A model generated the notes under the pieces. The model did no database searches. It was given only the letters and a program-made list of their open reading frames with translations, and was not told where the DNA came from. The translations under genes were made by a program, and so were the position numbers. A stretch of DNA of 64,000 nt from Leptolyngbyaceae cyanobacterium (lineage in GTDB: Bacteria > Cyanobacteriota > Cyanobacteriia > Cyanobacteriales > Aerosakkonemataceae): assembly GCA_036703985.1 (NCBI GenBank), contig DATNQN010000053.1, forward strand, positions 1-64,000, written 5' to 3'. Positions 1-64,000 of the stretch are shown here, one piece after another (position 1 is the stretch's first letter; each line of letters begins with the position of its first letter).

Positions 1-25
1 AGGCAATATAAGAGGAGGAAGCGGA

Positions 26-853
26 ATGAAATCATCTGTTTTAACTATGAAAAAGAATAAGTTTGATGTTAATAGAATCATTCGTCGTTTAGTGCGAATG
101 CCTATTTTGTGGGTAGTAGTATTAGCATCGCTATTGCTGAGTGGTTGCGTTCAGTACGATTTAGGCATAAACTTTGCTGGCACTAATAAAGGTGAGTTTA
201 TCCAGCATATTAAATTAGAAGAAAAGTTCACTGCGTTTAGTGCCGAAACTGCCCAAGAATGGTTAAATAGCATCGAGCAACGGGCTAAGGATTTAAGGGG
301 TAATACTAAACGAATATCGGAACGGGAATTGACTGTTGCTATTCCTTTTAATAATGGGCAAGAGTTAGAGCAGAAATTTAATCAGTTTTTCAATCCCATT
401 GACAAGAAAAAAGCTGAAAAGGTGAATGCTGATTATGTAGATTTACCGGAAGTAAAATCTCATCTGAATTTGCGACAAGGTAACTTTCTTCTGGCAGTTC
501 GGAATAGTTTAATTTACGATGTGGATTTGCGATCGCTTACCACTCTCTCTTCTGATGGTAGCGTCATAGTAGATCCGAGTTCTTTATTCCAACTGGAATT
601 CCGCTTAAACACGCCTTCGGGTGTCCGCAGCGTCACTAAAGCAGAAAACAGCATTACTCCCACCGTTGCAGATAACGGAAATCAACTAATTTGGACTCTC
701 CAACCAGGTACGATTAACCATTTAGAAGCGGTATTCTGGTTACCCAGCCCTCTGGGAATTGGCGCAGTTGCGATCGCCTTATTCGTAGCAGCAGGTATCT
801 TTTTGAAAGAAAAACTACCACAAAAACAAAAGCGTGCGATCGCAAGTGTTTAA
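26..853 (+). CDS. DUF3153-family membrane lipoprotein
   Basis: Conserved cyanobacterial protein of unknown function, recognised from memory as the DUF3153 family. A hydrophobic segment (about residues 27-40) ends in a lipobox, LLSGC, with Cys41 as the likely lipidated residue. A soluble domain follows, and a second hydrophobic segment lies near the C-terminus (about 240-262) before a basic tail, so both ends would be membrane-anchored with the middle outside the cytoplasm. A strong AGGAGG-like ribosome site about 8 nt upstream supports the start at 26; Met8 is an alternative. A 19-bp palindrome directly follows the stop. No function can be assigned. Confidence 0.8.
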   Translation: MKSSVLTMKKNKFDVNRIIRRLVRMPILWVVVLASLLLSGCVQYDLGINFAGTNKGEFIQHIKLEEKFTAFSAETAQEWLNSIEQRAKDLRGNTKRISERELTVAIPFNNGQELEQKFNQFFNPIDKKKAEKVNADYVDLPEVKSHLNLRQGNFLLAVRNSLIYDVDLRSLTTLSSDGSVIVDPSSLFQLEFRLNTPSGVRSVTKAENSITPTVADNGNQLIWTLQPGTINHLEAVFWLPSPLGIGAVAIALFVAAGIFLKEKLPQKQKRAIASV

Positions 854-860
854 GAGTCGG

Positions 861-879
861 ATAGAAACCGGGTTTCTAT
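861..879. repeat. Short palindrome, single arm of the AGAAACC..GGTTTCT family
   Basis: Perfect inverted repeat ATAGAAACC-g-GGTTTCTAT just after the first gene, between convergent genes. It equals one arm (AGAAACCGGGTTTCT) of the 33-nt element seen complete at 5027-5059. It could stop transcription weakly, but no T-run follows. Confidence 0.7.
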
Positions 880-902
880 GTACTCCCTTTTCCCCTAACC
901 TC

Positions 903-1748
903 TTAAAAAATCGCAAAAACTCTTGCCGGAAAGCCAGAACCATTTTTCGGTTTAGGAAAAGATACCACAACTAAACCACCTGCTTCCGGCACTTTATCCA
1001 AATTATCTAATAACTCAATTTGATAATGATTTTGTTTGAGAATATAAGTTTCTAGGGAATAATCATCTTTGCTAGTAGCGATACCAGGGTCGGTGTCTGT
1101 TGTTTCGTGACCGGAAGCAGTGATTTTGCGAGTTTCGTAGAGATACTTGAGTACCTCCATACTCCAACCAGGATAATGGGCAATACCGTTGCTATCTTTA
1201 TTTTGCATTGCGGCTGGATCGGGCCAACGTTTCGACCAATCAGTTCGCATTGCTACGAATGCGCCAGCTGGAATTAAGCCGTGTTTTGCTTCCCAAGTTT
1301 TTACATCTGCCATTGCGATCGTATAATCTGGATTTTGCGCTACCTTTTGGTGAACGTCGATCGTTACTAGCGGCATAATCATTTCTTTCAAATCCAACTG
1401 ATCCACCGTTCGCAGACCCTTCACGAAATGTGCTGGCGGGTCAACGTGAGTCCCCCACTGTCCGACATGGCAAAAATACTCTGCCCAAAAACCAGTACCC
1501 AGCTTACCTACACCAGGGTCGTACCAATAAATAGTTTCTCGCTTTTCGTCAGGAAAACCTTTCCAATGGGGAATACCAGGTTCAAAAGCATGGGTGAGGT
1601 CAACAAATTGTTTGCTTTTGATGACTTCGTAAATTTCCCCTAACGTTGGTTGCTGGGACTTTACCGGATGTACCATAACGAGTACGATCGTTACTAAAAC
1701 TGCTATCAAAAGTCCACTTAGCAGATTTTTAACCGATTTCATCTCCAT
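903..1748 (-). CDS. Exported cyclase-family hydrolase (kynurenine formamidase-like)
   Basis: Member of the cyclase/kynurenine formamidase family (PF04199), metal-dependent amide or lactone hydrolases. The signature HxxxxxxGTHxDxPxHF is present, with His94, His101, Asp103 and His107 as likely metal ligands and catalytic residues. An N-terminal hydrophobic stretch (about 8-27) followed by KSQQ looks like a signal peptide, so the enzyme probably works in the periplasm or outside the cell. Length (281 aa) fits the family plus signal. The substrate is unknown; the absence of tryptophan-degradation genes nearby gives no support for a kynurenine role. It is convergent with the DUF3153 gene. Confidence 0.8.
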   Translation of the reverse strand: MEMKSVKNLLSGLLIAVLVTIVLVMVHPVKSQQPTLGEIYEVIKSKQFVDLTHAFEPGIPHWKGFPDEKRETIYWYDPGVGKLGTGFWAEYFCHVGQWGTHVDPPAHFVKGLRTVDQLDLKEMIMPLVTIDVHQKVAQNPDYTIAMADVKTWEAKHGLIPAGAFVAMRTDWSKRWPDPAAMQNKDSNGIAHYPGWSMEVLKYLYETRKITASGHETTDTDPGIATSKDDYSLETYILKQNHYQIELLDNLDKVPEAGGLVVVSFPKPKNGSGFPARVFAIF

Positions 1749-1973
1749 TATCTCTCAATATAGGGTTGGTGCAACACCTAGAGTTACCTTTTGTTAACGA
1801 AAGCGATATGGTTAGCGAAGCCTTCCCGTAGCGAATACGGCTACCAATCTCGCGTCGGTAAATTTTTGAAGATAATTTATCATGAATTCCCCCTTCCCCT
1901 CGCCTCGATCCCGCAAATTGCCAAAAAGGGGCCAATATCCACCACCCAAAACCTACTACCTGCTAAGCAATTC

Positions 1974-2013
1974 GTAACGATCGCTACAAAAATCTCAGGA
2001 TTTGCAGTAATAC
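1974..2013 (+). promoter_or_regulatory. Candidate NtcA-activated promoter of glnB
   Basis: A perfect GTA-N8-TAC sequence (GTAACGATCGCTAC, 1974-1987) is followed after 20 nt by TAATAC (2008-2013), the layout of NtcA-activated class II promoters. NtcA control of glnB is established in other cyanobacteria. Caveats: the N8 core resembles the abundant HIP1 octamer, the -10 is not the exact TAN3T, and the leader would be about 180 nt. Confidence 0.5.
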
Positions 2014-2084
2014 TAAAAAATGAAATACCAACCTAGATGTGGTACTCTCAAACGGTGACTTACACGAGGAAAGGAGCAGATTGC

Positions 2085-2114
2085 TTGTCAATCGATAGTT
2101 AAAGCAAATATTAC
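2085..2114 (+). promoter_or_regulatory. Possible second, sigma70-type glnB promoter
   Basis: TTGTCA (2085-2090) and TATTAC (2109-2114) are separated by 18 nt and lie about 90 nt upstream of glnB. They resemble -35 and -10 boxes and could drive basal expression beside the NtcA-type promoter. Motif match only. Confidence 0.3.
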
Positions 2115-2189
2115 GCAGTGCCACTGATAGCAAGTGGAAGACTTAAAATAAAAGATTATTTTGCACTCAACGCATAGAAACTTAAGTGA

Positions 2190-2539
<350 letters not shown>

Positions 2540-2540
<1 letters not shown>

Positions 2541-2571
2541 GGAAAGGGAAAGGGAAAGGGAAAGGGAAAGG
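2540..2571. repeat. GGGAAA hexamer tandem repeat
   Basis: Five perfect GGGAAA units begin at the last base of the glnB stop codon, then GGATGAAG and related purine-rich words (TGAAATCTAAAATCTGAAG). This is a typical short tandem repeat of filamentous cyanobacterial intergenic DNA. Confidence 0.85.
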
Positions 2572-2646
2572 ATGAAGTTTGAAATCTAAAATCTGAAGTA
2601 AAAATTTATCCCCCCATTTCCCTATCCTCCCATCGCCTATCAACTG

Positions 2647-3237
2647 TTACCCATTAACCATCCTTTCTAAATGCGGTAATAGTGCTTTAAAAGCTTGTCC
2701 GCGATGGGAAACTTCGTGCTTTAACTCTGGTGCCATTTCTGCAAAAGTTTGTTGTCGATTTGGAACGTAAAAAATCGGATCGTAACCAAATCCGCCGTTC
2801 CCGCGAGGCGCGTGAAGGATTTCTCCCCTACAAATTCCTTCTGTTTCCAAAGCAATGGAACCATCGGGACGAGCGATCGCGATCGCGCAAACAAACTCGG
2901 CTTGTCGGTTTTCTTCATTACCTAATTCTCTCAGTAGTCGCTCGATGCGATCGGTGTCAGTCTTGCCATAACGAGCAGAATAAAGACCTGGTACACCATT
3001 TAAAGCATCTACCGATAAACCGGAATCATCCGCGATCGCCCATTCGCCTGTTGCTTGTGCTACCTGGGATGCTTTCAAACAAGCATTCGCCATAAAGGTA
3101 TCGCCGGTTTCATCAATTTCTAATTCTTCTGGTTTAAGAGTTAATTCAATCTCTAAACCGTCTAGGTACGCTTGCATTTCTTTTAGTTTGCCAGGATTTC
3201 CCGTCGCAACAACTAATATTTTCGGTCGCTCTTTCAT
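2647..3237 (-). CDS. rdgB: dITP/XTP pyrophosphatase (HAM1/RdgB)
   Basis: House-cleaning nucleotidase that hydrolyses non-canonical purine triphosphates (ITP, dITP, XTP) to monophosphates, keeping them out of DNA and RNA. Family signatures are all present: TGNPGKLKE near the N-terminus (substrate and phosphate binding), ADDSGL around the middle (metal-binding Asp), FGYDPIF, and SHRGQA near the C-terminus. Length (196 aa) is normal. It stands alone, convergent with glnB and upstream of nothing in operon. Cytosolic. Secure assignment. Confidence 0.95.
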   Translation of the reverse strand: MKERPKILVVATGNPGKLKEMQAYLDGLEIELTLKPEELEIDETGDTFMANACLKASQVAQATGEWAIADDSGLSVDALNGVPGLYSARYGKTDTDRIERLLRELGNEENRQAEFVCAIAIARPDGSIALETEGICRGEILHAPRGNGGFGYDPIFYVPNRQQTFAEMAPELKHEVSHRGQAFKALLPHLERMVNG

Positions 3238-3262
3238 GGTTGGTAGTTAAGGGATTTTTTTT

Positions 3263-3292
3263 ACCACAGATGAACACAGATGAACACAGATG
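3263..3292. repeat. CACAGATGAA direct repeat
   Basis: Three tandem 10-nt units of the type CACAGATGAA. The same element occurs at about 47020-47044 and, inverted, at 57078-57117, so it is an interspersed repeat. Confidence 0.8.
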
Positions 3293-3330
3293 TAGGCTAA
3301 GCCTTCTGGCAGTAGGTAGATGTCAAGTAG

Positions 3331-3358
3331 GGTGCGTTAGCGAAGCACGCAACGCACC
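3331..3358. repeat. GGTGCGTT..AACGCACC hairpin repeat
   Basis: Inverted repeat with 8-bp arms and a 12-nt loop containing gcgaagc, just downstream of the phosphohexomutase gene. A close inverted copy lies at 55959-55984, so this is a dispersed element rather than a gene-specific terminator. Confidence 0.75.
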
Positions 3359-3365
3359 GTTGACT

Positions 3366-4838
3366 TTAAATGGAATTCGCCCAATCTTTCGCCCAGTTTA
3401 ATCTTTGATAAACTTCTTCTATGGTGGCAGCTTCGCAATACAATCGCAAAACTGGTTCGGTACCGCTAAAGCGCACCATTAACCAACTGCCATCATCTAA
3501 CCTAAATTTATATCCATCAATTTGATTGCAATCTACTACTGAATGTCCGGCAATTTCTGTTAATGGTTTGCTTTGCAGTTGAGATAACAGACGATCGCGA
3601 ACTGCCATGTTAGCTAATGGTAGATCGATCCGATCGTAAGCCGAGTAAAAATTGGTTTTTTGTTGCAAATTTTGATAAATTTTCCCTAGATCCACTCCCG
3701 ATCTGACTACTGCTTCTAATAAATAGAGGGCTGATAGTAAAGCATCTCTTTCCGGAATGTGAGTTCCGTAACCAATACCTCCCGATTCTTCACCGCCGAT
3801 CAAAACTTCTCTTTCTAACATTCGATCGGCAATATATTTGTAACCTACTGCCGTTTCAAACAATGGTAAATTATAAAAAGATGCCACGCGGGGCATTAGA
3901 TCGGAACCGCTGACGGTTTTGACAACTTCACCTTTGTAACCTCTTTGCTTTGCTAGATGTTCGATTAAAATCGGTATTAATGTTTGAGAACTTAAAAAAT
4001 TACCTTGTCCGTCAACGGCAGCAATGCGATCGCTGTCTCCATCGAACACGAAACCAACTGCTAAACTAGCTTTTTGAGTGCGATAGTGAGTGCGGATAAC
4101 GCGGAAAAGCTGAGAAAGATATTTCGGTAAAGGTTCCGGCGCGCCACCATCGAATAAAGGATCGCGATCGCTATTAATTTCTCGAATTGGCAAACCTAAA
4201 ATCCTCTCTAAACCAGTCGCCGCCGCACCGTGCATTACATCAGCAAAAACAGTGATTTTATTTTGAGCGATCGCAGCCTGAATATTTTCTATATCTACCT
4301 TAGCTCTTAAAGTTTCGCAGTAATTCGGCCAAGGATCGAACATCGTTAATGATGTATTTTCTTTTCCCTGTTGGGTAGTTTCTACTGTTTCGTTTTTTAA
4401 CAATTCTTCAATTTGTTTAGTTACTTCTGGGGAAACCGAACCACCAAAAGCACCCTTGACTTTCAAGCCTAAATATGGTGCTGGATTGTGGCTGGCTGTC
4501 ATTACGATCGCGCCCAAAGCATTTAATTGTTTAGCCGCTAAACTAAAAGCCGGAGTAGGGGCGTAAGTTTCGGATAACAAAACCTCAAATCCCGCCGCAC
4601 TCACCACTTCAGCAGCTTTGCGAGCAAAAGTTTCTGCCATAAAACGGCGATCGTAACCGACGATAATCTTGCGATTCCCAGTACCGCTTCCGTAAACTTT
4701 CGCCAAAACTCGTGCTGCGACTGGCGCTACCAAGGCAACGCGATCGAACGTAAAATCTGCCCCGATAATCCCTCGCCAGCCATCCGTACCAAACTTAATA
4801 GGATTAACATTAATCGGCAACGCAGAAGAGTGACCCAT
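3366..4838 (-). CDS. Phosphoglucomutase/phosphomannomutase family protein
   Basis: Alpha-D-phosphohexomutase, 490 aa, interconverting hexose 1- and 6-phosphates for glycogen, sugar-nucleotide or polysaccharide synthesis. The four diagnostic motifs are visible: TASHNP with the active-site phosphoserine (about residues 114-119), the metal loop DGDSDR, the sugar-binding GEESGG, and the phosphate-binding RFSGTEP near the C-terminus. The opening NPIKFGTDGWRG is typical of the cyanobacterial subgroup distinct from GlmM. Whether glucose or mannose phosphate is preferred cannot be told from sequence. It appears monocistronic, with a repeat hairpin just downstream. Confidence 0.9.
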   Translation of the reverse strand: MGHSSALPINVNPIKFGTDGWRGIIGADFTFDRVALVAPVAARVLAKVYGSGTGNRKIIVGYDRRFMAETFARKAAEVVSAAGFEVLLSETYAPTPAFSLAAKQLNALGAIVMTASHNPAPYLGLKVKGAFGGSVSPEVTKQIEELLKNETVETTQQGKENTSLTMFDPWPNYCETLRAKVDIENIQAAIAQNKITVFADVMHGAAATGLERILGLPIREINSDRDPLFDGGAPEPLPKYLSQLFRVIRTHYRTQKASLAVGFVFDGDSDRIAAVDGQGNFLSSQTLIPILIEHLAKQRGYKGEVVKTVSGSDLMPRVASFYNLPLFETAVGYKYIADRMLEREVLIGGEESGGIGYGTHIPERDALLSALYLLEAVVRSGVDLGKIYQNLQQKTNFYSAYDRIDLPLANMAVRDRLLSQLQSKPLTEIAGHSVVDCNQIDGYKFRLDDGSWLMVRFSGTEPVLRLYCEAATIEEVYQRLNWAKDWANSI

Positions 4839-5026
4839 AAAATTACCTAATTATCCGAACGAACTACTATACGATAACAATGCAATTACGATCGCATATC
4901 AACCAATATCATTTTAATTTCCCCCAGATTGATGAAATCAATAAAAAGTAAAAAAACAAAAGCTTTTTTTGATTCAATATGTCATAGTGCGCTTTCCAAG
5001 AAAATGAGCTACACATACCTACTAAC

Positions 5027-5059
5027 AGAAACCCGGTTTCTCCGAGAAACCGGGTTTCT
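5027..5059. repeat. 33-nt palindromic element, 15-3-15, subtype A
   Basis: Arm AGAAACCCGGTTTCT (5027-5041), loop ccg, arm AGAAACCGGGTTTCT (5045-5059): a perfect 15-bp stem. It has the same geometry as elements at 12048-12080, 57166-57198 and, inside a coding sequence, 18039-18071. Confidence 0.9.
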
Positions 5060-5199
5060 ATTTCATACTTCACTTAAATGGAACCTGCTGTATCTTGCTC
5101 GGTAACATCGGTTATGTAACAACCTTTCTAGAGATTTTATCTGCCTAGCCGTAGGCAAGGCGATCGCCTACATCTGCGGTTAATTTTAATTTTTCTAAT

Positions 5200-5230
5200 A
5201 CTAAAATAAAAAACCCCCTAAAGGGGGTTA
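5200..5230 (-). terminator. Rho-independent terminator of ndhCKJ
   Basis: Stem AACCCCCT/AGGGGGTT (5212-5219 with 5222-5229). On the minus strand it is followed by TTTTTTATTTT. It lies about 20 nt past the ndhJ stop codon. Confidence 0.85.
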
Positions 5231-5250
5231 CTAAGAGTCTAGAGGAAACT

Positions 5251-5751
5251 TTAATAAGCATCCTGTAACTCGTAAAAATCAGGCGAGATATAATCTTTCC
5301 GGAGAGGCCAACCAACCCAATCTTCCGGCATCAAGATCCGCTTCAAATTCGGGTGACCTTCATAAACGATGCCGTACATATCATAGGCTTCCCGTTCTTG
5401 CCAGTCGGCAGTTTTCCAAATCCAGTAAACCGAAGGCACTACCGGATTTTCTCTGGGTAGAAATACTTTCAGCCGCACTTCTTCCGGGCGATCGGCATTA
5501 TCGCTTACCTTAATTAAATGGTAAAAGCTAACCAAATCCTCACCCGGCCCCGCATCGTAACCACCTTGACATTGTAGGTAGTTAAAGCCATAAGCATAGA
5601 GAGCAGTTGCGATCGGAATTAGAAAATCCGGCTCAACTTTCAGGATTTCGATGCCAAAATGATCTGGTTCTAAAGCTTCATGGTCAAAACCATTTTCTGT
5701 CAACCAACGGGAAACTTTACCCGCTTGTACGATTTGAGATTCTTCAGCCAC
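5251..5751 (-). CDS. ndhJ: NAD(P)H-quinone oxidoreductase subunit J
   Basis: Peripheral-arm subunit of the cyanobacterial NDH-1 complex (30-kDa/NuoC family), which passes electrons from ferredoxin to plastoquinone in respiration and cyclic flow. Length (166 aa) and the C-terminal stretch with [24 protein letters not shown] and PLRKDY match NdhJ. Translation starts at GTG, one base after the ndhK stop, so the two are translationally coupled. It is last in ndhC-ndhK-ndhJ and followed by a strong terminator. Confidence 0.96.
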
Positions 5752-5752
5752 G

Positions 5753-6484
5753 TTATGCCTCCTGCTTTTGAGATGCCATCAGTGCAGGTGGAACTGGTGT
5801 TCCAATCGCTTCCACCAATTCCTTCGGGGGTTCTTGGCGAGTAGTTGACTGTAAATATTGTCCGGTCAAAATCGGCGGCACCACTTTCATCTTATGAGTA
5901 GTGCTGTAATAGCGGTGAACTTGCCGCAATTTATCCCGGTCTTGAATCGAATCATTACCGATTTTCTTCCGCAATTTGACGATCGCATCCATAATCGCTT
6001 CCGGACGAGGCGGACATCCAGGCAAATACACATCCACCGGAATCAACTTATCCACACCCCGCACTGCACTAGGAGAATCAACGCTGAACATTCCCCCAGT
6101 AATCGTACAAGCGCCCATCGCAATTACATACTTCGGTTCTGGCATTTGCTCGTAAAGACGAACCAGCGCCGGAGCCATTTTCATCGTAATCGTGCCTGCG
6201 GTGATGATTAAATCCGCTTGTCTGGGGCTAGAACGAGGAACCAGACCAAATCGGTCAAAATCAAACCGAGAACCGATCATTGCCGCTACTTCAATAAAGC
6301 AGCAAGCAGTACCGAATAGCAAAGGCCACAAGCTTGAAAGCCGCGCCCAGTCATACAAGTCATCCACCGTAGTCAGGATGACATTTTCTGACAAATCTTG
6401 GGTAACGGAAGTCCGGTTAACCGGATTGAGGATGATATCTTTAAATTCACCCTCTTGAAGAGAAGATTGAGATTTCATGACCAT
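5753..6484 (-). CDS. ndhK: NAD(P)H-quinone oxidoreductase subunit K
   Basis: NuoB/PSST-type subunit of NDH-1, carrying the N2 iron-sulfur cluster that hands electrons to plastoquinone. Cluster cysteines are visible in [17 protein letters not shown] and PGCPPRPEA. The open frame runs upstream to 6595, but that extension is not NdhK-like and overlaps ndhC. AAGGAG (6497-6492) lies 7 nt before ATG at 6484, giving a protein of 243 aa, the usual length. A second ATG at 6478 forms an ATGA overlap with the ndhC stop and is the alternative start. It is the middle gene of ndhCKJ. Confidence 0.95.
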
Positions 6485-6837
6485 TCCAAGGCTCCTTTGC
6501 GCCATGCGTAAACAAGAGCAACCACCAGAATTCCAATAAAGACTAATGCTTCGATAAAGGCTAGAAGTCCCAGTCGGTGGAAGGCGACCGCCCACGGATA
6601 GAGGAACACAGTCTCTACGTCAAAGATCACGAAGACGAGGGCGAACATATAGTAGCGAATGTTGAACTGAATCCAAGCTCCCCCGATCGGTTCCATACCC
6701 GATTCGTATGTGGTACGGCGCTCTGGCCCCCGACGGCTGGGCCGGAGTAGCTTAGATGCAGTGAGAGCGAGGGCAGGTACTAGGCTGCAAACGATTAGGA
6801 AGCCTAGAAGATACTCATAGCCGCTAAGAACAAACAC
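6475..6837 (-). CDS. ndhC: NAD(P)H-quinone oxidoreductase subunit 3
   Basis: Membrane subunit of NDH-1 (NuoA/ND3 family), 120 aa with three hydrophobic helices (about residues 5-25, 60-85 and 90-110). The family motif YESGMEPIG lies around residues 44-52 in the loop near the quinone channel, and [12 protein letters not shown] follows in helix 2. It is first in the ndhCKJ operon; its 3' end overlaps ndhK by about 10 bp. The operon promoter should lie in the 500-bp spacer above 6837, but no clear boxes were picked out. Confidence 0.96.
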
Positions 6838-7333
6838 GATTTATAGCTACCGCTTTGGCGAAAGGACATTTTGTTACTTACTTTTACATTTTGACATTCT
6901 CCCGCTATCTGTGGAAGCAAGGGGCTAATTGTTCGCGGTTGGTGATTAGAGGCCAGGATATAGCCAAATCAAGGTTTATATGCTTGAAAGTAAGAATTAA
7001 AGCGATTAAATCCAATCATTTTGATTTTTTTGAATGTTTATTAGTTTTTGTTTATCCGAGCCAGCTTCTATTTTTTCACCCCCTCAACTATTTGAGGCTC
7101 CCATCCCACTACCGACTACTGACTACCCATCTCCACATAGAGAATTGCAAAACTCTATGTCATAATTTGTAACAGAGTTTTTAAGAAAACTGATTTTCTG
7201 GGAAAGGTAGCGGCTAGTCAAGGGAAAGCAATATCGAACAGAGTTTTTTCTTTTGAGGTGTTGCTCGATCTGCCAGTTACCATCCGTTAATAAGTTCAGT
7301 CTTTGACCTGTAACTCGGTATTTTGCCTAAGCC
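6838..7333. other. Divergent spacer between ndhC and rubA
   Basis: About 500 bp holding the promoters of two divergent operons. I see a perfect 8-bp inverted repeat ACATAGAG/CTCTATGT (7135-7142 and 7153-7160) about 175 nt upstream of rubA, and a repeat-like run of ccgactactgactaccc. A 105-codon frame at 6855-7172 looks non-coding. Confidence 0.55.
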
Positions 7334-7669
7334 ATGAGCAATCAAGCTGTTGAAGCCGGAACCCTAGATCGATACGAGTGTAGTGCCTGTGGCTATGTTT
7401 ACGAACCTGCCAAGGGAGACAGCAAGCACGATATTGCCCCAGGAACTTCTTTTGATGAGTTACCGATTAGTTGGCGCTGTCCCGTTTGTGGAGTGCGGAA
7501 ATCGGCATTCCAAAACATTGGCCCGAAAGGAACTCCGTCCGGATTTGAATCTAATCTCCGCTATGGTCTGGGCGTAAATAATTTAACTCCAACCCAGAAA
7601 AACTTACTAATTTTTGGTGGTTTGGGACTGGGAATCTTATTTTTCCTCAGTCTCTACGGTTTACAATGA
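7334..7669 (+). CDS. rubA: Membrane-anchored rubredoxin RubA
   Basis: Rubredoxin needed for photosystem II assembly in oxygenic phototrophs. Iron ligands Cys16, Cys19, Cys49 and Cys52 form two CxxCG knuckles. A linker follows, then a C-terminal membrane helix (about residues 90-109) that anchors it to the thylakoid, as is typical for RubA. It is the first gene of the conserved rubA-ycf48-psbEFLJ cluster, and its TGA overlaps the ycf48 start (ATGA). Length 111 aa is normal. Confidence 0.96.
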   Translation: MSNQAVEAGTLDRYECSACGYVYEPAKGDSKHDIAPGTSFDELPISWRCPVCGVRKSAFQNIGPKGTPSGFESNLRYGLGVNNLTPTQKNLLIFGGLGLGILFFLSLYGLQ

Positions 7670-8700
7670 ATAGCTTGACAAATATTTGGGAAGCAATGCG
7701 ATCGATCTTCAAATCCTTACGACGAGTAGCAGTTCTACTAGCGATTGTCCTGCTTTGTTTTGGTTGTAGTAAAGTAGTCAACCTCAGCCAAAATCCCTGG
7801 CAAGTCCTGAGTTTACCAACTGATGCCAACCTGATGGATATTGCTTTCACCAGTGATTTCACCCACGGATGGGTAGTTGGTAGTAACTCGACACTGTTGG
7901 AAACAACCGACGGTGGGGAAACTTGGCAACCAAGAAACTTGGATTTGGGTGACCAAAAATTCCGTTTTAACTCTGTAAGTTTTAGCGGTGAAGAAGGATG
8001 GATTGTGGGAGAACCTTTCCTACTTCTACACACCGAAGACGGAGGCAAATCTTGGTCGCGCATTCCCTTGAGTGCAAAGCTTCCCGGTAATCCCAACACT
8101 ATTTTGGCATTGGGTCCCGACTCAGCAGAAATGACTACTGATGTGGGAGCGATTTATCAAACTTCAGATGATGGAAAAACCTGGAAAGCTCTCGTACAGC
8201 AAGCAGTAGGAGTAATTCGTAATATTGCTCGCTCTGCTGATGGTAAATACGTAGCCGTTTCTTCTAATGGTAGTTTTTACTCTACCTGGGAACCCGGACA
8301 AGATGCTTGGGTACCTCATAATCGCAATAGCTCTCGGCGCGTGCAGAATATGGGCTTTACTAAAGATGGCGGTCTTTGGATGCTCGCCCGTGGCGGTCAA
8401 ATTCAGTTTACTAATCCAGAAAAACCCGAAGAGTGGTTAGATGCTGAATATCCAGAGTTAGCAACTAGCTGGGGCTTATTGGATTTAGCTTATCGCACCC
8501 CTGAAGAAATTTGGATCGCTGGCGGTAGCGGTAATCTGCTGTGCAGTCTAGATGGTGGCAAAACCTGGCAAAAAGACCGCGAGGTAGAAAATGTACCTTC
8601 TAATTTGTATAAAATCGTTTTTTTAGGCCCAGATAAAGGTTTCATTATCGGTCAAAGAGGCGTTTTACTGAAATATAAAGGTACGGTTGAAGCAGCTTAA
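7666..8700 (+). CDS. ycf48: Photosystem II assembly factor Ycf48/HCF136
   Basis: Lumenal assembly factor that binds the D1 precursor and promotes formation of the D1/D2 reaction centre. An N-terminal hydrophobic segment ends in LLCFGC (Cys34), a probable lipoprotein signal. After it come repeated WxVG...LLxTxDGGxTW modules (for example GWVVGSNSTLLETTDGGETW), the blades of the seven-bladed beta-propeller. Translation is coupled to rubA by an ATGA overlap; Met11 (7696) is an alternative start closer to the usual signal length. The gene sits directly upstream of psbEFLJ, as in most cyanobacteria. Confidence 0.95.
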   Translation: MNSLTNIWEAMRSIFKSLRRVAVLLAIVLLCFGCSKVVNLSQNPWQVLSLPTDANLMDIAFTSDFTHGWVVGSNSTLLETTDGGETWQPRNLDLGDQKFRFNSVSFSGEEGWIVGEPFLLLHTEDGGKSWSRIPLSAKLPGNPNTILALGPDSAEMTTDVGAIYQTSDDGKTWKALVQQAVGVIRNIARSADGKYVAVSSNGSFYSTWEPGQDAWVPHNRNSSRRVQNMGFTKDGGLWMLARGGQIQFTNPEKPEEWLDAEYPELATSWGLLDLAYRTPEEIWIAGGSGNLLCSLDGGKTWQKDREVENVPSNLYKIVFLGPDKGFIIGQRGVLLKYKGTVEAA

Positions 8701-8832
8701 AGGCTGTACCTTGCAGTTTGCTTGCTGATGACAAACAAAGTTTTCCATTTGTCCATTCAGCTTGCTTGTGAGAGGTTGTAATGTTTCGTATCATATTCAT
8801 TAAGCTTTGATCTTGTTGTTGGAGGAGAAGTC

Positions 8833-9081
8833 ATGGCCGGTTCAACTGGAGAGCGTCCGTTTTCTGATATTGTTACAAGCATTCGTTATTGGGTGATTCA
8901 CAGCATCACCATCCCGATGTTGTTTATCGCTGGGTGGCTATTCGTGCAAACGGGTCTGGCTTATGATGCTTTTGGTACGCCTCGACCCAATGAGTATTAC
9001 ACTCAAGATCGCCTAGAGTTGCCAATTTTGAGCGATCGCTATGAAGCAAAGCAACAAATCCAGCAGTTTACAGTTAAGTAG
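8833..9081 (+). CDS. psbE: Cytochrome b559 subunit alpha
   Basis: Photosystem II core subunit, 82 aa. His23 in the single membrane helix is the axial ligand of the b559 heme shared with PsbF. The N-terminus [20 protein letters not shown] is the standard one. A strong site GGAGGAG lies just before the ATG. First of psbE-psbF-psbL-psbJ; the 130-bp gap after ycf48 may hold a separate promoter. Confidence 0.98.
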
Positions 9082-9106
9082 TTTGACAAATCATTGGTTG
9101 TAAATT

Positions 9107-9241
9107 ATGACTAGCCAAACCCCTAATCAACCCGTTTCTTATCCGATTTTTACTGTAAGATGGCTGGCTGTTCATACGCTGGCTGTTCCTACTGTTTTCT
9201 TTTTAGGCGCGATCGCAGCAATGCAATTTATTCATAGATAG
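9107..9241 (+). CDS. psbF: Cytochrome b559 subunit beta
   Basis: Short gene of 44 codons read directly from the DNA. The protein has the PsbF pattern [20 protein letters not shown], with His23 as the second axial ligand of the b559 heme, and ends AMQFIHR. It starts at ATG 25 nt after psbE and stops 9 nt before psbL. PsbE and PsbF together bind one heme near the PSII reaction centre. Confidence 0.97.
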
Positions 9242-9250
9242 GAGTAAAAA

Positions 9251-9373
9251 ATGCCTTCAAAAGCTCCCAATCCCAATAACCAGCCAGTAGAGTTGAACCG
9301 TACCTCTCTCTACTTAGGCTTACTTTTGATTTTCGTTCTCGGTATCTTGTTTTCCAGTTATTTCTTTAACTAA
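9251..9373 (+). CDS. psbL: Photosystem II protein L
   Basis: A 40-codon gene read directly. The protein carries the PsbL signature [19 protein letters not shown] and ends SSYFFN, one membrane helix with the N-terminus on the stromal side. PsbL sits at the PSII dimer interface and affects QA function. GGAG 6 nt before the ATG supports the start. Third gene of psbEFLJ. Confidence 0.97.
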
Positions 9374-9447
9374 CTGGGTAAAGATTTCGATCGCTTGACA
9401 AAATTTCGTTCGATACTACTTGTTTTGTTCGTGGGAGGTTAAAGCCT

Positions 9448-9567
9448 GTGTCTGGAAGTGGAAGAATTCCTTTGTGGATTGTAGCTACGATCGCTGGAAT
9501 CGGCGTACTCACCGTTGTGGGTCTTTTCTTCTATGGTGCCTATGCTGGTTTAGGCTCTGCTATGTAA
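9448..9567 (+). CDS. psbJ: Photosystem II protein J
   Basis: A 39-codon gene beginning with GTG at 9448, preceded by GGGAGG about 9 nt upstream. The protein reads [20 protein letters not shown] then a glycine-rich helix ending [11 protein letters not shown], typical of PsbJ, which influences electron flow from QA and PSII assembly. Last gene of psbEFLJ, followed about 70 nt later by a strong terminator. Confidence 0.97.
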
Positions 9568-9638
9568 TAATTAATCAAACCGGAATTATTTTAGCCTCTC
9601 CTGTGAGGCTCGGTTTTGTGAAAGTAGTTAATCAAACC

Positions 9639-9672
9639 AACCGCCTATCTTCTAATAGAGGCGGTTTTTTAA
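9639..9672 (+). terminator. Terminator of the psbEFLJ operon
   Basis: Stem AACCGCCT/AGGCGGTT (9639-9646 with 9659-9666), 12-nt loop, followed by TTTTTTAATTTTTT on the plus strand. Good rho-independent form. Confidence 0.9.
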
Positions 9673-9743
9673 TTTTTTCGATTGGGAAAGGATGAAGTCT
9701 GAAGTCTGAAGGATGAAGTAAAAAATCAAATAATTTTCCTTAT

Positions 9744-9777
9744 TCCCCATCCCCCATCTCCCCATCTCCCCATCTCT
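9744..9777. repeat. TCCCCATC octamer tandem repeat
   Basis: About four near-perfect TCCCCATC units. The same octamer in the reverse sense (GATGGGGA) is tandemly repeated at 59542-59575. Confidence 0.8.
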
Positions 9778-9780
9778 TCC

Positions 9781-11889
9781 CTAAAACTCCTCTTGTGTAA
9801 AACTTGGCAAATTAGGGGGAACGATAGTGCGATCGACACTGGTTTTATGGCTTTCCCGTTGGGTGTGAATCTCTACGCCAATCGCTTCAAACCGAATTTC
9901 CATACAACCAAAGGGAACGGGGATATAAATAGTTGCTTCCAGTTTCCCCCAAGGATCGGGGACAAAATCTCCGATCCAGCGAGTGCTTTCGATTAGCGAT
10001 CGCGTTTGCACGTCTGTCACCCAAAATTTTACTCCCAATCTGGGTTGTCGCATTGGCATTTTAATCCGGATGCGAACGGGTTCTCCTGCAATTAATTCGC
10101 CTTTCGGTAGTTCTAATTCCGGCGCGGGAATCGGTTCTTCCTCCGATGAAACTGTTAGATTTGACGATTTACTCTCTTGATTGCTAACTAATTCTGGTTT
10201 TTTACTAAAAGTATGTTTCGGTGTTACAGGTTCTAAGGATTCATCATCTACCACTATTTCAAAAGCAGCTAAATCCGCATCTACACCAGCAGGATTAACT
10301 GCTGGTAAGGCAGCATTTTGGGGGTCATCATTTTTGGTAGTTGATGTAGATTCAAATAAATCGTTAAGATCCAATTCAGCAGCTAATTCTCCATCAGCAG
10401 CAAAAGCATTCAATCGCGACCAAAAGCGATCCTCTAATTTTAGAGATTGAAAAGCAGTATCTGTAGGAGATGATAAAGTATCGGTTTTTTCTACTGATTT
10501 AGTTTCCAATTCTTCATCGATAATTGGTTCTGGTTTTTCAGATAAAATTTCTAAAGTGGCATCTAGTTCAGTGACAGATTCATGAACAGACACTTCTTCA
10601 CTGGATTTTATTTCTGTTTCCGAGTCACTTAAATCTGCCTCAACAGGATATGTTGCATCTGGCTCGTCTTTATTAGCAGGTAAAGGTGCTGGGAACTTTT
10701 TGTTAAATGTTGGCAAATCGAGGGGTTTAGCAGTTTTATTAAACGGGTCTGGTTGATAAAGTAACGGCGGTAAAATAGCACCCGTTGATGGTTGAAACGG
10801 TTTAAAATCAACTTTCTGAGGATTTTCTAATTGTTCTAAAGCTGATAAATCAAGTTTTCGCTCTTTTTTCGATTTTCCATATGGCAGATCTAATAGTTCT
10901 CTTTCCGCAAATTCATCTGCAACAGCACTTAATAAGTTATCCAAATCGGCTGTAATGGTGAAAGATGCGGTTGCTAAAACCAGAGGTGAGTCAACTGGTG
11001 TTTCTGTAGCAGAATATAAATTAACTTCTCCTAAAATCAGGCGGGTGTTGCTTTCGGGTGGAAGTTGAATTTCACAAGAAAAACTAAAAGGAATCACCTG
11101 AGTTGGTAAAGATTGTTGCCGTTCGGCTAAAGTTTCTCCATTCTGAGGATCGCGCAGGTAAATTCGCAGTTCGCCAGATAATTCTGGTTGAAAATTAGAA
11201 CCTGGATTTTCCCATGTTTCTGGTAGTTTTATTTCACCTACAAGAGTCAAAGATTGTCCTTGACGAGCAGTATAAGTTTGTTGTTTGAGGGTAAGTAAAA
11301 GCGGGAGAGAGGAAATATTTCCTGGTTTTGATGCGAAAACAGGTGTCCAAGGATTCGATCGTTCTAGTTCCTCATTTTTGGTGGAAATCTCGTAACCTTT
11401 TTGGTTGATAGAATTTGGCGACTGAGGATCGGAAGTTGATGATTGAGGATGGGAATGAGAAAATTCGCTAATTTCGCCTAATTCTGCCAAAGAAAGGTCT
11501 GCATCATCCTCATTCTCTGCTCGATCGTTGATAATTTCAGTTTTCGGTAATATTCGGAAGCTAAGGTTATGTTGCCAAGATTCGCCGATTAAGTCGCTGA
11601 TTAAATCGGGACGACAGCGAAATTCCCAAATCCCTGCTTTTAGGGTGGTAAATGGAATCACCACCATTAACCCTTCTAGATTAGTGCGACGCGATCGCTT
11701 TTGCATCCGACGCTTAGGCGGGTCTTCATCGGTGGAATGATGAACGATCCGAAGGTCTACTTCTGTATCTATACGACTAGAACGAGCAACGATGCGATAC
11801 CGACCTTCCGGCAGTTCCACCTCAGATGATTGTAGGTGTTGCCAGGTGCGATCGCCTTCTTTTTGAATCAGAAATTCCCAATCTTCCAT
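9781..11889 (-). CDS. Large acidic conserved cyanobacterial protein, function unknown
   Basis: No named family is recognised. The 702-aa protein has three parts. An N-terminal domain (about 1-125) is rich in aromatic and basic residues, with short beta-like segments (EGRYRIVARSSRIDTEVDLRIV). A second beta-rich part (about 195-320) follows. A long acidic, low-complexity linker rich in E, D, S and T (about 330-590) leads to a C-terminal beta domain (about 595-690) with LPKGELIAGEPVRIRIKMP and VPFGCMEIRFEAIGVEIHT. There is no signal peptide or membrane helix, so it is probably cytosolic. The separate folded ends joined by a flexible acidic linker suggest a scaffold or adaptor, but this is inference. 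Confidence 0.65.
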   Translation of the reverse strand: MEDWEFLIQKEGDRTWQHLQSSEVELPEGRYRIVARSSRIDTEVDLRIVHHSTDEDPPKRRMQKRSRRTNLEGLMVVIPFTTLKAGIWEFRCRPDLISDLIGESWQHNLSFRILPKTEIINDRAENEDDADLSLAELGEISEFSHSHPQSSTSDPQSPNSINQKGYEISTKNEELERSNPWTPVFASKPGNISSLPLLLTLKQQTYTARQGQSLTLVGEIKLPETWENPGSNFQPELSGELRIYLRDPQNGETLAERQQSLPTQVIPFSFSCEIQLPPESNTRLILGEVNLYSATETPVDSPLVLATASFTITADLDNLLSAVADEFAERELLDLPYGKSKKERKLDLSALEQLENPQKVDFKPFQPSTGAILPPLLYQPDPFNKTAKPLDLPTFNKKFPAPLPANKDEPDATYPVEADLSDSETEIKSSEEVSVHESVTELDATLEILSEKPEPIIDEELETKSVEKTDTLSSPTDTAFQSLKLEDRFWSRLNAFAADGELAAELDLNDLFESTSTTKNDDPQNAALPAVNPAGVDADLAAFEIVVDDESLEPVTPKHTFSKKPELVSNQESKSSNLTVSSEEEPIPAPELELPKGELIAGEPVRIRIKMPMRQPRLGVKFWVTDVQTRSLIESTRWIGDFVPDPWGKLEATIYIPVPFGCMEIRFEAIGVEIHTQRESHKTSVDRTIVPPNLPSFTQEEF

Positions 11890-12047
11890 CGGTCACTGCA
11901 AGGATAGCGCCAACCAACCTTAATCCTAGACTAGGGAGGGAGAGAGGGCAATTGGTACGCGATCGTTTTTTGTGATTTGAGCTTGTTGAGTAGCTCAAAA
12001 TCCGCAATTTGAGGTTGTTTTGTATCTAAAAGCACTATATCTCAGGT

Positions 12048-12080
12048 AGATCCCCAACTTCTCTAAGAAGTCGGGGATCT
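12048..12080. repeat. 33-nt palindromic element, 15-3-15, subtype B
   Basis: Arm AGATCCCCAACTTCT (12048-12062), loop cta, arm AGAAGTCGGGGATCT (12066-12080); 14 of 15 Watson-Crick pairs, the last position being A opposite C. Same geometry as the elements at 5027, 18039 and 57166. Confidence 0.9.
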
Positions 12081-12126
12081 GTATATCTCAATAGTCTGTG
12101 TAAGCGAAGTTTATTTGTTATTTTAT

Positions 12127-12936
12127 TTATGCCTGATGAGATTCTAACCAAGCGGTTAAATCTGTGGGTTGAGAAAAATCTAATAATGCTTCTCCCAAAT
12201 CTTCTAATTGTGCGATCGATAATGCTTGAATTCTCGCTTGAATTTCGGGAGTAATTGAGCCAAACCTACGTTTTAGTATCCGTAACAGCATTGCTATCTC
12301 TCCTCGTTGCAAGATATCTTGATAGATCACAGATTCGCGCATAATTTCCTCTCGGAATAATTGGGTAATCAAATTTTTGTCAAAGCGCAGACCTGCTAGT
12401 ATTTCTATACAGGCTGAGACATTTTGCCGTTGGGGGGTTTCTTCAATATTAGCGACCTGTTGGGCTACTTGCGCCAGTAAAGTTTGGGGTGAGTCGCTTC
12501 GCGCTAATGTCGCCAGTGGTAAAAGTCCAGAATTGGCTAACAGTGGCGCAGGATCTTCTTCCCACATTCGGATCACTCGATAGCGATGGTGGGTGTTGGG
12601 AGCGGTAAACTCGTTGGTATAGGCGATTTCGGAAGTAGTGGATTTGAGAAAAATTACTACTTGTTCGATGTTGCAACGATATTTTCGATACAGTCTTAGC
12701 CAGTAATCAAGCATCCGTAGCGGGAGTGGGGGATCTGATGCTGGTAAGGTTTGAAATTCCAGGTGCAGAATTAGATTTGCGGTTTGTAGTAAGGTAATAG
12801 AATCGGCGCGAATTGGTTCCAGGCTGAGTTCAGTTTTTAAGACTTGAATGTTAGATGTTTCCGATGGGAGTAGCCATTGGACAAATTCGACGGGGTATTC
12901 TTCGGCAAGGTATTTACAAAGGTTGTCTGTGTTCAA
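12127..12936 (-). CDS. Rpn/YhgA-like PD-(D/E)XK protein with DUF4351-type tail
   Basis: Member of the cyanobacterial Rpn family (recombination-promoting nuclease/putative transposase superfamily). The N-terminal part (about 1-110) contains a degenerate nuclease core: RADSITLL (Asp) followed by LILHLEFQT (Glu-x-Gln). The C-terminal 60 residues (from about ILKRRFGSITPEIQARIQALS) match the DUF4351 helical tail. The family is very numerous in filamentous cyanobacteria and its biological role is unsettled. The gene lies 174 bp downstream of a second Rpn-like gene on the same strand, in an accessory stretch. Nuclease activity is not assured because the canonical ExK lysine is replaced by Gln. Confidence 0.75.
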   Translation of the reverse strand: MNTDNLCKYLAEEYPVEFVQWLLPSETSNIQVLKTELSLEPIRADSITLLQTANLILHLEFQTLPASDPPLPLRMLDYWLRLYRKYRCNIEQVVIFLKSTTSEIAYTNEFTAPNTHHRYRVIRMWEEDPAPLLANSGLLPLATLARSDSPQTLLAQVAQQVANIEETPQRQNVSACIEILAGLRFDKNLITQLFREEIMRESVIYQDILQRGEIAMLLRILKRRFGSITPEIQARIQALSIAQLEDLGEALLDFSQPTDLTAWLESHQA

Positions 12937-13110
12937 TAGTAGAGTGGGTGTTGGATAGATTTGTTTTGATATTATTTTAATATATTGGGTGAAAATTAGA
13001 GATGAAAATGTGCGATCGCCTGCAATGTTGCATTACCGAAATGCAACCCAGGCTCGTAAATAATTTTGTAGGATCAATTTATGGATTGACCCTACATTTT
13101 GCATTTTTTG

Positions 13111-14019
13111 TTAATTTCTAAATCTACTTACCAATTCTTCACGAGACAATTGTACCAACAAGGGAGTAAATTCTTCTGGTGGAAAAGTCAAGATAGAGTC
13201 AATTAAAGCAGATAACTCTGCATCTAATTCTCCAAATCTCAACTTTAATAAATTTTCCACTATTAAACGCTCTCCTTGTTGGATACCTCGTTGAATGCCT
13301 TGTTCAATGCCTTTTTGTTCAACTTGTGCTAGCTTTTCTTGCAGCAAAGGTTGTAATCTCATAACTAACTCCCGATCGTCTGATTCTAAAGTTTGATTGA
13401 AGTTTAAATTTTCTCGTAATTGATAGAACAATTCCAAGATTTTGTCTCGCCATACATTGTCAGGTGGCAGTGCCTCCAATTCATCAATTGCTTGTGCTTG
13501 TACTTTCTTCCTTCCGAATATTCTTAGCCAAAGTGTTTCTGGGGTTTTGGGTAATTGATGAATTACGACAATGGCTGTTCTCAAATAATAGGGAAGAAAA
13601 TAAACTCCCGCGCCCCAATTGTCCTTTAGTATAGCGTGGAATCCTTCTAAAATGGAGGCTGAGGCAGTTGGGGTGAGAATCCATAAGAAGGGTAAGCTGA
13701 TGGGTTCATCGGGTGCATTTTTGCGCTTTGCTTGTCGTTGAATGCTTTCTCGGACTTCTAGCGCTTTCAGAAGGCAAGTACAAGTTTCATCTGGGTCAAC
13801 GGGATTGCGAAATGGTTCAAAGATTGCGGTTGTTTCTCCCAATTTTCCTAATAACCCTAAATCTTGTGATAGGGTTTCGGGGGAAGCATTGGGAATGAAT
13901 ATGACATCGATTTCTCTTGTTTCGGATGTGACTTTTCGATCGGATTTGACTTGTCCGTAGGGTGTTAGTAGTTCTTCTAGGCAATCTTTGGCGAATTGAT
14001 CGTGTATGAAGCGGGTCAT
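13111..14019 (-). CDS. Rpn-like protein with coiled-coil tail
   Basis: Cyanobacterial protein of the same broad type as its neighbour. The N-terminal half shows a possible PD-(D/E)XK core, with REIDVIFIP (about residues 36-44) and TAIFEPFRNP (about 68-77). The C-terminal third has a charged, Gln-rich helix with repeated EQGIQRGIQQGE (about 235-250), typical of Rpn/DUF4351 proteins, and ends in a helical motif SREELVSRFRN. Family membership is inferred from these features, not from a search. It could act with the downstream Rpn-like gene. AT-rich DNA and two hairpins follow the gene. Confidence 0.65.
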   Translation of the reverse strand: MTRFIHDQFAKDCLEELLTPYGQVKSDRKVTSETREIDVIFIPNASPETLSQDLGLLGKLGETTAIFEPFRNPVDPDETCTCLLKALEVRESIQRQAKRKNAPDEPISLPFLWILTPTASASILEGFHAILKDNWGAGVYFLPYYLRTAIVVIHQLPKTPETLWLRIFGRKKVQAQAIDELEALPPDNVWRDKILELFYQLRENLNFNQTLESDDRELVMRLQPLLQEKLAQVEQKGIEQGIQRGIQQGERLIVENLLKLRFGELDAELSALIDSILTFPPEEFTPLLVQLSREELVSRFRN

Positions 14020-14236
14020 TATTAGGTAATTGAGATGATTTTGGAGGTTATTGTTATTATATGATAAAGTTAAACATGGATGAATTAATGATTGTAAAAT
14101 TGGTTGATATGGTTATAATTAATTATTGCATTTTAATAATTAATTAATAATAGCAATACTTTGTCCTTAACCTAGCGATCGCGCAGTTGCGATCGGCCCG
14201 ATTGTTTATATAGATTTTGCATCAGTCGCATCAACC

Positions 14237-14285
14237 GCCTGCGATTCAAATCGCAGGCTAATAGCGAAAGTCCTCTGAAGAGGAC
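14237..14285 (+). repeat. Two-hairpin repeat element, copy 1
   Basis: Hairpin 1: GCCTGCGATT/AATCGCAGGC (10 bp, 2-nt loop). Spacer TAATAGCGAAA. Hairpin 2: GTCCTC/GAGGAC (loop TGAA). Same architecture as the inverted copy at 14444-14493, with different but still complementary stems. Confidence 0.85.
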
Positions 14286-14311
14286 TGTTTATAAGAGCGA
14301 AACTTTTGTAG

Positions 14312-14377
14312 GGGCGAAGCATTCGGGCGACAATCTTTGTAGCTTCACCAAAATTGAACAATCCGAATGCTTCGCCC
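14312..14377. repeat. 15-bp perfect inverted repeat
   Basis: GGGCGAAGCATTCGG (14312-14326) and its exact complement CCGAATGCTTCGCCC (14363-14377), 36 nt apart, lying between the two two-hairpin elements. Confidence 0.85.
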
Positions 14378-14443
14378 TTCCTCCATCTGCAAATAATTTT
14401 GCTTAAAGGACGATAGAAAAACCCGGTTTCTTTGCTTTTCTTC

Positions 14444-14493
14444 AGTCGTCTTTAGACGACTTTAGCTATTAGCCTGGGAATTGATTCCCAGGC
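14444..14493 (-). repeat. Two-hairpin repeat element, copy 2 (inverted)
   Basis: On the minus strand: hairpin GCCTGGGAAT/ATTCCCAGGC, spacer TAATAGCTAA, hairpin AGTCGTC/GACGACT. The spacer matches copy 1 almost exactly, while the stems differ by paired changes. Confidence 0.85.
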
Positions 14494-14542
14494 GGGCTGT
14501 GTTCACAAACGAGTGATGTATTCCCAGGCGTTTTACACAGCT

Positions 14543-14776
14543 TTAATTACTTTTTCTCTTCTCTTCATCAAGAATACCAGCACGACGAACTTTGATAATC
14601 AAGCTAGTACCTTCAGTCAGCATCCAAAGCACAGCATCCAGCGGAGGATATCCTTGGTAAACACGGTAATTTGCTTGAACACCAATTAAGAAAGCTTGCA
14701 AAATAAATAAAGCAGCAAGCGATTTTAATTCAATTTTTTGACGAGTATTTTTAACCGCTAATTTTGCTTTTTTCAT
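14543..14776 (-). CDS. Small membrane protein, function unknown
   Basis: 77 aa with a basic N-terminus (KKAKLAVKNTRQK), one hydrophobic segment (about 18-36, SLAALFILQAFLIGVQA), and a soluble tail with PPLDAVLWMLTEGTSLIIKVRRAG. It starts at ATG. No family is recognised. It is flanked by a repeat-rich spacer downstream and a 200-bp AT-rich spacer upstream, and the next gene is divergent. A real gene is likely from the protein-like composition, but not certain. Confidence 0.5.
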   Translation of the reverse strand: MKKAKLAVKNTRQKIELKSLAALFILQAFLIGVQANYRVYQGYPPLDAVLWMLTEGTSLIIKVRRAGILDEEKRKSN

Positions 14777-14975
14777 ATTGTCTACCTCGATAATGGCGTT
14801 ATGTATACCAAGTTAGACAGAGTTTATTTAATTGAGAATCGAAATAAGTAGAGCGAAGTATATCTTACGAGAAAGTAGATTTAAGTAGAACAATGTAGGA
14901 TTTTGTAATTTATTACTTGCCATCGTCTTGGCACTTAAAATAGAATAGCTTCAAAGTTTCAGGCAATTAGAATTT

Positions 14976-15842
14976 ATGAATCTGCCAAAATATGAAGATC
15001 GGGAAGCAGTATTTCTAGAAGCGATGGCAACCCGCTTTTGTTTTAGCGGCAAGAACCGAATTATATTTGTAGAACGCTTCCGGGAAAAGAATGCTGATTC
15101 AAACAATAAAAGTATTGCAGAGTATTATCAAGTAGAGTTACTAGAAGGAACAAAGAATGGCATTGCTGAGACGATTTTTACGCAGCAGTTGAGTGCAATT
15201 TGCGACAAACTGGCAGAGGAGGGATGTGATTTTAATGGTGCTACTAGAGGCAGGTGGAAAATTGCAAAACGCTGGCTGCGCGAGGTAATATTTCCCCAAT
15301 GGGCTAAAGAGCAAGGTTTAGTAACTCCTCCACCATTTACTATTGACCAAATTTGGCAACAACTGAAAGCAAAGGCGATTGATTCTAACCTATTAGAGGT
15401 GCTGGTAGGTAAAGAGTTGGGTGAATTGTCTACTATGGGGGCTAGGCGTAACAAATCCCGCAAAAATGTGCTTGTGAATAGTGATATTAAATATCGGGTG
15501 CAAGTTGAACGCGAAGGATACTTAATATTATTGGAGAGGGAACCATCAGGCGTGGTTTGTTGTTTGTGTCCTTCGGAATATGCGCCTAACTCTCGTTGCG
15601 CTACTGGGGTAATGGTTTTGCCGCAATACCCACCATCAGAGTATGCAACTTTTGGATCGGATGAGGTGGGAAGAGAGCAAATTTTAGCTTTGATTACGCA
15701 GGAATTGCCGCCTCTAGATTGGTTGGAAAAGAGTAAAGAAAAGGCTTTGGAATTGGATCGAGAGCATTTGTATGGACTGCTGGAATATGTGGAAGGGAAT
15801 CGAGATTGTCAGGTGTTGTGGACGGAATATAGTGTGGTTTAA
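14976..15842 (+). CDS. DUF4384-like protein upstream of CHAT protease
   Basis: 288 aa. The C-terminal part (about 165-245) resembles the DUF4384 domain: YRVQVEREGYLILLEREPSG, VVCCLCPSEYAPNSR, a VLPQYPP segment, then a GREQILALIT-like end. This matches that domain's pattern of a polar beta sheet ending in a pre-set value check. The N-terminal part (1-125) is helical, with CDKLAEEGCDFNGATRGRWK, and not recognised; it might be an effector-associated or adaptor domain. The gene lies 114 bp upstream of the TPR-CHAT protease on the same strand. DUF4384 domains are often found with caspase-like peptidases and kinases, so a joint role is plausible inference. Confidence 0.65.
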   Translation: MNLPKYEDREAVFLEAMATRFCFSGKNRIIFVERFREKNADSNNKSIAEYYQVELLEGTKNGIAETIFTQQLSAICDKLAEEGCDFNGATRGRWKIAKRWLREVIFPQWAKEQGLVTPPPFTIDQIWQQLKAKAIDSNLLEVLVGKELGELSTMGARRNKSRKNVLVNSDIKYRVQVEREGYLILLEREPSGVVCCLCPSEYAPNSRCATGVMVLPQYPPSEYATFGSDEVGREQILALITQELPPLDWLEKSKEKALELDREHLYGLLEYVEGNRDCQVLWTEYSVV

Positions 15843-15956
15843 AAATTGGGGTTTTGAAACAATAATTTTGATAACGAGATTGTAGAAGCGAAACATTTGA
15901 GTATCAAAATTTTGCTTTGTTGACAAGGGTACAAGTTTCAAACTCGGAGTAAAACA

Positions 15957-18900
15957 ATGGGATTGATTCGTTGGTTGGGAAATTTAGAGATACTGTTACC
16001 GCAGGTAATCAGGAAAATAATATCAGTGGTAAAGCTAAACAACTACGCTCTTGAACTTCATAGTCAGGGTAAATTTGATGAGGCGGTAACTTTGGCTGAG
16101 CAAGCTTTAGATTTAGCTCTGTCACTTTCTTTAGGCGATAATCGCGTTGTTGCTATCAGTTTGAACAGTTTGGCATTTCTTTACTGCTCCCAAGGCAGAT
16201 ACAGTGAAGCGGAACCATTGTACCAACAAGCACTGGCGATGACACAGCGCCTATTTCGGGGCAATCATCGTCTTGTTGCTATTAGTTTGAATAATTTGGG
16301 GTTACTTTACCAATCCCAAGGAAAATACAGCGAAGCCGAACCTCTATACCAACAAGCACTGATGATGTGGCAACGCTTGTTTAAGGCCGATCATCGTGAT
16401 GTGGCACTCATTTTGAACAATTTAGCAGCAGTTTACAATTCCCAAGGCAGATACAGTGAAGCGGAACCTCTGTACCAACAAGCACTGGCGATGAGACAGC
16501 GCCTCTTTAACGGCAATCATCCCGATTTGGCACAAAGTTTGAACAATTTGGCATTCCTTTACAACTCCCAAGGCAGATACAGTGAAGCGGAACCATTGTA
16601 CCAACAAGCACTGGCGATGAGACAGCGCCTCTTTAACGGCGATCATCCCGATTTGCCAGTCAGTTTGAACAATTTGGCAGGACTTTACAAATCCCAAGGC
16701 AAATACAGTGAAGCGGAACCTCTGTACCAACAAGCACTAACGATGAGACAGCGCCTCTTTAACGGCGATCATCCCGATGTGGCAGAAATTTTGAACAATT
16801 TAGCCGAACTTTACCGATCCCAAGGCAGATACAGTGAAGCGGAATCTTTGTTCCAACAAGCACTGGTGATGACACTGTATTTATTTAAGGGGGATCATCC
16901 CTCTGTGGCAAAAAGTTTGAACAATTTGGCATTAATTTACAACTCCCGCAGATACAGTGAAGCGGAACCTTTGTTCCAACAAGCGCTGGCGATGACACAG
17001 CGCCTATTTAACGGCGATCATTCCGATGTGGCAACAAGTTTGAACAATTTGGCATCTCTTTACTGTTACCAAGGTAGATACAGTGAAGCCGAACCCCTCT
17101 ACCAACAAGGACTGGCGATGTTTCAACGCCTATTTGAGGGCGATCATCCCGATGTGGCACGCAGTTTGAGCAATTTGACAGGTTTATTAGCAGCTACCGA
17201 TCGCCCTACCCAAGCACTAGAACTAATGCAGCAAGCAGCAGCAATGGAAGGGCGACTCATTCGCCGCCAGTTTGCTTACAGTTCCGAACGCGATCGCCTC
17301 ACCTATCTCGATACCATCAGAAGTACATTAGCAAGTTTACTCTCCCTCGTCTGGCACTACTTTTCCGACTCCCCAGAAGCAGTGCAAATTGCCCTCGATG
17401 TAGTGCTGCAACGCAAGTCCCTCAGCGCTTCTGCCCTTGCTGCTTTCAACTTTGCTTTATTTAGCGGACGCTATCCCCACTTGCAAGAAGAATTTACTCA
17501 ACTGCGCCGCCTCCAAGCAGAACTCGTTCATCTTACCTTCGATCCACCCCTCCCCGATCCAAAAGTTTCCGTAGAAACATACCAATCTCTGCGAAAAGCG
17601 CATCAAAAAAAGCTTGCCGAATTAGAAGCACAATGCCAACAATTAGAAAAGCAACTCGCATCCCAAGTCCCGGAAATTCAACTGCAAGAACAAGAATGCG
17701 ATCGTCGCGCCGTCGCTTTGGAATTGCCATCAGGTTCTACTTTAGTGGAATTTGTTCGCTTTAATCTATTTGATTTTACCGCCCCAGAAAAAACGCGATG
17801 GCAATCTGCCCAATATGTAGCGTTTATCTTACCTGCCCAACAACCAGATGCGGTGCAGATGATTAAATTAGGAGAAGCAGAACCTATTGATAAGTTAATT
17901 CGAGTTTTTCGAGAAGCATCTGCAAAACCTGGTAACAAGCTAGGCGCGAGAAAAAAACCGCAAACTCCCGATGCAGATAACGTCACTGTTGGGGAAAAAC
18001 TGCGTCAACAAATATTCGATCCGATTTTGGTTGGGTTAAGAAACCCGGTTTTTCTAAAAAACCAGGTTTCTAAAGAACATTTCTTCATTGCACCCGATGG
18101 CGACTTAAACCTGCTGCCGTTTCAGATATTACCGATGCCAGAAACGGACAAGTTGCTGATGGATGAATACACTATTAGTTATCTCAGTGTCGGGCGAGAT
18201 ATCCTGCGGCAAAAAGTAGCGACAAACCGCCCTGTATCCGATGCTTTGATTATCGCCGATCCTGATTTTAATTTATCCGTTAGTAGTGAGAACTTCAGTC
18301 CTCAAAGCGCTAAAGCGCTTACTACAAACTTATCAGCTTTAAGTTCTAGTTTTCACCCCGTACCCGAAACAGGTTTTTTAGGCAAAAGAGTTGCCGAAAA
18401 ACTCGGCGTTAAACCCTATCTGCAACAGGAAGCTTTAGAACCTATTCTCACTAGCAGTAAATGTCCCCGCTTGTTGATGATTGCTACTCACGGTTACTTT
18501 GCCGAAGAAAATCAACCAGCTTATCTTAATTTAATCGCTCAACTCCTCAACTGTGCCAACGGTGAAGAACGAGAAATCTTACAAAAACACCCTCAATTGC
18601 TAGATGAAAAATTGCCGGAAATGATGGCAGATGTCGCCACTTATCTAGCTGCTAACGATGACGAAAATAGCGCCAATAGGTTACGCAATTTAGCCAGCCA
18701 ATTACCGGAAATCATCAAGAAAATAAACCCGCATAATTCAGAAACACATCGCCTTACCAACACCCAAATCGAAAACCCGATGATGCGTTCAGGACTTGCC
18801 TTTGCGGGTGCGGAAACTTGGCTAAAAGGTGGCGAACTTCCGCCAAAAGCAGGCAAAGGTTTTCTGTTCGCCCAAGATATCATCGGTATCGATTTATGGG

Positions 18901-19313
18901 ATAATGAAATTGCGATTTTAGTTGCCTGCGAAACTGCGATCGGTGATATCAAAAATGGTGAAGGCGTATTCGGTTTACGTCGCGCTTTTGCCGTCGCCGG
19001 AGCGAAAACTTTGGTAATGAGTTTGTGGTCAGTTCCTACCAAAGCAACCGTCCTCCTGATGGAGCGATTTTTCGATAATTTGCAGGGCGGTTTAAGACGG
19101 GTTGATGCGTTACAAGAAGCGCAAAATTATATTCGCGGAATTACGATCGAAGAATTGCAACAATTTCCTCTCGGTCGTGAGGTAATCGATGAACTTTTGA
19201 CATTAAAAATATTATCAGAAAGTAGGCTATCTTGTCAAGAGTTTAGACCGATCGAGCATCAATTTTTCTGGGGTGCTTGGGTATGTCAGGGAGAGACAAC
19301 AGAATTGAAATGA
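15957..19313 (+). CDS. TPR repeat CHAT-domain protease
   Basis: 1118-aa protein of the CHAT family (caspase HetF-associated with TPRs). After an N-terminal degenerate unit come eight near-identical 42-residue kinesin-light-chain-type TPRs (about residues 64-398, consensus SLNNLAxLYxSQGRYSEAEP) and one decayed unit. A helical linker (about 440-600) follows, then the C-terminal CHAT domain (about 690-1110). The catalytic His845 (ATHGYF) and Cys991 (ACETA) are both present, so it should be an active cysteine peptidase. TPR 7 lacks one codon. An 11-codon block, residues 695-705, is exactly a dispersed 33-nt palindrome. CHAT proteins act in HetF-like development, in Craspase, and in conflict systems; the partner here is unknown, with the DUF4384-like gene upstream a candidate. 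Confidence 0.9.
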   Translation: MGLIRWLGNLEILLPQVIRKIISVVKLNNYALELHSQGKFDEAVTLAEQALDLALSLSLGDNRVVAISLNSLAFLYCSQGRYSEAEPLYQQALAMTQRLFRGNHRLVAISLNNLGLLYQSQGKYSEAEPLYQQALMMWQRLFKADHRDVALILNNLAAVYNSQGRYSEAEPLYQQALAMRQRLFNGNHPDLAQSLNNLAFLYNSQGRYSEAEPLYQQALAMRQRLFNGDHPDLPVSLNNLAGLYKSQGKYSEAEPLYQQALTMRQRLFNGDHPDVAEILNNLAELYRSQGRYSEAESLFQQALVMTLYLFKGDHPSVAKSLNNLALIYNSRRYSEAEPLFQQALAMTQRLFNGDHSDVATSLNNLASLYCYQGRYSEAEPLYQQGLAMFQRLFEGDHPDVARSLSNLTGLLAATDRPTQALELMQQAAAMEGRLIRRQFAYSSERDRLTYLDTIRSTLASLLSLVWHYFSDSPEAVQIALDVVLQRKSLSASALAAFNFALFSGRYPHLQEEFTQLRRLQAELVHLTFDPPLPDPKVSVETYQSLRKAHQKKLAELEAQCQQLEKQLASQVPEIQLQEQECDRRAVALELPSGSTLVEFVRFNLFDFTAPEKTRWQSAQYVAFILPAQQPDAVQMIKLGEAEPIDKLIRVFREASAKPGNKLGARKKPQTPDADNVTVGEKLRQQIFDPILVGLRNPVFLKNQVSKEHFFIAPDGDLNLLPFQILPMPETDKLLMDEYTISYLSVGRDILRQKVATNRPVSDALIIADPDFNLSVSSENFSPQSAKALTTNLSALSSSFHPVPETGFLGKRVAEKLGVKPYLQQEALEPILTSSKCPRLLMIATHGYFAEENQPAYLNLIAQLLNCANGEEREILQKHPQLLDEKLPEMMADVATYLAANDDENSANRLRNLASQLPEIIKKINPHNSETHRLTNTQIENPMMRSGLAFAGAETWLKGGELPPKAGKGFLFAQDIIGIDLWDNEIAILVACETAIGDIKNGEGVFGLRRAFAVAGAKTLVMSLWSVPTKATVLLMERFFDNLQGGLRRVDALQEAQNYIRGITIEELQQFPLGREVIDELLTLKILSESRLSCQEFRPIEHQFFWGAWVCQGETTELK
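16147..17150 (+). repeat. 126-bp tandem repeats encoding TPRs
   Basis: Eight tandem 126-bp units (one of 123 bp) within the CHAT gene. Units 3-5 are nearly identical in DNA (shared runs around the codons for YSEAEPLYQQALAMRQRLFN), which suggests recent duplication or gene conversion. Confidence 0.85.
18039..18071. repeat. 33-nt palindromic element inside the CHAT gene
   Basis: Arm AGAAACCCGGTTTTT (18039-18053), loop cta, arm AAAAACCAGGTTTCT (18057-18071), 14 of 15 pairs. It begins on a codon boundary (residue 695) and codes RNPVFLKNQVS without a stop. It is subtype A, otherwise intergenic (5027-5059). Confidence 0.9.
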
Positions 19314-19380
19314 TAACTTTTAAAAGTACGCTGTTGCCCTTTAGCAGTAAAGCACGTAGCATATCTTACTGCGATCGACT

Positions 19381-19977
19381 TTAACGGATGGCGTTGCGAA
19401 ACTCAACTACCGCATCGTGTTGATCGGGAATATTAGCACAGCGCACCAATAACTCAATATCTAATTCTGGCAAAAAATTACTTTTTTCAATTAGTTCATA
19501 CTTCTCTCCTTGCAAATAGTATAAAGACAGCCGATCGTTTTTCCAAAACCAAATTTCTGGAACCCCTAACCCCTTGTAAACCTCCAGCAAAGAAATACTG
19601 CCACTGGTAATAATAACTTCGATCGCGAAATCTGGAAGTTCTTTTGATTCACCGATTGAGTAACTTTCATCTAGTTCTAAACCCCTTTCTTTCGCCTTTT
19701 TACGATAAGTTGTAGAACCAGAAGCATAGAGCCGAATATTTTTCTCTAAGCAATAGAGTTCAACCAAACGAGCAATTAGTTTTTTAATCCCCTCATGCTT
19801 AGCTCCAGGCATAAAAAACTCCAAAGTTCCTTCCAGGTAAATCATTTTTAACCCAGAAAACTCATCTAAGGTGTCGCGGATAATTTCGTATTTTTCCCAA
19901 CTAACTCCATATAAAGTGAGCCGTCGATCTTCTTCAACTACAAAGTTTTCTGCTTTATCTAAAATTTGTAAATTCAT
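19381..19977 (-). CDS. Uma2 family endonuclease (DUF820)
   Basis: Uma2/DUF820 proteins have a PD-(D/E)XK restriction-like fold and are highly multiplied in cyanobacteria; biological targets are unknown. Here ELPDFAIEVI supplies the Asp and Glu, and the later EVYKGLGVPEIWFW holds the Lys and the family's hallmark YxxxGVPEyW segment. A substrate-facing N-terminal part contains YLEGTLEFFMPGAKHE. Length 198 aa is normal. It starts 6 bp after hisS on the same strand, so it is co-transcribed, probably by chance association. Confidence 0.88.
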   Translation of the reverse strand: MNLQILDKAENFVVEEDRRLTLYGVSWEKYEIIRDTLDEFSGLKMIYLEGTLEFFMPGAKHEGIKKLIARLVELYCLEKNIRLYASGSTTYRKKAKERGLELDESYSIGESKELPDFAIEVIITSGSISLLEVYKGLGVPEIWFWKNDRLSLYYLQGEKYELIEKSNFLPELDIELLVRCANIPDQHDAVVEFRNAIR

Positions 19978-19983
19978 AGATAA

Positions 19984-21276
19984 TTACTCCTTTCTCTTAA
20001 AACTTTCAATCTCCTTTCGCAATTCGTCCGCTTTTTCCAATAAATCAGATTGCGAAATCGTCTGCTGTTCCTTTGTTGGCATCCACTTCAACTTCACCAT
20101 TTGATTTTCGGCTTCTTCATCTCCTAAAATCAAACAACCAATTGCGCCACTTTTATCAGCACGAGTAAATTGTTTCTTAAACGCACTTCCGCTTAAATCT
20201 AATTCCAAGCTAAACCCAATTCGCCGCAATTTCTGCGCTAACAATAAAGCCTGTGCCTCTGCGTTTTCTCCTCTGGAAACTACATAAAAATCCAGCACTG
20301 GTTTCGGTGCTTCTTGCATTTTTTGCAGTAGAATCGTCAATCTTTCCAAACCAATTGCCCAACCGACAGCAGGCGTATCCGGCCCACCCAATTCCGTTAC
20401 CAAACCGTCATATCTGCCACCGCCGCAAACCGTTGCTTGAGCGCCTAAATCATCGGTATCGGAGATAATCTCAAAAGCTGTGTGAGTGTAATAATCTAAA
20501 CCTCGCACTAAACGAGGATTTACTTGATAAGAAATTCCCAATTCATTTAATATCTTTAATACTCGCTCGAAGTGAGCTTTTGATTCAGAACCAAGGTAAT
20601 CCAGAATACTAGGGCTATTCTCAGCAATTTCTTGAGTGCGTTTATCTTTGCTATCCAAAATTCGCAGTGGATTGCGAGTGAGACGATCCTGAGAGTCCGG
20701 ATCTAATTCTGCTTTATAGGGAGTCAAATAATCTACTAGTGCTTGTCTGTAATTGAGTCTATCTTCTCGATTACCCAAAGAATTGATATCTAATTGCAAA
20801 TTTTTTAATCCTAAAGTTTGGAGAATATCAGTAGCGATCGCAATTACTTCCGCATCTGCTCTGGGATCTGGACTACCGAAAACTTCTACTCCGATTTGGT
20901 GAAATTGCCTTTGTCTGCCTGCTCCCGGACGCTCGTAACGAAACATAGGGCCAGTATACCAAAGACGCTGCACGCCTCCTTGAGCATAGAGACCATGCTC
21001 GATCACCGATCGTACTACCCCTGCCGTTCCTTCAGGACGCAGCGTGACAGAACGCTCTCCCTTATCGAGGAAAGTATACATTTCCTTACCAACGACATCA
21101 GTAGCTTCACCGATGCCGCGCTCAAAGAGTCCTGTTTCCTCAAAAATCGGCGTGCGAATTTCCTGATAACTTGCTTTACCGAGAATATCCCGCGCCACAG
21201 ATTCTACCCACTGCCAGTAAACGATTTCTTCTGGCAAAATGTCTCGCGTTCCCCGTAAAGCTTGAATCGTACCCAT
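19984..21276 (-). CDS. hisS: Histidyl-tRNA synthetase
   Basis: Class II aminoacyl-tRNA synthetase that charges tRNA-His. The N-terminal catalytic core shows motif 1 around the start, motif 2 ([19 protein letters not shown]), and the histidine-specific [14 protein letters not shown]. Motif 3 is WAIGLERL. The anticodon-binding domain (about 330-420) ends the protein. The opening [14 protein letters not shown] is standard. Length 430 aa is complete. It leads a two-gene unit with the Uma2 gene. Confidence 0.97.
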
Positions 21277-21311
21277 AATTTAGTAATAAGTAATCGGAAA
21301 ATGACTAATGA

Positions 21312-21596
21312 CTAATGACTGATGACTAATTTTTTGCCATAGCGTTGTTGATAATACTCCAAAATGCGATCGACAAGTTGACGAGAACTCAAATCAGCCG
21401 CTTGGCAATACTTAATTGACAAACTCCCCACTTGACTTTGAGAGTAATCAAACTCCTGGGATGACTGCGGCATCAAATCTGTTTCCACTCCTTTCACTTG
21501 ACGCAGATGCGCTGCCAATTCCCGATAAACCGCCAAAGGTAGTCCAGGGAATTCAACTCGATAGTTCAATTGATTTTCTTCAGCCGTTCTCATCAT
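21312..21596 (-). CDS. Conserved small cyanobacterial protein, function unknown
   Basis: 94 aa, soluble. The segments YRVEFPGLPLAVYRELAAHLRQ and DLSSRQLVDRILEYYQQRYG suggest an alpha/beta fold. I recognise it only as a conserved cyanobacterial hypothetical. Two adjacent ATGs (21596 and 21593) are possible starts. It lies 35 bp upstream of hisS on the same strand, so it may share a transcript with it. The sequence offers no catalytic motif. Confidence 0.6.
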   Translation of the reverse strand: MMRTAEENQLNYRVEFPGLPLAVYRELAAHLRQVKGVETDLMPQSSQEFDYSQSQVGSLSIKYCQAADLSSRQLVDRILEYYQQRYGKKLVISH

Positions 21597-21751
21597 CCAC
21601 TTATCTTTAAATTTAGATTAATATTACGTTTGCTGGCCTTGCTATTTTATATTAAGAACGAATTCATTCCTATTATCGCTGGCAGAACAACAAAAAATCG
21701 GCTATCTACGCTATCAAACCAGCAAATGACTTAGGGAGAGAATCAATAGCC

Positions 21752-21786
21752 AAAAAATATACTCCTCCCTATCTGTAGGGAGGAGT
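21752..21786 (-). terminator. Terminator downstream of the PilP-like lipoprotein gene
   Basis: Perfect 11-bp stem ACTCCTCCCTA/TAGGGAGGAGT (21761-21771 with 21776-21786), 4-nt loop. On the minus strand it is followed by ATATTTTTTGG. It lies 90 nt past the lipoprotein stop. Confidence 0.8.
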
Positions 21787-21878
21787 TCGAGGAAAAGGTT
21801 GCTATTGCATTTTCAACCGATCCGTTCTGAACAACTTGCTCCAGCTTTGCGATCGAACCTCGAAAGGTTGATGTCACA

Positions 21879-23216
21879 TTAAACAGTAGCTTGCGGAGTA
21901 GTAGGTTGAGAACCTGGTTGTGCTGGTGTCGCAGGTCTTTCTCCTACTCCTTTTGACACTTCTACACCATTTTGTTCCAGAATTACCATCGGTTCCGAAC
22001 CTTCATAAACCTCTATTCGCTTCACCAGAATTTGTCCGTTAGACAACCTTTGTCCGACTCTCACATAACGGCTAGTAGCTTCATTAGGTGCTTTCAAAAT
22101 TGCTTGAGGCTCATTACCAACTATCACCACTCCCGAAACTTCTACCGCTCTAGCCAACGTCGGCTCGGGAGCAGGAGGTAAAGTAGGAATTACAGGTGGT
22201 GCGGGTGGTGTAATTACTGGTGGCGTGGTAGGTGTTGCGTTAGGTGTAGGTGTAGTTGCGGGTTGATTAGTAGTTTGTGGTCTAGCTTGTGCTACAGTAG
22301 CGGGATTTACTGTTCTACGTTGAGATGCTACCGTCCGGTTAGTTGATGAGGGACGTTGAGGAGTTCTCGCTACCGTCCGGTTAGTTGATGAGGGACGTTG
22401 AGGCGCTCTCGCTACCGTTCGATTAGTTGATGAAGGACGTGGGGCTATTACTGTCCTGCTAGCTACCTGTTGGGTGCGCTGTGGCCGTTGGGCGACTCTA
22501 ATTTGAGGAGATAATGGGCGAGAGGGTTGGGGAGCTTGACCTAAACCAAATCTGGGCCTTTGCTGTGGTTGAACCCTGGTAGGTGAGGTAATTGTTCTTC
22601 CTGGAGCAACCGATCTTTGACCAGTTGTATTAATGAACGAAGGAGCACTTACTCCTCCATTGCGAGTAGTACCGACACGGAGAGTAGGGGTCTGTGGTAT
22701 GGACAATTGCGGTAATTGCGGTACGCCTCTTTGTTGTTGTTGATTAGCAGTACTAACACGGAGCGTAGGCGGCTGAGCAACGGGCAGTTGAGGTAATTGA
22801 GGAACTGCTCTTTCTACTGACTGGGTAGCAGGTGTGGAAGGAGTGGGAGTATTGGCATCTACCTCTGGTGGGGTTGGTGGAATGGGGAGTACGCCAAACG
22901 GGTCGGTCGCTCCTGATTGCCTTTCTTTTTGCACCTGCGTCCGGCGCTGATTGGGGTCAGTCGGTGGAATTAATTCTGGAGGGGTTACAGCTACTACTTT
23001 TGGTTGTTCGTTCCCCGGTGTAGGAGCGGGTTTTCTTTGCTGCTCAACTAATGGTGTTGCAAAAGATTCTGGTGTAGGTGACTGAGTGGTTGGTGCATTA
23101 GCAGTAGGGCTTGGAGAAACAGCCGTGTTTTGATCTCCACCTCCACCAAAAAGACCGCATCCCCCCATGACAAGAGTCAGCGTCGATAAAAAAGCTATAC
23201 CTGTAACTTGACGCAT
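21879..23216 (-). CDS. Proline-rich PilP-like lipoprotein
   Basis: The frame is open to 23285, but GGGAG 6-8 nt before ATG at 23216 and a signal-like start MRQVTGIAFLSTLTLVMGGC make 23216 the better start (445 aa). Cys20 would be lipidated, then a Gly-rich LFGGGG. Most of the protein is low-complexity P/T/Q/R-rich linker, including three tandem 14-residue repeats (TVARxPQRPSSTNR type). The C-terminal domain (about 355-430) is compact: VSGVVIVGNEPQAILKAPNE, RYVRVGQRLSNGQILVKRI and VILEQNGVEV. This pattern resembles PilP, the inner-membrane lipoprotein of the type IV pilus alignment complex. The link is by pattern memory only. It lies next to sigF, whose homologue controls pili in Synechocystis. 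Confidence 0.65.
   Translation of the reverse strand: MRQVTGIAFLSTLTLVMGGCGLFGGGGDQNTAVSPSPTANAPTTQSPTPESFATPLVEQQRKPAPTPGNEQPKVVAVTPPELIPPTDPNQRRTQVQKERQSGATDPFGVLPIPPTPPEVDANTPTPSTPATQSVERAVPQLPQLPVAQPPTLRVSTANQQQQRGVPQLPQLSIPQTPTLRVGTTRNGGVSAPSFINTTGQRSVAPGRTITSPTRVQPQQRPRFGLGQAPQPSRPLSPQIRVAQRPQRTQQVASRTVIAPRPSSTNRTVARAPQRPSSTNRTVARTPQRPSSTNRTVASQRRTVNPATVAQARPQTTNQPATTPTPNATPTTPPVITPPAPPVIPTLPPAPEPTLARAVEVSGVVIVGNEPQAILKAPNEATSRYVRVGQRLSNGQILVKRIEVYEGSEPMVILEQNGVEVSKGVGERPATPAQPGSQPTTPQATV
22327..22452. repeat. Three 42-bp tandem repeats in the lipoprotein gene
   Basis: Units at 22327-22368, 22369-22410 and 22411-22452. The first two are almost identical; the third has decayed. They encode the TVAR-PQRPSSTNR repeats of the linker. 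Confidence 0.85.
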
Positions 23217-23354
23217 TGCCAATCTCCCAAAAGGTGTACCAACTTCCGCCACCAATGCCCGCGATTGTCTTGCTCCGGACACCAAGCGCGTGTCTGGTAT
23301 ATTTATATCTCAAAAATTATGGCTGAAGGTATTGTTATATTGCGGAAATTTTGC

Positions 23355-23396
23355 GAGTATTTACGTAAAAAAAGCGGCTGGCTTCCGTAAATACTC
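23355..23396. repeat. 11-bp perfect inverted repeat between sigF and the lipoprotein gene
   Basis: GAGTATTTACG (23355-23365) and CGTAAATACTC (23386-23396) with a 20-nt spacer. It is about 140-180 nt upstream of the lipoprotein start and about 70 nt downstream of sigF. It could be an operator or a weak terminator. Confidence 0.6.
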
Positions 23397-23467
23397 TGGC
23401 TACCACTTTTACGCTAGCAAAATAATGTTTTCCCAAAATGTGATTGATTTGGCTTCCCTGTGAAGGG

Positions 23468-24247
23468 TTAATCATTGGCAGCCGATCCCATCAACTGTTT
23501 GAGGGAATCTAGTCCCTTTTTGACACGACGAGAGACTGTCACTACGCTGATATCTAAAAGTTCTGCAACTTCTTTTTGGGTTAAATCGTGTAAAAAAACA
23601 AATTCTAATATTTCGCGAGTGCGATTTTCTAACTGAACGAGGGCTTGTTGTAGGCGAATTTGGTCTTCTTGTGCTAATTGAAAGCTACGATAGCGAGGGT
23701 CGGGAACCATTTCTGCCAGGGAGGTGGCACCTTCTTCTTCATCTCCCATCGGAGTATCTAAGCTTAGAGGTGCGCGGTTTTGGCAAGCTAGTTTGATTTC
23801 TTGCCATTCTTCCGGAGAAACTGCGATCGCTGCTGCGACTTCTGCATCGGTTGGTTGCCGATTAAGTTGTGCTTGGAGTCGCCTGGTTACCGTGACTGCT
23901 TGCCGTTGCAGCGTCAGCCAACGTCGGGGAATCCGGACGGATGAACCCCGATCCCGTAAGTAGTGTTGAATTTCGCCTCGGATGTAGGGAAGGGCAAAAG
24001 AGCTAAAAGCATTGCCTTTACCGATTTCAAATCGCTCGATCGCGCGGATCAAACCTAAGCAACCCACCTGAAGCAAGTCCTCATAGCCTTCTGAGCATTG
24101 GTTTGTCCAGTAGTGGGCTTCTTTTCGGACTAATCCGAAATTGAGTTGCACTAACTGATTGCGAATCACAGCCGATCGGGTTTTTTGGTATTCGCGTAAC
24201 AACTGCAAACTATCGTTTTTCAGGGTATGAGATAAAGTAGTAGACAT
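23468..24247 (-). CDS. sigF: RNA polymerase sigma factor SigF (group 3)
   Basis: Alternative sigma factor, about 259 aa. Region 2 shows GYEDLLQVGCLGLIRAIERF and the -10 recognition segment FSSFALPYIRGEIQHYLRD. Region 3 is VRIPRRWLTLQRQ, and region 4 with its helix-turn-helix is LTQKEVAELLDISVVTVSRRVKKG. The frame is open upstream to a TTG at 24280, but ATG at 24247 (MSTTLSHTLK) matches the SigF N-terminus. In Synechocystis, SigF directs pilin and motility genes. The next gene downstream is a PilP-like lipoprotein on the same strand. No anti-sigma gene is adjacent. Confidence 0.9.
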   Translation of the reverse strand: MSTTLSHTLKNDSLQLLREYQKTRSAVIRNQLVQLNFGLVRKEAHYWTNQCSEGYEDLLQVGCLGLIRAIERFEIGKGNAFSSFALPYIRGEIQHYLRDRGSSVRIPRRWLTLQRQAVTVTRRLQAQLNRQPTDAEVAAAIAVSPEEWQEIKLACQNRAPLSLDTPMGDEEEGATSLAEMVPDPRYRSFQLAQEDQIRLQQALVQLENRTREILEFVFLHDLTQKEVAELLDISVVTVSRRVKKGLDSLKQLMGSAAND

Positions 24248-24878
24248 GGCGGAGTTCACCGGGTAGATACAACGAACCAAGGGACGCCCTACACTGTCTT
24301 ATCAATTTGGTAGCTTATATGCTGTGATCTGCGACGTAAATAGGAGTTAATTTACTCGATGTTCGCATTTCCAGGGGCAGAGTCAGCTTAAAAAAGTAAC
24401 CAAACCAATTAGATAGTCCATGATTCCTTGTTTTAGGGTAGGAATAGCTTATGAGTACTTTGCCAGCTTTGGAAAAGAATTATTATCCATTTACAGATTA
24501 GTTTTATACCATATCCGATACCACCCTATTTACACGGAACTTTGCCAGACATCTGGGGACATCCGTTGTCTGATATTTTGTATTTTATTATACATATGCG
24601 TAAATAAAAACCTAATTTTGGCGATCGTTCTCGGGATCGGGAAATTGGGGTAGGGTAGAATTCAGCAAAGAAGATGATTTTGAATTAATTGAAAAAAACG
24701 CTTTTTGTCCATTTTTAGGTTATTAACCCTTATTTTTCCAAATTTTCCCAATAAAAAAGGGCGCTTAGCGCCCCATTGACGAGCAGAAATTTTATAGCCC
24801 TCTGAACGATCGGGTGATTTACCCATTGGCCAATATGCACTGGGGAAATGACCGGCGGTTTTGTTAACCTTGTTAACC
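24248..24878. other. Intergenic region between psbO and sigF
   Basis: About 630 bp. The only clear element is the psbO terminator (24751-24774). A 77-codon plus-strand frame (24420-24653) has no recognisable features and no good ribosome site, so I do not call it. Both flanking genes are on the minus strand. Confidence 0.55.
24751..24774 (-). terminator. Terminator of psbO
   Basis: Stem GGGCGC/GCGCCC (24759-24764 with 24768-24773), loop of 3. On the minus strand it is followed by TTTTTTAT. It lies about 105 nt past the psbO stop. Confidence 0.85.
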
Positions 24879-25709
24879 TTATAGCTGTTCTATGCGAGCG
24901 TAAAATAGGCCGCGAATTTTCACTTCTTTAGCTTCGCTAGCTCCCAAATCGGTATCTGAGGGCTGTTCGCTTTCAAAAGTTCCGGCAATTTCACCCGTAG
25001 CGCTATCTACTTTCGCTACTTGCAGGGAAATATTCCCTTTTTTGATTTCAGCACGCTTGACATTTGCACGTACTAAATCTTCTTTATCAGCTGCGGCAGG
25101 AAGAGCTACTGCGTTGTCATAACCAGTAGCTTCACCGCGACCTTTAGGATCGAGGAAACCAGCACTCCGGTAGGAAGGAACTTTAAATTGTCCTTCAAAA
25201 TCTGTGGAAGTATTAATACTATCCGAACCAGGTTGAGTGGTAGCTACTAAGTTTTTGATGGTAAACAGGAAAGGAACTCTTTCGCCACCGGGCAATTGTA
25301 CCGTGATGGCTTGGAAATCTATTCCATCTTCTTCTACGAAGGTCAGGCTACGATCTTCGTTAATTTTTATTTTGCCTTGTACTTGGTCAATGCTGGAAGT
25401 GTAACGTGTCAACAACTTACCGGGAACGAATTCAGCTTCTTTTCGTTTGTTGGTAGGTTCTTCTTTCACGAAGAAAGATGTCGGTTGTAAACACAAACCT
25501 TTCAGGGCGTAAGCTCCATCAGCCTTAATAGGAATAGAACCACGAGTAGTTTCTTCTAACTGCGGACAGTTATTGGCTAACCCCGTGCCTCTAATGTCGT
25601 CGTATGTTAATTGCTGGGTGCTGGTAGCAGTTGCTGGCCCTTCACTACAAGCCGTTAGTATACACAAGCAAAATGCTAGGAATGCAACGATTAAACCGCG
25701 ATACCTCAT
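24879..25709 (-). CDS. psbO: Photosystem II manganese-stabilising protein PsbO
   Basis: Extrinsic 33-kDa lumenal protein that stabilises the Mn4CaO5 cluster. A cleaved signal (MRYRGLIVAFLAFCLCILTAC) is followed by the mature start LTYDDIRGTGLANNCPQL. The two cysteines of the conserved disulfide lie in NNCPQL and KGLCLQPTSF. Further hallmarks are GKLLTRYTSSIDQVQG, FLDPKGRGEATGYD and the C-terminal EVKIRGLFYARIE. The frame is open to a TTG at 25721, but ATG at 25709 with GAGGT 7 nt upstream is the likely start (276 aa). Single-gene unit with its own terminator. Confidence 0.97.
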   Translation of the reverse strand: MRYRGLIVAFLAFCLCILTACSEGPATATSTQQLTYDDIRGTGLANNCPQLEETTRGSIPIKADGAYALKGLCLQPTSFFVKEEPTNKRKEAEFVPGKLLTRYTSSIDQVQGKIKINEDRSLTFVEEDGIDFQAITVQLPGGERVPFLFTIKNLVATTQPGSDSINTSTDFEGQFKVPSYRSAGFLDPKGRGEATGYDNAVALPAAADKEDLVRANVKRAEIKKGNISLQVAKVDSATGEIAGTFESEQPSDTDLGASEAKEVKIRGLFYARIEQL

Positions 25710-26309
25710 GGTCAACCTCAATACCTAACCTCAGTCTCTACTTAATCTCGAATCTCAAAATCACTGCCAGTGCCATTTAGAATCAGGCAACTTAACTCAG
25801 GCTTGGCAAGCTATGCTTCCAAGGCTTGAGCAGGAAAAGCCTCGATTCATAACTATCAAACCGTCGAATCGATACCTGGTGTAGGCTGAATTCTTAGATT
25901 TTTTATTGGCTCGGCTAAATCCCATACAGCATTTTACAGAAAAATGGACTCTCTCCTACGGGTAAAGGATTTAGGCATTTCCCAAGAACGACTGATTTGC
26001 TGGAAGCTCAAGGGGAAAAAAGGCATAAAACCCTTCTACTGATTGAATATGAGCTTCTAATTGGCTCGGATTGGCAGGGTAGTTTTTCGCTTAAAAAAAA
26101 TCGAATACTAATCAATTTATATTAAGCAATGTATAGTTTTGTTAAAATAACTTTGTGATTCTTATTCTCAGTCAATTGCTGTCAGTTTAAATTTTTGGGC
26201 TAAATAAAGGTATGAAAATCACCGATAGCCAACCGATCGGTAAGCAGCAAATTACCTAGTAGCCTGTGAAACAATTTTAGTTCAGGCAAAGATTGGAGAC
26301 AGTTTACCC
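25710..26309. other. Divergent spacer between psbO and the MORN gene
   Basis: About 600 bp containing promoters of two divergent genes. It is AT-rich near 26090-26160. I see no gene, hairpin family member or confident promoter box. Confidence 0.5.
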
Positions 26310-27047
26310 ATGCTTGGTTCAATTCAGAAAATAGGAATAATCGTACTAGCTGCTTGTTGTGTCGATATCGCCCATCAAATGCTGAATCCGCTGCCTTCTT
26401 TAGGACAAACGGTTAGGTTCGCAGATGGGACTTACTGCCAAGGTTCATTTCAAACCAACTCTGTGGCTCTTAACGGCAAAGGGGTCTGCGTATACGGAGG
26501 TGCCAGTGGAACTAGCAGAGACACTTACAGAGGGGAGTTTCGCAATGGAGTCCCTAACGGCACGGGGGTCTTTGTGTTCGGTAATGGAGATCGTTACCAG
26601 GGGCAGTTCTTGAATGGCCAGCCAAATGGTAGGGGAGAGTTTATATATAAAGACGATAATCGCTACCAGGGACAGTTCCGGAACGGTCAGCCAAATGGTA
26701 GCGGAACGTTTGTCTTTGCTGATGGGACTCGCTATCAAGGACAGTTCCGGGATGGGCTCTTCCACGGTACGGGTGTGATGACTTATCCTAATGGCGATCG
26801 CTTCCAAGGGCAGTTTATTTTAGGCCAGCCCAATGGCTTTGGCCTATATGTATCTAAAGATGGCACTCGCTGTCAAGGAGAGTTTTTTAATCAAGATTTA
26901 GATGGCAGGGGAATTTGTACTGATAGTAAGGGAAATCGCTATCAGGGAGAAATTCGTGCCGCCCGACCTCATGGTAGAGGAAGTATTACATATGCTGATG
27001 GTCGGCGCATTCCCGGACAATTCCGGGATGGAGAACTTCTTCAATAG
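26310..27047 (+). CDS. Exported MORN-repeat protein
   Basis: 245 aa. An N-terminal hydrophobic segment (about 8-33, ending near SLGQT) looks like a signal peptide. The rest consists of about eight MORN repeats of 23 residues with consensus YxGxFxNGxPNGxGxFxFxDGxR. MORN repeats form a flat beta sheet that can bind lipids or proteins. In bacteria such proteins are common but rarely characterised. Five of the units begin RYQGQF or RFQGQF. It stands alone between psbO (divergent) and the SLH-glycosidase gene (250 bp downstream, same strand). Function unknown; envelope location is inferred. Confidence 0.8.
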   Translation: MLGSIQKIGIIVLAACCVDIAHQMLNPLPSLGQTVRFADGTYCQGSFQTNSVALNGKGVCVYGGASGTSRDTYRGEFRNGVPNGTGVFVFGNGDRYQGQFLNGQPNGRGEFIYKDDNRYQGQFRNGQPNGSGTFVFADGTRYQGQFRDGLFHGTGVMTYPNGDRFQGQFILGQPNGFGLYVSKDGTRCQGEFFNQDLDGRGICTDSKGNRYQGEIRAARPHGRGSITYADGRRIPGQFRDGELLQ

Positions 27048-27297
27048 GCACGATTTAATGATGGGTGATTGGTTACGCAGAAGAGTAAATTCATTAATTA
27101 TCAATTACCCGTAAGTCATCAGCAATCTAACATTCCTAGTTGCCCATATAAATGGAAAATTAAAACTAGTTAAGCTACGAAAAAGATTTTTTTCAATCCT
27201 AAAATACCTGGTAAATATCCGGGTATTTATTTTTTTGTTCTGTATATATTAATTATCCTCAAATCCCTCAAATGTACTGCATTTTAATCTAGTAAAT

Positions 27298-29298
27298 ATG
27301 GTAGTTTCGTTGAATATTTTTTCCGACATTCAAAATCATTGGGCAAAGTTATTTATTGAAGGTTTAGCCCAGAAAGGGATCGTGAGTGGGTTTCCCGATC
27401 GCACTTTTCGACCCAACCAAGGGATGACTCGCGCTGAGTTTGCCGCAATTATAGTAAAGGCTTTTCCAAAACCTTTCAAGCGTCAATATGTCCCTTTCGT
27501 TGATTTAAGCCCTAACTACTGGGCTACGCCTGCTATTAAAAAAGCTTATGAAACTGAATTTTTATCTGGTTATCCCGATCGACGCTTTCGCCCGGAAGAG
27601 AAAATTAACCGGGTGCAAGCGTTAATTTCCATAGTAAGTGGTTTGGGAATTAATGCCACGCCGGATTTAAATCCGGAATTGGCAAAGTTATATGATGATA
27701 ATAATTTTATTCCCAGTTATGCAATAGATAAAATTGCGATCGCTACTGAAGCAGAAATTGTTGTTAATTATCCAAATTTAAAATTACTTAAACCTTTGGA
27801 TGTGGCAACTCGTGGCGATGTAGCGGCTTTTATTTATCAAGCTTTGGTATATCTCAAGCAAGTTCCTGCTATTCAATCTAATTATATAGTTAAAGCGGCA
27901 CCTGTAAAAACCGTGAATGTTAGCCATCGACGGGAGTTTCGCGGTGTATGGGTAACTACTGCTTGGAACTTAGATTGGCCTTCTAAACCAGGGCTGACAG
28001 TGGCACAGCAAAAAGCAGAATTAATTAGTATTCTAGAGCGAATCCAATCATTAAATTTAAATGCGTTAATTTTCCAAGTGCGGGTGGAAGGAGATGCTTT
28101 TTATTCTTCTCAATTAGAACCTTGGAGTGAATGGTTAACGGGAAAACAAGGTAAAGCACCGGAACCATTTTACGACCCGCTTGAATTTGCGATCGCAGAA
28201 AGCCACAAACGCAATATTGAACTTCATGCTTGGTTTAATCCTTATCGTGCCAAAGCATCTTTAAATAGTCCGCCCAGCGTTGCACCTCACATTGCAGTAA
28301 CTCATCCAGAAGTGGTTTATAAATATGGGGCTGACCTTTGGATGGACCCCGGTTCTCCAATTGTTCAGGATTTAACTTATCAGGTGATTCTTGATGTTGT
28401 TCGCCGCTATGATGTGGATGGAATTCAACTGGATGATTATTTTTATCCTTATCCCGTAACAGGCGAAAATTTTCCAGATGAACAAACTTATGCAGCTTAT
28501 TTAACAAATGGCGGAACGCTTTCTTTAGCAGATTGGCGACGAGAAAATGTCAATCAAATGGTGCGCCGTTTAGCCGAAGGAATTCGTGCTGAAAAGCATT
28601 ATGTTAAATTTGGTATTGCGCCGTTTGGTATTTATCGTCCGGGACAACCCGCACAAATTCGAGGATTAGATGCTTACGAATTACTATATGCAGATTCTAA
28701 AAAATGGTTAGAAGAAGGTTGGGTTGATTATTTATGTCCGCAAATTTACTGGCGCATCGATCCCGCAGCACAAAGTTATCCCGTGTTATTGCAATGGTGG
28801 ACGGAAAATAATCCCAAGCGCAAACATATTTATACGGGAAATAAGTTAAGTTCGTTGGATGGAACTAGCTGGACAGTTGAAGAGATTACTAAACAAGTTG
28901 AAATTAGTCGTAATTTAGTAGATGGGCTTTCTTTGGGAAATATTTTTTATAGCATTAGGGATTTGTTAAGTAATCGCCAAGGTATTGCTGATAGTTTGAA
29001 AACTTCAACATATGTTCAACCTGCTTTGATACCTATTATGCAGTGGATAGATGCTACACCACCCCCAATTCCCACGGGAGTGAATTTGAAAAATGGCAAT
29101 CAGTTAATTTGGAATAATACTGCTAATTACGATACTCGTTCTTGGACTCTTTATCAGCAAAATGGTGATAATTGGATGCTGGCAAAAATTTTACCCGTAG
29201 CTACAAATACGGTTGTTCTTACTCCCGGAACTTATGCTTTGTGTGGGGTGGATAGGATGGGTAATGAAAGTGCGGGTGTAGTTGTTACTGTGAAATAA
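27298..29298 (+). CDS. SLH-domain glycoside hydrolase-like protein (GHL10)
   Basis: 666 aa. Three S-layer homology repeats come first (about residues 5-60, 61-125 and 126-185), seen as IQNHWAKLFIEGLAQKGIVSG, FPDRTFRPNQGMTRAEFA and NYWATPAIKKAYE. A GHL10/DUF187 domain follows (about 210-530): REFRGVWVTTAWNLDWPSKPG, LNALIFQVRVEGDAFYSS and the acidic active-site-like DVDGIQLDDYFYPYP. A short C-terminal beta domain (about 580-666) could be fibronectin-like. No signal peptide is visible at this ATG, although SLH proteins are normally exported, so export by another route or an upstream start is possible. It likely acts on cell-wall or exopolysaccharide glycans. Confidence 0.87.
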   Translation: MVVSLNIFSDIQNHWAKLFIEGLAQKGIVSGFPDRTFRPNQGMTRAEFAAIIVKAFPKPFKRQYVPFVDLSPNYWATPAIKKAYETEFLSGYPDRRFRPEEKINRVQALISIVSGLGINATPDLNPELAKLYDDNNFIPSYAIDKIAIATEAEIVVNYPNLKLLKPLDVATRGDVAAFIYQALVYLKQVPAIQSNYIVKAAPVKTVNVSHRREFRGVWVTTAWNLDWPSKPGLTVAQQKAELISILERIQSLNLNALIFQVRVEGDAFYSSQLEPWSEWLTGKQGKAPEPFYDPLEFAIAESHKRNIELHAWFNPYRAKASLNSPPSVAPHIAVTHPEVVYKYGADLWMDPGSPIVQDLTYQVILDVVRRYDVDGIQLDDYFYPYPVTGENFPDEQTYAAYLTNGGTLSLADWRRENVNQMVRRLAEGIRAEKHYVKFGIAPFGIYRPGQPAQIRGLDAYELLYADSKKWLEEGWVDYLCPQIYWRIDPAAQSYPVLLQWWTENNPKRKHIYTGNKLSSLDGTSWTVEEITKQVEISRNLVDGLSLGNIFYSIRDLLSNRQGIADSLKTSTYVQPALIPIMQWIDATPPPIPTGVNLKNGNQLIWNNTANYDTRSWTLYQQNGDNWMLAKILPVATNTVVLTPGTYALCGVDRMGNESAGVVVTVK

Positions 29299-29311
29299 AG
29301 TTGAATTAAGA

Positions 29312-30112
29312 TCAGTCTTCTTTTGGTAAGGCAACTTGTACTCCTGTTTCTGGTGTAACGGTTACTTTACCGCCTAATTTTTGAATACGATCGATCGCAA
29401 GTTGGCGAACGCGATCGTCAACTGCATTTCCCAATACCATCGCCCAAGCCCCTACTTGAGCAGATTTGCTATTGGGGTTTTTAGATAAAAAACCAGCCGT
29501 TCTTTGGGAAAGAGCAGCGACATTTTGACTTTCTCGATCGGGCCTGATACTAGCCCATTTTGCTGCCATTTCAAAAGATTTTTGCGCTGCTTTCGCATTC
29601 CCTAAAAAGAGTAATTCGTCAATCCCCTTATAACGCCAAATATAGTAATATTTACCTATCATTTCTGGTGATAGAAAATTTAATCCTTTTTCCATCAGCG
29701 CAACAGATTTTTCTGGTTTACCAGCGTACATAGTAATACTTGTAGATAGATAAACATAAGATTCAAAAAATCTAGGGTCACGCTCAATGATAATTTCAAA
29801 ATAGTCTGGACTGAGGTCGTATCCGGTGCGATCGCGTACTGGATCGTCACCGAAATATTGAATAAAATTTAACATTACCCAATTGGCTATTAAATTATTA
29901 AAACCAAAAGAAGGTAGATTTTTGATTAATTTTAATCGCTCTTTTTCAACTTCTATATCTTTTTTTAGTTCATCAATGGTGGCATTTTTTGATTTATCTA
30001 ATATTAGATTTAAGTTGGGTAATTGGAGACCTGCAATTGCCAAAAAGCATAAAGATACTACTATTAAAGGTACTAGTAATGAATTAAACTTTAACCAATA
30101 TTTTAACAGCAT
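29312..30112 (-). CDS. Membrane-anchored TPR-like protein, function unknown
   Basis: 266 aa with one N-terminal membrane helix (about residues 12-35). A soluble helical domain follows with TPR-like pairs (YFEIIIERDPRFFESYVYLSTS, AAQKSFEMAAKWAS). I know it only as a conserved cyanobacterial hypothetical. It starts 16 bp after the GT4 gene and is the last gene of a minus-strand run SPINDLY-like, GT4, this protein. A role in assembling or exporting the glycan made upstream is inference from position. Confidence 0.6.
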   Translation of the reverse strand: MLLKYWLKFNSLLVPLIVVSLCFLAIAGLQLPNLNLILDKSKNATIDELKKDIEVEKERLKLIKNLPSFGFNNLIANWVMLNFIQYFGDDPVRDRTGYDLSPDYFEIIIERDPRFFESYVYLSTSITMYAGKPEKSVALMEKGLNFLSPEMIGKYYYIWRYKGIDELLFLGNAKAAQKSFEMAAKWASIRPDRESQNVAALSQRTAGFLSKNPNSKSAQVGAWAMVLGNAVDDRVRQLAIDRIQKLGGKVTVTPETGVQVALPKED

Positions 30113-30128
30113 AAGTACTAACCAAGTA

Positions 30129-31283
30129 TTAATTTAATTGGTCGATTAGTTGGCAAAAAACTGATTCTAATTGCTCTACAGTTCTCACTTGCGAAAACTG
30201 AGACATCGCGCGTTCTTGTCCGCGTCTAGTAACTGCTTCCCATTCCGCCGGAAATCTGGGTAGAGATGATAAAATATCAGCTAAATCCAAAGGATTTTCT
30301 GACTCAAAAATTAAGCCATTTTGACCGTGTTCTACTATTTCCTTAGCGCCTCCAGTAGCGCTAGTGACTAATGTTAACCCTGCTGCCATCGCTTCGATTT
30401 GACTAATCCCAAAAGGCTCTTCAAAACGAGAAGGAAATACTAATACATTGTGCGTCCGGTACAATTTTTTGAGTTCTTGACGAGACAAAACCCCAGGAAG
30501 CTGAATTTTTTCCTGTAATCCTTCTGACTCGATTAACTGATGAAGCGCTTCGACAAACTCTGGTTCAAGAGTACTACCAGCTACGGTAGCAGTAAAATTA
30601 ACTCCCGCAGCATGGAGTAAGGAAAGTGCTTCTACCAGTACATCAGCACCTTTATAGTACATAACCAAGCTAGCGTAGGCAATCCTTAATTGATCGTGAG
30701 GTGGTAATTGGGCTTGATAAAATTCTTCGACTGCTGCACCGGGATAAATTGTTTGAGCGTTTTCTATTGGGTAACCTTGTGCTTGTATTTCGTTTAGCAA
30801 CCAATCACTACAAGTGATGTATTTATGAAGAGATGTTTTGGGAGTCTGCTCTGGAGGATAACCTGGACTAGCATTCATTACATAATGAACGGTAGGGATG
30901 TTGGCTGCTAGTATGATTTCTAAAAGTTCGACCCCTAAAAAGTCGATATTACCAGCTAAACAAACTTGTGGTTGAAAATTTTGTAATTCTTCTTGGAGAT
31001 TTTTTTCGTTTTCTAAATGGATCGCTTCTGCTTTTTCAGGGGGAAACCAAAATGCTCCTCGATCGCCCCAATAACCTCCTAAAGATAAGCAACGTCGAAC
31101 AAAGGGTTCTGTACTGGTAGGTATTTGATCGACAGTATGTTTTTCTGTATTAGTTGTCAGTACTAAAACTGCGTGTCCTCTTTGATGTAGTAGTTTGGCA
31201 AAATCAGCGATCGCGCGTTCGTATCCCCCGATGGCTTGGGGGGGATATAAATTGGTTAAAATTAAAATTCTTAGCTGATGCAA
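30129..31283 (-). CDS. Glycosyltransferase family 4
   Basis: GT-B fold glycosyltransferase, 384 aa. The N-terminal glycine loop is NLYPPQAIGGYERAIADFA. The C-terminal donor domain has the E-x7-E motif, FPSRFEEPFGISQIEAMAAG (about residues 285-304). It starts at TTG, 4 bp after the SPINDLY-like gene, with AAGGG upstream; no ATG is near, and the conserved N-terminus fixes this start. Acceptor and donor sugars cannot be told. It is in one transcript with the SPINDLY-like gene and a small membrane protein. Confidence 0.9.
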   Translation of the reverse strand: MHQLRILILTNLYPPQAIGGYERAIADFAKLLHQRGHAVLVLTTNTEKHTVDQIPTSTEPFVRRCLSLGGYWGDRGAFWFPPEKAEAIHLENEKNLQEELQNFQPQVCLAGNIDFLGVELLEIILAANIPTVHYVMNASPGYPPEQTPKTSLHKYITCSDWLLNEIQAQGYPIENAQTIYPGAAVEEFYQAQLPPHDQLRIAYASLVMYYKGADVLVEALSLLHAAGVNFTATVAGSTLEPEFVEALHQLIESEGLQEKIQLPGVLSRQELKKLYRTHNVLVFPSRFEEPFGISQIEAMAAGLTLVTSATGGAKEIVEHGQNGLIFESENPLDLADILSSLPRFPAEWEAVTRRGQERAMSQFSQVRTVEQLESVFCQLIDQLN

Positions 31284-31287
31284 ATTC

Positions 31288-33513
31288 TTAACCCTTTTCG
31301 CCGCTATCCAAATATTTTAACCACATTTGCTGATAAGCATTTTCCATCTCGCGGGTAAACTGTCTACCGTTCCATAGGGGAGAAGTTTGCTTTTGCGATC
31401 GCAGTTTCCATACTACTTGTTGTCGCAAGTTTACATCTTTCCCCAAACGGACACCCCATTCCACATACTCGTCATCTGTCCAAGCAATGCCTTCTGTTAT
31501 TCCGGCATTCACCATCATAGTGTAGCTGTTACGGCTAGCAAATTGTTCTCCCACTCGCGTCACCAGTGGAATACCCATCCAAAGTGTTTCCAAAGTAGTG
31601 GTAGCACCATTGTAAGGGTAGGTGTCTAATACAACATCTGCAATACTTAAATTGGCGCGATGAACTTCCTCAAAAGGTACATCAGGTAAAAAGCGCAGGC
31701 GATCGCTATTAACTCCTTCTGATTCAGCAATCTCAATAAAAAAGTTTTGAATTGATTCTCGATCTGCCGTACCTTTAATTAAAAAGTAGCTATTCGGTAC
31801 TTCTTTAAGAATTTTCATTTGCAGCTTAACTATTTCTGGATTACGCTTGAAACCCATTTGAGAACTGAAATAGATAACGGCATCATTTCCAATATTCAAG
31901 TCTTCTCGACGTAGAGTTGGTATCCCTACCTCAAAACCATCAACTGCTACGTAAGTTTGGGGTAATCGCCAAATTTTTTCTACGTAATATTCTTCAGCAA
32001 ATTCGGGTAAAACATAGGGATCGGCAATAAAGTAATCGATTGTTGGAATACCGGAAGCATCCCAGCCTAACCAAGTAGCTTGAATCGGAGCAGGTTTAAG
32101 AGCTAATATATTACAGGTAGTATCTAAAGTTAGGCTATCAAGATCTACTAAAATATCCACTTCATCCCGATCGATTTCATCCGCCACCTCTGGCGCTTCT
32201 ATCCCTGATTTATATGCTTTAGAAACTTGGTCAACATACATTTGATGTAAAACATCATTAGTTTGTTTGGCGTTGATAAAGTAACCGTTAATCTCAAAGC
32301 GATCGCGATCGTGATACTTAAACAACCATCTAGCAATCCAGCCAACCGAATGCCTTCTTAAGCAATGAGATAAATATCCTATTTTTAAACGTTTATTATG
32401 AGATTTACTGGAAAAGGGTTTTTTCCGTTTATTCAAGTATTTTTCTATTCTTTCCCTTTCATATTTTTCTATACTAACTTGACAAAATCGTGCTACTTGA
32501 TTATGAATTTCTCGATTATTTGGCAGGCTATCTTGAAAGTATGGTAAATAATAACTGCTGGCATACAATCTGACTGCTGTCGTATAATTTACTGATTGCT
32601 CGTCTTCAATCAATGACTGCAACATTAATTTATAATCTTGCAAAAGCAAATTTGCTTCTGACCAAAATGCACCTGCATTCAAAAGTCCCCGAATAATTAG
32701 GTGAGTAGCGTAAAGTTTGCTTGGCCAGTCTTCTACAATAGAAGAAAATAATTTAGCGATTTCTATTCCTTTAGAATGTTCACCAGCATCTTGATAAAGG
32801 AAAGACATAAATAATAGAATTTCCGGATCTTTAGGAGCCAACCTTAAAGCTAACTCCATAAAGCTCAGAGCCAGAAAATACTTGTGAGCAGAATAGGCAA
32901 TTTCAATTGAAAAATCAAATATTATTTTAATAAAAGGGTATGGGTCATCTAAATAACTTATACAAGCCTCTGCAAATCCCAAAGTAGCAGGATGACTAGG
33001 CGCTTCATTTAAAACACTCTTGAGAACTTGTAATAATAAATTACCATTCAAAAAAATTAGTGTTTCTGACTGAAGAATTTCAATTAATCCTAAAGAAAAA
33101 AGTTCTTCCCCTGTAAAATTATGTAATTTAATAGTAATTTGAATTAAGGATAATAAGTTATTAACATCTGTAGGGTTAATTTCCCGCATATGTTGACGGA
33201 TTAGCCAAGCAACCGAATTATTACCCAGATTTTCTTGCCGTTGTGCTTCTACTTCTAACACCTCCATTAATTGCTGCGTCAATTGAACAATTTCTTCTGG
33301 TTCCCCTGCTTCCATTCCTAATAACCAAGTCATCTGGGCTTCTGCTTCTTGTCCACTCAAAAGCAACATCAATCCCAAAGGCCAGTAGTGGGACTTTACA
33401 CTCGGTTCTGCTTCAATTGCTTGTTCGTATAAACTAGCAGCTTGAGTGTAATTTGCTTGCAGCATATATTGATAAGCTTGCTGCTGCCAATTAGCAGTAT
33501 TTGTAGAATCCAT
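31288..33513 (-). CDS. TPR protein with SPINDLY/OGT-type glycosyltransferase domain (GT41)
   Basis: 741 aa. The N-terminal half (1-360) is helical and TPR-like, starting YMLQANYTQAASLYEQAIEAEP. The C-terminal half (about 370-735) is the O-GlcNAc-transferase-like catalytic domain. It has LKIGYLSHCLRRHSVGWIARW, which contains the family's catalytic-region His, then DILVDLDSLTLDTT, PAPIQATWLGWDASGIPTID, and the donor-binding LDTYPYNGATTTLETLWMGIP. Such proteins glycosylate Ser/Thr of target proteins in plants and some bacteria. It leads the operon with GT4, and the pilin-like gene lies 106 bp upstream on the same strand, so the pilin is a plausible substrate (inference). Confidence 0.9.
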   Translation of the reverse strand: MDSTNTANWQQQAYQYMLQANYTQAASLYEQAIEAEPSVKSHYWPLGLMLLLSGQEAEAQMTWLLGMEAGEPEEIVQLTQQLMEVLEVEAQRQENLGNNSVAWLIRQHMREINPTDVNNLLSLIQITIKLHNFTGEELFSLGLIEILQSETLIFLNGNLLLQVLKSVLNEAPSHPATLGFAEACISYLDDPYPFIKIIFDFSIEIAYSAHKYFLALSFMELALRLAPKDPEILLFMSFLYQDAGEHSKGIEIAKLFSSIVEDWPSKLYATHLIIRGLLNAGAFWSEANLLLQDYKLMLQSLIEDEQSVNYTTAVRLYASSYYLPYFQDSLPNNREIHNQVARFCQVSIEKYERERIEKYLNKRKKPFSSKSHNKRLKIGYLSHCLRRHSVGWIARWLFKYHDRDRFEINGYFINAKQTNDVLHQMYVDQVSKAYKSGIEAPEVADEIDRDEVDILVDLDSLTLDTTCNILALKPAPIQATWLGWDASGIPTIDYFIADPYVLPEFAEEYYVEKIWRLPQTYVAVDGFEVGIPTLRREDLNIGNDAVIYFSSQMGFKRNPEIVKLQMKILKEVPNSYFLIKGTADRESIQNFFIEIAESEGVNSDRLRFLPDVPFEEVHRANLSIADVVLDTYPYNGATTTLETLWMGIPLVTRVGEQFASRNSYTMMVNAGITEGIAWTDDEYVEWGVRLGKDVNLRQQVVWKLRSQKQTSPLWNGRQFTREMENAYQQMWLKYLDSGEKG

Positions 33514-33519
33514 AGTAAT

Positions 33520-33567
33520 TAAAAATAAACATAAAGTGGGTAGTAATCAGTGCATACTACCCACTTT
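33520..33567 (-). terminator. Terminator of the pilin-like gene
   Basis: Perfect 13-bp stem AAAGTGGGTAGTA/TACTACCCACTTT (33533-33545 with 33555-33567), 9-nt loop. On the minus strand it is followed by ATGTTTATTTTTAATT, and it sits 52 nt past the pilin stop. Confidence 0.7.
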
Positions 33568-33619
33568 GCCAAAAAATTCATCTGATTTATGTAAAAACCA
33601 TTCCAGACAGTATAATGTC

Positions 33620-34153
33620 TTAGATAGGTTGCATAGGATCTTGACACTTGACTTCTGTGTTAGATACGCTGGCAGCACTTAAGGCGGTGTCTGGGGTCTT
33701 AGTTTCACATACTACTGCTTGGGAAGTCTTATCTCCACCATCTGGGCCTACCAGAGCTACTGTACCAGCATATTGTTTGATACCAGCAACCAATCTGCTT
33801 GCATAGATAGAAACTTTGTTAGCATCGCCCTCTTTTACTTCATATTTGTAGTTAGTAGTTTGAGTTTTGATCCCAACGCCCAGGTCGTTAAATCTGGCTT
33901 GCTCAGTTATAAACTTGCCTTGTTCTGTAAAGTAAGCTTGTTGACCTTTATTGATCGAACTGACATATTGCTTAGCTTCTGCTTGCTTACCTTTGTTAGC
34001 TTGGTTTAAGAAGGATGGTAGAGCGATCGCAGCCAGAATACCGATAATGATAATAACTACCAACAGTTCAATCAGGGTGAAACCTTGTTCTCCTGTTTGA
34101 GCTTTCTTTTGGTTGAGGTGTAATAAGAATTTAGTTTTGAAAGTAGCGTTCAT
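33620..34153 (-). CDS. Type IV pilin-like protein, G/H family
   Basis: 177 aa with a 24-residue leader ending in Gly24, then the class III signal FTLIELLVVIIIIGILAAIA (mature Phe1, Glu5). It is processed by a prepilin peptidase. The mature domain matches the cyanobacterial pilin-like G/H family (PF16734 by memory): INKGQQAYFTEQGKFI, NDLGVGIKTQTTNYKYEV, GIKQYAGTVAL and two C-terminal cysteines (VVCETKTPD and VKCQDP) that probably form a disulfide. It is likely a minor pilin, or hormogonium-type surface fibre subunit. It lies between a SPINDLY/GT operon and a methyltransferase, all on the minus strand. Confidence 0.92.
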   Translation of the reverse strand: MNATFKTKFLLHLNQKKAQTGEQGFTLIELLVVIIIIGILAAIALPSFLNQANKGKQAEAKQYVSSINKGQQAYFTEQGKFITEQARFNDLGVGIKTQTTNYKYEVKEGDANKVSIYASRLVAGIKQYAGTVALVGPDGGDKTSQAVVCETKTPDTALSAASVSNTEVKCQDPMQPI

Positions 34154-34263
34154 GAGAAGTTTCTCCTTCTGCTCTAGGTGAGTGTTTTCTGCCTTCTATT
34201 TAGAACTTACCCACAACTCGCAACTTTCATATCACCTCTGTCAAAAATTTTTTTTGGTTTTGT

Positions 34264-35592
34264 TCAATCCTTTCTGGAACGCCGCTCCAGAAGCAACATT
34301 TTGAACTGTTCGAGGGTAATTAGCATTGGCTTGATTGCCTCGAAAGCTTGGGCTTCACTAACTGGCTCTAGGGTAACCGGATCGATGGGGCGAACTTGCA
34401 GCCAGCGTTGCACCAGGGATGGCATCGATTGTGGGCCATCGAACAAGGGCAAAATAAGTGCAGCTACCGTACTATCCATTAAAAGTGGGGACTCTTTGAT
34501 AAAGGGCAGGTATTTGGAAATTTCAGGCAATCGAATTTCAGTTATGCAAGTGAGCATTTCTTCTTTGACCTGGGATACACTCAGGCTGGGAGGCAGATGT
34601 ACTATGACTGTTTGCCAATCCTGGTCTGTCCATTCCCTGGTTGGGACAATGGGAGCAGCTACGTTGGGATGACCGCACCAAAAGTCAAGCAAGCGGTAAG
34701 CAGGTTGTAGCAGTTCAAATAAATGTAGCCGCTCTTCTTCAGAGAGTTCTGGTAAAGTCATTCCTAAAGATGCTGGCAAATTATCTGGGTCTTGGAATAG
34801 ATCGAGCAACTCCCACTTGTGCCAATTCACCATGCTGACAAACTCTAAGCCAGCACCTCTGATGGCAGCGAACATTTCTGGGATTGTATAACCGCGATCG
34901 CCTTGGAGTAAATAATTGGCCAAATACCACTCTTCCTTGTCTTCAAGCTCCGGTCTCCAAGTGGTGGTTTTAAGATTTATGTCATTTCTCAATGCCTTCA
35001 TCGTTTCCTTTACCTGGTCTATTTCTAACTGCCCAGGAGTGTCATCCATAAAACCCATCAATTTAAAGAATTTCTGCGCTCTGAAATAGTTGTAGCGTTG
35101 AATGGCACTATGCAGGTTGGCGCGAATCATTCCTTTTGGTTTTAGTACTGCCTTCATACTTTGTAAGCCAGCCGTTATGTCTGGCAACAAGTACAAAGTT
35201 TCATCGCAGTGAATATAGTCAAATTCCATCCCCAGTTTGGTTAGATCGTAAATAGATAAAGCATGGAATTCTACATTTTCAAAACCATGATGCTGCAAGC
35301 GCTGTTGTGCTAGTTTTGTAGATTCTTCCGATAAATCAATGCCAACGATTTTTGCACCGGGATTAGCTACTGCTAAAGCTAGGGATTTGAATCCACTTCC
35401 ACATCCGGCATCTAAAATTACCTTACCCTCAGTGTCTACAACTTCTTGATCTCTCAGGTAATAAGCCATTGTTATGCTGTGGAGAGTCAGATATTTCATG
35501 TCATTTGGGTACTGATCCAAGGGGATTCTTGGATAAGGAGCCGCATCAAATTGTTGGCGAATTTTTTCGATATCAGAGAGTTGTTTTTCCAT
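34264..35592 (-). CDS. Class I SAM-dependent methyltransferase
   Basis: 442 aa. The Rossmann motif I, VILDAGCGSGFKSLALA, is near residue 58, motif Asp in VGIDLSEES, then FDYIHCDETLYLLPD. The methyltransferase domain ends near residue 200. A helical C-terminal region (about 215-440) with the pattern WKWELLDLFQDPDNLP is not recognised, but I recall this combination in multi-copy cyanobacterial proteins near TPR glycosyltransferases. Substrate unknown. It precedes the pilin-like gene by 110 bp on the same strand and may be co-transcribed. Confidence 0.82.
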   Translation of the reverse strand: MEKQLSDIEKIRQQFDAAPYPRIPLDQYPNDMKYLTLHSITMAYYLRDQEVVDTEGKVILDAGCGSGFKSLALAVANPGAKIVGIDLSEESTKLAQQRLQHHGFENVEFHALSIYDLTKLGMEFDYIHCDETLYLLPDITAGLQSMKAVLKPKGMIRANLHSAIQRYNYFRAQKFFKLMGFMDDTPGQLEIDQVKETMKALRNDINLKTTTWRPELEDKEEWYLANYLLQGDRGYTIPEMFAAIRGAGLEFVSMVNWHKWELLDLFQDPDNLPASLGMTLPELSEEERLHLFELLQPAYRLLDFWCGHPNVAAPIVPTREWTDQDWQTVIVHLPPSLSVSQVKEEMLTCITEIRLPEISKYLPFIKESPLLMDSTVAALILPLFDGPQSMPSLVQRWLQVRPIDPVTLEPVSEAQAFEAIKPMLITLEQFKMLLLERRSRKD

Positions 35593-36000
35593 TTAAATTA
35601 CTCACATTTGAAAATGGATTTATTAGTTAGTCGTAAGAGTTATAAAAATTAACTGCTAACTAATAATTGATGAAAATTCTTGATTTTAGATTAACAATAT
35701 TTTTGTTTTAGCCCAAGAATTGCTTCGCGCAATTTTAGTTTTGTGGCTTCATCTAAAATCTCAAATTAATTGGCACTGTCTTAAGTATTCCCCTTTTTAG
35801 CTGCAAATTGCAATCATAGCTTTCTTTTTTGCTAGTGCGGTGCGGCAGAAGTAATCCACCAGTTTTTTCTCGCTATCTTCCCATCTTTTGATCGAAGTGG
35901 TGGGAATTTTCTGTCCAGATGGACTAGCCTTTTGATTCAGCGGTTGGTTAGAAGTTTATGGTATGTTATATTAAACGTAGTCGTTATGAGTTCAACTTTA
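35593..36000. other. Divergent spacer between methyltransferase and NTRC genes
   Basis: About 400 bp. AT-rich with a small hairpin AATTGC/GCAATT around 35718-35734. Promoters of both genes should be here. If the NTRC start is upstream at 35932 or 35986, the spacer is shorter. Confidence 0.45.
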
Positions 36001-37371
36001 ATGGCAAACCCAACAGTAGAGAATTTAGTAATTATTGGCTCAGGGCCAGCGGGCTATACAGCAGCGATCTATGCTGGGCGTGCTAACCTGAAACCCTTTG
36101 TGTTTGAAGGCTTTCAAGCTGGGGGATTGCCCGGTGGACAGCTGATGACGACTACAGAAGTAGAAAATTTTCCCGGCTTTCCGGAAGGAATCATGGGGCC
36201 GGAATTAATGGATCGGATGAAGGCCCAGGCGGAAAGATGGGGCGCTGAGTTGGTGACGGAAGATGTGACGTTTGTTGATTTGAGCCAGCGTCCTTTTATC
36301 GTGCGTTCTGAGGAACGGGAAGTTAGAACTCACAGCATCATTATTGCTACTGGTGCTACGGCGAAAAGGTTAGGCTTGCCTAGCGAACATCAGTATTGGA
36401 GTCGGGGAATTTCTGCTTGTGCGATTTGCGATGGTGCAACTCCGATTTTTCACGGTGCTGAATTAGCGGTTGTGGGTGGTGGTGACTCGGCGGCGGAAGA
36501 ATCGATTTATTTGACTAAGTACGGTTCTCGCGTACATATGTTGGTGCGAGGGGATAAGATGCGTGCTTCTAAAGCGATGCAGGATCGGGTGCTGAGTAAT
36601 CCGAAAATTACGGTTCACTGGAATAGCCAGCCGATGGATGTGGTGGGGGAAGGCGATCGCATGAGCGGTCTCAAAATCTGCGATACTAAGACTGGCGAGG
36701 AAAGCGTGCTGTCGGTGAAAGGACTATTTTACGCCATTGGCCATACTCCCAACACTTCTTTGTTTAAAGGACAATTGGAACTAGATGAGGTAGGTTACGT
36801 TGTTACCAAGCCTGGTTCGGTGGAAACTAGTATAGAAGGTGTGTTTGCGGCTGGAGATGTGCAAGACCACGAGTTTCGACAAGGAATCACGGCGGCGGGA
36901 ACTGGATGTATGGCAGCTATGTTGGCAGAGCGGTGGCTTTCTAGTCAAAATCTGATCCAAGAGTTTCATCAAACGCCCGATGCTGAAAAACCAGATACTC
37001 CAGCAGAAACCAAAAAAACGGAAGATGAGCAAGCTGCTGAGTTTAGCTTAGAAGATACGCACCACTATGGTAGCTATGCACTGCGGAAATTATTTCACGA
37101 AAGCGATCGCTTGCTGATAGTGAAGTACGTCTCGCCTAACTGCGGCCCTTGCCATACTCTCAAGCCTATTTTAAACAAAGTGGTGGATGAGTTTGACGGT
37201 AAAATCCATTTTGTGGAAATCGATATCGAACAAGACCCACAGATTGCTGAAAATGCTGGCGTGACAGGAACTCCGACGATTCAGTTCTTCAAAGATAAGG
37301 ATTTGCTGACCGAACTTAAAGGTATCAAGCCAAAAAGTCAATATCGTCAGCTAATCGAACAATATATTTAA
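36001..37371 (+). CDS. ntrC: NADPH-thioredoxin reductase C (NTRC)
   Basis: Fusion of an NADPH-thioredoxin reductase (about 1-320) with a thioredoxin (about 345-456). It transfers electrons from NADPH to 2-Cys peroxiredoxins and regulatory targets. Visible motifs: FAD-binding [20 protein letters not shown], active-site CAIC ([13 protein letters not shown]), NADPH-binding [12 protein letters not shown]-binding GVFAAGDV, and the thioredoxin active site CGPC. The frame is open to a TTG at 35932; ATG at 36001 ([13 protein letters not shown]) fits the conserved N-terminus, with ATG 35986 as alternative. The name ntrC here means the reductase, not the nitrogen response regulator. A 3' hairpin (37394-37410) follows. 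Confidence 0.94.
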
Positions 37372-37393
37372 GGGGCGAATCGGAGTTCAAAGT

Positions 37394-37410
37394 CCCCCTT
37401 AAAAAGGGGG
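37394..37410. repeat. CCCCCTT..AAGGGGG hairpin
   Basis: Seven-bp perfect stem with loop aaa, followed by attta but no T-run. It resembles a common dispersed element (agtccccctt...aagggggattta). It is 20 nt past the NTRC stop and may help end transcription. Confidence 0.6.
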
Positions 37411-37481
37411 ATTTAGGGCGTCTAAAACACCTAAACTCGTAACTAGCAACTTGGATTAGTACAAAAATTACTGACAGTTAG

Positions 37482-40055
37482 CTAAATCACTTGTGCGAAA
37501 CTGAGGATACTTACTAACTCATCTATGTTGACAAAAATATCTTCTAGGCGAGCGTTAGGATATAGTAATTGATGCAAGCATTGACCAAGGGAATTTTCAC
37601 CAATTAAATAGTAATATTCTAAATTGACTAGATTGCTGATTAGCCAGTAACAAGGGTAAACGTAGTTAGGGGAAAAAATTTCGATTATCTTAGTTCCTGG
37701 GCTACAAAATACGGTATTGGTCAAACCGCTACCGTGAGGCGATACTACTACTTGAGCATTGGCAAATAAGGCAGCTTGTTCAACTACTGACATTGATTCT
37801 AGGGTAACAATTCTAAAACCAAATTTACTTAAACAATTGACAACTGCTTCTTCATTGATAATGCGTCGATTGGTAGCGTCTTGACGGCTGATATAGAGAC
37901 GGTCAATTTTTTCAAAATTTTGAATTGTTTTTTGATTTAAAAAAGTACTTCTTAAGAAATCACAAGCCCATTTTGGCATCCAAGCGATCGTACCAGGAAA
38001 AGATGGTACAACTAATTTTGTTGCTTGTATATGAGGATATCGCTCTGTTGGCAAAATTTTGTTTTCGGAAATTCCCAATAGTTTTAGTGTTTCTCGTTGA
38101 AATGGTAGATGATAGCTAATTAAAAATTTATCTATATCTGAGAGATTTATGCCACTTTTGTGTAGTAATTCAAGTCGCGGCAAAATGTCGAACATCCAAT
38201 GAAAATAGAGGTCATTTAATAATCCTGATAAAACTGCTACCGTTCCATCGATTTTTTGGATTGGTGGTAATTTACTACTAACACGTAAAATAGAATGATT
38301 GCTTGGGTGTTTATCTGGATGACCTGGGCTCAAAACTGGGAAATCAGGAGAAATATCGGCTAAAAAATGATTATCTGGAGTTATTACAGCACTTTTATCT
38401 TGATTTTTATTTAACCAGTAACGTCCTTCTGGGACGATCGCAACAAAGCTGGCTGGTAATTCAAATTGACTGCCAAATCGAAAGCTAAAATGGATAAATT
38501 TTTCAGGAGTTAAAGGAGGGCATAAATTAACTGTGTTACTGGGATAGATGGGGAAGTAGTTAGTTTTTTCTAAATTGTATTTGATTGCCCAATCCCAAGT
38601 TGATTCATAGAAAGCATTGGGAGGTTCAATAGGCAGGATTTGTTTAAGCTTTACATCTTCTTGGTAAAGATGGTTAATTATATTGAAGATTTGAGTAGCC
38701 ATATCGGGGTTAATTTGCATAATTTTTTGGAAGTAAGCAATTGCTCGATCGGTTTGTCTATCTTGAGCGAGAGCAATTGCTAAATGCCAGCAAGCATCTA
38801 GAGAGTTTGGCTGTAAATCCAGATGTTTTTCATAATAAGCGATTGCATCTTTTAAGCGATCTATTTTTAACATCAGATCGCCTAAATCTGAATGAATTTC
38901 AGTGAGATCGGGGTTGATGGAGAGTGCCTTTTGATAATTTGCGATCGCTTCATCTAAATCACCTAGTTCAACTTGTGATTTGGCTAAGTAAAAGTAAAAA
39001 TCTGCTGATTCAGTTTGCAGTTTTATCGCTTTTTGATAAGTCGCTATTGCCAATTCAAAATTTTCGGTTTCAGCCAACGCTTTACCTAACTCAAAATAAG
39101 CTTCAGCCGATTCTTTAAAATAAATAGCTTTTTGATAAGCATCTACAGCTAAATCAAATTTGTTTTCTCTCGTTAAGAGCTTTCCCAAAGAAAAATATGT
39201 TTCAAAGGTTTCAATATTAATATTTAAAGCTTCTAAAAAAATAGCGTTTTCTTTTAAGTTTTCTTGAAGATTGCCGTGTTCGATTAGCTGATTTAGCCAA
39301 TTGATATAAATACGTGTAAAATCTTGTTTAATTGCTTTTGTAAATAAAATAACTGCTTCATCTAATTGCTTTTGCTGTAACAGAATATACCCCAAATCTC
39401 CGTAGGCTGAGGTGTAGTTTGGTTCTAATTGAAGAGTCGTTTGAAAATATGCGATCGCTTCATCAAATCTGCCTTGATGGAACAGACACAATGCCAAATT
39501 GTAAGTAATTTGGTAATTTGGTTGAATTGACAAAGCTTTTAAGTAACAATCACTTGCTTCGGCAAAATTTCCTAGTTTTTGCCACACAAATCCTTGATTT
39601 TCATAAGCTTCAATCAGATTTGAATTAATGTCAATAGCTTTTGACCATAAATCAATAGCTTCATCGTAATTACCCTGTTGCGCTAAAGCGTTAGCCAAAT
39701 TATGATAAGCTTTATAATTAGTGTCATCAAACTCCAGTATTTGCCAGTAAATACTTTCAGCTAATGGCAATTTGCGTTTGTTTAAAAATTGATTTGCTAA
39801 GGCTTCCAAAACTTCTAATAATTCGGTTGTCCACTGATCTATTTCATCAGGTGTCCCCTCGGTAATCGCTGATAACCAAACAGCTTGAGCTTCGGATTCT
39901 TCCCCTTGCAAAAATTTTGCTAATCCGAGATACCAGTAGTTCAACCTTAAACTAGAGTTCGCATAAATACTCTGTTCGCAGAATGCGATCGCATTATCGT
40001 ATTCTCCTACCAGGAGATATTTAGTTAATTGTTGTTGAAATTGAGGGATATCCAT
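37482..40055 (-). CDS. TPR protein with glycosyltransferase family 61 domain
   Basis: 857 aa. About ten TPRs fill residues 1-470, with canonical helices such as YKAYHNLANALAQQGNYDEAID and IEAYENQGFVWQKLGNFAEAS. The C-terminal part (about 560-857) is a GT61/DUF563 glycosyltransferase: GLLNDLYFHWMFDILPRLEL, RLYISRQDATNRRIINEE and the donor-site VVSPHGSGLTNTVFCSPGTKIIEIFSP. GT61 enzymes add xylose or other sugars to glycans or proteins. The TPR region may hold the protein substrate or a partner. Convergent with NTRC and divergent from the giant fusion gene. Confidence 0.9.
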   Translation of the reverse strand: MDIPQFQQQLTKYLLVGEYDNAIAFCEQSIYANSSLRLNYWYLGLAKFLQGEESEAQAVWLSAITEGTPDEIDQWTTELLEVLEALANQFLNKRKLPLAESIYWQILEFDDTNYKAYHNLANALAQQGNYDEAIDLWSKAIDINSNLIEAYENQGFVWQKLGNFAEASDCYLKALSIQPNYQITYNLALCLFHQGRFDEAIAYFQTTLQLEPNYTSAYGDLGYILLQQKQLDEAVILFTKAIKQDFTRIYINWLNQLIEHGNLQENLKENAIFLEALNINIETFETYFSLGKLLTRENKFDLAVDAYQKAIYFKESAEAYFELGKALAETENFELAIATYQKAIKLQTESADFYFYLAKSQVELGDLDEAIANYQKALSINPDLTEIHSDLGDLMLKIDRLKDAIAYYEKHLDLQPNSLDACWHLAIALAQDRQTDRAIAYFQKIMQINPDMATQIFNIINHLYQEDVKLKQILPIEPPNAFYESTWDWAIKYNLEKTNYFPIYPSNTVNLCPPLTPEKFIHFSFRFGSQFELPASFVAIVPEGRYWLNKNQDKSAVITPDNHFLADISPDFPVLSPGHPDKHPSNHSILRVSSKLPPIQKIDGTVAVLSGLLNDLYFHWMFDILPRLELLHKSGINLSDIDKFLISYHLPFQRETLKLLGISENKILPTERYPHIQATKLVVPSFPGTIAWMPKWACDFLRSTFLNQKTIQNFEKIDRLYISRQDATNRRIINEEAVVNCLSKFGFRIVTLESMSVVEQAALFANAQVVVSPHGSGLTNTVFCSPGTKIIEIFSPNYVYPCYWLISNLVNLEYYYLIGENSLGQCLHQLLYPNARLEDIFVNIDELVSILSFAQVI

Positions 40056-40250
40056 ATCACGCCTAAAATAATAGAGTGAGAAAGCTCAAAAATCGAATAA
40101 ATTAACAAACATACTCTGATCGTGGTGCTTATACTCCTATTTTGGCAACATATTTTTATATTACAACTGAAATTTAATAAAGTTTTGTAGTAACCCAATG
40201 CTAAAATAATAATTACTCAAGTCAGCCATTGCCAGCTGCTTTTGGAGATT

Positions 40251-43200
40251 ATGGTGGAAATTATCATCACTGGTGCAAATGCTAATTACTTTGAACTGGT
40301 TAAAGGCACTATTCTATCTATCCGACAAAAACCACAGGGTCAAACCGCTATTATAGGCTTTTTCGATTTAGGTTGTACTACCGATCAACTTAAGTGGTTA
40401 GATAATCAAATAAATATAATTAAACAACCTAATTGGGAGTTTGATTTTCCCACCAAAAATGAAGCACCTGACTATTTAAAAGGCTTATTAGCTCGTCCAT
40501 TTTTGCGTAATTACTTTCCCAACTTTGATACTTATTTGTGGATAGATGGGGATGCGTGGCTTCAAGAATGGAAAGCGATCGATTTATTTATTCAAGGAGC
40601 AAATAAACAAGGATTAGCCATCGTTCCCGAAATTAATCGAGGTAGTCATATCCAGTATGGGGGATTACCAGAATACTGGTGGAAATGGACTTATCGCCAA
40701 TATGAAGAATCTTTTGGGGAAGAGATTGCTAAGAGTTTTTATAGTTATCCTTTATTAAATGCTGGTGTCTTTGCGCTACATAAAGATGCTCCTCACTGGG
40801 AAATTTGGGCAGAATGTTTACAAGAAGGATTACAAAAAGCGCATTCTCTAATGACAGACCAGTTTGCCCTAAATTTAGCGGTTTATAATTATGGATTATT
40901 CGAGCAAACCGAATTACTTCCTAGTTGGTGTAATTGGACTTGCCATTTTGGTTTACCAGTTTGGGATAAAGAAAAATCTTGTTTGGTAGAGCCTTATTTA
41001 CCACACGATCCCATCGGCATTTTACATCTAACGAACGAAAAGTATGAGCGAGTTAACTTAGTTTCAACTGATAAAAATTTAGTTGAAGTTAGCCTGCGCT
41101 ATACTGAAAAAATCTGGTCAAGTGACATTCAAGTTAATCAAAAGGAAACAAGACAAATGTTAGAAAAAAAAGTAAAAGTAGAAGAAATAAATGTACCCGA
41201 AGGAGATTATGTTTCTCCTGGTTTGCAAATCGTCATTCCAGATAATTGTTTCCCTCATATGATTATCGCTAATAAGGATAATTGTCCTTGGTCTTATATG
41301 AGGAGCGAAATACCACATAATTGGTATGCCGATGAACGCTATCAGGATGTGGGATTTGTGACTCGCGATGAAGCGCATATCCTTTATAATACTGCCCTAA
41401 AATTTAAAGGGAAAAATGCTTTAGAAATTGGTTGTTGGTTTGGTTGGTCAGCTTGTCATTTAGCTTTGGCTGGAGTTCAATTAGATATTGTAGATCCTGT
41501 ATTTGTAGATCAAGAAGTATACGAAAGCGTAACGAATTCTTTACGTTCTGCTGGAGTGATTGATTCGGTTAAATTAATTAAAGGATATAGTCCTAGTTCA
41601 GTTAGAGAATTATTTGCTCAAAATCAAAAGAAATGGTCGTTAATTTTTATTGATGGAGATCACGAAGCGCCAGCACCTTTGTATGATGCAATCGTTTGCG
41701 AACAATTAGCTGAACAAGATGCAATTATTCTGTTTCACGATTTAACTTCCCCTGATGTGGTGCAAGGTTTAGATTACCTAAAACAAAGGGGATGGCAGAC
41801 AATGATTTACCAAACCATGCAAATTATGGGAGTAGCGTGGCGAGGAAATGTTGAACCCGTTCATCATCAGCCAGATCCTAATGTTGAATGGGATTTACCA
41901 GCACATTTGCAACATTATTCCGTTAGTGGATTGTCAAAAGAAAAAAGAATTGATGGGAAAGAAAGCAATCTAAATTTACTCATTAATACAATAGAAAATA
42001 TTAATGTAGAGCTTGATTTTGCCAATAAAGATTTTGATAATTCAGAAGTAGTTAAATTAAATCAAAAAGGAAAGCAATTTTTTGGGGAAGGTAATTTAGA
42101 ACAAGCATTACTTAACTTAAAAAATGCAACTGAAATTAATCCTTTATCCTGGACTGCGAATAAATATCTGAGTTTGATTTATTGGCAAAAAGGAGATTTG
42201 AAAAAAAGTTTAAATCATTATATAATAGCATCCCAATCTGCTAGTTGGGCAATTAGCGATCGCACAAATTATGAATTTCTCAAAATTATCGAAGCAATTA
42301 GCAGCTACACCATGCTTCGTCAGTCAAGATTATTTTCTCTTTATTCATTAGCCAAGCAAATTTGTTTAGAGGATATTCCCGGAAATTTCGTAGAGTGCGG
42401 AACTTGCAGGGGTGGAGCAGCAGCACTGTTAGCATTTGCGATCAAACGCTACAGCCAACGTCCGAGATTAGTATATGCTTTTGATACTTTTGAAGGAATG
42501 CCCGATCCTACCGCCGTTGATAAACGTGATGGTATACCTGCTAACGATACAGGTTTAGGAGTTGGTACTTTAAAAGCTTCCATAAGTGAAGGTTTGGAGC
42601 AAATTTGTCAAGCGCTAGATGTAAAAGATATTGTAGTACCAGTTAAAGGATTATTTTCGGAAACTCTTCCTAAATACAAAGCAGAAATAAACAAAATTGC
42701 TTTGCTACACGCTGATGGAGATTGGTATGAATCAACTATGGATATATTTAATCATCTGTTTGAGCAAGTAGTAGATGATGGAATTATCCAAATTGATGAT
42801 TATGGTTTTTGGGAGGGTTGTCGGAAAGCTGTCCATGATTTTGAAAGAAATCAAAATATAACATTTCCTCTCAGGGGAATTGATGATACAGGCGTATGGT
42901 TCCGCAAACAAAATACATCTGAATATGATGCTTGGCGTGCTTTATGGTTCTTAGCAGAAGTATCGCAGAAAGCAGGAGATGTAGCTTTAGCAGAAAAAGC
43001 TGCTCTTGCCACATTAAAGTTAGTACCCAGGTTAGTAATGGCAGAAGAAATGTTGGCGCTGCTGCGATTACCTTCTCGAACAGAAAAACTCAACCTGAAA
43101 GAAATTAACTTGATTATTTTCCCCAATTGGAACCAAGCCGAAGAAATATTGCTACCTGAAATAAAAAGGGTGATGAGATATCTGCTCGCGCATCCAGAAA

Positions 43201-43472
43201 GAAGCAAGATAATTCTGTTGATCGAAACAAGTGAAATTACTGAAGAATCAGCAGAAATGGCTATATCTGGAGCAGTGATGGAAATTTTATATGAAGAAGA
43301 TTTGGATGTTTCCGAGCAGCCAGAAATAGCTTTTTTGAGTAACTTGAGTCAACGAGAATGGCAAGAACTCCAACCAAAAATTACTAGCAAAATAAATATG
43401 CTAAATGAAAATGAAGCAGCTGTTTTTAAGGTAGAAATAATAGATTTACCAGAATGGCAAATTATTGAATGA
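40251..43472 (+). CDS. Trifunctional glycosyltransferase, methyltransferase and TylF-like fusion
   Basis: About 1073 aa. Region 1 (about 1-300) looks like a GT-A glycosyltransferase with a DxD-type motif in TYLWIDGDAWLQE (about residue 97) and YPLLNAGVFALHKD. Region 2 (about 365-560) is a class I methyltransferase: NALEIGCWFGWSACHLA (about 386), LDIVDPVF and LIFIDGDHEAPAPLYDAI (about 466). A short TPR-like linker (about 600-680) follows. Region 3 (about 690-895) is a TylF/MycF-type O-methyltransferase: VECGTCRGGAAALLAFA (about 713), AFDTFEGMPDP and LHADGDWYESTMDIFNHL (about 819). The C-terminus (about 930-1073) is an acidic alpha/beta region that I recall at the end of cyanobacterial TPR-glycosyltransferases. 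The frame begins at a TTG (40242); ATG at 40251 is preferred. Substrate unknown, but sugar transfer plus O-methylation is implied. Confidence 0.85.
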   Translation: MVEIIITGANANYFELVKGTILSIRQKPQGQTAIIGFFDLGCTTDQLKWLDNQINIIKQPNWEFDFPTKNEAPDYLKGLLARPFLRNYFPNFDTYLWIDGDAWLQEWKAIDLFIQGANKQGLAIVPEINRGSHIQYGGLPEYWWKWTYRQYEESFGEEIAKSFYSYPLLNAGVFALHKDAPHWEIWAECLQEGLQKAHSLMTDQFALNLAVYNYGLFEQTELLPSWCNWTCHFGLPVWDKEKSCLVEPYLPHDPIGILHLTNEKYERVNLVSTDKNLVEVSLRYTEKIWSSDIQVNQKETRQMLEKKVKVEEINVPEGDYVSPGLQIVIPDNCFPHMIIANKDNCPWSYMRSEIPHNWYADERYQDVGFVTRDEAHILYNTALKFKGKNALEIGCWFGWSACHLALAGVQLDIVDPVFVDQEVYESVTNSLRSAGVIDSVKLIKGYSPSSVRELFAQNQKKWSLIFIDGDHEAPAPLYDAIVCEQLAEQDAIILFHDLTSPDVVQGLDYLKQRGWQTMIYQTMQIMGVAWRGNVEPVHHQPDPNVEWDLPAHLQHYSVSGLSKEKRIDGKESNLNLLINTIENINVELDFANKDFDNSEVVKLNQKGKQFFGEGNLEQALLNLKNATEINPLSWTANKYLSLIYWQKGDLKKSLNHYIIASQSASWAISDRTNYEFLKIIEAISSYTMLRQSRLFSLYSLAKQICLEDIPGNFVECGTCRGGAAALLAFAIKRYSQRPRLVYAFDTFEGMPDPTAVDKRDGIPANDTGLGVGTLKASISEGLEQICQALDVKDIVVPVKGLFSETLPKYKAEINKIALLHADGDWYESTMDIFNHLFEQVVDDGIIQIDDYGFWEGCRKAVHDFERNQNITFPLRGIDDTGVWFRKQNTSEYDAWRALWFLAEVSQKAGDVALAEKAALATLKLVPRLVMAEEMLALLRLPSRTEKLNLKEINLIIFPNWNQAEEILLPEIKRVMRYLLAHPERSKIILLIETSEITEESAEMAISGAVMEILYEEDLDVSEQPEIAFLSNLSQREWQELQPKITSKINMLNENEAAVFKVEIIDLPEWQIIE

Positions 43473-43503
43473 CATAGGTAAATAGAAAATCTATAATCAA
43501 TTT

Positions 43504-45261
43504 ATGGAAATGTTGAATTTGGTAAAAAAAGCAGCACAATGCTTGGTGCAAGACGAGTATGATGAGGCGATCGCAATTTACGAACAAGCTATTGAAGCCG
43601 ATCCTACTATCATCTCTAATTACGGAAAATTAGGGTTGGCTTTACTTTTAGCTGGGAGAGAAGAAGAAGCACAAGCTTGTTGGTTATCAGTACTATTAGA
43701 AGGAGTTGAAGATGAATCGGCAGAATTAATTGAGATATTAGAAAAAGAAGGAATTCAACGTTTAGAAGCGGGGAAATACGAACAAGCAGAAAAAATTTAT
43801 TGCCAAATAATAGAACTAGCACCAAATTACGCTATTGCTTATAAAAATTTAGGCAATGCGCTGTTGAATCAGGGTAAGCTAGAAGATGCGATCGCATATT
43901 ATCAGCAAGGACTTGCTTTAGCACCAAACGATGCCATCACTTATTATCATTTAGGTATAGTTTTTCATCAGCAAGACAAAATACAAGAGGCGATCGATTG
44001 TTACCAAAAATCTCTGGCGATTTCTCCTGATTCTGCCACGGTTTTCAATAATTTAGGCAATGCTTGGCAAAGAAAAGGAAAATTAGAAGAAGCGATCGCT
44101 TGTTACCAACAATCTCTTATCTTAGATAGTAACCAAATTTTAACTTATCATAATCTGGGTAGTGCATTGAATGCTCAAGGTAAAGTAGACGAAGCACTGG
44201 CAACTTTTCAGAAAGCGCTGGCTTTAGATCCAAATTATGTGGAATCTTACCACAATTTAGCCATATTTTATCAAGATAACCGCCAATACAACGAAGCATT
44301 AGCTTGTTGCGATCGCGCTCTTGAAATCGAACCCAATAACGCTGAAATACACTGGAATCGTGCTTTAAATCTGCTCAAATTAGGAGTATACGAACAAGGG
44401 TTCATTGAGTATGAATGGCGCTGGCAACGCAAAAATAACCACCCTCGCACTTTACCAAAACCCATTTGGAATGGCTCAGATTTAACAGGTAAAACTATTC
44501 TGTTGCAAGCCGAACAAGGAATGGGAGATATCATTCAATTTATCCGCTATATACCTTTATTATTAGAACAAGCTAGTAAGATAATTGTGGAATGTCATCC
44601 ACCATTGGTGAAATTACTGAAAACAATGAAAGGAATTTACAAAGTAGTAGCTATAGGTGAAGAGTTACCGGAATTTGATGTTTATATTCCTATCCTCAGC
44701 TTACCACGGATTTTAAAAACAAATCTAGAAACAATACCTGCCCAAATTCCTTATTTAACTCCTTTAGAATCCGTTAGCGTGCAACTAGATAAACTAGCCA
44801 AATCCGATTTTAAAGTAGGCATAGTTTGGGCTGGCAATCCGGAACATCCCAGCGATCGCAGAAGGTCTAGTTCTTTACATTATTTCATCCAACTTTTAGA
44901 CCTACCAAATATTGCTTTTTATAGTTTACAAAAAGGGCTAAAAGCATCTGAAATATCACAAATATCATCTTCATTACCATTGATAGATTTAAGTAATCAA
45001 ATTAATAACTTTGCCGATACAGCCGCCGTGATAACCCAAATGGATTTAGTCATCACTGTAGATACTGCTGTCGCCCATTTAGCTGGTGCGTTGGGTAAGC
45101 CAGTATGGGTACTTTTATGTTATAATTCCGACTGGCGATGGATAATCGATCGAGACGATACTCCTTGGTATCCGACTATGCGCTTATTCCACCAAAATAA
45201 CCCTGGTGATTGGCAAGAAGTTTTGGAAAGAGTAAGGCAAAGCCTAACAGAATTTACATGA
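43504..45261 (+). CDS. TPR protein with glycosyltransferase family 9 domain
   Basis: 585 aa. About seven TPRs (about 1-300), for example NAITYYHLGIVFHQQDKIQEAID-type units; the regular IACYQQSLILDSNQILTYHNLG pattern is clear. The C-terminal part (about 315-580) resembles GT9 heptosyltransferase-like enzymes: KTILLQAEQGMGDIIQFIRY, the VGIVWAGNPEHPSDRRRS segment and MDLVITVDTAVAHLAGALGK, which positions the nucleotide-sugar. It is 30 bp after the fusion gene on the same strand, so they are likely one operon. Confidence 0.9.
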   Translation: MEMLNLVKKAAQCLVQDEYDEAIAIYEQAIEADPTIISNYGKLGLALLLAGREEEAQACWLSVLLEGVEDESAELIEILEKEGIQRLEAGKYEQAEKIYCQIIELAPNYAIAYKNLGNALLNQGKLEDAIAYYQQGLALAPNDAITYYHLGIVFHQQDKIQEAIDCYQKSLAISPDSATVFNNLGNAWQRKGKLEEAIACYQQSLILDSNQILTYHNLGSALNAQGKVDEALATFQKALALDPNYVESYHNLAIFYQDNRQYNEALACCDRALEIEPNNAEIHWNRALNLLKLGVYEQGFIEYEWRWQRKNNHPRTLPKPIWNGSDLTGKTILLQAEQGMGDIIQFIRYIPLLLEQASKIIVECHPPLVKLLKTMKGIYKVVAIGEELPEFDVYIPILSLPRILKTNLETIPAQIPYLTPLESVSVQLDKLAKSDFKVGIVWAGNPEHPSDRRRSSSLHYFIQLLDLPNIAFYSLQKGLKASEISQISSSLPLIDLSNQINNFADTAAVITQMDLVITVDTAVAHLAGALGKPVWVLLCYNSDWRWIIDRDDTPWYPTMRLFHQNNPGDWQEVLERVRQSLTEFT

Positions 45262-45384
45262 TATAACCTGAGAGAGAAAATAATAATTTCCAAATGATGA
45301 TTCGTCAATAGCAGTTTGAAATTAGCCTTAACTTCTCCGAGCTATTAAACTAGAAACCGGTATTGGGAATCTTAACTAATAACT

Positions 45385-45945
45385 TTATTTCACAACTTCT
45401 AATATCATTTCTATTTGTTCGATTAAATTATTGTAATAAGCACTTTCAGAAAGTAATAAATCGACATCTACTTCTGGTTCTGGATGAAGCTCAAACCAAT
45501 GAGAACTTGGCGTGTAATAAGTACCAATTAACTCAAAATTTACCCCTAAATATAAACCGAGAGGAGAATTAGCTGCTTTTTCTTCTACCCATTTCTTATT
45601 TAATCTCTGGGAAAAAAGCGATAATCCCATTGGAGTGACTACCCGTACATGAGTTGGGTCGTCAAAAAAGAAGTCATGGCGATGATGAGGAACGATAATC
45701 TGAATTTTGGCTCCATGTTGGCAGATGCGATACATTTCTTTAATAATATTTAAATAAGTGTTGGTATCTTGACCTAAATGTTCGAGAACGTGGATTAGTA
45801 AAATTTCCCTGACTGAGTTATCTTTCCAAGGCCAAGGAAAAGTTTCTAAATCTTGTTTAACATCAGGATTGCCAAATTTATCAACATTGATATAACCATC
45901 TAACTTTCTTTCTCCACAACCTAAATTAAGTCGTAAGTTATTCAT
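45385..45945 (-). CDS. Small SAM-dependent methyltransferase
   Basis: Open frame to a TTG at 45966, but ATG at 45945 gives MNNLRLNLGCGERKLDGYIN, the start typical of this predicted methyltransferase family (LNLGCGxxxxxGyiNVD), 186 aa. The glycine motif LGCGERK binds SAM, and LLIHVLEHLGQD is the usual motif IV-like catalytic region. In bacteria such genes often lie within polysaccharide clusters. It is convergent with the TPR-GT9 gene. Substrate unknown; the sugar cluster next door suggests a sugar or lipid carrier. Confidence 0.85.
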   Translation of the reverse strand: MNNLRLNLGCGERKLDGYINVDKFGNPDVKQDLETFPWPWKDNSVREILLIHVLEHLGQDTNTYLNIIKEMYRICQHGAKIQIIVPHHRHDFFFDDPTHVRVVTPMGLSLFSQRLNKKWVEEKAANSPLGLYLGVNFELIGTYYTPSSHWFELHPEPEVDVDLLLSESAYYNNLIEQIEMILEVVK

Positions 45946-46064
45946 ATTGATAGTTAGCACTCCCAAGTAAGTTTTTTAGAAACGGCTGATGAATTTACGG
46001 CAGTCAGCCAAAATTTATATTAAACTGATTTTAGCGCTTAAGCCTTAGCTTTGATTTTATATAA

Positions 46065-46958
46065 ATGGCTCTCAAAAGATTACAGTTACCTCAATTTCTG
46101 CGTTTTTCCGATCGCACTGCTAGTATTTCATGGCAATTAACGATCGCAGGATTCATTATCACCCTCTTTTTTGTCTTAGTAGCAATTTTTGCTCCCTCTT
46201 TTCAAGCTTGGGGATGGCTGCAAAGTCCGACTCAATCTCTAACTAATCCCATCCACCAAGCACCTTCCTGGAGTTATTGGTTCGGTACTTCTCGCCAAGG
46301 TTATGATGTATTCTCGCGGACGCTATTCGGTACGCAAGCTGCTTTGCAAGTGGTGATTTTAGCTACAGCTTTAAGTTTAGTAATAGGCGTGCCATTAGGT
46401 TTAGTTAGCGGTTATTTGGGTGGCAGGCTGGATCGGGTGCTGCTATTTGTGATGGATACTATTTATACTTTGCCGGGGCTGTTGCTATCGGTGACGCTGG
46501 CGTTTGTAGTGGGACGGGGAGTTTTGAATGCGGCGATCGCAATTAGCATTGCCTACATTCCTCAATATTATCGAGTAGTTAGAAACCACACCCACAGCGT
46601 CAAAACCGAACTGTACATCGAAGCTGCCCAAGCGATGGGCGCTAACACCTGGGCGGTTTTATCTCGATACTTATTTCTAAACGTGATTCAAAGCGTGCCA
46701 GTGCTATTTACCCTCAATGCTGCCGACGCAATTCTCACTCTGGGCGGTTTAGGTTTTTTGGGGTTGGGATTGCCGGATGAAGTGCCAGAATGGGGTCACG
46801 ATTTAAAATTAGCTTTGGAAGCTTTACCAACCGGGATCTGGTGGACGACTTTATTTCCTGGTTTGGCTCTTACTTTGATGGTAGTAGGATTATCATTGCT
46901 GGGTGAAGGATTGAGCGAGTTTGTTAATCCCCAGTTGCGTAAAGGAATGAGGAACTAG
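46065..46958 (+). CDS. ABC transporter permease, DppC/OppC type
   Basis: 297 aa, inner-membrane permease of the peptide/nickel family. N-terminal OppC-type extension with a first helix (about 27-50), then five more helices. The EAA loop that contacts the ATPase is YIEAAQAMGANTWAVLSRYL. FWFGTSRQGYDVFSRTLFGT-type wording (here YWFGTSRQGYDVFSRTLFG) is typical. No gene for a partner permease, ATPase or substrate-binding protein is near, which is common for scattered cyanobacterial Opp genes. Substrate unknown, probably a small peptide. Confidence 0.9.
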   Translation: MALKRLQLPQFLRFSDRTASISWQLTIAGFIITLFFVLVAIFAPSFQAWGWLQSPTQSLTNPIHQAPSWSYWFGTSRQGYDVFSRTLFGTQAALQVVILATALSLVIGVPLGLVSGYLGGRLDRVLLFVMDTIYTLPGLLLSVTLAFVVGRGVLNAAIAISIAYIPQYYRVVRNHTHSVKTELYIEAAQAMGANTWAVLSRYLFLNVIQSVPVLFTLNAADAILTLGGLGFLGLGLPDEVPEWGHDLKLALEALPTGIWWTTLFPGLALTLMVVGLSLLGEGLSEFVNPQLRKGMRN

Positions 46959-47019
46959 AAATTTGTGAACCAGTCAGATATTAAGAACCGATCTGAAAAG
47001 TGGTGGTGAGAATTTTTTT

Positions 47020-47044
47020 ACCACAGATGAACACAGATGAGATG
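47020..47044. repeat. CACAGATGAA direct repeat, copy 2
   Basis: Two units of the element seen at 3263-3292, just upstream of the next gene. Confidence 0.75.
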
Positions 47045-47081
47045 GGTTCTTAATAGTTATATTTTTCAGGGAATCAGTACA

Positions 47082-47600
47082 ATGAAAATAAAAACTTCTT
47101 TGCTTAAGGTGACTGGTTGTGCGATCGTTCCAATTGCTGTAGCTGGATTAACTAGCGGTTTTTTTAATCCAGAGGTGAATGCCCAACCAACCGCAATTGC
47201 TCAGAACGTCAACCGAGATGAACCGCTGGATGTTACTTTAAATCAAAGATTTTCTTTGGCAAATTCATTAGATAGAATTCAACAAATCCGAGGCGCGTTG
47301 AATAGTTTTCGGACGCTGACGGAAAGAAGCAAAACCGCGCTAGGACAGAGAGTTATTAGTAGCGTTGGCAATACAGAGCCGGACATCCAAACTTTAGGTT
47401 TTACTAATTGGGTGGGTGCGGTAGAAGGTACAGTGAGGGGTCAAAATTACCGCATCAAAAAACTGGAGTTTGAGTTAGCACAAAAGCAATTTGAAGATAA
47501 GCAAATTTCTCAAGCTGCTTTCAACCAGAAAAGAACGGCTTATCAGCAAGCTCAAAGAGAATTTCAAAATTTCGTAAATTCCTTTAGAATTGCAGATTAG
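47082..47600 (+). CDS. Exported helical protein, function unknown
   Basis: The frame is open from 47037, but ATG at 47082 gives a good signal peptide, MKIKTSLLKVTGCAIVPIAV then AGLTSGFFNPEVNAQ, with cleavage likely after VNA. The mature protein (about 140 aa) is helical, with two long charged helices: NSLDRIQQIRGALNSFRTLT and KKLEFELAQKQFEDKQISQA. No family is recognised. Probably periplasmic. The gene stands between a permease and a ROK kinase on the same strand, with a repeat in its leader. No clear role. Confidence 0.6.
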   Translation: MKIKTSLLKVTGCAIVPIAVAGLTSGFFNPEVNAQPTAIAQNVNRDEPLDVTLNQRFSLANSLDRIQQIRGALNSFRTLTERSKTALGQRVISSVGNTEPDIQTLGFTNWVGAVEGTVRGQNYRIKKLEFELAQKQFEDKQISQAAFNQKRTAYQQAQREFQNFVNSFRIAD

Positions 47601-47626
47601 TCATTTATATCTGCCAAAATTTACGC

Positions 47627-48535
47627 ATGGGAACGGAACCCAATCTTTCTAACCAACAAGTATTAGGTATCGATTTAGGTGGAACCGCGATTAAATTAGG
47701 GCGGTTCCTGAAAGATGGTACTTGCTTGCAGTCGTTGACGGTACCAACGCCCCAACCTGCTACCCCAGAAGCGGTACTGGATGCGATCGTACAAGCGCTC
47801 GCAGCTTGTGGAGGAGAAGAAAACCTCAAAGCGATCGGCATCGGCACCCCTGGCCCAGCGGATGCGGCGGGCCGAATTGCGAAAGTAGCAATTAACTTAG
47901 TTGGTTGGAAAAATGTTCCGCTTGCCGATTGGATAGAAGCAAAGACCGGAATACCTACGATTTTGGCTAATGATGCTAATTGTGCTGGATTGGGCGAAGC
48001 TTGGTTAGGTGCGGGTCGCCGCTTTCGCAACATGATTTTGCTCACTTTGGGAACTGGGGTGGGCGGTGCGATCGTTCTGGATGGCAAGTTATTCACCGGT
48101 CATCAAGGTGCGGCTGGGGAATTGGGATTAATTACCTTAAATCCAGATGGCCCAGAGTGCAATAGCGGCAATCGCGGTTCTTTAGAGCAATATGTCTCCG
48201 TACAAGCAATCAGACGGCGAACTGGATTAGAACCGAAAGAATTAGGCGATCGCGCAACCGCAGGAGACGAAAAAGCATTAGAATTTTGGCAAAGCTACGG
48301 ACGGGATCTCGGTGCTGGTTTGGCAAGTTTGATCTACGTTCTGACTCCAGAAGCGATCGTAATTGGTGGAGGAGTTTGTGCTAGTGCAGAATTTTTCTTG
48401 CCAGCAGTAAAAGCAGAAATTGAGCGGCGAGTTTTGTTGAGTTCCCGCACGGGTTTAGAGTTATTGGTAGCAGAATTAGGCAATCAAGCAGGAATGGTTG
48501 GTGCTGCTAAATTGGCATGGGAAAAAGTTATATAA
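47627..48535 (+). CDS. ROK-family sugar kinase (glucokinase-like)
   Basis: 302 aa, ASKHA-fold kinase of the ROK family. Phosphate loop IDLGGTAIKLGRF near the start, catalytic Asp in ILANDANCAGLGEAW, second loop TLGTGVGGAIVLDG, then GAAGELGLI. The metal-binding segment is present in the reduced form CNSGNRGSLEQY, where the usual four-ligand CxCGxxGCxE is not intact, a variation I recall in cyanobacterial glucokinases. It likely phosphorylates glucose or a related sugar. It is 26 bp after the exported helical protein and may share a transcript. Confidence 0.88.
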   Translation: MGTEPNLSNQQVLGIDLGGTAIKLGRFLKDGTCLQSLTVPTPQPATPEAVLDAIVQALAACGGEENLKAIGIGTPGPADAAGRIAKVAINLVGWKNVPLADWIEAKTGIPTILANDANCAGLGEAWLGAGRRFRNMILLTLGTGVGGAIVLDGKLFTGHQGAAGELGLITLNPDGPECNSGNRGSLEQYVSVQAIRRRTGLEPKELGDRATAGDEKALEFWQSYGRDLGAGLASLIYVLTPEAIVIGGGVCASAEFFLPAVKAEIERRVLLSSRTGLELLVAELGNQAGMVGAAKLAWEKVI

Positions 48536-48691
48536 AGTGATGCTCTCAGGTTATTTGTGGGAATCAGAGGTTAAATTTTTACCGCAGATTAAGACAGATA
48601 AACGCAGATAAAAGAGCAATGCTAACGAACATATGATGCTGTTTCTGTAAAATAAGAGAGGCGATCCTATTAAGGGAACAGGAGAAAAGCT

Positions 48692-49402
48692 ATGAGCGCT
48701 CTGACGAATAAGAGCAGTATCACTATTCCATTTTTAGAAAATGGCGATATGCTTTCTCGTGCAGAATTCGAGCGGCGTTATCAAGCTATGCCCCATCTGA
48801 AAAAAGCCGAACTGATCGAAGGAATTGTTTATATGGCTTCTCCTTTAAGATTTGAGCCCCACGCCGAACCCCATGCCAATTTAATCATCTGGCTTGGTAA
48901 CTACAAAATAGCAACGCCAGGAGTGCGTTTGGGCGATAATCCGACTGTCCGCCTTGATTTGGATAACGAACCTCAACCGGATGCTGTTTTGCTAATTGAT
49001 AGTTATCGTGGTGGTCAAAGTCGTCTTAGCGATGATGGTTATATCGAAGGCGCACCAGAACTGATTGCGGAAATTGCTGCTAGTACAGCCTCTATAGACC
49101 TCCGAGACAAAAAACGAGTTTATCGCCGCAATGGAGTAAAAGAGTATATTGTTTGGCAAGTGATGGAGGAACGCCTCGATTGGTTTTCCTTACAAGATGG
49201 GGAATATATTTCTCTTGTATACGATCCAGAAGGAATAATTCGCAGCCAGGTTTTTCCGGGGTTATGGTTGTCTGTTTCAGCACTTTTGGCTGGTGATATG
49301 CTTCAAGTTATCGCTACTCTACAAACCGGGCTTTCTAGTAGCGAACATCAAAATTTTCTCCAAAATTTAAGTGCAGTACAAAATAATAACGCTGGTTTTT
49401 AG
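48692..49402 (+). CDS. Uma2 family endonuclease (DUF820)
   Basis: 236 aa, PD-(D/E)XK nuclease fold. The active-site pattern is visible: PQPDAVLLID (Asp), PELIAEIAAS (Glu), and DKKRVYRRNGVKEYIVW with Lys followed by the family hallmark YRRNGVKEY. N-terminal MLSRAEFERRYQAMP and LIEGIVYMASP are typical of the longer Uma2 type. Longer than the paralogue at 19381 (198 aa) and only distantly alike. A GGAG precedes the ATG. Targets unknown. Confidence 0.88.
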   Translation: MSALTNKSSITIPFLENGDMLSRAEFERRYQAMPHLKKAELIEGIVYMASPLRFEPHAEPHANLIIWLGNYKIATPGVRLGDNPTVRLDLDNEPQPDAVLLIDSYRGGQSRLSDDGYIEGAPELIAEIAASTASIDLRDKKRVYRRNGVKEYIVWQVMEERLDWFSLQDGEYISLVYDPEGIIRSQVFPGLWLSVSALLAGDMLQVIATLQTGLSSSEHQNFLQNLSAVQNNNAGF

Positions 49403-49517
49403 TGAGGACTTTAGTCCTCTTGCGTTCCTCAACTAAGGACTAAAGTCATTACTACAGACTAAGTTATATGAGCGTACATGGTATTAATTATGAATTCTGA
49501 CTGCTGAATTCTGACTC
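49403..49517. repeat. Small palindromes and GAATTCTGACT words
   Basis: Palindrome GGACTTTAGTCC around 49407-49420, followed by a related copy GGACTAAAGTC (about 49436-49447), then two copies of ATTCTGACT. The latter recur at 59611-59650 and, inverted, at about 60925-60977. Confidence 0.6.
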
Positions 49518-49934
49518 CTATAAAGAATATCCCGTTTCCTGTTGAATATAACTAATAATTTTGTCATAAGCATCCTGGTTACTTTGGGGATGAATGACAA
49601 TGGGAATAGAACCATCTGGCAACCAAAAACTGATTCTGCCATTTGGTTCGCAACAAAAAGTACTAATTCCCTTAAGATTAATTACATAATCATTTCTTTC
49701 ATAAGTTATTTTCACCCAGTAGCCGTTAAAAGTTTGTCCGCTGACGTTTTGAATGTATGACGCGACTTTTTGATAGGCATCTGGATATCCTTGGGGATTA
49801 ATTACGATCGGAAAAGCGCTATCTGGCAACCAAAATGTCAACCTGCCGTTTGTTTCGTAAGCGAAAGCACAGACGCGCTCAAGATCTATTACATATTCTT
49901 TCCTCTCGTAACTAATTTTGATCCAATAGGTCAC
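49518..49934 (-). CDS. Small protein made of two tandem copies of one domain
   Basis: 138 aa from a GTG start, with GAGGAG 5 nt upstream, which decides it. Residues about 2-65 and 71-132 are two copies of one module: YWIKISYERKEYVIDLERVC and YWVKITYERNDYVINLKGIS, then NGRLTFWLPD / NGRISFWLPD, and FPIVINPQGYPDAYQKVASY / IPIVIHPQSNQDAYDKIISY. Each copy looks like a five-strand beta sheet with a terminal helix. No family is recognised, and no signal peptide is present. Function unknown. Confidence 0.7.
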   Translation of the reverse strand: MTYWIKISYERKEYVIDLERVCAFAYETNGRLTFWLPDSAFPIVINPQGYPDAYQKVASYIQNVSGQTFNGYWVKITYERNDYVINLKGISTFCCEPNGRISFWLPDGSIPIVIHPQSNQDAYDKIISYIQQETGYSL

Positions 49935-50090
49935 ACGCGCTCCTCACAACCACCATTGCCCGAATCGCAGGTTTTTGAATGAAAACTGCTAGAAAAATTT
50001 TTCACCCATGTATTAACAACGCGAATGGGTTGCCAGCACACTCGCGTTGCGTTACTTGAAGAAAGCAATTGCCAACTATGGTTAGTAAAC

Positions 50091-52355
<2,265 letters not shown>

Positions 52356-52901
52356 ATGGCTAAGTTCTACTCCCAGTTGAATGAAGAATTACGTAGTTTT
52401 ATCGCCGAACAAAAACTTTTCTTTACGGCGACTGCGGCTAATTCAGGCAGAATTAATTTATCACCGAAAGGCAGAGATACTTTTCGTTGTATCGACGATC
52501 GAACGGTAGCTTACTTGGATCTGACTGGTAGTGGTAATGAAACAGCCGCTCATTTACTGGAAAACGGACGAATGACGATTATGTTTTGCAGTTTTTCGGA
52601 AAAGCCTTTAATCTTGCGTCTTTACGGACGAGGAAAAACCATTAGCCAAAGACATCAAGATTGGGTAAAATTTTACTCTTTATTCAAGCCAACCCCAGGA
52701 GATAGGCAAATCATCGTTTTAGATGTGGAATCAGTACAAACATCTTGCGGATATGGCGTACCGATTTACGAACTAAAAGAAGAGAGGGAAACCATTGTCG
52801 AATGGGCAACCAAAAAAGGAAAAGAAGGCATAAATGAATATTGGCATCAAAAGAACCAAAAAAGCATTGATGGCTTACCAACAAAGATTTTAGAAGATTA
52901 A
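52356..52901 (+). CDS. Pyridoxamine 5'-phosphate oxidase-family protein
   Basis: 181 aa, FMN-binding split-barrel. N-terminal FIAEQKLFFTATAANSGRIN and LSPKGRDTFRCIDDRTVAYLD fit the family, with GSGNETAAHLLENGRMTIMF giving the flavin-binding region. RLYGRGKTIS is the second hallmark. Substrate unknown; the family includes FMN-dependent oxidases, heme-utilising proteins and flavin-nucleotide binders. Single gene with AT-rich leader. Confidence 0.87.
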   Translation: MAKFYSQLNEELRSFIAEQKLFFTATAANSGRINLSPKGRDTFRCIDDRTVAYLDLTGSGNETAAHLLENGRMTIMFCSFSEKPLILRLYGRGKTISQRHQDWVKFYSLFKPTPGDRQIIVLDVESVQTSCGYGVPIYELKEERETIVEWATKKGKEGINEYWHQKNQKSIDGLPTKILED

Positions 52902-52956
52902 ATTAGCCGATAATTAATCAAAGCAATGACCAATGACGAATTACCAATGACAAAAA

Positions 52957-54732
52957 ATGCAAAAAATACTAGGATTAATTGCAATCACAACTTTTATCGC
53001 GTATCCGGTCTTGGCTAACCAACCATTTAACGTCGTTTTTCCTCGTACTAATCACCGAACTACATCGGAGAAAATTTTTATTTTAGGAACGGCACCACCA
53101 ACGGGAAATGTATTGATAAACGGTAAACCCATCCAAAGGAGTTCGGCGGGTCATTTTGCCCCTAGTTTTCCGTTAGAACTGGGGGACAATATTTTTACGT
53201 TGCGTTATGAAAACCAACAACGGCAAATTAAAGTTACGCGCTTATCAAAATTTCCTACTCCCCCAACGGGATTGGCATTTGCAAAAGATTCTTTGATGCC
53301 ATCTGTTAATATGGCTACGATGCCGGGGGAATTAATTTGTTTTAGCGCGATCGCACCTCCCAATGCTACTGTTGCTGTTAAGTTAGGCGATCGCACTTTT
53401 CCCTTAATGCCCCAATCTTCTATTGTAGACCTGCCTCCGAACTCGGCTGCATTGACGGGAGAATTTCAATCTACTTCTCAACCTTTTAGTGGTAAATATG
53501 AAGGTTGCGCTACCGCTAACTCGCCGGGAGATTTAGGGCGTCCGGAATTTCAGTTAACGTTAAATGGCAGAACGATTTCTCAAATCAGTCAAGGTAAAGT
53601 AGAAATCCTTTCCCCAGCACAATTACAAATTGCGGAAGTAATCGCGGATGGGGGAGTTGCCCGCAGTGGGCCAAGTAGCGATCATTCTCGCTTAACGCCA
53701 CTTCCCAAGGGAACTCAAGCAACGATTACGGGGAGAGAGGGAGAATGGGTGCGACTGGATTACGGCGCTTGGATTAAAAGTGAGGAAATTCGCGTTTTAC
53801 CCGGCAGCGTACCACCTCGATCGATTATTCGCAGCGTGAGGAGTCGTCAAATACCGGGCGCGACAGAAGTAATATTTCCCTTACAAGTACCAGTCCCAGT
53901 TAGCGTACAACAAGGCGATCGCACTTTTACTCTCACGCTCTACAATACTACTGCCCAAACTGATACTATTCGCCTTGATGATAACCCGATAATTTCTCGT
54001 TTGGATTGGCAACAAACTGCACCCGGTCAAGTGCAATATACGTTTAATTTAAAATCTGCACAACAATGGGGTTATCAGTTGAAATATGATGGCCCTAACT
54101 TAGTATTAACTCTCCGTCATCCACCTAACTCTTCATCAACGGGAGGAATGAAAGGAGAAGCAGACAAACCTTTATCTGGTATCAAAATTTTACTCGATCC
54201 AGGACATGGCGGAACTGAACCGGGTGCAACTGGGCCAACAGGTTATCTAGAAAAAGATGCTAATTTAGCAATATCAAAGCTGTTGCGCGATCGATTAATT
54301 TCTCAAGGTGCTACTGTTTATATGACGCGAGAGGACGATCGCTTTTTATCCTTACCTGAAAGAGTGGCAATTATCGATAAACTGCAACCTACAGTGGCAT
54401 TTTCCATTCATTATAATTCCCTGCCAGATAATGGAGATGCCGAAAATACCAAAGGATTTAGTGCTTTTTGGTATAACACCCAAGCTCATAGTTTAGCGAT
54501 GTTTTTGCATAATTATATAGTGGAAAAACGGGGTTACCCTTCTTATGGGGTGTATTGGAATAACTTAGCCCTCACTCGTCCGACTAGTGCGCCATCGGTA
54601 TTATTGGAATTGGGTTTTATGAGTAATCCAGACGAGTTTGAATCGGTAACAAATCCCCAGGATAGACAAAAAATGGCAGATGCGATCGCAAATGGAATAA
54701 CCGAATGGTTTATGGCGATAAATAGGATTTAA
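52957..54732 (+). CDS. N-acetylmuramoyl-L-alanine amidase with SH3 domain
   Basis: 591 aa periplasmic peptidoglycan amidase. Signal peptide MQKILGLIAITTFIAYPVLA. Beta-rich segments follow (about 25-220), then an SH3-like module (about 225-285, IADGGVARSGPSSDHSRLTP). The AMIN-like part (about 290-395) precedes the catalytic Amidase_3 domain (about 405-590): LLDPGHGGTEPGATG (zinc His), LEKDANLAI (Glu), FSIHYNSLPD (second His) and VLLELGFMSNPDEFE (Glu). It cleaves the amide bond between muramic acid and the stem peptide. The next gene starts 20 bp downstream on the same strand. Confidence 0.93.
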   Translation: MQKILGLIAITTFIAYPVLANQPFNVVFPRTNHRTTSEKIFILGTAPPTGNVLINGKPIQRSSAGHFAPSFPLELGDNIFTLRYENQQRQIKVTRLSKFPTPPTGLAFAKDSLMPSVNMATMPGELICFSAIAPPNATVAVKLGDRTFPLMPQSSIVDLPPNSAALTGEFQSTSQPFSGKYEGCATANSPGDLGRPEFQLTLNGRTISQISQGKVEILSPAQLQIAEVIADGGVARSGPSSDHSRLTPLPKGTQATITGREGEWVRLDYGAWIKSEEIRVLPGSVPPRSIIRSVRSRQIPGATEVIFPLQVPVPVSVQQGDRTFTLTLYNTTAQTDTIRLDDNPIISRLDWQQTAPGQVQYTFNLKSAQQWGYQLKYDGPNLVLTLRHPPNSSSTGGMKGEADKPLSGIKILLDPGHGGTEPGATGPTGYLEKDANLAISKLLRDRLISQGATVYMTREDDRFLSLPERVAIIDKLQPTVAFSIHYNSLPDNGDAENTKGFSAFWYNTQAHSLAMFLHNYIVEKRGYPSYGVYWNNLALTRPTSAPSVLLELGFMSNPDEFESVTNPQDRQKMADAIANGITEWFMAINRI

Positions 54733-54752
54733 ACGATTGAATTTCAGCACTA

Positions 54753-55367
54753 ATGAATTCAGAAGAAGCGATTATTACTCCCCAAGAACGTACTGGTATT
54801 AGCTTACTGCGTCAGTTTGAACCAGATATTTGGGTTGTCGTAGACGGTGGGCATCCTGCCCCTTTGGATCTAAATGGTTCTGGGGCTGGAGTTATCATAT
54901 TGCGGCGTTTTTGGGATATGGAAAACCTGCCTAATCATCAATTTTGCGTTAATTGGGAACACTATAGCTATCCTTTAGAAAATTGCGATAATTCGATGAA
55001 TGCAGAAATTTGGGCGGCAATCAAAGGTTTGGAAATCCTCGCAAATTTGCCTGAAAAAAAACCGATTTGGTTAATTAGCGATAACTCGGCAGTTACTACA
55101 ATCCAAACTAAACTATTAGTAATTGAATTGGGTTTAAAAAACGCTCAACGCTACGCCAAAGAATTAGAACTGTCTCCTGCAAAGGAATTAGCTGATTTGT
55201 TCTTGCAAACGCAACCTTGTCAATTGATATCATTACAAGAGTTAAAACCGGAAGGATTTAATCTTATTTTAATTGCTGCCCATCAAGCTGCCCACGAACT
55301 AGCAACTAAAGCTGGATTAACTATAAGAAAATATATTGATGATGTCCAAAGGAATGATGATGAGTGA
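54753..55367 (+). CDS. RNase H-like fold protein, function unknown
   Basis: 204 aa, soluble. Three segments fit the RNase H fold: an Asp in WVVVDGGHPAPLD with GAGVII, a Glu in NAEIWAAIKGLEILA, and an Asp in WLISDNSAVTT. The last motif, AAHQAAHELATKAGL, resembles the HxxxxNExAD end of RNase HI, although the final Asp is Glu. Likely a nuclease or nuclease-derived protein, but the fold call is from motif memory. It overlaps the following NUDIX gene and is 20 bp after the amidase gene. Confidence 0.65.
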   Translation: MNSEEAIITPQERTGISLLRQFEPDIWVVVDGGHPAPLDLNGSGAGVIILRRFWDMENLPNHQFCVNWEHYSYPLENCDNSMNAEIWAAIKGLEILANLPEKKPIWLISDNSAVTTIQTKLLVIELGLKNAQRYAKELELSPAKELADLFLQTQPCQLISLQELKPEGFNLILIAAHQAAHELATKAGLTIRKYIDDVQRNDDE

Positions 55368-55917
55368 TTTAAAGAAATGGAAAATATTGCGATCAAATGT
55401 TGTTTTTGATAACCAATGGTTTAAGATTCGCCAAGATGCGATCGAATTGCCCAATGGCAACATTATAGATGATTTTTTCGTATTAGTCAGGCCGGATATA
55501 GCATTAATATTTCCCGTTACTGTTGATGGAAATATTGTTTTCGTTCGTCAATACAGACACGCTACGGGAGAAATTTTATTAGAACTGCCTGCTGGTAGCT
55601 TTAATCCAAACACGGAAGATCCGGAAACAGCAGCTAGACGGGAATTAATCGAAGAAACTGGTTACGTTCCGACAGAAATGATTAAATTAGGTACTATTTA
55701 TGATAATCCGATCAAAGATACTAATCAAATTCATATTTTCCTAGCTAAAGATGTGAAGATTGGTGGTAAGCAGCAGCTAGATTTGACCGAAGAAATTGAA
55801 TTAGAATTAATTCCAGTTTCCCAAGTAATGAATAAAATAGCGTCTGGAGAAATTCGGGTTTCCGGATCGATCGCTGCTATTGTGTTAGGGTTGAAGTTTC
55901 TAAGAATAGAAGTCTAA
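55360..55917 (+). CDS. ADP-ribose pyrophosphatase-type NUDIX hydrolase
   Basis: Hydrolyses ADP-ribose or related nucleoside diphosphates to monophosphates. The NUDIX box is seen as AGSFNPNTEDPETAARRELI then EETGYV. FVRQYRHATGEILLELPAGS is typical of ADP-ribose hydrolases. The frame opens at 55336 with ATG triplets in two clusters; AAAGGA 6 nt before ATG at 55360 selects that start (185 aa). It overlaps the previous gene by 8 bp, so the two are translationally coupled. Confidence 0.9.
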   Translation: MSDLKKWKILRSNVVFDNQWFKIRQDAIELPNGNIIDDFFVLVRPDIALIFPVTVDGNIVFVRQYRHATGEILLELPAGSFNPNTEDPETAARRELIEETGYVPTEMIKLGTIYDNPIKDTNQIHIFLAKDVKIGGKQQLDLTEEIELELIPVSQVMNKIASGEIRVSGSIAAIVLGLKFLRIEV

Positions 55918-55958
55918 ATTGACTGAATATAAACTATGTCATAACCTACAGGGTGAAC

Positions 55959-55984
55959 GGTGCGTTACGCTTCGCTAACACACC
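55959..55984. repeat. GGTGCGTT hairpin repeat, inverted copy
   Basis: Inverse of the element at 3331-3358: GGTGCGTT...AACACACC with loop ACGCTTCGCT. It lies between convergent genes. Confidence 0.75.
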
Positions 55985-55998
55985 CTACATCTTTAATT

Positions 55999-57000
55999 TT
56001 ATCTCGGATTCTTATTTGCTTCGATGATTTCTTGGCGGAAAGAAAAGAGATTGCGATCGCTTGGATCTACTCTCGCACGCAGCCAATGAACGTCAGGAGA
56101 ACCAAAAGTTTCTACTCTGGTAAAATTTTCGATTCTCCGTTTATTTTTTGAGTTAATTAGTGGTTTATCAAGGCGAAAATAATGGCTGTCTCCATGTACT
56201 AATACTACTTGTTTACTAAAGTTTAAAGTTTCAGTTTCCAAAGCATTAATAAAATCATTATAACCTGCTCGTTCCTTGTTAGTTGGTTCTAACTCAAACC
56301 AAGGATTTGCTTGAATAATTAACATAATTCCTTGGTTGTTATTGCGTTTTGCCAAAGCAAAAGATTCTCGCATCCAAGCTAAAGTAGCAGTATTTCTTTC
56401 GCGATATTCTGCATCATCTTCCGGGGTGCGCCCAAAATTATTATTGCTTCCGGTTATGTTCAACCCTACAAACATTACATTGCCATAATTCCAGCGAATA
56501 TTTTCTCTGAATTTGCGATATTGAGGATTTTCGCTTTGTTGGGAAAAGCGGAGAGTTTGCTTACCTAAACTCTGGTTATTCGCAAAAAAGATTTGCCGTA
56601 ATTTGGTTAGTCTTTCGGTGGGATTGTAACCGCCAGCCGATGAACGATGGCAATCAGTCCATTCGTTATCACCTAAAATTAAAATGAAAGGAAGCTCGAA
56701 TTTATCAAATAGTTCTTTTCGTTGATAAAACATTTCGTCAGTGCAAGGGCTACTCCCGCTTTTGATGTCGCCGTCATGCACTACGAAAGCTAATCGATTT
56801 TGATTGATTTCGGCAATTAAATTGGGAAATTTAGCTTCTTGTTCGGCGTCGTAAGGTAAGTCACCAATTAAAGCGAATTCAAATATACTGTTGGTTGATT
56901 CTTGGTTGAAAGCTGGTTGAATATAATGAAATAAGCTGAAAGCTATAATAAAGAGTGATAATAATGACATTAGGAAGTATTTTTTGATGCGATCGTTCAT
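55999..57000 (-). CDS. Exported calcineurin-like phosphoesterase
   Basis: 333 aa. N-terminal signal/anchor segment (about 9-28). Metallophosphoesterase motifs: FALIGDLPYD (Asp), FVVHDGDIKSG (GD motif), LILGDNEWTDC (GDNE), and VLVHGDSHYFRLD (GHxH-like, here HGDSH). They would bind two metal ions. The substrate is unknown; family members act on nucleotides, phospholipids or phosphoproteins. It starts from ATG and is alone on the minus strand. Convergent with the NUDIX gene. Confidence 0.87.
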   Translation of the reverse strand: MNDRIKKYFLMSLLSLFIIAFSLFHYIQPAFNQESTNSIFEFALIGDLPYDAEQEAKFPNLIAEINQNRLAFVVHDGDIKSGSSPCTDEMFYQRKELFDKFELPFILILGDNEWTDCHRSSAGGYNPTERLTKLRQIFFANNQSLGKQTLRFSQQSENPQYRKFRENIRWNYGNVMFVGLNITGSNNNFGRTPEDDAEYRERNTATLAWMRESFALAKRNNNQGIMLIIQANPWFELEPTNKERAGYNDFINALETETLNFSKQVVLVHGDSHYFRLDKPLINSKNKRRIENFTRVETFGSPDVHWLRARVDPSDRNLFSFRQEIIEANKNPR

Positions 57001-57077
57001 AATTAATGTTTATATTCGCTTTGAGAAATTAACCGCAAATGAATAGCCTCTTGCCAAAGTCGATATCTCATCAGTAT

Positions 57078-57117
57078 TATCTGTGTTCATCTGTGTTCAT
57101 CTGTGGATATCTGTGGT
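57078..57117. repeat. CACAGATGAA direct repeat, inverted copy
   Basis: Units TTCATCTGTG in three to four copies, reverse complement of the element at 3263-3292. Confidence 0.8.
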
Positions 57118-57165
57118 AAAAAACGCAGAATGTGGATAGTAACACAGATGAAGTGAATTAGTAAC

Positions 57166-57198
57166 AGATACCTGACTTCTTAACAAAGTCAGGTATCT
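57166..57198. repeat. 33-nt palindromic element, 15-3-15, subtype C
   Basis: Arm AGATACCTGACTTCT (57166-57180), loop taa, arm CAAAGTCAGGTATCT (57184-57198), 13 of 15 pairs, mismatches next to the loop. It lies 56 nt past the argZ stop and may act as its terminator. Confidence 0.9.
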
Positions 57199-57254
57199 CT
57201 CAGCTTTTAGGTAATATATAAAACCTTACCTAAAAAGCATTCTGGATTCTTCTT

Positions 57255-59369
57255 TTATGCTTTTTGAGCGACTTGATAAGGACTGGTCAACTTATCCAAT
57301 TGTTGAACTAACAAACTGAGGAATAAGCCGACATCGGTAACGACGCCAACGGATTCGATCGAACCGCGATCGCTCAACTTGGTGACGACGGCTGGGTTGA
57401 TATCCACACAAACCATTTTCACACCAGAAGGCGTCATATTACCCACACCGATCGAGTGCAACATGGAAGAAAGCATCAGAATCATGTCTGCGCCTTCCAG
57501 CAACTGAGCATACTCTTGTTGAGCCTTCAGCAGATCCATTTGGGTATCGGGCAGTGGGCCATCATCCCGGATCGAACCGGCGAGGCAGAATGGGATATTG
57601 CTGCGAACGCATTCGTACATGACGCCACTTCTGATGATGCCTTGTTCGACGGCGTTGGCAATGTTACCGCAGCGACGAATGGTGTTAATCACTTTCAGGT
57701 GGTGGCGGTGTCCTCCCCGCACGGCGACGCCTCGCTTCATATCCACACCCAAGGAAGTACCCATCATCGATTGTTCGATGTCGTGAACGGCGATCGCATT
57801 TCCACCCAGCAACGCCTGCACGTAGCCATTGCGAATTAAACGAGACAAATGTTCGCCACCGCCAGTATGAATTACTACTGGGCCAGCAGTAACTACTACT
57901 TTACCTGCGCGATCGCGAATTTGGCGCAATTCCCAAGCAATTTGCTCGACGACTAATTCCACTCGGCGTTCGCTGGAAACACCAGACGCCATGAAGCTGA
58001 ATTCTTGGGTATTCCGTTGTTCGCGAGATTGCGTTTTGCGGATCGTGCGGATACCTTCCACGCCGACAATTACTAAATCGCCTACTTCCAAATCCCGCAG
58101 TAGTTTGCAGCGAGCCACTGGGCCATCGGGAGTGTGAGTAACTGCGATCGCCGCATCCATCCGCTGATTTTGTACTTTTACCCACTCGCAATTTACCCGT
58201 ACTTCCGTCGGATAAATCGTCGTCACGTAGAAATCATCGGGAGACACGCCAGCTTGGGTAACTATTTCCGTGTTCACGTCGCAAACTTCTTGCGGACGAG
58301 GTACGGCACCCAAATCGATCAGCTGGGTCATGATTTCTTCCATGATCTCATGGGAAGGAGCCGACACTTTTACTTCTGCCGAAGAAGTACTTTGTCGTTG
58401 TTCTCCCAAGCTGAAATTGAGGACTTGGAAACTACCGCCGTTGTTGATAATCGTATCTAAGGCGCGACTGATCAAACCAGAATCCAACAGGTGTCCTTCC
58501 ATGCGAATCGTGCGGCTTTCTACCGACACATTGGCGTGGAGTTCCGTTCTGATCGGCTCAGTTACCCGCAGGGTCAAGCATTTCGCCGCACCACCAGCTT
58601 TCAAAAACTCGGTGAGGGGAGTTTCTTTCACTTCAAAGCCAACTTTTGCCAAGCGCTGTTTCAGGCTGTCGCTGGCTTTGTTCATGATGACGATATGGTC
58701 TACGTTCACTGCATTACAAGCGAAGTTAACCGCATCCGCTTCCTCAATGGCAATCCGCTTTTCCGGTGCTACCCGCATTTCGATCAAGCGATTCGAGTAA
58801 GAGTCAAACGCGGCTGGATAGTAGAGCAAATAGCCGCCAGATAAAGGACAGAAGCAAGTATCCAAGTGATAGAAGCGCTCGTCCACCAATCGCAGGGAAA
58901 TTACCTCAATGTCCAGCCATTTGGCAATATAAGGATGGGAGTCCAGTTCCGATCGAAAACCGTATCCCGCCCACAGCCAACGTCCTTCCCGGTCTAGCAA
59001 AGCGTCACCCGCACCTTCAAAGGGCAGGTCTTTGGGCAGTTCGTGAACGGTGTAACCTTGGGATTCAAACCATTCTTTGAAGTGCGGTTCTTCCCCTTGA
59101 CGCTCTTTGTGGAAAAAGCGGCTGAGGACTACGTTTTGACCGAGAACTAATCCTGCGTTGGCGGTGAATACCATATCTGGCCAACCTTTTTGGGGTACGA
59201 CCAAATCGACTATGGCATGGTCTTTGATCAGGTAGTGAAGTCCTTGCCACTGCTCAACGGCGCGATCGCGAGAGGATTTGTGAATATTGCCTTCCATCCA
59301 AGGATTAATTACATAATCCACGTCATAGTGGTCGGGCTGGCACATGAGGAAGCGAATCGGAGAACTCAT
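57255..59369 (-). CDS. argZ: Bifunctional arginine dihydrolase ArgZ/AgrE with C-terminal LOR/SDH-type domain
   Basis: 704 aa. The N-terminal domain (about 1-275) is a guanidine-group-modifying enzyme that turns arginine directly into ornithine, CO2 and two ammonia. The catalytic residues known for ArgZ fall at the same numbers: Asn71 (FTANAG), His168 (FYHLDTC) and Cys264 (GGAAKCLTL). The C-terminal part (about 280-700) is the TIGR00300/LOR-SDH type, linked in Anabaena AgrE to an ornithine-to-proline step, with a Rossmann-like region in GGHRHHLKVIN and VCVDINPAVV. It supports nitrogen storage turnover (arginine, cyanophycin). It is alone on its strand. Confidence 0.94.
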   Translation of the reverse strand: MSSPIRFLMCQPDHYDVDYVINPWMEGNIHKSSRDRAVEQWQGLHYLIKDHAIVDLVVPQKGWPDMVFTANAGLVLGQNVVLSRFFHKERQGEEPHFKEWFESQGYTVHELPKDLPFEGAGDALLDREGRWLWAGYGFRSELDSHPYIAKWLDIEVISLRLVDERFYHLDTCFCPLSGGYLLYYPAAFDSYSNRLIEMRVAPEKRIAIEEADAVNFACNAVNVDHIVIMNKASDSLKQRLAKVGFEVKETPLTEFLKAGGAAKCLTLRVTEPIRTELHANVSVESRTIRMEGHLLDSGLISRALDTIINNGGSFQVLNFSLGEQRQSTSSAEVKVSAPSHEIMEEIMTQLIDLGAVPRPQEVCDVNTEIVTQAGVSPDDFYVTTIYPTEVRVNCEWVKVQNQRMDAAIAVTHTPDGPVARCKLLRDLEVGDLVIVGVEGIRTIRKTQSREQRNTQEFSFMASGVSSERRVELVVEQIAWELRQIRDRAGKVVVTAGPVVIHTGGGEHLSRLIRNGYVQALLGGNAIAVHDIEQSMMGTSLGVDMKRGVAVRGGHRHHLKVINTIRRCGNIANAVEQGIIRSGVMYECVRSNIPFCLAGSIRDDGPLPDTQMDLLKAQQEYAQLLEGADMILMLSSMLHSIGVGNMTPSGVKMVCVDINPAVVTKLSDRGSIESVGVVTDVGLFLSLLVQQLDKLTSPYQVAQKA

Positions 59370-59541
59370 AAAATCAATTACAGTGAAATAGACGCAGAAA
59401 CTCTAATTGGATACAGACTTTCCATGTACCAATTCTGTGGAATTTGTTACAAAATCTTTGCCCCTTATTTTTATTGAAAGTCGGCTCCAGAGGCTAAACT
59501 CTATTTTATTACGTGACGGCCACAGGTGAGCAGGAAAGAGG

Positions 59542-59575
59542 GGATGGGGAGATGGGGAGATGGGGAGATGTGGGG
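59542..59575. repeat. GATGGGGA octamer tandem repeat
   Basis: Four near-perfect GATGGGGA units; the reverse complement of the repeat at 9744-9777. Confidence 0.85.
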
Positions 59576-59610
59576 ACGCGGTGAAAGAAGATCTGAAGAA
59601 TTAATTATTT

Positions 59611-59650
59611 GACTCCTGAATTCTGACTCCTGAATTCTGAATTCTGACTC
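59611..59650. repeat. GACTCCTGAATTCT tandem repeat
   Basis: Repeated words GACTCCTGAATTCT and ATTCTGACTC; the same words occur at about 49492-49517 and inverted at about 60925-60977. Confidence 0.8.
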
Positions 59651-59722
59651 GGAGACTTCAAACTTCATCCTTTCAGAAAAGCTATTGTTAAAACAAGCCT
59701 TTTGAAATCGACAAGAGTTGTT

Positions 59723-60916
59723 ATGTCCGATCGAGTGATCGCGATGATGTTTACTGACCTGGTGAGTTCTACTGCCATTAAACTCAAGTTACCGGGGGCT
59801 GACATCAACACCAACAACCACTTATACCGTGACACGATTTTGATGCCCCATCGTCAGCGAGTGCTGGAAATCATTAATGCTTATGATGGACGGAAAGTGG
59901 AAACGATCGGCGATGCTTTTTTTCTGGTTTTCCCTAATCCCGTTGATGCAGTGGAATGCGCGGTAGCAATCCAACAAAGCCATATTTCTGACCAGATTCC
60001 CACTCCGTTGGGGCCACTGCAAGTTACGATCGGCATTCATACTGGTAGCCCAATTCCTGATGACGATCGCTTTATCGGTCATGAAGTAGATTATGCCGCT
60101 CGTATAGCGGCCTTAGCTAGTGCCGAGCAAATCTTACTTTCGGAAGTCACCGCCGTTTTGGTGCGACAAGGACGAGTCTCTGGTTTAACATTACACAGAC
60201 ATGAAGACCGAGATTTAAAAGGAATTGGCCCAGTACCGATTTTTGAATTGCTCTACAACAACAAACAACCTCAACCTCTTAAAGACCGCTTAAAACCTCA
60301 AGAATACAAAAATGTTGAGGCAGCTATTCCCATTTATCAAAATGCTTTATTCACTCAAACAGAAACCGAAAATTTAACTAATCAACCAGCTTCTGAGGTT
60401 GCTAACCATCCTGCATCCAACTTAACGATACCAACAGAAATCCATCAACAATTACAAACTTTGTTAGCCAATCATATTGGGCCGATGGCTAGCTTACTAC
60501 TGCCACAAGCTTTACAGGAAGTTTCTACTCTGCCGGATTTAGTCAATCGCTTAGCCGTTTACGTTCCCGACACTTGCCGCCAGCAGTTCCAATCAGAAGC
60601 AAAAGCTTTATTAAAACCATCAAATCAAGCATCATCAGCTACCAATCAAAATCCTGTTAATTCAAAATCCCACATCTCTCAGCCCGTTGCCAAAACTCAT
60701 GCTATTCCAGCAACAATTGAGGCAAGTTTTTTGCAAATTTGCGAACGAGAATTAGCTAAATTAATCGGCCCGATGGCTAAATTTATCGTGCAAGAAACTA
60801 TATCTAAACAGCCAAACTCGTCCCGCAAACAATTAGTAGAAGCTTTAGCTAAACAAATTCCTACTCCTCAAAAAGCCCAAGAGTTTAGTCGAAAATTGTT
60901 AAGCGAAAAATCGTAA
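59723..60916 (+). CDS. Class III nucleotide cyclase domain protein with helical C-terminal repeats
   Basis: Open frame from TTG 59702; ATG at 59723 gives MSDRVIAMMFTDLVSST (397 aa). The cyclase domain covers about 1-165. The metal aspartates are Asp12 (FTDLVSST) and Asp64 (ETIGDAFFLVF). The base-specifying position before Asp64 is Glu60, as in guanylate cyclases, rather than Lys. The ribose-binding Asn of the VNxAAR motif is Asp123 (EVDYAAR), and Arg127 is kept. The tail has two helical modules, HQQLQTLLANHIGPMASLLL and CERELAKLIGPMAKFIV, of the kind seen after cyanobacterial kinases (DUF8082 by memory). Activity and base choice are uncertain. Probably cytosolic, perhaps a signalling or regulatory protein. 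Confidence 0.8.
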   Translation: MSDRVIAMMFTDLVSSTAIKLKLPGADINTNNHLYRDTILMPHRQRVLEIINAYDGRKVETIGDAFFLVFPNPVDAVECAVAIQQSHISDQIPTPLGPLQVTIGIHTGSPIPDDDRFIGHEVDYAARIAALASAEQILLSEVTAVLVRQGRVSGLTLHRHEDRDLKGIGPVPIFELLYNNKQPQPLKDRLKPQEYKNVEAAIPIYQNALFTQTETENLTNQPASEVANHPASNLTIPTEIHQQLQTLLANHIGPMASLLLPQALQEVSTLPDLVNRLAVYVPDTCRQQFQSEAKALLKPSNQASSATNQNPVNSKSHISQPVAKTHAIPATIEASFLQICERELAKLIGPMAKFIVQETISKQPNSSRKQLVEALAKQIPTPQKAQEFSRKLLSEKS

Positions 60917-60924
60917 GGAGTTAG

Positions 60925-60977
60925 GGTTCAGGAGTCAGAATTTAGAATTGAGGAGTCAGAACTCAGAAGTCAGAATA
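60925..60977. repeat. GAGTCAGAATT-type repeat
   Basis: Several imperfect copies of GGAGTCAGAAT with AATTTAGAATT between, reverse of the words at 59611-59650. Confidence 0.7.
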
Positions 60978-61038
60978 CAAAGTAACTATTCTCTGCCTTA
61001 TACTCTCTTTCACTTTCCCCTGCTCCCTGCCTTTCCCT

Positions 61039-61944
61039 TTAACCATCGCGACGCTGATTTAACATATTCATAGCAACAGAAAGGCTGACTTTCATGCGAT
61101 TAAATGCAGTGGCAAGCAATCCAATTTCGTCATTATAATTTTGGTCGAATTCGGCTTCCATATTTCCCGTGCTGACTTCATTAGCAACTTTAGCAATTTG
61201 CTTAATGGGGCTGACTACTGCTATTTTGAGCAAAACGTTAGTAATAAAAATTGCTAAAGCAAAAGCAGCGGTTACTATTTGCATGACTATTAAAAAAGAG
61301 CGACGGGCTTTATTCATTACCTCGCTAGCGGGAACGTAAACTACCTGTGTCCCTACGATTTCATTTAACTTCCAACCAAAACCATTTTCACTACCGTAAG
61401 TAGCTATTTGACTTTTAGGTGCAGCGGCAGGGATACTATGACAAACTAGGCAGTTTTGGTCTGTTATTTTAATTGGTCGAGCAATATAAAATAACTCTCC
61501 GCTGGGATATTTTCGATAGCCATTCAATTCTTTTAAATTAGGGTTTTTACGTAAATTTTCAACTAATTCCGTTTCAAAATCATCTGCCTTATCTCGTAAG
61601 TTAGTTGGATTGAGAGTAGCATCTTTATAAAATAACTCGTTATAGATCGGCTTGCTCCGCAATGATTCAAACACTTCTCTAGCTGCATAGGATGGAATTG
61701 ATTCTGCTAAAAATTCTGGCTGTGTATCTAAGATAGGCATTAATAGAGGGTTAACTCGATCGTTGGTATAAGTCCGTACTGCACTAATAGTGTCCATCAG
61801 CAGTAAAGTTTTAGAAGTTACTTCGGTTTCTGCCTTTTGATTTAAAGCTGTAGACAAAGCTAAACCACTCATGCCGATCCCAACTAGAACCACTAAAATC
61901 AAAATCAGGTTAAATTTTTGAGTGAGCTTTAAGTTTCTTAGCAT
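61039..61944 (-). CDS. Membrane sensor with c-type heme domain (DUF3365) and HAMP
   Basis: Open frame to TTG at 62037; ATG at 61944 gives MLRNLKLTQKFNLILI (301 aa). N-terminal membrane helix (about 11-33). The periplasmic domain (about 35-200) matches the Tll0287-like DUF3365 family, with one heme-attachment CLVCH (CxxCH) in DQNCLVCHSIP. A second helix (about 205-230) precedes a HAMP domain (about 232-290), and the protein ends 11 residues after VSLSVAMN. There is no kinase, cyclase or GGDEF output. A redox or gas signal could pass by HAMP to a partner. The PhnD-like lipoprotein gene is divergent, starting 101 bp away. Confidence 0.88.
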   Translation of the reverse strand: MLRNLKLTQKFNLILILVVLVGIGMSGLALSTALNQKAETEVTSKTLLLMDTISAVRTYTNDRVNPLLMPILDTQPEFLAESIPSYAAREVFESLRSKPIYNELFYKDATLNPTNLRDKADDFETELVENLRKNPNLKELNGYRKYPSGELFYIARPIKITDQNCLVCHSIPAAAPKSQIATYGSENGFGWKLNEIVGTQVVYVPASEVMNKARRSFLIVMQIVTAAFALAIFITNVLLKIAVVSPIKQIAKVANEVSTGNMEAEFDQNYNDEIGLLATAFNRMKVSLSVAMNMLNQRRDG

Positions 61945-62045
61945 TTTTACTCTAGACCTTTTTGCCAAGATGAGCCTAAAGTTTAACACAAGCAGCTTAT
62001 ATGGTGTAAAGTTATTTAACCTTTCGCTACTTTCCAACGAACCTT

Positions 62046-62903
62046 ATGGTTACACGTCGCTTGTTACTTTCTCAAAGTCTTTTAGTTTTAGGAGGCTGTA
62101 CATTTTTTAAATCCGATCGACAAATAACTCTAAGTAAATTATTAATAGGAATAGTTTCTTATGAAGAAGGCGATCGCTCAATTGAAAAATATAGTAAGTT
62201 AATTAATTATTTAGAGACTGAAACCAAAAGCGTGATTCAATTAGAGCCTGCTTTTAATGAAATTAAAGCTGTTGAACGAATTCAAACGGCAAGCTGGGAT
62301 TTAGTGTTTGCACCGCCAGGATTAGCAGCTATTGCGATTAATAAAGCGCGTTATTCACCGCTTTTTCCTCTCCAGGGCGTGAGCGCTTTACAGCCAATTT
62401 TAGTAGTACTTAAACAAAGTAAAATAAATCAAATATCCGATCTGACTAACCAGAAAGTTGCATTAGGTCAACCTGGTTCTGCTACAGGATATTACGTACC
62501 GCTATATAACCTTTACGGCCTGACTTTGGCAGAAACGATCTTAGCAGCTACACCACAAAGAATTTTAGAGTTAATTGCTAAAGGAGAAGTGGCTGCTGGT
62601 GCTTTGTCTCAAGCAGAATTCGATCGCTATCGATCGCAATTTAAGGACACTGAGTTTCGGATTATTCATCGGGGTGCAAGAGTTCCGGCAGGAGCAGTTG
62701 CGATCGGCCCCAATGTAGAACGCCATCAAAAAGAGTTAATTACCGCAGCAATGACAAATGTTTCGCCAGATTTAGCACAAGAAACGGGTTATATTCCCAA
62801 TGCTAAAGTACCTGATTACACGATGTTAATGAGAATGATTGAAAGAGTAAAATCTATCGAAGTGCAAATTAAAGAAAAGCCTGCTCGTTTGGTTTCTAGT
62901 TAA
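62046..62903 (+). CDS. PhnD/SsuA-type substrate-binding lipoprotein
   Basis: 285 aa, periplasmic binding-protein fold. N-terminal MVTRRLLLSQSLLVLGGCTF has a lipobox (LGGC, Cys18). Motifs of the phosphonate/phosphite binders are visible: LIGIVSYEEGDRSIEKYSKL, WDLVFAPPGLAAIAINKARY, LVVLKQSKINQISDL, VALGQPGSATGYYVP and a VAAGALSQAEFDR. No PhnC/PhnE transporter genes are near, and the gene is divergent from a heme-HAMP sensor. In such pairs the binding protein often works as an extracytoplasmic sensor module, but that is inferred. Confidence 0.88.
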   Translation: MVTRRLLLSQSLLVLGGCTFFKSDRQITLSKLLIGIVSYEEGDRSIEKYSKLINYLETETKSVIQLEPAFNEIKAVERIQTASWDLVFAPPGLAAIAINKARYSPLFPLQGVSALQPILVVLKQSKINQISDLTNQKVALGQPGSATGYYVPLYNLYGLTLAETILAATPQRILELIAKGEVAAGALSQAEFDRYRSQFKDTEFRIIHRGARVPAGAVAIGPNVERHQKELITAAMTNVSPDLAQETGYIPNAKVPDYTMLMRMIERVKSIEVQIKEKPARLVSS

Positions 62904-62927
62904 CAGTTATCAGTATCATATCTCTCC

Positions 62928-63620
62928 TTACTTTTTATACTTTACCAATGCAGTAGGCCAAGTTGCTTTTTGTAAGAGCAGTTGTAAATCTTTGGCGATG
63001 CGAGTCGCTAAAAGTGCTTGTCCGGCGGCGTTGGGATGGATAACATCGTCTTGGCGATAGCGGGTATCGTCTAAAATTCCTTTGAGGATTTGGGGAATTA
63101 GATAAGCTTTGGTATCTTTGGCAACGCGATCGTATATTTGTTGATAGCTATCGCCGGTCAGACCCATATTAATGCCTAAAAGAACTGCGATCGCACCTTT
63201 ACCCTGAATACCAGTGATAATTTGCCGCAAGTTCTGTTCTGTCTCGGATTTAGGAATTCTTCGCAAAAAATCGTTACCGCCTAACTCTACGATTACTAAC
63301 CAAGGTTCTGCTGATAACACATCGTTTTGCAAGCGATTTAATCCTGCTGCGGTGGTGTCGCCGCTGACACCGCGATTTAAAATCGGCACACCTAACTGGC
63401 GACTGAGAACGCTGGGAAATGCTTCTGTTTCCGTTACTCCATAACCGGAAGCGATGCTGTCCCCTAAAACGATGATTTGGCTACCAGCGCCAGTTTTGAG
63501 GTTTTTAACCGAATCGATGTGGTTGCCGCAACTGGTGAACGCGAACAGAGAACAAAACATCAAAGAAAAAAACCAAATCCAACGGCGGTTCTTTTTAGGA
63601 AAAATGAGATTGTCTGACAT
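62928..63620 (-). CDS. GDSL-type esterase (TesA-like)
   Basis: 230 aa, SGNH hydrolase. Signal or anchor segment (about 14-30) ending in TSCG (Cys31) suggests a lipoprotein. The four blocks are present: GDSIASGYG (nucleophile Ser), GVSGDTTAAGL (Gly), LGGNDFLRR (Asn) and DVIHPNAAGQ (Asp, His). Length is typical. It likely hydrolyses esters or thioesters in the periplasm or at the membrane. Convergent with the PhnD-like gene, 24 bp apart. Confidence 0.92.
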   Translation of the reverse strand: MSDNLIFPKKNRRWIWFFSLMFCSLFAFTSCGNHIDSVKNLKTGAGSQIIVLGDSIASGYGVTETEAFPSVLSRQLGVPILNRGVSGDTTAAGLNRLQNDVLSAEPWLVIVELGGNDFLRRIPKSETEQNLRQIITGIQGKGAIAVLLGINMGLTGDSYQQIYDRVAKDTKAYLIPQILKGILDDTRYRQDDVIHPNAAGQALLATRIAKDLQLLLQKATWPTALVKYKK

Positions 63621-63647
63621 TGAAAATTTTGATTTAAAAAAATTTAT

Positions 63648-64000
63648 TTATAAGCGCTGGAAATTTACTCGTAATCCATCTGTTGGGTGTAAAGTCGGTA
63701 TGGCATCAAGGGTAAGGTTTTGGTTAGGTAACAACTCCCAGGTATAGTTTCGCAGTAAGTGAGATGCCACTATTTTCATTTCCATTTGGGCAAAAGCTAT
63801 CCCCAAGCAAATGCGTGGCCCACCGCCAAAACCTACCAAACTAAATTCTTGTTTTTTATGCTCTGCTCGTTGAGGGCTAAAACGGTCTGGGTCGAATTGT
63901 TCTGGCTGAGTAAAAATGTTGCTATCTTGATGGGTGGCCGGAATGCGATAGAGGGCTTGCCAACCTTTGGGAATATGATATCCCTGATATTCAAACGACT
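63648..64000 (-). CDS. Cytochrome P450, 3' part (CYP120-like)
   Basis: Partial gene; its 5' part lies beyond the window. The last 117 codons are open from the edge at 64000 to the stop at 63648. The heme-binding signature FGGGPRICLG gives the axial Cys. Upstream are the P450 hallmarks PEQFDPDRF and ALYRIPATHQDS (ERR-triad region). The bacterial subfamily resembles CYP120 of cyanobacteria, which acts on retinoids, but subfamily is uncertain from the tail alone. Internal ATG codons at 63839 and other points are not real starts. Confidence 0.9.
   Translation of the reverse strand, partial: SFEYQGYHIPKGWQALYRIPATHQDSNIFTQPEQFDPDRFSPQRAEHKKQEFSLVGFGGGPRICLGIAFAQMEMKIVASHLLRNYTWELLPNQNLTLDAIPTLHPTDGLRVNFQRL

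Follow-up and report, generated by a model that had tools for sequence, protein, structure and literature searches.

How does a palindrome that lies between genes elsewhere in the same DNA come to be read as a run of whole codons inside a TPR-CHAT gene? The question is raised by a 33-nt element at 18039..18071 (+ strand; AGAAACCCGGTTTTTCTAAAAAACCAGGTTTCT) of the window, the whole stretch of 64,000 nt from a Leptolyngbyaceae cyanobacterium analyzed here. The gene occupies 15957..19313 (+ strand), and (18039-15957)/3 is exactly 694, so the first base of the element opens codon 695. The coordinates and the open reading frame bear out the description in the first-pass annotation of an element that sits on a codon boundary, spans residues 695-705, fills 11 codons (RNPVFLKNQVS), and contains no stop. 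The intergenic copy named by the same annotation at 5027..5059 (+ strand) is also real and has 28 of 33 bases in common with the gene copy.

The element consists of two 15-nt palindromes in tandem, separated by 3 nt. In the gene copy, the first self-complementary unit lies at 18039..18053, the spacer CTA at 18054..18056, and the second unit at 18057..18071 (all + strand), where, judging from both the sequence and the fold, the A at 18064 prevents one of the 15 pairs from forming. Stem pairing is 14/15 in the gene copy vs 15/15 in the perfect 15-bp stem of the copy at 5027..5059, and RNA folding gave -14.0 kcal/mol (z -4.7) and -22.9 kcal/mol (z -5.3), respectively. The consensus half, AGAAACC C/G GGTTTCT, is self-complementary about one central base, and the gene copy has one mismatch to the family consensus, AGAAACC(C/G)GGTTT(C/T)T NNN A(A/G)AAACC(C/G)GGTTTCT. 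The 15-nt unit is also found solo, at 863..877 (AGAAACCGGGTTTCT) and, with one mismatch, at 14417..14431 (AAAAACCCGGTTTCT), on the + strand and between called genes in both cases.

The gene encodes a protein of 1118 aa with TPR families and a PF12770 CHAT match of 162.1 bits, which covers residues 678-1112 (17988..19292, + strand). The His codon of ATHG (18489..18491, + strand) and the Cys codon of ACETA (18927..18929, + strand) are invariant in eight aligned sequences, and we take these two residues to be catalytic; the product is a CHAT protein by its Pfam CHAT domain, His, and Cys. The first-pass annotation had set the element between the linker and a conserved region of the CHAT domain; by the Pfam match, it lies inside the domain, near its start.

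A search of 60 genomes yielded 30 CHAT loci including that of the window, and four of the other 29 were dropped as having no match to the region. Among the 26 aligned rows, 24 had no element, the exceptions being the protein of the window and that of G004, its closest ortholog. At the same point, the G004 gene carries a full copy, 15 nt, and another full copy (81 nt, 27 codons), in frame, within an open frame of 1286 codons. The segment measures 12 residues in 21 of the element-free homologs, 11 in two, and 10 in one, vs 21 residues in the protein of the window and 37 in G004. This alignment did not show the gap of exactly 11 residues that had been expected in relatives: compared with the 12 residues that 21 of the 24 homologs have here, the net gain is 9 residues. 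Additionally, seven named relatives (Oscillatoria, Microcoleus, Planktothricoides, Planktothrix, and an uncultured cyanobacterium), some of which may duplicate genomes of the main homolog set, had neither an insert nor a pattern match in their loci. The dN/dS ratio between the genome of the window (G000) and G004 was 0.228 over 591 codons of the C-terminal part, indicating that the CHAT gene is constrained and that both versions look functional. The 24 of 26 rows without the element, the two copies in G004, and the dN/dS of 0.23 uphold the earlier proposal that a dispersed palindrome invaded the CHAT gene and was tolerated. Judged from sequence comparison, the CHAT element is an acquired insertion, gained at this site, and most simply it would have entered in the common ancestor of G000 and G004. 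An AlphaFold2 model (603 residues, eight sequences) had a mean pLDDT of 46 and gave no support for the surface loop suggested in the first-pass annotation. As separate observations, the G004 doublet (L239:14167-14247) can fold as one 81-nt hairpin of -49 kcal/mol through which the ribosome would have to read, and the CHAT homolog of G008 (L021) is split into two open frames about 350 nt apart, at another point of the protein.

The search for further in-frame copies that the first-pass annotation had advised was productive, and such copies were identified in a BchH/ChlH-family gene, the CbiJ gene of G007, and two genes of G003. The copy at C25:103608 lies inside a gene matching BchH (TIGR02025, 1027 bits, cut-off 829) and is read in a phase other than that of the CHAT copy, giving ETRFLGETGFL. 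At this BchH/ChlH site (L128:3608-3640, orthologs L132-L137), the 13 sequences include a full element in G000, G004, and G007, the G007 copy having matching changes at both ends; one 15-nt unit in G009 and G003; what we read as a decayed unit in G002; and no unit in the remaining seven. The comparison was made as DNA in 9 of the 13, and the absence in G008, G001, G005, and G017 was judged from protein. The G007 genome has a full in-frame copy (L237:2466-2498) in the gene for cobalt-precorrin-6A reductase (CbiJ, PF02571, 243 bits), and its eight well-matching relatives are shorter by 8 residues in five cases and by 7, 10, and 10 in the other three. Two more full in-frame copies were found in G003, in genes for an NB-ARC-type protein and for a TPR protein with a P-loop-like motif. 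Among the copies of G003, G004, and G007 in long open frames, those at the very start of a frame (L240:1988 and L237:2275), in a doubtful frame (L241:235), just before a transposase start (L236:2107), or in the L233 array beside a transposase gene were not counted as insertions. The CHAT, BchH/ChlH-family, and CbiJ genes offer comparisons across relatives in which a working gene has the mobile palindrome once, twice, in half, in decayed form, or not at all.

All full in-gene copies are 33 nt long, so any phase keeps the frame. When 101 copies were read on both strands, one phase had no stop in 200 of the 202 readings and the other two had none in 156 and 108, and every copy had at least three of its six frames open. 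The CHAT copy is read in the phase that is least often open.

The element need not have arrived as a clean 33-nt unit. Matching bases may have pre-existed at the target, with about 27 nt (CHAT) or 24 nt (CbiJ) added, or 33 nt may have come in and 6-9 nt been lost. The net gain of 9 residues in CHAT and of 8 in five of the eight CbiJ comparisons (7, 10, and 10 in the others) would agree with either course. However, segment length varies anyway among the element-free CHAT homologs (10-12 residues), and no empty site close enough to distinguish the two versions was found; we place an arrival of either kind, other than a clean 33-nt one, at slightly less than even odds.

The high-copy family, the in-frame gain at the CHAT site, the constraint on the gene, the related in-gene copies in other enzymes, and the length changes at orthologous sites are established. 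Our preferred reading, to which we give a probability of roughly 0.7, is that the element is a REP-like mobile palindrome, an untagged and non-autonomous variant, which has been tolerated in frame in the CHAT gene.

A degenerate pattern of the element had 155 matches in the 7.68-Mb G000 genome vs none for a reversed control. Across 2.33 Mb of this genome, including the window, 101 copies were found at up to 6 mismatches and 92 at up to 3, and the best match of the reversed consensus in the same 2.33 Mb had 8 mismatches. This sample was not random, as the first 1.14 Mb was picked around listed copies and the later contigs for length; it consists of selected stretches, and therefore copy density is not readable from it. 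Exact solo 15-nt units in the 1.14 Mb were all outside called genes (11/11). The pattern was present in 25 of 100 genomes, that of the window included. Nine of the ten genomes of the same family had it, with 49-172 matches in eight (172 in G007) and 5 in G006, and the 16 pattern-bearing genomes from other families of the order had up to 61 matches each. A plasmid search returned two weak partial matches only, and a search of G000 with a 27-residue peptide gave 36 weak matches, the CHAT site not among them. A text search of the literature with the 15-mer retrieved no paper, which is weak evidence of novelty because sequences are seldom searchable in text.

The copies lie mostly outside genes. 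Genes were called with a home-made caller based on codon usage, which scored 75% of the 2.33 Mb as coding and starts the CHAT gene at 16026 instead of 15957. Two of the 92 closer copies were inside called genes, one crossed a gene edge, and 89 were outside (p ~6e-52 against 75% coding); among the 101 copies, 98 were outside. A called gene on either side could be assigned to 89 of the 101 copies; of these, 38 were between convergent genes vs 14.9 expected by length (p 8e-9), 14 between divergent genes vs 27.4, and 37 between co-directional genes vs 46.7. The median distance was 43 nt from gene 3' ends vs 193 nt from 5' ends. In addition, pairing-preserving changes on both arms occurred in 24 cells among 43 distinct sequences, vs a shuffle mean of 7.2 and a maximum of 14.

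These positions would suit a bidirectional transcription terminator or a hairpin at mRNA 3' ends, which would spread by recombination and be kept by selection, the gene copy being a stray. The strong stems, the excess of copies between convergent genes and near stop codons, and the compensatory changes in both arms all speak for such a function. However, hairpin-templated correction could also give the changes in both arms, and a terminator role alone leaves unexplained the near-identical sequence in unrelated flanks, the several gene invasions, and the flanking of a transposase gene described below. We regard this explanation as rather unlikely.

A candidate enzyme for moving the palindrome, a REP-associated tyrosine transposase (RAYT), was found in G004. 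The gene (L236:2162-2728) matched NF047646 (REP_Tyr_transpos, REP-associated tyrosine transposases) with 83.7 bits (cut-off 80) and PF01797 with 41.9 bits, and its 189-aa product resembles TnpA-REP of PDB 4er8 (E 1.7e-5). The product has HUH and Y---NP motifs, as NHYH and YIHLNP, and also FQ. The gene is flanked by the element, with two copies preceding it, at 2004 and 2107, and three following it, at 2751, 2865, and 2992. The gene lies within an element cluster, L236:1986-3024, part of whose downstream portion is a repeated longer segment. A 90% identical gene of G003, likewise inside an element cluster (L233:3764-4926), has six copies before and one after it. For the genes of G042 and G082, of another family and 63-64% identical, the match positions listed also put copies to either side, no more than about 120 nt away.

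The survey of such transposases covered 20 loci with E <= 1e-45 in 16 of 100 genomes. Four loci were flanked on both sides (G003, G004, G042, and G082), 14 were without flanking copies, and the two of G045 were left out. Seven of the unflanked loci were judged from match positions (G067 twice, G010, G041, G018 twice, and G098), those of G067 among the matches listed, which cover that region, and the other seven are in pattern-free genomes. The loci of G065, G023, and G099 are fragments or contain stops. Such a transposase occurred in 6 of 13 genomes with at least 10 copies vs 10 of 87 others (Fisher p 0.006, a value that takes no account of kinship and uses two thresholds, 10 copies and E 1e-45, set with the data already in view).

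No close copy of the transposase was found in G000, where the best match had 32% identity (E 1.2e-8), nor in the copy-rich G001, G005, G007, G008, G009, and G064. All cut-out loci (about 3 kb each) of the five Y1_Tnp matches of G000 lacked the core motif, and a link between the Y1 transposases of this genome and the element was rejected, the two on examined contigs having their nearest copies 27 and 28 kb away. The simplest reading would be that the lineage of the window lost the transposase and kept the repeats. The enzyme whose gene is flanked by the palindrome in some relatives probably copies the palindrome.

Target-site duplications were not found at the 92 copies: flanking direct repeats numbered 11 vs 7.6 shuffled at k=2, 2 vs 1.2 at k=3, 3 vs 0.8 at k=4, and 0 at k=5 to 8. 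This result fits IS200/IS605-type chemistry. A clean empty site for the copy at 5027 was likewise not found, its flanking segments being about 3.3 kb apart in G004. As to how the palindrome may have spread, a REP-associated tyrosine (HUH/Y1) transposase, flanked by it in four relatives and presumably lost in the lineage of the window, would cleave and join the single-stranded hairpin. Most insertions into genes would be purged. A few may survive because a length of 33 nt is divisible by three, because each copy has some stop-free frames, and because the target is a length-variable turn or linker; a surviving element would then add a short peptide without abolishing the protein.

The element shares several properties with REPs. 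It is a short, high-copy palindrome (33 nt vs the 20-40 bp of REPs, with 155 matches in its own genome); it is mostly extragenic, near gene 3' ends and between convergent genes, and sometimes inside genes; and it is single or grouped, at times nested in longer repeats. REPs located within genes, embedded in longer palindromes, or lying between genes in convergent or co-directional arrangement have already been described (PMC3733652). In-frame REP insertions are also on record within tnpA-REP genes of subclass 2.4 (PMC6006769), so a phenomenon of this kind is already known. The element differs from the GTAG and CGTC super-families of REPs in having neither tag beside the stem, each occurring once among 184 8-nt flanks, and is therefore not filed as a canonical REP. 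It also differs in that each half is itself self-complementary. The arrangement of REPtrons, in which a RAYT gene is flanked by the repeat, is seen in G003, G004, G042, and G082, but G000 has no close RAYT and 14 other loci are unflanked. REPINs are described as hairpins formed by a pair of inverted REPs (PMC6006769, PMC3116915). The element likewise has two palindromic units per hairpin as well as solo units, and one long hairpin is possible in the G004 doublet; it differs in that its units are 3 nt apart and 33 nt in all, and as they are self-complementary, inverted and direct orientation are indistinguishable.

By sequence features, two apparent differences from described REPs are the missing tag and transposase motifs of the TnpAY1 subclass 2.1 type. 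As described, this subclass has the motifs NH[YF]H, FQ, and Y[IV]HLNP, a C-terminal extension, and a listed length of 238, and neither automatic nor manual search found REPs for it (PMC6006769). The motifs of the G004 transposase (189 vs 238 aa) match those of this subclass by eye, which makes it a putative member by motif. The same source reports atypical structures that lack the tag in subclass 2.6 and class 3 (PMC6006769), and thus an untagged repeat would not be without precedent. The tie between an untagged palindrome and a RAYT-type gene matters in that the nearest described group is reported to be without REPs (PMC6006769), and it makes the substrate question for such transposases directly testable. 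We tentatively propose, with somewhat more doubt than confidence, that a RAYT-like transposase with the motifs of this REP-less subclass may have a REP after all, a doubly palindromic element of 33 nt with neither tag nor GTAG guide, and that this REP would lengthen and shorten enzyme loops in whole codons (15- and 33-nt units). Across several families within a cyanobacterial order, it would thereby repeatedly give rise to in-frame changes in proteins. If this is true, searches demanding a GTAG tag would miss elements of the untagged, doubly palindromic kind.

The first-pass annotation had likened the insertion to Rickettsia palindromic elements, which are about 150 bp long and lie in ORFs in nearly half of cases according to one report (PMC10969869). 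As regards the effect on the protein the likeness is good, since both insert in frame into unrelated genes; it is weaker as regards the family, as the present element is far shorter, nearly always intergenic (2/92 in genes), hosted by an unrelated organism, and next to a REP-type transposase in four relatives. An element of that class, specialized for life inside genes, would explain the in-frame copies in unrelated proteins, but is disfavored by the length of 33 nt vs ~150 bp (PMC10969869) and by the location counts, with 98 of 101 copies outside called genes; we consider it very improbable. The border of the class is not sharp, as the rickettsial RPE-4 and RPE-6 have been equated with CGTC REPs in another study (PMC3733652). 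A merely accidental resemblance between the palindrome and the codons of an ordinary protein loop has a negligible probability and was refuted by the 155 vs 0 matches of the pattern control, the single mismatch of the gene copy to the consensus, the two copies in the G004 ortholog, and a reversed consensus with at least 8 mismatches everywhere in the 2.33 Mb.

The element also differs from MITEs: target-site duplications, a criterion for MITEs, were absent from the 92 copies. Small dispersed repeats of cyanobacteria, reportedly treated by Elhai in 2008, may be among the closest known systems by class. Several intergenic copies sit within two longer repeat families, one with the ends TACAGC and GCTGTA, and the other having CCAAATTGATTT ahead of the element and CCCCTCAAAACTACTTTGGCGG behind it. 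Additionally, the window contains other short dispersed repeats at 14211-14500, 3238-3305, and 12037-12093, which match many scattered places in G004.
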